A program made the translations under genes and the position numbers. Under the pieces are notes generated by a model that worked only from the letters and a program-made list of their open reading frames with translations, was not told the DNA's origin and did no database searches. A stretch of 34,496 nt of DNA from Candidatus Absconditabacterales bacterium (lineage in GTDB: Bacteria > Patescibacteriota > Gracilibacteria > Absconditabacterales > Absconditicoccaceae), in assembly GCA_937958645.1 (NCBI GenBank), contig CALGNI010000082.1:1-34496 (forward strand). The letters are read 5' to 3'. This document shows positions 1 to 34,496 of this stretch, in pieces (positions within the stretch are counted from its first letter, which is position 1; every line of letters starts with the position of its first letter).

Positions 1-147
1 AAAACCCCTAGTCGGTCCGCGTCCCGCTCGGCGGCCGACGACCCTTCGTGGATGTTGCGTGTGGTAGCGGAACGCAACGGAAGCATGCTTCGATATATAC
101 TATATAGCAATTAGTTATACCCTTGTGAGCAGTTACAGAGCTTGAAC
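1..147. other. Intergenic, palindrome-rich, no gene seen
   Basis: The first 80 bases are clearly more GC-rich than the rest of the window. They hold two inverted repeats: GTCGG (11-15) with CCGAC (35-39), and GTTGCGT (54-60) with ACGCAAC (72-78). The style matches the GC-rich intergenic palindromes near 15.4 kb and 34.2 kb. A minus-strand reading frame crosses the region but has no recognisable protein character. I see no gene here. Confidence 0.4.
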
Positions 148-175
148 TTGACATGAATCTAATTTGCTCTATAAA
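148..175 (+). promoter_or_regulatory. Sigma-70-type promoter of orphan gene 1
   Basis: A perfect TTGACA (148-153) is separated by 16 nt from TATAAA (170-175). The ATG of the next gene lies 40 nt downstream. The 16-nt spacing recurs before several other short genes in this window. Confidence 0.75.
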
Positions 176-214
176 AGTAGTCAACAAATTTGTCAAAACA
201 AAAATCATATCCCG

Positions 215-448
215 ATGAAAAAAGTTAAAAAAAAGAAAATCGAACCTTGGGAAATTCAGGGTTCAAGGCCATTCACTTTGAAGAATATTACTCCATTTGG
301 ATGGATTGCTCTTAGCTTCTTGCCAGCAAGTATGCTGTATTGGTCCTTACTAATAATTTTGCTTGGACCTATGCTAGGAGTGTATTGCCTTACAAAAAAA
401 ATTACACGTTATTTTCGTAACACAAAGCCTAAAGAGTTTACTCTTTAG
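215..448 (+). CDS. Small membrane protein, unknown function
   Basis: I do not recognise this 77-residue protein. It starts with a very basic segment (MKKVKKKK). Around residues 26-61 it has hydrophobic stretches able to form one or two membrane helices, and it ends in a basic tail. An in-frame start at 164 is possible but would lie inside the -10 region, so the ATG at 215 is chosen; it is preceded by TCCCG and no Shine-Dalgarno. The gene stands alone, with its own promoter and a terminator that overlaps its stop codon. All four glycines use GGN codons and none uses TGA, unlike the large genes here. The positive-inside pattern suggests a cytoplasmic N-terminus (inference). Confidence 0.6.
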   Translation: MKKVKKKKIEPWEIQGSRPFTLKNITPFGWIALSFLPASMLYWSLLIILLGPMLGVYCLTKKITRYFRNTKPKEFTL

Positions 449-456
449 GCTTTTTA
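424..456 (+). terminator. Rho-independent terminator of orphan gene 1
   Basis: A perfect 13-bp stem (424-436 with 441-453) has a TTTA loop and runs into a T-rich tail. It overlaps the last codons and stop of the upstream gene. Confidence 0.85.
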
Positions 457-495
457 TTAAAAAAAATCCACCGACCCGTATTCAGGCCAGTGGAT
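455..495 (-). terminator. Terminator of the minus-strand coiled-coil gene
   Basis: Read on the minus strand, ATCCAC and GTGGAT (490-495 with 466-471) pair around an inner GGCC/GGTC stem. A run of Ts follows (plus-strand As 459-466). It sits back to back with the plus-strand terminator, so the two genes end convergently. Confidence 0.65.
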
Positions 496-509
496 GTTTA
501 ATTGCTAAA

Positions 510-698
510 TTACTTTTTTTGTGCTTCTTTTAGCATGTCAAGTTCAGCTACTTTTTCAGCTAGCTCATCCTTGATTCTTGCTGCTTCGATATCATCTCTG
601 CTGCTAAAGGCTTCTTTCTTTTTTATCTCTAGATTTTTTATTTTGAATTCTAAAGTTTGAATTTGCTTTCTTTGATCGGAATTACGATGGTTACCCAT
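510..698 (-). CDS. Short coiled-coil protein, unknown function
   Basis: This 62-residue protein is highly charged and almost certainly all helical. From about residue 10 to the end, hydrophobic residues recur at heptad spacing between K, E, D and R, as in a short coiled coil. It has no cysteines, signal peptide or membrane segment, so it is probably cytosolic. The ATG at 698 is the only sensible start and has no Shine-Dalgarno. It has its own promoter and terminator. Its single glycine is GGT. I do not recognise a family; small bacterial coiled-coil proteins of this type are often nucleoid- or ribosome-associated, but nothing here proves that. Confidence 0.55.
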   Translation of the reverse strand: MGNHRNSDQRKQIQTLEFKIKNLEIKKKEAFSSRDDIEAARIKDELAEKVAELDMLKEAQKK

Positions 699-728
699 GG
701 ATTTTTAATTTTTTGTTAAGAAAATATA

Positions 729-756
729 CGTATATTGACTTATGTTAAGAATTCAA
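729..756 (-). promoter_or_regulatory. Probable promoter of the coiled-coil gene
   Basis: Read on the minus strand, TTGAAT (756-751) and TATACG (734-729) are spaced by 16 nt, about 30 nt upstream of the ATG. The -10 match is only moderate. Confidence 0.4.
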
Positions 757-765
757 GTTTTTCTC

Positions 766-794
766 TTGATTCTGTGAGTGCAATACTTTATAAT
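766..794 (+). promoter_or_regulatory. Sigma-70-type promoter of the 860-1354 gene
   Basis: TTGATT (766-771) is followed after 17 nt by a perfect TATAAT (789-794). The leader to the ATG at 860 would be about 60 nt. Confidence 0.7.
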
Positions 795-859
795 TCAAAA
801 AGTATTCTCGACCAGGAGAAATAAAAATATTTCATTAACATCACTAATAAACACAGAGT

Positions 860-1354
860 ATGAAAAACAAAAACTACAAAGCTTGCTTAATTGCAAGCTT
901 AAATAGTCACGGAGAATTTGTTCCCGAGAAAAATAGATTAGAATTGTTGTTGGTAAATGAGCAAATTGAATCGCAGATGTCTGATGAGGAGATAGTGTTG
1001 ATGACCTATGTCTTGGAAGAAGAGGTGTTTGATTTAATTACTCCTTCTGGAGTTGTGTACTTATTAGATACAACATTCTTTGCGCTTGGTAAGGAGCTCA
1101 TTTTGGCGTTTGTGAATTTCACAGCAAATCTTGCTCTCAACATCACAATTTCTGCACAGCAATTGAGAAAACGCTTAGATCAATCAATAGTAAAGTTACT
1201 ATACGTTGAGAATCCAGAGTATCGTATTATAGCTGAGCATCATATATTCCTGAAGGCTGTTTATGGACATGATTCAGTCATTTCATTTTACAAAACGATG
1301 ATCATGCTTTGTTTTGAGAAGGCGAGAAGGGTTTTACAAAGTTCATTAAATTAG
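860..1354 (+). CDS. Hypothetical protein, 164 aa
   Basis: I do not recognise this protein. It begins with a polar segment, has an acidic stretch around residues 38-56 (DEEIVLMTYVLEEEVFDL), and continues with mixed hydrophobic and basic helices. There is no signal peptide and no convincing membrane helix, so it is likely cytosolic. The ATG at 860 lies about 60 nt after a good promoter; no Shine-Dalgarno is present. The stop is TAG. All four glycine codons are GGN. The next orphan gene follows after about 60 bp in the same direction with no terminator between them, so the two may share a transcript. Confidence 0.6.
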   Translation: MKNKNYKACLIASLNSHGEFVPEKNRLELLLVNEQIESQMSDEEIVLMTYVLEEEVFDLITPSGVVYLLDTTFFALGKELILAFVNFTANLALNITISAQQLRKRLDQSIVKLLYVENPEYRIIAEHHIFLKAVYGHDSVISFYKTMIMLCFEKARRVLQSSLN

Positions 1355-1414
1355 GTATCTCTGGAGAAATTTTCCTCGAAGATATGTATTAGTTCAACAA
1401 AAAATAAAAAAGAT

Positions 1415-1777
1415 ATGAAAAAAATCGATTGGAACACCTTAGAAGTAGATGATCTAACAGATGCGAGATTACAAGAATTGTGTCAGTTGAATCAAGATCG
1501 CTACCAGCCTGATGCTATAGTAATGATTATCGGTATCATAAGTTTTTTTGTCGGGATTTCATCAATTCATATTCCTTATACGACAAATCTTGGGATGCCA
1601 GAAAATCTAACACTTCATTACTGTAAAATTATTATTACGATATTATTTGGACTTTTTATGCTATGGAAATTTTATAGCAAATCGCCATTTAACAAAGCGA
1701 AACGTAGATCAAAGAATAACGTCAGAAAAAAAATTGAGGCAGAAATTAAAAACAGAGAGAAGTGGAGGAAGCGCTGA
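1415..1777 (+). CDS. Two-helix membrane protein with an apparent TGA stop
   Basis: This 120-residue unknown protein has a polar N-terminal domain (about 1-32), two membrane helices (about 35-50 and 72-88) and a strongly basic C-terminal tail ending KWRKR. In the standard code it stops at TGA (1775-1777), and a textbook terminator begins 24 nt later. In table 25 that TGA is glycine. The frame would then run about 45 more codons to TAA at 1910-1912, straight through the terminator and into the -35 box of the efflux operon. I therefore give the standard-code end and flag the conflict. All four glycines are GGN. The gene may come from an organism that uses UGA as a stop. Confidence 0.5.
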   Translation: MKKIDWNTLEVDDLTDARLQELCQLNQDRYQPDAIVMIIGIISFFVGISSIHIPYTTNLGMPENLTLHYCKIIITILFGLFMLWKFYSKSPFNKAKRRSKNNVRKKIEAEIKNREKWRKR

Positions 1778-1800
1778 AGATTTCAAATAAACCATTGAAC

Positions 1801-1833
1801 AGTGCAGTCGACTATGTCGATTGCACTTTTTTT
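1801..1833 (+). terminator. Strong terminator after the TGA-ending gene
   Basis: A 12-bp stem (1801-1812 with 1816-1827, one G-T pair) is followed by an unbroken T run. It lies just past the TGA at 1775 and before the efflux promoter. Confidence 0.85.
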
Positions 1834-1904
1834 GTATCACAAAACCCCTACCACACCCCATTTCCCCTATTTCCCAAACACTCTTTCTCGAAAAGGGTGA
1901 TTTT

Positions 1905-1933
1905 TTGCATAAATCTGTTTTGGTAGGTACAAT
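1905..1933 (+). promoter_or_regulatory. Promoter of the MacAB-type efflux operon
   Basis: TTGCAT (1905-1910) and TACAAT (1928-1933) are spaced by 17 nt. Transcription should begin near 1940, which rules out the in-frame ATG at 1932 and leaves a very short leader. Confidence 0.6.
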
Positions 1934-1964
1934 GGAGATACTATTTATCTTTATGATTATCCCC

Positions 1965-4178
1965 ATGTGAATTCGTGATGAAATACAAAACAACACAACT
2001 CAAAAAAAGAAAAGGTCTTGGAAGTTTTGGGTCTTGATGATCTTGTTGTTGGTTCTTATCGTTGCAGCTTTGTATCGATGGAACCAAAGTAAGCAAGATG
2101 ATGAGCATTGAGCGGCTGAAGAAGCTTATTTAGTGGGAATTGATGATGTGGTGAAAACTATTTCTGGAGATGGAAAGATCGTCGGGAATGATTTGGTTGA
2201 TATGAGTTTTGATGCCACAGCTAAGCTGACTGAGGTATTGGTGAAACCTTGAGATATTGTGAATCAGGGAGACTTGTTAGCAAGGATTGATAATTCATCA
2301 TATGTGAACAACCTCTCTAGAGCCCAAAACGCTCTTGCCCAAGCTCAATCAAGACTCGCAGAAGCCCAAAACCCTTTGTCTGGGACAGAACAGAGTCAGT
2401 TGGCAAAGCAAGGGGAGTTGGACTGGATAAATTATCAAGAACAAATTCTCAAGCTAGAAAATGAACTTTCAAAAGCTGAACAAAACCTCAAGACTCTTGA
2501 GATTTCTCAAGAAGAAAAAGAAACCATCTTGCGCAATGCTGTTGTGAGCAATGAGAATGCACTCAAGTCTGCGAGCTTGTGATTTGATGAGCAGGTGAAG
2601 CGTCTGGAGCTAGAACTCTTGCGTTTGGATAATGCAGTTGCGACTTCTGATCGCGCGATGAGACAACTTGATCAAGATATCATCGAAGCAGAAACTACCG
2701 ATGATCTCGAGTTGATCTGAGTGGAAGATGATGCAAGAACTACTCAGATGGAGGCTGATATCGTGAATACAAGCCAAGAGGTTAATCGCATCGTAGTTGA
2801 TCTCATGCAGCAAATGGATCTGATCATGTGAATCACTCCAGCAAATAGATATCTCAATGATAGCTATGAATCAAACATAGGAGCTAAAGATACGAGTCAA
2901 AAACGTTCTGTGGAAGCGAAGCGAAGAGAACTATGAATCGCTAAGAGCGCTGCCTCATTTGGATCAACATTTACTCAAGCACAATCAGATCAATATATCC
3001 AAGTCCTTGATCAGGCACGTGATCTAGCTCAAGAAATGATTCGTGTGATAGAAAATAGTAGTACATGAAATGCTTTGCCAGAAAGCCAACTCTCATCACG
3101 AAGATCGATCTTTACGAACTATCAGTCATCGATCAATCAAATAGAGTCTAGTCTAGAAGCAAAAATTCTCGCATTGGAACTCTCTAAACAGTCGATCAAT
3201 CGCTTGATCGATACTACTGACGACACGATCAATGAACAAGTCCGTGTCCTAAAACAACAAAAACAAGCAAGTGAAGCAGCTCATGAAGAGTTGCTCAAGG
3301 AAAAAGAGCTCAAACAAGAAGAGATCAAATCAACTAAAGATTCATTTGAAAACACCTTAGCCAATACCCAACAAGAAACAGCACTCAAAAAATCTGAACT
3401 CTCAAGTAGCTCGTCTCGTACTGCGATCGAATACGAATCAGCACTCCTAGATATTCAGTTTCTAAAAAATGAACTTATCCAAGCAAGAGAGCGTCATCAA
3501 GCCTCACTAGAATTATCAACGCTAGATCGTCTATCTAGAGCTAGTCCTTTGAGTGCTCAAGAACAACGTAGCCTAGCGCTTCAGATCGAAGACCGCCGTC
3601 TAGCCATCCAAGACGCTCAGATCCAACTCAGCAAAACTGAACTCAGAAGTCCTGTCCAGTGAACGGTGCTTTGAGTTGCTAATCTTGTGGGTGAGTATCC
3701 ACAAGCCAACTTCATGAGTATCGCAACCAAGGGCGCGAGATATATCGAGGTGTATATCGAAGAAGAAGAAGTAGGAAATATCAAAAGCGGGCAGGAGGTA
3801 TTGATCGGCCTAGACGCATTTCCTGATGAGACCTTCTCTGAGAAAGTCTACTATGTATCTTCTGCTGGTGAAAGAGATGCAAATGATATCGTAAAATATC
3901 AGGTACTAATTTCACTAGATACACCAGTAGCTTGAGCAAGATCTGAGATGACCATCAATGCAGAATTTGTAGAAGAAAAATTATCTAATGTGATCGCAAT
4001 CCCCTTGGAGTATGTTACTAAGCTAGATGGAAAAGATGTAGTGTATCTACCGTCTGATGATAACGAAGAAGGAGAAATCCGTGAAGTACAGCTTTGAATC
4101 AAAGATGAACAGAGCGTTCATGTATTGGAAGGACTGAAAGCAGGCCAGGAGATCGTGCTTCCTAAGGAGGAGGAGTAG
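1965..4178 (+). CDS. MacA/HlyD-type periplasmic adaptor with a very long coiled coil
   Basis: This is the membrane-fusion (adaptor) subunit of an ABC efflux system, 737 residues in table 25. A basic N-terminus leads into one membrane helix (about residues 23-38). A lipoyl-like half follows (VKPGDIVNQGDLLARID, about 91-107), then some 450 residues of Gln/Glu/Ala/Leu-rich coiled coil (about 110-560). The second lipoyl half begins at TELRSPVQ and leads into beta-barrel and membrane-proximal domains. E. coli MacA is about 370 residues, so the hairpin is greatly enlarged. ATG at 1953 is a possible alternative start; 1965 is preferred because it follows CCCC, like several other starts here. The ATPase and permeases downstream support an export role. 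Substrate unknown. Confidence 0.8.
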
Positions 4179-4199
4179 AGAAAGAGAGAAAATGATACA

Positions 4200-4458
4200 C
4201 GTCATTCAGAATCGGATGGTGCTCCATGACTGAAAGGAATGGTTAGCAACATGCGATGAAGAATCCAGGGTCTCGAGATAGGTTTGATGAATATTACTTT
4301 CTTCTAATGAAGATAACCTCGAGCAAGTATAGTATTTTACACTAATATTTTACCTGACTGGATTTATTGAAATGTATCCCTTGGGACCACGGCGCAATCG
4401 GTCACTATTACCCTTCGATTCCTCAGGGTCATTGGATCTCATCCACCTCTGAATGACG
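4200..4458. repeat. Intergenic element with 11-bp terminal inverted repeats
   Basis: CGTCATTCAGA at 4200-4210 is mirrored perfectly by TCTGAATGACG at 4448-4458. Inner sequence (GAAGAATCC, GGTCTCGAG) resembles the hairpin element at 24063-24169, whose ends are CGTCATCCTGAA and TTCAGAATGACG. It codes for nothing evident and is MITE-like in form. Confidence 0.55.
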
Positions 4459-4512
4459 ATTATTATTCAACTTGTCTTTGCTTACGATATATTACTTACA
4501 GCTATAGACTCG

Positions 4513-4557
4513 CCTAACTTGCCCAACTTGTCTAATTTATCTAATTTACCTAACTCT
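4513..4557 (+). repeat. Five 9-nt pyrimidine-rich tandem repeats directly before the ATPase start
   Basis: Units are CCTAACTTG, CCCAACTTG, TCTAATTTA, TCTAATTTA and CCTAACTCT, followed by CTC and the ATG at 4561. Near-identical units precede rpoC (30303-30329). The position suggests a 5' leader element. Confidence 0.75.
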
Positions 4558-4560
4558 CTC

Positions 4561-5265
<705 letters not shown>

Positions 5266-5270
5266 AAGTT

Positions 5271-6452
5271 ATGTTTAGCGAAAGATTGACATCAGCCTTT
5301 GAGACCTTGAGAGCCAACAAGCTCAGAACCATTTTGTCGATGCTAGGAATCGTGATAGGGGTATGGACGATAGCGATGGTAACCGCTGTGGGATCTGGAG
5401 TGGAGCAGCAGGTGCAAGACCAGTTTAAGACCTTATCTGTAAACAATCTCTTCGTGGCTCCTGATGGAGAAGATTCCAAACTTACCACTGAAGATGTAGA
5501 AATAATTGAAAAATCACCCTATGTCACGAGTGTCTCAGCCAACATCGATGGATCTTTCTTAGCAAGTAATAGTCTAAACTCAAATACTGAAACCTTCATC
5601 ACCCAGTGAGTGAAAGAAAACTATTTCGAGCAGTTCAATATGGAAATCGATGTAGGAAAGCTCTTTGAAGATGGTGATTCGACAGAAAGAGTAGCGGTGC
5701 TTTGAGTGAATATCGTAGAAGATCTCTTTGAGCTTGATGATCCGAGACAGGTACTGGGAGAAACGATTACCGTAAAGTCTAAAAAATTTCGTGTCATCTG
5801 AGTGCTAGAAGAGATAGGAGTGAGCTTTGGACCCTTTAGTTATGATAATACGATTTATTTGCCGTTATGAGCGACGAAGAGATTTTTGATCAAAGGAGAT
5901 CTGACTTCAGCGCTGAGTATGGTGATAGATGATGTAGAGAATATGGATGCAGCCAAAGATGATATATCAGCTCGTCTTAGGCAGGAGTACAATCTCAAAG
6001 ATGATGATACCGATGGGTTTATCCTTATCGATGCTGGTGCGACCATTGGTATCGCTACTCAGGTAGCTAAGGTACTGAGTTTCCTGTTGGTCGGTATTTC
6101 GATCTTTATCTTGATCGTTTCGGGGATCGGGATCATGAATGTGATGTTCGCAGGGGTAGCAGAAAGAACCAAAGAAATATGAATCTTGAAATCGATCTGA
6201 GCCACCAAAAAAGACATTCAATCGCAATTTTTGATCGAGGCAGTGCTAATTACCTTCTTGTCCTGACTATTGGGAGTGATCCTAGCAGAGTGAGTGATCT
6301 CTCTAGCGATCTACTTCGATGCACCGATCTCTAGGTCATTGTGGTGAGACGCGATGGCATTGCTGTTCGCTTGCCTCACATGAATTCTCTCCGGACGATA
6401 CCCAGCGGTGAGAGCATCAAATTTAGATCCTGTTGATGCATTGAGGACATAG
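5271..6452 (+). CDS. MacB/FtsX-type ABC transporter permease 1
   Basis: This 393-residue permease begins MFSERLTSAFETLRANKLRT, typical of MacB permeases. A first membrane helix (about 22-45) contains GIVIGVW. An extracytoplasmic MacB_PCD domain follows (about 46-260). Three C-terminal helices (about 268-385) include the FtsX motif GIGIMNVMFAGVAERTKEIG. The family C-terminal signature YPAVRASNLDPVDALR is complete. At least eight glycines are TGA. It follows the ATPase by 5 bp. A paralogue of identical length lies at 8363-9544, so the pump could use homo- or heterodimeric permeases. Its last 89 nt recur at 8211-8299 beyond the DKNYY gene. Confidence 0.9.
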
Positions 6453-6454
6453 GG
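6366..6454 (+). repeat. Proximal copy of an 89-bp direct repeat (3' end of permease 1)
   Basis: This stretch encodes the permease C-terminus from FACLTG to the TAG stop and 2 nt beyond. It matches 8211-8299 with 3 mismatches in 89 positions, all in the last 15 or so bases. The pair flanks the DKNYY gene. Confidence 0.9.
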
Positions 6455-6581
6455 TAGGATTAACGATTTTTAAAAGTCCTAATTGAGATCTCTCATAGTT
6501 TTTTCAGCTTCTTTGAATTTGTATAATTTAAAGCAATGTTTATACTTAATAAGTATGGTTTTAGCTTATTAATATAACACT

Positions 6582-8201
6582 ATGAGATCACTATTTTTTT
6601 GAGTAATTGCATTTTTTTATTTTCCTGTTTCTGCTCTTACGCCTGCATTCATGCCCGAAGTAGGCAATTATGCTTTAGATGAAAACTATGCTTGAGAACT
6701 TGAGCTTTCTCATTGATATGAATTTAGGCAGATTGATGAATCAGCGACAGAAATGAATTATAACTGAAATAGTTTATGAGTTTATAGTTGAGGTAATATA
6801 AGCAAGTTTGTGGAGTCTTCATTTACGTTTCCTATTAGAAAATCAAATCTCTTGATAACAAATGATGCTGTTTATATAGATTGAGAGTATCATGCATCGA
6901 TTGATGATACACCGATACTGGATTATAGAGATGGTTATATGGTTACTTCAAAATGAGTATTTAGATTTATTTCTGATTTATCAGGGACCAAGGATTGAGT
7001 GCGAGATAATAAAATTCATATTTTAAGAGTGCCAAATGTAGACCAAAATTCTTTTAAAATTTGGTCAAATGAAATTACATCAGATGTAAACCATGTTTAC
7101 CATAATAACTGAATTGTTGATTGATTAGAGTGATCGACTTTTGAATTACTCGCCTATCCTTATTTCAAAAGCAATTGAGAACTTTATGTTTGAAGACCAA
7201 GAAAGGAAGAATTTCAGATAGTAAGTGATGTTGATACTGAGTCATTTATTGTTTTATGAAACTGATACTCTAAAGATAAGAATCAAGTTTACTATACATA
7301 TGCATATAACTGAGCTGATGTCTGAATAACAATTTCGATAGATGCTGATGCAGATACGTTTGAGTTAACTAAGTCTAATAGTTACTACGCAAAAGATAAT
7401 GTTGCTGTTTATTATAAAGGATCGATTGTGTCAAATGAAGTTGACTCGTTTACGTCTTATGCTTGGCAATATTGAAAAGATTCAGTTAATTTATACTGCT
7501 TTGGAAATGTGGTTTCATGAGTGGATGTTAACACAATACAGTTAGTTCACTCTCCTTACGACAATAAGACTATTAAATATCTTAAAGATAAGAATAACGT
7601 CTATATAAGCACAGGAGAAAGCTGTAGAAAATACCTAGAATTAGATGGAGAAAGTTTCGAGTTGCTTACTTCTGGGTACTTCAAAGATAAGGATGTAGTT
7701 TATTTTGGAGGAGATAAAACTGAAGCAGAGGCGTCTACATTTGAAATTATTCAAGATCCTGAATGATCTGGTAGATTTTCTAAAGACGCATGATCTCTTT
7801 ATTATTTTTGAGAAAAAATCGATCAATTTGATGTAGATAGTTTTATTATTCATTGATACTGATACTTTACAGATGACTTTTGAGTATATTATATGAATAA
7901 TTCTTGAGGTATTGATAGCATTAAGTGAATAGATCAAGGTACTTTTGAAGTTATATGAGTCTGATACTTTAAAGATAAAAATCATGTGTATTTTCAAGAT
8001 GTTTACGGTGATGTTTTTGAAGTTGAATGAGCCGATTTGAATTCATTTAAAATCTTGATTGAATCACGTTTGTCTTTTGCTAACTACGATATGACTATGA
8101 CACCTACATATGCAAGTGATATAAATTCTGTTTATAAAGATTGAAAGATAATTGAATGAGCTGATCCGCTGTTGTTTGATGGAAATATTGACGATATTTA
8201 A
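6582..8201 (+). CDS. Secreted DKNYY-repeat protein
   Basis: This 539-residue protein has an N-terminal signal peptide (MRSLFFGVIAFFYFPVSA, cleavage likely near residue 18) and at least five copies of a repeat whose core is KDKNxVYY. Visible cores are KDKNQVYY, KDKNNVYI, KDKDVVYF, TDDFGVYY and KDKNHVYF, most preceded by an acidic D-x-x-T/S-F stretch. This fits the DKNYY family (Pfam DKNYY), which is extracytoplasmic and of unknown function. More than twenty glycines are TGA, among the heaviest use in the window, so the gene has long resided in a recoded genome. It is flanked by direct repeats of the permease 3' end and separates two permease paralogues, which looks like a later insertion into the efflux operon. 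Confidence 0.8.
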
Positions 8202-8210
8202 ATATAGATT

Positions 8211-8299
8211 TTCGCTTGCCTCACATGAATTCTCTCCGGACGATACCCAGCGGTGAGAGCATCAAATTTAGATCCTGTTGATGCGCTGAGGACTTAGGG
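8211..8299 (+). pseudogene. Detached second copy of the permease 1 3' end
   Basis: This is an 89-bp fragment of the permease C-terminal coding region plus stop codon, with no gene body in front of it. It begins 9 nt after the DKNYY stop. It corresponds to permease 1 and not to the downstream paralogue, whose own tail (about 9460-9544) is clearly different. It most likely marks the original junction between permease 1 and permease 2 before the DKNYY gene arrived. Confidence 0.85.
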
Positions 8300-8343
8300 G
8301 GAAAGGGAAAAAGAGAAAAAGAGAGAAAAAGAGAGAAAGAGAA
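8296..8343 (+). repeat. Polypurine tract (GAGAAA-type) before permease 2
   Basis: About 48 nt of uninterrupted G and A, built from GAGAAA and GAAAAA units, lie between the detached tail and permease 2. Shorter tracts of the same kind follow the stops at 4178, 18329 and 29005. Such tracts can slip during replication. Confidence 0.8.
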
Positions 8344-8362
8344 CCTTTAATCTTAAGAATAT

Positions 8363-9544
8363 ATTTTCAGCGAAAGATTGCAGTCTGCTATATATACCTT
8401 CAAAGCCAACAAGCTGAGAACACTTTTGTCGTTGGTCTGAATTGTGATTGGAGTAATGACAACTGCATTGGTGACAGTTATTGGATCTGGAGTGGAGCAG
8501 AAAGTGCAGGATGAGTTCAAGACATTGAACGTAAGTACCTTGTTTATATTTCCAGATGGCAAGGATCCTAAACTTTCTACAAATGACACGAAAATCTTGG
8601 AAGAATCACCGTATGTAACAAGTGTTTCAGCATCGATTGGTGAGTATTTTTTGGTTAGCAACAGCCTTACCACTGAGGTAGAAACATATTTTACCCGCGG
8701 TGTAAAAGAGTCATATTTTGAGCATCATAATGTAGAAGTCGATGTGGGGGATCTTATAAGTGATGGAGAATCTACGGATAAGATAGCAGTAATTTGATCG
8801 AAGGTCTTCGAGGATCTGTTTGATAATGATGAAATTAGCGATGCTCTGTGAGAGACTATCACCTTAGAATCAAAAAAATATCACGTAATTTGAGTGTTAA
8901 ATGAAGTTTGACAGAACTCTGGACCTGACTTTGATGATGTTATTTTCTTACCTATTTGAACTACCAGAAGATATCTTATAAAAGATGCCATACCGGCATT
9001 TACCGTCTTGATTGATGCTGTGGAAAATATGAATGCAACCAAACAAGACATCACAAAACGTCTTAGAAAAGAACATAAGCTCAAAGAAAATGATCCGGAT
9101 GGTTTTAGGTTTTTTGACGGGGGTGAAATGATCACTACCTATACTGAACTTACTGCAATGGTAAGATTCTTGTTGTTAGCGATCTCAGTCTTTATTTTGA
9201 TAGTATCAGGTGTGGGGATCATGAATGTGATGTTTGCTGGTGTAGCAGAAAGAACCAAAGAAATATGAATTCTTAAATCGATCTGAGCGACCAAAAAAGA
9301 TATTCAATCGCAGTTTATGACCGAAGCGATTCTGATTACTTTGTTCTCAGGGATCTTGGGACTTGTGCTCGCAGAAGTGATTATCACCATCGCTATGCAA
9401 TTGGACCTACCAGTCACTCTTTCTAGATCATTTTGATGAGATGTGATGGCCCTTGGATTTGCTTGTCTCACGGGTGTTTTTGCGGGTTGGTATCCAGCGG
9501 TGAGGGCTTCGAGTCTGGATCCTGTGGATGCGTTGAGGAGTTAA
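8363..9544 (+). CDS. MacB/FtsX-type permease 2, apparent ATT start
   Basis: This paralogue of permease 1 has the same architecture and exactly the same length (393 residues) if translation begins at ATT 8363-8365. That codon aligns with the ATG of permease 1 (IFSERLQSA beside MFSERLTSA). A TAA lies 9 nt upstream in frame, and the first downstream ATG (8456) would delete most of the first membrane helix. GTG 8444 is another weak option. Body and C-terminal motifs are intact (GVGIMNVMFAGVAERTKEIG, YPAVRASSLDPVDALR), and TGA glycines sit at the same sites in both paralogues, so recoding predates the duplication. The gene could use ATT, be poorly expressed, or be at the start of decay. Confidence 0.85.
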
Positions 9545-9557
9545 GATTCTCCTCCTC

Positions 9558-10370
9558 CTACTCATAGATAAACACCCTTAGTTCCTTGATATATAGATCA
9601 CTACTTTGACGATATCAATTGTTGTGAGATCATTGAATCTCTAGGAATGTCTTGGGGTCGTTGGCTGCCTCGAAGAGTATTTTTCCTTCTTCATACGGAA
9701 TGACTTCGTCTGATGGACTATGTATAATAAGTATTTTACTCTCTATGTTTTTCATCTTTTTCTCGCTGTCTAGAGGAAACTTTGCTAGTAGTTTGATAGG
9801 GAGGAATCTGAAAACTCTTTTTCACATAGCCACTATCGAGGTGAAGGAAGACTCTATGATGACTCAATGGACATCTTTTCATGCTGCAAGATGACTAGTG
9901 ACTGCTCATCATAATGAACGTCACCAAAGAATGATATTGGCTTGATCAACTTCGTATGTATCGATAAGTACGGTATAGGCTGCCTCAGCGTCTTGATGCA
10001 GATCTTTTTCTTTCTTTATTGTTCATTCACTTTTTCCATATCCACGATAATCATACATGAGTGCATTTACTTTGAGTTCATTGAATACTTGTATCTGAGA
10101 TGCTCTATGGGAGATGTTTCAAGCGTTTCAGTGAGAGAAGAGTACCGTCTTATCACTATCGTTATCAATCCAGTATCAGTGCAATATAAATCCATTATCT
10201 GTAGTAAAAAATACTTCTTCTACATTTAGATCCAGAGGGAGTTGGTTAACTTGCGTTGATGGGTAGAAGATAAGAGAAGATTGAAGAAAGTATGCACTAG
10301 CACAGAGTGCTAGATACAAGAGGGTTACTCAGAGAAAAATGAATTTGATAAGTGTGGTGATTGTTGGCAT
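9558..10370 (-). CDS. Membrane-anchored alpha/beta hydrolase
   Basis: This 270-residue protein has an N-terminal membrane helix (about residues 8-30) followed by an alpha/beta-hydrolase fold of the ABHD13/Bem46-like type. The oxyanion segment is HGNAGN (80-85), the nucleophile elbow GRSLGG has S152 as catalytic serine, and the acid and histidine are probably D221 (HSPSDEVIP) and H249 (GSHNNG). Two of the three elbow glycines and two in the oxyanion segment region are TGA, so the standard code hides the gene completely. It likely acts as a serine hydrolase at the outer face of the cytoplasmic membrane; the substrate is unknown. It converges on permease 2 with 13 bp between stops. Confidence 0.85.
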
Positions 10371-10412
10371 TAAATCGAAAGGGAAGTGAAATAACTAGTG
10401 TTGATGTACCTT

Positions 10413-10440
10413 AGTATATCTATCGTGTGGGATTGTGCAA
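10413..10440 (-). promoter_or_regulatory. Promoter of the alpha/beta hydrolase gene
   Basis: Read on the minus strand, TTGCAC (10440-10435) and TATACT (10418-10413) are spaced by 16 nt and lie about 43 nt upstream of the ATG. Confidence 0.55.
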
Positions 10441-10550
10441 TAATTTACCGATTACTTGTGGACTAATGGCAAGTTGAATACTTCTGCTGAGCGCTCATTT
10501 TTTGCCCAAGCCGCTTCCTTTCTTTATGATAAGAGTAGTAATTCTGAACT

Positions 10551-10574
10551 AACAGCAGATCGCTGTTTTATTTT
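10551..10574 (+). terminator. Terminator-like hairpin before the channel gene
   Basis: AACAGC (10551-10556) and GCTGTT (10562-10567) flank a 5-nt loop and run into TTATTTT. It lies only 15 nt before the channel ATG, so it could act as an attenuator or as a translation-control hairpin. The upstream gene is divergent, so it does not end that gene. Confidence 0.4.
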
Positions 10575-10588
10575 CCTAAAATAATTTA

Positions 10589-11314
10589 ATGCCTACCTCC
10601 TTCAAAGAACAAATATGAACCATCTTATTTAGAACTGATACAAAGTTCTGAAGAATCTTCGATGAGATTATCTTAGTGTTGATTTTGATCAGTATTGGTT
10701 TGGTGATGCTGGAAAGTGTAGAGGCGTATGCGTTTCAATACAAAAAGATATTTCTCGTCCTGGAGTGGATTATCACGATCTTGTTTACGATAGAATATGG
10801 TCTTCGTATCTGGAGTGCGAGGAAACCAAAAAAATATGCTTTTAGCTTTTATGGAGTTGTTGATTTGATCTCTATCTTGCCTGCGTATTTGTGATTGGTG
10901 ATTACCTGAGTGCATGCGTTGTGAGTAGTGCGCGCACTGAGACTCTTGCGTATTTTCAGGATCTTGAAAATGAGTCGTTACATCTCTGAAGGGAATGTGC
11001 TGATTCATGCATTGCGTTCGTCTTGGCATAAGATTTCTGTTTTTCTCATGACGGTAGTATTGGCTGCTATCATCGCAGGGTCGATTATGTATTTGGTAGA
11101 ATGAGCTGAGAGCGGATTTACGAGTATCCCCAGAAGTGTTTATCGAGCTATCGTGACGATTACGACGGTTGGATATGGAGATATCTCACCTGTTACTCCA
11201 TTGGGGCAATTTCTAGCATCTATTTTGATGATCATCTGATACGGAGTTATCGCAGTTCCTACAGGGATTGTAAGCGCTCAGGTGGCAGTTGAGAGTGTGA
11301 AGAAAGATGCATAA
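10589..11314 (+). CDS. Voltage-gated (Kv-type) potassium channel
   Basis: This 241-residue protein is a six-helix tetrameric potassium channel subunit. The selectivity filter TTVGYGD is intact (residues 192-198). The S4 voltage sensor has basic residues every third position (R115, R118, R121, R124, K127, R130). S1-S3 (about 24-100) carry acidic counter-charges, and S6 ends in [12 protein letters not shown], with the hinge proline and glycine. The length matches compact bacterial Kv channels of the KvAP type. It starts at ATG 10589, just after the TAATTTA stretch, and several glycines are TGA. There is no cytoplasmic regulatory domain. It has no obvious operon partner. Confidence 0.92.
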
Positions 11315-11360
11315 TCTTTATGGTAGATAAATAGCACCATCATTGAATTTGTATTTTTAT

Positions 11361-11388
11361 TTGACATCACGTCAGTTTACTTTATAAG
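11361..11388 (+). promoter_or_regulatory. Sigma-70-type promoter of the 11431 gene
   Basis: A perfect TTGACA (11361-11366) is followed after 16 nt by TATAAG (11383-11388), 43 nt before the ATG. Confidence 0.7.
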
Positions 11389-11430
11389 ATAAGTAGAGAA
11401 AATCCTCATTAACACACAAAATTAAGTCCC

Positions 11431-11958
11431 ATGAATTCAAAAAACCTATGGGTCAAGGCTTTTGTTGATACAAGCCTTGGCAATTACAAAAACCCGATTA
11501 TTGACGTAACCTTGCTTGACAAGTCGGATCATGAACCCAAACCTGTAAAGAAACGTCCCCCTACCAAAAAGATACCAATTTCTTTGGTAAGTGAAAAAGA
11601 TTATCCACTCACGATAGCTGAACTCACTCACTTTTTTGGCGAAAAAGATGCTAAGAAGTTTTTTTCAGAATTGATCAGAGTAGGATATGTTATCACTTAT
11701 CAACTAGTTGATAACGACCAAATAAACTTAGGAGATGGCCAATATATCAAAGTTTACAATAACTGGTTGAATAAAGTACTATTTGATGTAGAAGAACTTA
11801 CTTATCTATATTATGAATTGGAGCATGACTATGATTCTAAAACTATTGATAAGTTTTGTGAATTAGTTTTTAATGATATGCTGTCCTTAACGATGCCGTA
11901 TCTTGTTCACCAGAGAGAGATAAGGAAATCTCTTGCAAATTTTATAACCAAAAACTAA
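11431..11958 (+). CDS. Hypothetical protein, 175 aa
   Basis: I do not recognise this cytosolic-looking protein. A Lys/Pro-rich region (about residues 33-50, KPVKKRPPTKKIP) separates a short N-terminal part from a mixed alpha/beta body. The segment around residues 58-80 (LTIAELTHFFGEKDAKKFF) could be a helix-turn-helix-like unit, but this is weak. The C-terminal half is rich in Tyr, Asp and Glu. It starts at ATG 11431 after CCC. It is a single-gene unit with its own strong promoter and terminator. All five glycines are GGN and none is TGA, as in the other short orphan genes here. Confidence 0.6.
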   Translation: MNSKNLWVKAFVDTSLGNYKNPIIDVTLLDKSDHEPKPVKKRPPTKKIPISLVSEKDYPLTIAELTHFFGEKDAKKFFSELIRVGYVITYQLVDNDQINLGDGQYIKVYNNWLNKVLFDVEELTYLYYELEHDYDSKTIDKFCELVFNDMLSLTMPYLVHQREIRKSLANFITKN

Positions 11959-11980
11959 CTGTGGAAATTACCACAGAGAT

Positions 11981-12010
11981 AGCCTAGTGATGTTCGCTAG
12001 GCTTTTTTTT
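11981..12010 (+). terminator. Terminator of the 11431 gene
   Basis: AGCCTAG (11981-11987) pairs with CTAGGCT (11997-12003) and runs into eight Ts. A second small hairpin (CTGTGG with CCACAG) sits just before it. Confidence 0.85.
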
Positions 12011-12023
12011 ATGATTTTTTCTC

Positions 12024-12051
12024 TTGAAAATTAGTTGCCTGTTAGTATATT
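12024..12051 (+). promoter_or_regulatory. Promoter of a candidate small RNA
   Basis: TTGAAA (12024-12029) and TATATT (12046-12051) are spaced by 16 nt. The predicted start near 12058 coincides with the first base of a hairpin, not with a coding leader. Confidence 0.5.
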
Positions 12052-12057
12052 CACATT

Positions 12058-12214
12058 GCCCTTTGAGGGCGTGGAGGAACCATCTATGTGGTTCGATTCC
12101 ACAATATAGATTTCATTCACATGAACCTCTTGGTTCAACAAAATATAAAAAAACATTGCTCTATCTGGAGCACCAATAAATTAGCCTTCTTCCTTTTTGG
12201 GAGGGGCTTTTTTT
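12058..12214 (+). ncRNA. Candidate independent structured small RNA (~155 nt)
   Basis: The segment has its own promoter and terminator and no convincing reading frame. It can form at least four hairpins: GCCC/GGGC with a TTTGA loop at the 5' end (12058-12070); a nested GTGGA/TCCAC plus AACCA/TGGTT structure (12071-12102); GAACC/GGTTC (12123-12136); and GCTC/GAGC before the terminator. The second hairpin contains GGTTCGATTCC, which looks like a tRNA T-arm, but no full cloverleaf fits. I cannot assign it to a known RNA family. An ORF starting at 12088 crosses the hairpins and looks non-coding. Confidence 0.45.
12183..12214 (+). terminator. Terminator of the candidate small RNA
   Basis: AGCC (12183-12186) with further C-rich pairing matches a GGGAGGGGCT arm, followed by eight Ts. 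The stem has internal mismatches but the T run is clean. Confidence 0.6.
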
Positions 12215-12336
12215 CTTGCAAAGAAATTGTCAAACTTTCTTGTCACAAAAATCATATTTATGCGTATAATAGGTAATAACACAAAATACGAGACATCAGA
12301 TTAGCCTTATTTAGCTATAATTTCCTTTTATATACG

Positions 12337-13899
12337 ATGAATTTTCTAGATTTTTTTAATGAACTAAAAAGTCAAAAACTCTCTGTATCTAGCAAAGAGC
12401 AGATTTTCCAACGTGTGCAATTGAAGAAACGCCAACAACTCCATATCAACAAGATAAACAGATTTGCGAGAGTATGAGTACTTTGATTGGTGATTTTATG
12501 AGTCTCTGCAGTAACGTACTTTTCACGTCTTTCGTGACAAATCTGAGAATACGAGATCAATGAAGGATACATCGGAGTAAATGTTGCTAAAGAATCAGGT
12601 CTGGTTGCATACGCCGATCAGATTGGAACTATTATCAACACCGTATGAGAAGTGAGTATCACCAACAACGGTGTAGTAAAGTCGTGATCTGATCTTGCTC
12701 ATGCAGACAAAGTTTTGTTATTGGATGGAGCAGAGTTGATTTTCCAGATGCAAGGAGGAGTACAAGCTAAGATTATCGGACCAGCAAAATTTGAACTAGA
12801 AAAAGAAGGAGAAAGATATGTCATCAATATGACTGAAGGTGAATTCGTAGAAATAAAGTCAGTGCCTGAGGTGGTAGAAGAACCGGTAATTACCGACAGG
12901 ATTTTTGTTGAAGATGAGCCAAATCCACAACCTAAAGCACCTGCAGCGAAATCACCAATTCAAGTGGTGGTGAAAACTCCTGAATTTGAAGTAGAATCTG
13001 ATACCATAGATGGTGACATTGATCTTGTGATCCAAGAAAAAGATGGAAAACAAATCGTAGAGAATACTTGAGCTGATGCAGTAATTACAAAAGTGATCAA
13101 AGATGAGGTAATCGTCACTGAACTCAAATCCCAACAAAAAGCAGATATCAATGGTGAAGTGCTTATAGCGACCATTACACCAGATCTAGAAATCAACGAA
13201 GCACAAGCAGATCAGTTGAAAGAAACTATCAAAAATAATGAACTCACGATCTCATACACTATAGAGCCAGACCCAACCCTTGACGCCAAACCAGTCAATG
13301 AAATACAAGAAGATCCTAAAGAAGAAGCTGCTCCTGCGCCAGTTGAAAAACCAGCACCAGTAGTTGCTAAACTTCCAGAAAAAGTAGCTAAAATTATAGC
13401 TGAACCTATAGTAGTTGAACCAGCTCCTATACCTGAACCAGAAACCCAAGAAGAACCTCTCATACAAGGAAAGCGTGTAATAGGAGGGGCAGATCTTGCT
13501 TCACTCCAAAACGCGACAAATTCATCAGTATTGCTGCGTGATATTCGTAATATTGTTACGAATCATTCTCATGGAAATGCGAGTGGACTTCAGACATCAT
13601 TATCTAATGTTGCTGCTGGATTGAGCCCAGTGACACAAGGTGTGTTGTGATGAATGCTTCTAAATACGTCATCTCCAGCGACCCTTCAAAACTCTATCCA
13701 ATCCATGATCGACAATCTTGAAGCGAAACGATATGTCCCACCAGTATATACCAACAGACTCAAATCTATGATTGCATGGTTACGTTTGATGCAAACGATA
13801 CCAAGCGGTTCAGTAGAAGCTACCTGTAACTTTGATTGTATCGTAAACGATGTACTCAAGGTTCAGCCTGCACAAAAATCTCGCTTGATGTTGCCGTAA
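12337..13899 (+). CDS. FecR-domain membrane protein
   Basis: This 520-residue protein has a cytoplasmic helical N-terminus (about 1-44), one membrane helix (about 46-62, with TGA glycines), and an extracytoplasmic FecR-like beta domain (about 75-175). In that domain VLLLDGAELIFQMQGG and IIGPAKFELEKEG fit the family. Further down is a Pro/Ala/Glu-rich linker (about 325-375), then a helical C-terminal domain. Classical FecR proteins transmit signals to an ECF sigma factor, but no sigma gene is near, so that role is not supported. ATG 12337 follows a TATAAT at 12265-12270 whose -35 (TTGTCA, 12240) is spaced 19 nt. A secreted Cys-rich gene follows after 24 bp. Confidence 0.7.
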
Positions 13900-13923
13900 A
13901 TTTTTATTATAAAATTTTTTTCT

Positions 13924-14826
13924 ATGAAAAAAAGTCTTATAGTGATAATATGAATCTCACTATTTTTTATGTTTTGAGGCATGAAAGAGAGGATTTATGC
14001 AGCTGGTTGTGGAGGAGATCTGTTTAGCAATCTTGAGAATTCCTCAGTAGAGCTAAATTATATCAAAGCAACTGATGTTTTCGTTGCTACGATTGTTGAA
14101 TTAAGAGATAGATGAATTATACAAGAGTGATTTCCATGATCTAGAGGAACGGTAGATGCTAAGATCCAAGTACATGACGTATTGAAAGGCCAGATGCAAG
14201 ACGGATGGTATTCATTTGAATATTCAGTATGACACGATTGAGTTGGTGAGTGAAATCATCAGTATTTTTCTGAATCATCTTATATTTTTTATAAGAAAAT
14301 GCCTTTTTCGTGACCATGCTGAATAGTATGAGCTCATCAAATAGAAAACGTGAACGATTTACCATCTGATTTGATTCAATTTAAAAATAGGAAATCTAGT
14401 AAGTACTTTGAGATATACGATCTAGTACTGAACCTGATTCACACACCAAAGTATGCTAAATATGCGAAATTATTTTATAAGTGACAAGTGAATCGACTGA
14501 ATAAAACTAATGAATACTGCGAAAATTACACATGACTTGAGTGTTTGGCAGCTTATAAAAAATGTAAGTACGAGCAAGGGATATGTCAAAAGCAAACAAA
14601 TGAAGAAATGAAACATAATGATAAAATGGAAGCATTATGTTTGCAGACCAACTGAGTGATAAAACGCAGATCATATTCATGATTTGATATCATGCAATCA
14701 TCGAACAGTTTTTGTGCTTGTCCATGATATCTAGATACTTGAATTCGTGATACTCAAGAAATCTCTGAAAATCAGATATTTGATCCTATTGTTTGATGTA
14801 TGCCATTAGAAGAAAAAGAAAGTTAG
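13924..14826 (+). CDS. Secreted cysteine-rich protein, unknown function
   Basis: This 300-residue protein has an N-terminal signal or anchor helix (about residues 4-27). The first part of the mature chain (AAGCGG through about 150) resembles an extracellular beta domain with several conserved-looking aromatic residues. The second half carries most of the roughly a dozen cysteines (CENYTGLEC, KKCKYEQGIC, FCACPG). This suggests disulphides and a location outside the membrane. The start of the mature region (CGGDLF...VFVATIVEL) recalls tissue-inhibitor/netrin-like modules with an N-terminal Cys, but this is only a resemblance. It lies 24 bp after the FecR-domain gene and is probably co-transcribed. 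About twenty glycines are TGA. Confidence 0.6.
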
Positions 14827-14926
14827 TCTCAAAAAGAAAAACTAGAGCAAGTCCTTCATACAACTTTTGGGTATTGAAATGATTAGAGAGAACAATAATA
14901 AAGTTTTTTAAATCTCTATAAAAAGC

Positions 14927-15361
14927 ATGGAATTGCGATTATATCGAGTATGACTTTGAGTGGTGTTGCTTATCCTTGAGATTTTCGTGATGAGTTTTGA
15001 TGCATTGGCCTTAAGTTTCGCCGCATTTGTTACTGCTGGGTTGAGTTATGTGTTGGGAATTGATCTTCTTCACCGAGAACAATCGCTGATTATTTTCGTG
15101 GTTGCTTCGATCATAGCATTACTGATCGTAAGAATGATTATCGCTCCCAAGCTTCAAGAAGGAGCTAGTCCTAGTCCTATGAGTGGAGATACTATTATTT
15201 GAAGAACGTTTAGTGTAGAAAGAGTAAATAAAAGAGATGTAATTAGACATGAAGGGATGTATTGGAATATGAAAAGTGACGATACATTCTCAACTTGAGA
15301 TACGGTTGAAGTATTGAGTATGGATGATAATGTAGTGAAGGTGAAAGTAATTGAAAATTAA
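14927..15361 (+). CDS. NfeD-like membrane protein
   Basis: This 144-residue protein has two or three membrane helices (about 8-65) and a C-terminal OB-fold (about 78-142) typical of short NfeD proteins. A conserved glycine stretch (SGDTIIG) and the pattern GMYWN...TGDTVEVLSMDDNVVKVKV are visible. Short NfeD proteins usually pair with an SPFH/stomatin gene, which is not adjacent here. ATG 14927 is chosen because it adds a basic start (MELRLYR) before the first helix; two TGA glycines follow at once. The function is probably organisation of membrane microdomains or membrane protein quality control (family knowledge). Confidence 0.72.
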
Positions 15362-15385
15362 TAATGGAGAATTGATGATTAGATA

Positions 15386-15412
15386 AAGGTGCGGTAGGCG
15401 ACCGCGCACTTC
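15386..15412. repeat. GC-rich intergenic palindrome
   Basis: GTGCGGT (15389-15395) can pair with ACCGCGCAC (15401-15409) with a 2-nt bulge. The core GCGACCGCGCA is nearly the same as in the perfect hairpin after rpoC (34236-34254). Confidence 0.5.
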
Positions 15413-15459
15413 AACCACGCATTCAAGATAAAAATAATCGATTTAATTGAAACTAAATA

Positions 15460-16188
15460 ATGACTCAAGGTTTACGCGCAGTAGCATATTTTTTGTTATG
15501 ATTTGTGTTGATGTTGGTGGTGTTTGGAGCGCTATGATCATGGCTAACACTTAAGGGAATTGATCTCAATCAAGATTGGCTTTATATCCTGTTTGCATTG
15601 CAACAGCTAGTGACTTTGGTGGTCATCTGGTGGAGTATGAAAGGATGAGGTCGAAAGAGTTTTGACGAGATTTTTCAGTATTTTTCAGAGAGATTTGTTT
15701 GGAAATGATGGGGCTTATTTTGGAAGCGAGTGGTGTGATGATTTTTCGCATATATGCTTATAAATGGGGCCTTATTTACCTTGGTGGAATCTTTATGAGT
15801 CAGTATCCCATGATTGTATGGAGATCAGGCAGTGATGACGATGCTGGAGGAGATGAACTTGACCGGAGCAATGGACTGGATTATGACGATATTGATGATA
15901 GTCATCGTGTGACCGATAGTAGAAGAGTTGGTATATAGAGGATTGGTGACGGATGCTTTGATGCAAAAGTGGCGCTGGTGATGAGTATCGCTTGCGGCGT
16001 TCATCTTCGCTTTGATCCATCTAGAATTCGCGGTCTTCCGAAATCTCTTCCTCTTAGCATTGATCTTATGAGTGATCTACAAGAAAACCTGAAGTATGCG
16101 ATATAGCTTCCTGTTTCATGTGATCATCAATGGGATGTGAATCGTTGCGTTGTGGGCACAGGGGAGTTGATTGTTGCCGGAGATGTAA
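15460..16188 (+). CDS. CPBP-family intramembrane metalloprotease
   Basis: This 242-residue polytopic protein has the three motifs of the CPBP (CAAX protease/Abi) family: EELVYRG with E155, E156 and R160; FALIH with H187; and FHVIIN with H220 and N224. The glutamates and histidines are the expected catalytic or metal-binding residues inside the membrane. N-terminal helices (about 8-65 and 90-110) precede the catalytic bundle. In bacteria the family often processes or protects against peptides such as bacteriocins, which would fit the peptide-type efflux genes nearby, but the link is only inferred. TGA occurs at about a dozen glycines. ATG 15460 is the only start giving the first helix. Confidence 0.85.
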
Positions 16189-16342
16189 GAAAAGATAATT
16201 ATAGGAAGCTCTGAAATAGCTTATATTTCAAGAAATAATTACTTTCATGAATATGAGTAAAAAATGAATTGGCTTATTTAAGCTTCCCTGAGTAACCATG
16301 ACAAACTAAATAATAAAATATATTAAAAAATATCTTCAATTC

Positions 16343-16370
16343 TTTAGTTTATCAGAGGTTCCTATATAAT
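16343..16370 (+). promoter_or_regulatory. Possible promoter of the SLH-vWA gene
   Basis: A perfect TATAAT (16365-16370) has a weak TTTAGT 16 nt upstream. Because it directly abuts an in-frame ATG at 16371, it argues for the downstream start at 16431. Confidence 0.4.
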
Positions 16371-16430
16371 ATGAAACTCCATTCTATCATTACCCAGTAT
16401 TTTGCTGTCTTTTTTATCCAATTATTCACC

Positions 16431-18329
16431 ATGAAAACACTTCTTTGACTTTGTAGTATGATTCTTGTAGTAGGAATAACGTTTGCAGCTAATTCTCCTG
16501 TTTTGGAGTTGTTTGAAGAAAATGAGGCAGTATGAAACGTAGAGGTACTTGCAGATGATGCATGAAAAGAAATTGGTAGAGAAAGAGTAGTTCCTCGTCC
16601 AATTCCAAAGTCTGCAACCATAGCTTCGTTGCCTGAAGAATATGTAGCTGTACATTATCTTTTTACGATAGGAGCAACAAAGTACGCTTCAGTTGATAAT
16701 TTCCTGGGAGATAATTCAATCACCAGAGAACAAGCGGCCAAACTTCTGGTAAAGCGAGCTACACAGGAGGAAATTGAAAAGAAGGTAAGTGTGTCGTGTG
16801 ATTTTACTGATATCGGAGAAGGACAAATGGATGAAAGCCTAAGAGCTTCTGTTTTGGAGTCATGCGAGCTTGGGATCTTTCGTGGATTTAATAATAAATT
16901 TTCTCCGCAGTCTTCGTTGATTAGAGGACATTTTTTCTTAGCGGTATTGAGAATCCTATGACATGATGTGCCAGAAACTTGAGTGTATGAAAAGGCCAAA
17001 GAGGTTTGACTCACGACAGTAACTAGAAAAAATTTCGCATATGATGCTACCATTAGCAGGACTGATGCAAGCCTAATCTTGCGAAGAGCAGCCCAAAAAA
17101 GAAGTGACCTCGAAGAGTTTCTAAAATCTCCGAGATCTGATGTGAGTTTACCACTCCCGCGTACATGAGGATGATCTGATGATCTAAGCGACATCCTTGC
17201 TGATCTGTATGGTGATTCGGCAGAAACAGAGTCATTATCATTGATTTGAGCGAGCATAGCCTCAAAAACTACCTCTTGAAGTGCTAGACCATCATCATGA
17301 ACTCCACTCAAATGAGGAGAAGTTGATGATAATGTGTTATTTGAAGATTTTGTGGAGTATTATGAGGAAGCTCAAGAAAAATTTGGAGATGCATTTACCA
17401 AGATCGATGTTTGAGGGAGATTTTATCTTCATGATGCGGGAAAATCTTGAGTGCTAGGTGGAACAATGCTTAGAATCATGGATTCAGAGGGGAAAGAATA
17501 CCTTTTGTCTTTGGATAATGACGGAGAATATTACTTCTATCCATCTTCATACTATGACGCTGATGATCAGGTAAATGCGGATCAATATACAGTGAGTTTC
17601 GAATATGCATGAGTATCGTATGAAGAAACTTATTCTAGCACACAAGCAGTCCGAGAACTACCTCCAGTCTCATGATCTGTGAATACAGAAGCCAAGAAAC
17701 TTCAATTGGCTTTCGTGATCGATACTACAGGATCTATGAGTGACCAAATAAATAAAATAAAGGAAACGATTCAATCGGTTTCCCAAAGAGTGAAAGAATG
17801 AGCTGATGGAATCGATTTGGAATATGGTTTAGTTGCTTATAAAGATAGAAGTGATCGTTATCTTACTTCTTCATATCAATTTACTGATGATCTAGAGGCG
17901 TATCAAACCTATCTTGATAAGCTTTCTGCTCAGTGAGGAGGAGACTATGAGGAGGATATGAATGCATGATTGGAAGAAGCAATGGAGTTTCTTCAGCGAT
18001 CAGATGAACAGGATACATACTGAATCTTGATCTTAGTCGCTGATGCGCCACCACATATGGACTACAAGCAAAGCTATGATTATAGGGTAGCGATGCTAAG
18101 AGCGGTAGAGCAAGGGGTGAAGATATTTCCTTTGGCAAGTTCTGGTTTGGATAATACCGTAGGAGAACTCATCTTTAGACAAATAGCCCTCATCACCAAC
18201 GCAACATACATCTTTATCACTAAAGGAGCAAATGGAGGAACTGACTTTCATGTAGATGAACAGTCTTACTCAGTTGAGAGTTTGGACGACTTGGTGGTAG
18301 ATATTGTGTTGAGAGAGATACAGGAGTAA
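16431..18329 (+). CDS. Secreted surface protein with SLH and von Willebrand A domains
   Basis: This 632-residue protein has a signal peptide (MKTLLGLCSMILVVGITFAA). One or two S-layer-homology-like modules follow (about 70-230; ITREQAAKLLVKRA and ISRTDASLILRRAA fit the SLH helix). Then come a Ser/Gly/Pro linker, a middle beta domain (about 310-415), and a C-terminal vWA domain (about 425-630). The vWA has a complete-looking MIDAS start DTTGSMS (from D431) and VADAPPH (D538). SLH modules normally anchor to wall polymers and vWA domains bind ligands through a divalent metal, so a cell-surface adhesin is a reasonable inference for an episymbiont. An in-frame ATG at 16371 is the alternative start. 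Confidence 0.8.
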
Positions 18330-18359
18330 AAAAGAGAAATAGAGAAAGAGAGAAAGAGA
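18327..18359 (+). repeat. Polypurine tract after the SLH-vWA gene
   Basis: GAGAAA-type units with a single T interruption run from the TAA stop to the Nudix leader, like the tract before permease 2. Confidence 0.6.
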
Positions 18360-18372
18360 TAATTACTTGCCT

Positions 18373-18978
18373 ATGAAATCAGAGTGAAGCGATGGGTTGA
18401 ATAGATCCAAGGAATATAAACCGAAGGGAATGAGAAGAAAGATTGCCAAGAAGCTTGCTTCGACGGTAATCATTTATTTTGAGTTTTTTGCTATGCTTAT
18501 CCAGACTTGAAGACGATCATCTACTGCTGATCGAGAACTCCATTTGACATCAATCTTAACTGACGAATCTCTTTGCACTGCTGCGATGGGAATCGTTTTT
18601 GTTGATGATGAGCTTGTGCTTTCTCATATGAACAGAGGGCGAGATCTTCCTGGGGGACATATTGAGTTGGGTGAGTCGGTCTTGGATTGATTAGCTCGTG
18701 AGATAGACGAAGAGGCTGGAGTGAGGGATTTTGAGGCAAGCTTGTTCGCAGAAAGAAAACTCATCAATCATACGCAAAAGATAAATAAGGCAACAGGTAA
18801 ACCCTATCCAGCGATATCGTACATATCATATTATCTTGTAGAGGCTAAACAGTTCGACATAGACCCTTCTTGTGAAGAAATTATCGCTGCTAAAGCGTTT
18901 TCTTTGGCAGATGAGGAGGCAATGAATTGTAGAGCGAGGGATGTGATATTGATGGGGGCAGCGATGAGGAGATGATAG
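18373..18978 (+). CDS. Nudix hydrolase
   Basis: This 201-residue enzyme should hydrolyse a nucleoside diphosphate linked to another moiety. The Nudix box is complete from G95 to V117: GHIELGE, then seven residues, then REIDEEAGV, with metal ligands E110, E113 and E114. The preceding LSHMNRGRDLPGG segment is typical. The N-terminal 60 residues are basic with a hydrophobic stretch (about 28-43), unusual for the family, so an internal ATG (for example codon 20 or 41) cannot be excluded. The gene ends AGA-TGA-TAG, giving a C-terminal glycine in table 25. Its last 111 nt are repeated exactly at 19919-20029, after the next gene. Confidence 0.85.
18867..18977 (+). repeat. Proximal copy of a 111-bp direct repeat (3' end of the Nudix gene)
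   Basis: This covers the coding end from about SCEEIIAAK to the second base of the stop codon. It is identical, base for base by eye, to 19919-20029. Confidence 0.95.
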
Positions 18979-19064
18979 ATAGAATTACAGAAGAGGGAGA
19001 AAGTAAAAATTGAAATTATCTAAAAAATCGCTAACCTAATGTTAATTTTAATTTATACCTTACT

Positions 19065-19898
19065 ATGAGAAAATATCTTTTATTACTTAGTGCTCCAATA
19101 TTGCTTTGATCTGTTTATGCTATTGATCTTTTATTAGCATCATATTATGAGTCAGGTAATGAAATTTGTCGAGCTTATTGAGCTGGTTGATGAACTTGTT
19201 TTGAGTTTGAGCCTTGAGATGATGTTACGTTGCTCAAGAATGATAGTGGTGGTCATACGTGATATGCATTAGTGAATAATAAGCTATATATAGAGGGAGA
19301 GTTTTTCGCAGATGAAAATTATATCTTACATACAAATCAGATTTTAGAATATGATTGAGGCATCTATATTAGTTGAAGAATTACTGATATTTCTCCTAAG
19401 AATTTTTCTTATGAAGGAGATTGGTGGATAAGTGCAGAAAACTGAGTCTTTAAGTGAAGCTCTTTATTTGATGCTAGTCTATCAAGTATTGATACGGTTA
19501 TTGACTGATATTTCATAACCTCTGGTTGAAAAATCTTCTATGCTCGTGAATGAAGAGTTCCAGGAAATGCTAATGACTTTGTTTCAATTTCATTTGAGAA
19601 TCGTAGTAGATTATACACGGATTGATTTTATATTTATCAGATTGATCTTAATATGGGGCTGTCAGATTTAACTTTTTTTGTAAAGTGATTTACAATTTCA
19701 TTGAGTGACTTTGTAGTTTCAGTCTTAGATGAGTTTATTTGAGAAAGAATCAACGATTCTAATAGGGATAGAGTTTTGGATAAAATAGATGACTTATTGA
19801 TTCTGGAGTCAGAAGATGATTATGGGAATCATATGGATTTATCTGAAAAACAGATGAAAATTCAGTATTTGCTATTATACATAAAAGAGCATATATAA
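19065..19898 (+). CDS. Secreted DKNYY-like protein
   Basis: This 277-residue protein begins with a signal peptide (MRKYLLLLSAPILLGSVYA). Its body repeats short beta units around D-xx-Y/F and GKIFYA, for example ADENYILH, DTVIDGYFITSGGKIFYAR and RLYTDGFYIYQ. These resemble degenerate DKNYY repeats and the larger protein at 6582-8201. A helical, acidic tail follows (about 205-277). Glycines are mostly TGA. It lies between two copies of the Nudix 3' end, exactly as the first DKNYY gene lies between two copies of a permease 3' end. The family call is weaker than for the first gene. The start ACT-ATG-AGA also resembles the first gene's start. Confidence 0.6.
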
Positions 19899-19918
19899 AG
19901 CTATTTAGTTAGATTTTT

Positions 19919-20030
19919 TTCTTGTGAAGAAATTATCGCTGCTAAAGCGTTTTCTTTGGCAGATGAGGAGGCAATGAATTGTAGAGCGAGGGATGTGATA
20001 TTGATGGGGGCAGCGATGAGGAGATGATAA
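19919..20030 (+). pseudogene. Detached second copy of the Nudix 3' end
   Basis: A 111-bp copy of the Nudix C-terminal coding sequence, without a gene body, begins about 20 nt after the stop of the DKNYY-like gene. Its stop reads TAA where the intact gene has TAG, the first difference between the copies. It probably marks the original 3' end of the Nudix gene before insertion. Confidence 0.92.
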
Positions 20031-20093
20031 GCACAATAGAGAAATAGATCTGCATGAGTTTGGGAGCAGGGCGCTTTTTTTGTTCTAAATCCC

Positions 20094-20121
20094 TTGACTT
20101 CACTTTCAACTTTCCTATAAA
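20094..20121 (+). promoter_or_regulatory. Promoter of the rplJ-rplL transcript
   Basis: TTGACT (20094-20099) and TATAAA (20116-20121) are spaced by 16 nt. Transcription would start near 20128, giving a leader of about 150 nt. Confidence 0.65.
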
Positions 20122-20139
20122 CCACCTTATATCCAAAGA

Positions 20140-20238
20140 AAGTGAGTAGCTAATGCATAAAGCTCACCGAGGAAATACTCAAGTTTGACCTAGTGTTGAG
20201 CTCCTGATGTACTTCTTTGTTGAAGTTCTTTTTTTTTG
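20140..20238 (+). promoter_or_regulatory. Ribosomal protein L10 leader with attenuator
   Basis: The leader before rplJ has the layout of the L10 leader, in which L10(L12)4 represses its own mRNA. GTGAGT (20142-20147) pairs with GCTCAC (20162-20167). A CGAGGAAATA internal loop and a CTCAA/TTGAG stem closed by TCC suggest the kink-turn region. Downstream, ACTTC/GAAGT (20211-20215 with 20222-20226) and a T run form a terminator 40 nt before the rplJ start. The assignment rests on position and shape. Confidence 0.6.
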
Positions 20239-20279
20239 GAAAAATACTTTGAATTTTTTATCTACATAATCTGACTTAC

Positions 20280-20903
20280 ATGGCATTATTGAAGGATGAC
20301 AAGAAAAATCTTGCTGCGGAGTACGTCAAAATGATGGAAAGCGGAAAGAATGTGGTGGTAATAAAGCACACATGAATCCCTGTAAATGAAATCAATGAAA
20401 TGAGAATGTGAGTGAGCGAAAATGACGGAAATGTTAAGATCGTAAAAAAGAGAGTGCTACTAAAGGGGATTGAAGGGAAGTATGAAGGATTATCTTTGGA
20501 TATGATTGAAGGAAGCAGTATTGCTTTGCTTACAAGCAATAACGAAGATGATGAGCATGCTCCATTGAAAGCAATCAATAAATTGAATAAGAAATGGAAG
20601 AAAGATAAAGCTGAGTTTGGTGTAGAGTTTATCTGAGGATGGTACGATTGAGCAGTTTGGAAAGACTGAGGATTCGTGTCTGAGCTAGCAAACTTGCCAA
20701 GCAAGGAAGAATTGATCGGAAAATTCTTGTTTATGTTGAATCACCCTGTTTCATCATTTGCTAGAGTCTTGAAGGCGATAGCGGATAAAGATGGAGTAGT
20801 GGAAGAAGAAGCTCCGGCTGCAGTAGCAGAAGAAGCTCCGGCAGAAGAAGCAAAAGAAGAACCAGTAGCAGAGGAAGCAAAAGAAGAGCCAGCAGCAGAA
20901 TAG
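20280..20903 (+). CDS. rplJ: 50S ribosomal protein L10
   Basis: This 207-residue protein (uL10) forms the base of the ribosomal stalk and carries the L7/L12 dimers. Recognisable features are the N-terminal helix and KNVVVIKHTGIPV strand, VKIVKKRVLLKGI (the L10 KNTL-type segment), the conserved LANLPSKEELIGK, and the stalk helix. The C-terminal tail (about 175-207) is an unusual Ala/Glu repeat (EEAPA, EEAKEEPVA) beyond the usual L10 length. Several glycines are TGA. The start ATG 20280 follows CTGACTTAC with no Shine-Dalgarno. It precedes rplL as in most bacteria and is probably regulated by the L10 leader upstream. Confidence 0.92.
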
Positions 20904-20929
20904 CCCACTACGCTACGCTTCGGGATACT

Positions 20930-20967
20930 CGATAGTAAACTAATCGCTTCGCTCTTAGATACTATCG
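20930..20967. repeat. Hairpin between rplJ and rplL
   Basis: CGATAGTA (20930-20937) pairs with TACTATCG (20960-20967), extended by CTAA/TTAG inside. There is no T run. It may shape processing or the relative yield of L10 and L7/L12. The adjoining CTACGCTACGCTTC recurs in the 24063-24169 element. Confidence 0.6.
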
Positions 20968-21081
20968 GCAAAGCTAAAGAATACTGCAATGAAGTAACCC
21001 ATTAATTACCAGATTTGATATTCATAACGAATATAGATATAGTCCATTTTGAATCTTTTTTATTATTATATACTTATTATC

Positions 21082-21501
21082 ATGACTGATGAAGTAACAA
21101 CAACTGAAGAAGCAACAACTATCGAACTAACTGGAGATGCTAAAAAGATCATGGATCTTGTGAAAAATCTTTCTGCAATTGATCTCAATCAATTGGTAAA
21201 AGCATTGGAAGAAGAATTTGGAGTATCAGCTGCAGCACCAGTAATGATGTGAGGTTGAGGAGGTTGAGATGGAGGAGACGATGGAGGTGATGATACAGTA
21301 ACTGTAGAATTGGCTGAAGTTGGTCAATCTAAGATTGCTGTAATCAAAGCAATCAAAGAAATCCTAGGTCTTGGACTAAAAGAAGCTAAAGATCTTGTTG
21401 GTCAAGCTCCTGTTGCAGTGAAAGAAAAAATTCCTGCTGACGAAGCTGAATCAATCAAAGCTAAACTTGAAGAAGTTGGTGCTACTGTTGCATTGAAATA
21501 A
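21082..21501 (+). CDS. rplL: 50S ribosomal protein L7/L12
   Basis: This 139-residue stalk protein (bL12) recruits translation factors. The N-terminal dimerisation helix (about 15-50), a Gly/Asp-rich hinge (57-74) and the conserved C-terminal domain ([20 protein letters not shown]) are intact. The hinge is diagnostic: three of its first five residues are TGA codons (21250, 21256 and 21265) amid GGN, which proves UGA is glycine. Normal bacterial hinges are Ala-rich, so the Gly/Asp-rich hinge is unusual. An in-frame upstream ATG at 21049 is rejected because it adds a non-conserved hydrophobic stretch. Confidence 0.97.
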
Positions 21502-21553
21502 GAAAGCGTTCAGAACTTGAATTCAGGACACTTTTTATTTATTATAACCTCGT

Positions 21554-22207
21554 ATGAGTATAGCAACGGATATTATAAAGGCAAAAGTATTTGTCGGGCA
21601 ACCTAAAAACAAATCTAATCCAAAAACTAGTGATAGTTGGATGGGTGTGATAAATTGAATGGTTGTTTTTGACCCTACTTTGATTGAAGAACAGCTCAAA
21701 GTAGCTAAAAATCTCATTTCTGACACCAAAAAGTCAAATGGGCAAATTTTGGTTATTTGTGAAAAGTCTCTTTATAAAGAAGAACTTGAAGCATTATCTT
21801 CTAAGGGATGATTTCATTATTTGAATCATAAAGTGCCTTCAGGAGTAATGACTAACTTTGATACTCTCTTGGGAAGAATTAGAAGTCTTAAAGAACTTAG
21901 AGCATTCGTAAAGAGTCCTTCGTTTGAGACCTTGACCAAGAAAGAACAATCAATGAAAAAAAGAGAATTGAAAAAAATCGAACAAGTATATAAAGGAGTT
22001 GTTGAATTGAAGAAAAAGCCAGAATTGGTGATTATCGTTGATGGACAGTTTATGAGTAAGTTCGTATTGGAAGTGAAGAAATTGAAGTCAAAAGCAATCG
22101 TACTTGCTTCATCTGACTTTGATAAATGGATCGACCAACCAGTAGTAATGTGTAATACAAACGGATTTGACAGCATAGACTACGTATTGAATTACTTGTT
22201 TTCATAG
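21554..22207 (+). CDS. rpsB: 30S ribosomal protein S2, divergent
   Basis: This 217-residue protein matches uS2 by its ordered landmarks: GGFHYLNHKVPSGVMTNFDT (the tryptophan-glycine-threonine region of S2), a TLTKKEQ...RELKKIEQVYKGV helical hairpin, and PELVIIVDGQFMSKFVLEV followed by KAIVLASSD. The classical DTNCDP and IPGNDDA motifs are much altered (SSDFDKW, MCNTNGFDS), and the N-terminal region is shortened, so the protein is highly diverged. Placement upstream of tsf supports the call, since rpsB-tsf is a conserved pair, although two small membrane-protein genes lie between them here. Two of its glycines are TGA. Confidence 0.85.
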
Positions 22208-22266
22208 ATCTCAAAAGAAACTAGCTCCACTTGTTAGAGCATTTTTTATCACAAATCCTTCACCTT

Positions 22267-22683
22267 ATGGTAGAACAAGCCAAAGATTTAGATGGACTGA
22301 TTGATGAAAATTATGTTCCTAGTTCTGTAGAGAGAAAGAAAGCATTAATTATGTACTTTTTCGTAGGAATTATTGCGGCGTTATCAAAAGAAGAGGTATC
22401 AGTATATGAAATGTTCCATTTGAAACAGGCTTTAGGGCGACGAATGTTATTTTTTATCTTTTTGATAGGAAGTGTCATTTTTATCTTTATTCCTTGGCTC
22501 TGGATCATTCCGGTGATTCTGTTTATCATTTATTTGATCATACGAGTAATATTCGCGAAACAAGCTCGAGAAGGAGTGTATGTTATCAACGAAGACAAGA
22601 TACTCATGCCTCTATTTGCCTGACTAGGTGGATGGATTATTACGGTATTTGAGTTGGATGTGATTTATGAAGATGAAGAATAA
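22267..22683 (+). CDS. Small membrane protein, possibly Tic20/DUF4870-like
   Basis: This 138-residue protein has about four membrane segments. Its layout, a first helix, then SVYEMFHLKQALGRR, then two close helices, a basic turn and a last helix, resembles the DUF4870/Tic20 family, where a histidine-lysine-alanine loop (FHAKQAL-like) follows the first helix. The resemblance is by eye only. ATG 22267 is chosen over the in-frame TTG at 22231, which would overlap a weak GCTC/GAGC hairpin with T run. It lies between rpsB and tsf, an unusual place for such a gene. One TGA glycine occurs near the end. Confidence 0.55.
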
Positions 22684-22735
22684 TTGAGGATGGATAGTTG
22701 ATAATTGAGGATGGAAGGTTGAAGATTCTTAGCGA
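22684..22735. repeat. Degenerate AATTGAGGATGGA-type repeat
   Basis: AATTGAGGATGGA occurs twice here. Related A/T-rich units (AATTGAAAATTGAAGATGGATAATTG-like) follow the stop codons of rpsR (24893-24940), NfeD (15354-15385) and tsf (24040). This is a dispersed intergenic family. Confidence 0.5.
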
Positions 22736-22780
22736 AGTTGGTGGATAAAATTATATGTTATTTATTTCATTAGATAAGCT

Positions 22781-23185
22781 ATGTTTAACTTCCTAAAGAA
22801 GGAAAAGCTGAAGTGAAGTGTATCAGAAGAGGCAGTATTGAAATATAAGTGGATGCATATAGTGTCATTAGCGTTAATTTTGTTGCATCGGTTTCCACGG
22901 AACTTAGTGTTAGGTCAATTTACTATGCCTAGTGATGAGCAAACATTATCATATGCAGCTGAAGCTGCAAAAGTTGCACTAGGACTTATTCATTTGTATT
23001 TTACTGCTAATTACTATCAGTCTTGATATAAATTGGCTGTAATATTGTCATTTTATGTGTTTGTTAATTTGCTGCTTTCTTTAGCAGTAGCGGGATACTC
23101 ACATATGCTGTTGCTTTGGACAATGGTTTATTTGATAGCAGCATGATTCATTCAAATTACTCAAAACAAAATCTTTAAAAAATAA
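22781..23185 (+). CDS. Polytopic membrane protein, unknown function
   Basis: I do not recognise this 134-residue protein. After a short Lys-rich cytoplasmic start there are about four hydrophobic segments (about 25-38, 63-80, 85-107, 112-128), the last followed by a Lys-rich end. A charged, His/Arg-containing loop (LLHRFPRNLVLG) follows the first helix. Three glycines are TGA. ATG 22781 follows GATAAGCT with no Shine-Dalgarno. It sits 65 bp upstream of tsf and could be co-transcribed. Confidence 0.55.
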
Positions 23186-23250
23186 CTATATGAGAAGTAA
23201 AGAATTGTAATTCTCTATTCTTAATTCCATTTTACTTTACAACACACCCC

Positions 23251-24039
23251 ATGTCTGTAGATATGAAAACCCTAAAAGAACTAAGAGCGATGACTCATGC
23301 GCCACTTAGTGATTGTAAGAAAGCACTTGAGGCTTCTGAAAACAATTTGGACGCTGCCCAAGATTGGCTTAGAGAAAGAGGAGCGCTAAAGGCAGCTAAA
23401 AATGCTGATAGAGCTACTACTGAGTGAATCGTGAAGATAAAGAAGATTGGTGACCAAATCGTAGGTCTCAAGCTCGCTTGTGAAACTGATTTCGTAGCTA
23501 AAAATGATACCTTTCATGATCTTGCTAGTCAAATCCTTGATTTGGTAGCTGGGTATGGAGCAGTAGAAAGTTATGAATCACTTGATCAAGCTAAAAAAGA
23601 TGAACTAAATAAGGTTCTTCAAGACAACTTCGTAACTATTGGAGAAAATATGCAAATCGCTGATGTCTTTACTTCATCTGATAATGGGTATATCTATATC
23701 CATCCAGGAGATAAAGTGGCTGCAGTAGTGTATTTTGATGGTGATGCTGATGCTGCGAAACAAGTAGCACTTCAAATCGCTGCCATGAATCCAGAATACT
23801 TGAGTGTTGACCAAGTGCCTCAGTCTGAAAAAGACGCAATGATGGCAGAATTCACTGAAGAAATGAAGGATAGTGGTAAACCTGAAGAAATTATGCAAAA
23901 TATTATCAAAGGGAAGATGAATAAGAGATATAGCGAATTCGTATTGATGGAACAAGTTTCTATCTTCGATGATAGTAAGAAAGTGAAAGATGCCTTGGGA
24001 GAAACTAAGGTGAGTGGATACGTTAGATACGCAATCTAG
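23251..24039 (+). CDS. tsf: Elongation factor Ts
   Basis: This 262-residue protein is the nucleotide exchange factor for EF-Tu. The N-terminal UBA-like domain (KELRAMTHAPLSDCKKALEA), the exchange motif CETDFVAKN (residues 77-85) and the later coiled-coil and core regions (MNPEYLS, LMEQVSIFD) are clear. There is one TGA glycine (TEGIVK). ATG 23251 directly follows a CCCC run and has no Shine-Dalgarno. The order rpsB-tsf is conserved in bacteria, but here two membrane protein genes lie between the two. Confidence 0.95.
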
Positions 24040-24062
24040 AGTTGAAAATTAATTGTACAATC

Positions 24063-24169
24063 CGTCATCCTGAACGAGTCTGTAGCCTAGCGAAAGACGA
24101 CTGAAGGATCTCGAGTGGATACTGTCCTTGCGAGATTCTTCAATACGCTACGCTTCTTTCAGAATGACG
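24063..24169. repeat. Intergenic hairpin element with imperfect 12-bp terminal inverted repeats
   Basis: CGTCATCCTGAA (24063-24074) and TTCAGAATGACG (24158-24169) pair at 11 of 12 positions. Inside, GAAGGATCTCG pairs with CGAGATTCTTC. The ends resemble those of the 259-bp element at 4200-4458. A GTAGGGACG palindrome lies just beyond (24180). Confidence 0.65.
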
Positions 24170-24255
24170 TATCCAGAAGTAGGGACGCCGTTGAAACAGA
24201 CGTTCGTCTTATCCTGTTTATCAGGATAGCCAAATACTTTATTTATTATATTCTT

Positions 24256-24648
24256 ATGAAATTTTACGAACTAGTAACGGTGATTGATGCAAATCTTTCA
24301 GCGAAGGACATCAAAGAAGTAAGTGCAAAAGTTGAAGAACTTTTTGGAAAATCTATTGTTGATGCTGATGCAATCGGTTTATTGCCAACTGCTTATCCTG
24401 TAGAAGGTCAAGATCAAGCTTACTATATGTCATATCATATAGAAATCGATCCTGATACAATTCCTCAGCTCAAGCAAGATATGAGTATTATGAAATGACT
24501 CGTAAAATATACGATTTTTGGGATGTCTGCAAATGAATCATTCATGAAGATGCAAGATTTGAAGAAAAGATATGAGGAAATGAATTCAGTAGAGGAAGAA
24601 GAAGCTGAAGAGGAAGAACAAAGCGAAGAGTCAGAAGAAAACGCATAA
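24256..24648 (+). CDS. rpsF: 30S ribosomal protein S6
   Basis: This 130-residue protein (bS6) begins MKFYELVTVID, the usual S6 first strand, and continues with the VEELFGKS helix and the YYMSYHIEID strand. The C-terminal region from about 108 is a Glu-rich tail, a common feature of S6. One TGA glycine occurs (MKGLVKY). The start at 24256 is fixed by homology; in-frame upstream codons read through the intergenic repeat. rpsR follows after 30 bp. The ssb gene usually found between rpsF and rpsR is absent. Confidence 0.92.
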
Positions 24649-24678
24649 TAATCTCTTTTTATCATTTTGTGTATTGCT

Positions 24679-24891
24679 ATGTTTGCTAGAAAATCTAAAA
24701 ATCCTTTCAAAGGAAAAGAAAATCTTGACATGATCAATTGGAAATCTCCTGAATTCTTGAGACAGTTTACTACGAGATTTGCTTCCATCAAGCCAAGAAA
24801 GTTTACAGGACTTTCTGTAAGTCACCAAAAGAAGGTGAGAGTTGCTATTATTAGAGCAAGAGAATTAGGATTGATGCCATACAAGAAGTAA
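24679..24891 (+). CDS. rpsR: 30S ribosomal protein S18
   Basis: This 70-residue protein (bS18) has the family pattern: a basic N-terminus, INWKSPEFLRQFTT, PRKFTGLSVSHQKKVRVAI and the ending RARELGLMPY. It binds S6 on the 30S platform, which fits its position. No TGA glycine is used. The start at ATG 24679 is preferred to 24667, which adds four non-conserved residues. Confidence 0.95.
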   Translation: MFARKSKNPFKGKENLDMINWKSPEFLRQFTTRFASIKPRKFTGLSVSHQKKVRVAIIRARELGLMPYKK

Positions 24892-25013
24892 TTGAAAATT
24901 GAAGATGGATAATTGAGAATTAGTAAATAATTATCAATCATCAATTCAAGTAATTTCCAATCATCAATTAAAGTAAATTTTCAATCATCGTCTTCGACAT
25001 ATATTCCTTCTAT

Positions 25014-25047
25014 CTATTTACTTCGTCCCTACGGTCCTAGTAAATAG
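25014..25047. repeat. Inverted repeat between rpsR and rpmH
   Basis: CTATTTACT (25014-25022) pairs perfectly with AGTAAATAG (25039-25047); the loop holds CGTCCCTACGG, the same motif as in the GTAGGGACG palindromes. The AT-rich degenerate repeat family fills the rest of the gap from 24892. Confidence 0.65.
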
Positions 25048-25083
25048 GCAAGCAATTAATTTTACATTCTAAATTATTATCAT

Positions 25084-25245
25084 ATGCCAGGTAAGTTAAA
25101 TAGAATTAGAAAATATCAATGGAGAAAAAGAACTAGAAAACATGGTTTTTTGAAAAGAATGAAGACGAAAGATGGACAAAATGTTCTTGCTAGAAGAAGA
25201 AAGAAAGGAAGACATTCATTGACAGTTAAAAGAAGTAAAAAGTAA
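25084..25245 (+). CDS. rpmH: 50S ribosomal protein L34
   Basis: This 53-residue, extremely basic protein (bL34) has the signature [18 protein letters not shown] followed by [15 protein letters not shown]. In most bacteria rpmH lies near dnaA and rnpA, so its place between rpsR and rpoB is unusual. ATG 25084 directly follows TTATCAT with no Shine-Dalgarno. Confidence 0.95.
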
Positions 25246-25450
25246 GAAAGAAGATTCTTCTTCCCTTACTTTATCTTCTTATACGCTGATGATAATTTCT
25301 GTGTTTGACTCATTATATATATAAATTCGATGGCGCTCATCGAAATTTTTTGCCATTAAGGGAATTCAACGTTGTATACCTAGGTAACAGAACACAATGC
25401 ATAAGATGCTAAATAAAGAAGTGACTAATTTATTTTTCACCCCTTAGTTC
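25246..25450 (+). promoter_or_regulatory. rpoB leader region with terminator hairpin
   Basis: A TTGACT (25305-25310) and an AT-rich TATATATAAA stretch lie close together but not at standard spacing, so I cannot name the promoter boxes. TTCGATG (25326-25332) pairs with CATCGAA (25338-25344) and runs into six Ts, a good terminator. It either ends the rpmH transcript or attenuates rpoB. The last 90 nt hold a GTTGTATACCTAGGTAACA near-palindrome and a pyrimidine-rich run to the ATG. Confidence 0.5.
25326..25351 (+). terminator. Terminator between rpmH and rpoB
   Basis: A perfect 7-bp stem with loop GCGCT is followed by A and TTTTTT. It lies about 100 nt before the rpoB start. Confidence 0.75.
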
Positions 25451-29005
<3,555 letters not shown>

Positions 29006-29256
29006 AGAGAAAGAGGCGTAGGGATGCTTCGTTAAAGCGTCCCGGGATGAAGGATCAGAAAATCGTTATTCAGAACGTCCCGCTTGAAGCAATAAATACC
29101 ATCCTCCCTCTCCTAGCGAAGCGGTTGGGATCTCGATGCCCCTTGAGGGTAGAGGGCTGGGGTGAGGGGAGAATCGAAACAGCGGAAAGCTGAATTTATA
29201 GTCTCCCGAAACGAAGGATCCGCTGTCAATAGAGTTTTTCTTGAGGATTGAATCAT
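29006..29256. repeat. Repeat-filled gap after rpoB
   Basis: No gene is seen. GGGATGCTT (29021-29029) pairs with AAGCGTCCC (29035-29043). A second inverted pair joins CCCTCTCC (about 29108) to GGGTAGAGGG (about 29146), next to a GGCTGGGGTGAGGGG run. GAAGGATC units occur at both ends. These belong to the same palindromic intergenic style as the 4.2, 24.1 and 34.3 kb elements. Confidence 0.5.
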
Positions 29257-29288
29257 TAAAAAAACTGACTCTATAAGAATAGAGTCAG
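29257..29288 (-). terminator. Terminator of the small minus-strand membrane gene
   Basis: CTGACTCTAT (29265-29274) pairs perfectly with ATAGAGTCAG (29279-29288). On the minus strand it is followed by eight Ts. Confidence 0.85.
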
Positions 29289-29304
29289 ATTATTGAAAAG
29301 GTTA

Positions 29305-29493
29305 TTAAGAGGTTGATTCTTCAACTTCATCACTAGCTGTTGGTTTATTTCCTTTGTGATTATTTATTCCTAGAATCGAGCTCATTATTCCAAAACAAAC
29401 TACAAATACTACCATTGGATAAATTTCAAAAAAAGCTAAACCGCATGCTAGAAATGACATTAAAAGCGCATAATAAAAATTTCTATCATTCAT
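29305..29493 (-). CDS. Small two-helix membrane protein, unknown function
   Basis: This 62-residue protein has two hydrophobic helices (about 7-22 and 26-44) separated by a short EIYP turn, then a polar, acidic tail. I do not recognise it. It is a single-gene unit on the opposite strand between rpoB and rpoC, with its own promoter and terminator. All four glycines are GGN. It belongs with the other short, TGA-free orphan genes in this window. Confidence 0.6.
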   Translation of the reverse strand: MNDRNFYYALLMSFLACGLAFFEIYPMVVFVVCFGIMSSILGINNHKGNKPTASDEVEESTS

Positions 29494-29519
29494 AATTAAG
29501 TTATATTTAGTTCACTTAC

Positions 29520-29547
29520 TTTATAAGTAAAAAATAGAAAAAGTCAA
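29520..29547 (-). promoter_or_regulatory. Promoter of the small minus-strand membrane gene
   Basis: On the minus strand, TTGACT (29547-29542) and TATAAA (29525-29520) are spaced by 16 nt, about 26 nt before the ATG at 29493. Confidence 0.65.
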
Positions 29548-29577
29548 TACCTATCTCTTTTATTCCTCATCCACCTC

Positions 29578-30219
29578 ATGGAAACAACAGAAATCATAGA
29601 TACAGAAGAAGTTGTGACTACTGAAGTCCAAGAGAATACCATAGAGTATAGTTGATTTTGGAAGAGAGTGCTGGCGTATATGTGTGATTCATGATTTAAT
29701 ACTCTGGTGATTCCTATGTTTGTGAGTATCTATTATTACTACAAAGATGGACAAACGCTGTGATATAAAGTCATGGGTCTGAGTATAAAGAATTCATTAT
29801 ATGAGTGAGTTAAACCTGGTGGACGAAGATTATTTGGAAGACGATTGGCAAAATGATATGGATTACTTCTTCTTGTGTTAATTATATGATTTGTATCTAG
29901 TGCGTTAATTCCTTGAGCAGACAAATCAATCCTAGCACTAGAAGAACCTTGATCCTTTGCTTTGATTTTAAACCGAATTATTTGAACCTTAGGATTGATC
30001 TGACTGTTTCTTCTTGTATTTCACCGAGTCCTTATACCATTCCACAAAAAAAGTAAATGAGTTCATGATATGATAGCCAAGACAGAAGTGTGGAAAGTAT
30101 GAGAAAAAAAGACTGGATGGTTAGTAGCATGAATTATCCTATTTGTCATCTGAATTATCTTTTGAGTAGTGTCGGCACAAAACCCATGAGTTGCAGATCT
30201 GTATCAGATATCAAAATAG
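29578..30219 (+). CDS. RDD-family membrane protein
   Basis: This 213-residue protein has an acidic N-terminal tail and then an RDD-like domain: GFWKRVLAYMCDS, the DGQTLGYKVMGLSIKN strand pair, GGRRLFGRRLAKGY, two more helices, and the conserved ending FHKKSKGVHDMIAKTEVWK. A final membrane helix (about 186-205) is extra. The name-giving Arg-Asp-Asp pattern is only partly kept. Function of the family is uncertain; transport of ions or small solutes has been proposed. Sixteen of 24 glycines are TGA, the highest fraction I counted. It lies between rpoB and rpoC, an unexpected insertion. Confidence 0.8.
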
Positions 30220-30271
30220 GAAATAATCTAAATCACGATGGATTCTGAAATAAATTCAGAACGACGAATTG

Positions 30272-30338
30272 CTAATCTACTAACATACTAATCTACCAAT
30301 ATACTAACTTGTCCAATTTATCTAATTCACCCATTCCC
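30272..30338 (+). repeat. 9-nt pyrimidine-rich repeat leader of rpoC
   Basis: Units CTAATCTAC, ACTAACTTG, TCCAATTTA and TCTAATTCA, with intervening related units, fill the last 65 nt before the rpoC ATG. They match the leader repeats of the ABC ATPase (4513-4557). Just upstream (about 30247-30262) TTCTGAA and TTCAGAA form a small palindrome. Confidence 0.65.
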
Positions 30339-30339
30339 C

Positions 30340-34224
<3,885 letters not shown>

Positions 34225-34235
34225 AAAACGAGAAG

Positions 34236-34313
34236 GCGCGGTCGCCGACCGCGCATTCGTGAATAAATGCAATTTGATAATCAAACGTAGGGACGATGGC
34301 ACTGCCTCGTCCC
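34236..34313. repeat. Two GC-rich palindromes after rpoC
   Basis: GCGCGGTC (34236-34243) pairs perfectly with GACCGCGC (34247-34254) around a 3-nt loop. GGGACGA (34290-34296) pairs with TCGTCCC (34307-34313). The first resembles the palindrome at 15389-15409; the second belongs to the GTAGGGACG group (24180, 25025, 29020). Confidence 0.65.
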
Positions 34314-34370
34314 GCGTTAGGCATTATTTGTAAGCCAAATAAAGATCCACCCGAGAGAGGCTGTCTCAAA

Positions 34371-34405
34371 AATACTTAAACCCGAAGGGTTTAGGTATTT
34401 TTTTT
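34371..34405 (+). terminator. Strong terminator inside the IS end
   Basis: AATACTTAAACCC (34371-34383) pairs with GGGTTTAGGTATT (34387-34399, two G-T pairs) around GAA and runs into Ts. It is the first convincing terminator after rpoC, though it appears to belong to the insertion sequence. Confidence 0.8.
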
Positions 34406-34451
34406 GAATGAAGTGATTATACTGTAATTACTTTACTAACTGACTAGCACT

Positions 34452-34496
34452 ATGTTCATAGAATATAATCAGAATCAAACATATCTGCTCCCTCAA
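34452..34496 (+). CDS. Start of an IS1182-family transposase (cut by window edge)
   Basis: Only 15 codons are present: MFIEYNQNQTYLLPQ. Many IS1182-family transposases begin with a very similar stretch (F/I-x-E/D-Y-N-x-x-Q-x-x-LLP), where the following residues read P-S-L-x-E-x-I-P. The position just inside a GGCTGTCTCAAAA repeat supports it. Fifteen residues are too few for certainty. Confidence 0.55.
   Translation, partial: MFIEYNQNQTYLLPQ

Follow-up and report, generated by a model that had tools for sequence, protein, structure and literature searches.

The last 111 bp of a complete Nudix hydrolase gene are repeated behind a gene for a secreted-type orphan protein in the window, which is the whole stretch of DNA that was analysed (34,496 nt) and corresponds to contig C82 of a 1.55-Mb MAG of 105 contigs. 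The same arrangement at positions 6366-8300 of the window and on contigs C40 and C38 turns a single curiosity into a pattern, with repeats flanking four of the six DKNYY or DKNYY-like genes in the sampled half of the genome, when the orphan is counted. These loci look like foreign DNA captured through a single recombination, not through a transposon. Insertion-duplication by a single (Campbell-type) crossover is the best reading of the Nudix-type loci, and we hold it with about even confidence.

Structure of the Nudix locus

TGA is read as glycine in this genome (the SR1/Gracilibacteria code), with in-frame TGA codons throughout long conserved genes, rpoB and rpoC among them. The reading frames were open under translation table 25, and the Nudix and cargo genes were broken under table 11. 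The locus comprises the following features.

18493-18978, + strand: host gene A, a complete 161-aa Nudix hydrolase gene (TGA = Gly) with the stop codon TAG (ORF, Pfam, Nudix box)
18867-18977, + strand: repeat copy 1, the 3′ end of the Nudix gene through the TA of its stop codon at 18976-18978 (alignment)
18978-19918, + strand: 941-bp insert with a GC content of 0.298 versus 0.373 for the window, without terminal inverted repeats
19065-19898, + strand: cargo gene for a 277-aa secreted-type orphan protein with a signal-peptide-like N terminus (ORF)
19919-20029, + strand: repeat copy 2, an orphan Nudix 3′ end running to a TAA stop at 20028-20030 (alignment)
20115-20243, + strand: L10 leader, RF00557 (Rfam)

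The initial annotation had described a complete Nudix gene, a cargo gene between two exact 111-bp copies of the Nudix 3′ end, and a divergence of the copies at the final stop-codon base, all of which was borne out. Under code 25 the product of 18493-18978 carries a perfect Nudix box (GHIELGESVLDGLAREIDEEAGV, pattern GX5EX7REUXEEXGU), and the Pfam NUDIX match of 1.5e-9 was scored on the longer ORF 18367-18978. The two copies lie on the same strand with a start-to-start distance of 1052 bp, align without gaps at 111/111 identical positions, and diverge from the third position of the stop onwards (TAG versus TAA). This repeat is the longest exact direct repeat of the window, the second longest being 74 bp, and its sequence is present in only two copies across the 1.55-Mb assembly. 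The 0/111 mismatches are compatible with either a recent event or ongoing gene conversion. The cargo gene is the sole gene of the insert, and the L10 leader together with rplJ, which begins downstream of it at 20280 (Pfam Ribosomal_L10), represents the resident sequence to the right of the insertion. The proposal that recombination between the repeats would delete the cargo and spare the Nudix gene also held, as a crossover between the copies would remove 1,052 bp and keep the Nudix protein unchanged, its gene now ending in TAA. Among 59 relatives, neither a Nudix orthologue nor an empty Nudix site was found.

The cargo had been called secreted and DKNYY-like, and only the first half of this description, in the form of the signal-peptide-like N terminus, stood. 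No Pfam family matched the 277-aa protein, which stayed below the PF13644 score of >25 bits used as the threshold for membership of the DKNYY family. Alignment with a profile of the DKNYY proteins of the genus by hhalign was insignificant (E 0.044, probability 1.2%), the aligned part being in register with the DKNYY period. With these two results the DKNYY-like identity is unproven, and the protein appears remotely DKNYY-like at best, if at all. The search for relatives in GTDB and viral contigs returned none, and the single-sequence AlphaFold model was unusable (pLDDT 37). Consequently, we treated the protein as a secreted orphan, which is possibly a decayed DKNYY-type protein.

Repeats at other DKNYY loci

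A search with the PF13644 profile located DKNYY genes at five loci in the home genome. Three of the four repeat-flanked cargos are PF13644 members, the 277-aa protein being the one without a significant match. A sister case in the window involves a permease gene.

5271-6452, + strand: host gene A, a MacB/FtsX-type permease (ORF, Pfam)
6366-6455, + strand: repeat copy 1, ending 3 nt past the stop codon (alignment)
6582-8201, + strand: cargo gene for a 539-aa secreted DKNYY-family protein (PF13644 3.6e-45)
8211-8300, + strand: repeat copy 2, an orphan permease 3′ end (alignment)

This 90-bp repeat consists of 74 bp of exact identity followed by three synonymous mismatches (GCA/GCG, TTG/CTG, and ACA/ACT), and copy 2 is followed by a paralogous permease gene (8378-9544). 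No DKNYY gene was present behind the permease orthologues in the genomes G004 and G011.

On contig C40 (L022), a DKNYY gene is followed by a second copy of the final 93 bp of a carotenoid biosynthesis gene, 82 of them exact. A terminator-like hairpin follows copy 1, and diverged coding similarity extends past the repeat at the left edge of copy 2 (SIKKPT versus DIKKPS). In genome G003, only 23 bp separate the convergent carotenoid and ubiA genes, and no DKNYY gene is present at this site. In the home genome, the surroundings of ubiA on contig C3 contain a third, diverged copy of the carotenoid gene end (88% identity), a Y1 transposase-like gene, and a short sequence similar to the 3′ tail of the DKNYY gene on C40.

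240-322, 672-723, 728-1351 of L085 (C3): carotenoid gene-end copy and DKNYY 3′ tail, beside the Y1 transposase-like gene and ubiA

The right flank TAGGAG is common to carotenoid copies 2 and 3 and is missing from copy 1. Taken together, these remains suggest that genes were added more than once at the carotenoid site; since C40 and C3 are unjoined in the assembly, we infer the order of these events.

On contig C38 (L021), a DKNYY gene lies between 61-bp repeats of 93% identity at an intergenic site after a methyltransferase gene, and this repeat is not an obvious gene end. Contig C19 stops in a repeat directly behind its DKNYY gene, whose end is cut by a 139-bp sequence that ends three contigs (L022 6529-6667, L023 8711-8849, and L085 1-139) and is probably the edge of a repeated mobile element. 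At the C22 DKNYY locus no flanking repeat was seen. The host thus differs at each of the four flanked loci: the Nudix gene, the FtsX permease, the carotenoid gene, and the intergenic site after the methyltransferase. In all three coding cases (three of the four loci), the right edge of the repeat lies close to the end of the host stop codon, at -1, +3, and 0 nt, and the second copy begins 9-48 nt behind the cargo stop.

The enrichment of flanked genes was computed against the sampled part of the home genome, which comprised 771 kb (about half) and 642 non-overlapping ORFs of at least 100 aa. Many other repeat pairs of this genome are dispersed REP-like repeats, and they were filtered out before flanking repeats were counted; one such family, with the core CCGTCGAAGCAAGCTTC, is intergenic on L094, L099, and L101. 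The remaining unique flanking repeats enclose around 11-30 genes, depending on the counting. Given these values, flanking of four of six genes has a post hoc P of about 7e-7 to 5e-5, again by the counting of enclosed genes, and flanking of three of five, with the orphan left out, has a post hoc P of 4e-5 to 9e-4.

Further repeat structures were observed in the home genome. On L104 (C13), a 59-bp repeat of the signal region of a PKD-domain gene (16464-16522 and 19208-19266) surrounds an 802-aa secreted repeat protein as a mirror-image case, with two mismatches, both synonymous, and diverged coding similarity beyond both repeat edges. Doubled terminator-like hairpins near dnaK and pnp (L130 (C43), 8309-8342 and 9343-9377; L131 (C44), 2373-2418 and 3199-3244) surround an accessory gene and a KilA-N-like gene. 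On L114 (C25), 54-bp direct repeats of 87% identity (1421-1473 and 4668-4719) enclose a tyrosine recombinase, a methyltransferase, and a Nudix gene.

Flanking repeats were rare at 57 (17 + 40) DKNYY loci in further genomes of this class, so their frequency in the home genome is unusual or recent. They were clear in G165 only and weaker in G200, and those in G067 and G022 look like paralogue or relic structures. In G165 (L214, 4425-4491 and 5263-5329 on the reverse complement of the locus), the DKNYY gene lies just upstream of groES, and each of the two genes has its own copy of a duplicated 67-bp promoter that contains a CIRCE-like hairpin. Judged by this promoter, heat shock may control the DKNYY gene. 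In the complete genome G009 (426 kb), the stretches examined contained few such repeats, mostly inside genes or apparently between paralogues. DKNYY searches gave no matches on phages and two weak matches in plasmid records.

Origin of the repeats

Terminal inverted repeats beyond chance and common insert ends were absent from the four inserts, each of which holds one gene and no integrase or recombinase, and the longest string common to the four repeats is 6-8 bp, which amounts to no common motif. The inverted repeats or conserved ends and fixed short target duplication of DDE/HUH transposons are therefore missing, the repeats being 61-111 bp, and so are the internal integrase and shared core site of integrase-borne elements. 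What is found is the structure of insertion-duplication, i.e. direct repeats of a resident segment that form one complete gene and one truncated copy.

We propose that a short donor DNA from a related strain would have carried the secreted cargo gene together with the 3′ end of the gene preceding it there. This piece would enter the cell, probably as a recircularised fragment, and a single crossover within the corresponding 3′ end of the resident copy would yield an intact hybrid host gene, the cargo, an orphan gene-end copy, and the resident flank, in that order. Recombination between the copies could reverse the process. The genes comEC and dprA, which serve DNA uptake and recombination, are present in the home genome, and Ku was not found there. 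We infer the donor, the circle, the role of competence, and the direction of events, including that at the Nudix locus, where neither a donor genome nor an empty site was found.

Under a single crossover, identity would stop at the stop codon where the coding ends of donor and resident are similar and the sequence beyond differs, and the repeat edges at -1, +3, and 0 nt fit a homology ending with the coding sequence. The synonymous mismatches (three in the permease, two on L104) and the diverged coding edges at C40 and C13 make the copies look like two alleles rather than one sequence duplicated in place, which is suggestive given the few differing bases, the exact 111-bp pair being uninformative. 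Against a single crossover count the homologies of around 60-110 bp, which are short for RecA recombination, the C38 repeat, which is not an obvious gene end, and the right edge of the insert, which always lies 9-48 nt behind the cargo stop and is not predicted by a random fragment end. Moreover, a single crossover requires a donor in which the cargo already followed the same host gene, so it explains the spread of the arrangement better than its first origin.

A very long target-site duplication, which we consider improbable though it survives best among the alternatives, would involve a staggered cut of around 60-110 nt by a putative machinery, insertion of the cargo, and fill-in to create the repeats; insertions would survive where the duplication restores a gene end. 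Such a process would produce the repeat-cargo-repeat order directly, without a pre-arranged donor, and it suits the different hosts and lengths, the perfect identity at the Nudix locus, the 67-bp promoter copy of G165, and the short terminator duplications at dnaK and pnp. However, it needs an unknown enzyme at loci with no inverted repeats, shared ends, or transposase, the repeat length varies, it does not predict the repeat edge at the stop codon in three of three coding cases, and diverged coding homology extends beyond the repeat at C40 and C13.

Local copying, in which the cargo already stood behind gene A and a replication template switch copied the 3′ end of A behind it, is somewhat less probable still. 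The terminator-like hairpin after copy 1 at C40 looks like that of a resident end of gene A, and the start of the copy just behind the cargo stop at every locus also suits such a switch. However, related genomes lack a cargo behind the permease and carotenoid genes, the TAGGAG flank of carotenoid copies 2 and 3 is absent from copy 1, and there is no reason for local copying to recur behind DKNYY genes.

Site-specific gene cassettes that use gene 3′ ends as attachment sites for an integrase encoded elsewhere are very unlikely. Restoration of a gene 3′ end by a carried copy is the hallmark of integrase attachment sites, and the genome encodes two tyrosine recombinases outside the four inserts, one of them within the L114 element; nevertheless, the four repeats lack a common motif and none of the inserts encodes an integrase. 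Least probable is an assembly artefact of the short-read MAG, as the copies at the sister loci are imperfect, both junctions would have to be invented, and the assembler appears to break contigs at repeats longer than 111 bp, three of them stopping at the common 139-bp sequence, even though 111 bp is close to assembly k-mer sizes and the copies have no mismatch.

Comparison with known systems

Integrase elements are known at gene 3′ ends, as for e14 and phage 21 in icd and for tRNA islands. Like these elements, the loci described here have a carried end that keeps the host gene intact, flanking direct repeats, and synonymous differences. Unlike them, they have no integrase, no shared core, and a new host gene each time.

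It is a tentative and rather doubtful generalisation that Gracilibacteria-type cells hold recombinase-free single-gene cassettes for secreted repeat proteins, which carry a changing host gene-end or promoter homology arm. If this is true, each insertion would spare the host gene and create repeats for excision and further moves. The pattern bears on how small-genome, partner-dependent CPR bacteria gain new surface or secreted genes without obvious mobile elements. A gene-end-duplicating insertion is a readable scar, and a scan for scars of this kind could uncover recently gained genes, the sites they target, and the preferred cargo, and could test whether transformation drives such gains.

The mechanism class is already known, and its role in forming four of the six DKNYY-type loci of a single genome appears to be undescribed. 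A limited literature search found no report that it recurs naturally at genes for secreted repeat proteins in a CPR genome and no mention of PF13644 in the open literature, "DKNYY" occurring in a single open paper on another subject. One-anchor gene addition was proposed for the T6SS immunity-gene arrays of V. cholerae (PMC5361080). Like homology-facilitated illegitimate recombination (HFIR) and these displacement arrays, the present loci show one homologous anchor and a gene added beside older remains, namely the DKNYY tail and the gene-end copy on C3. HFIR usually deletes resident DNA, whereas the resident end is duplicated here, and unlike the V. cholerae arrays, the DKNYY-type loci show no toxin-immunity pair.

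The closest structural parallel comes from conjugation in E. coli (PMC3240628), where 56 of 60 clones contained the duplication product. In the 14 clones that were sequenced, the insertion lay between duplications of the homologous end, 109-950 bp in length. The authors explained the product by one crossover with a circular molecule that had been shortened and had probably recircularised following degradation. Both systems share the order of host gene, insert, and truncated gene-end duplicate, with duplicates from about 109 bp, as well as the lack of a recombinase and of a fixed site. In contrast to the E. coli case, the repeats described here (61-111 bp) are at the short end of that range or below it, and the inserts are natural, carry single genes, and recur at DKNYY-type genes in one uncultured genome.
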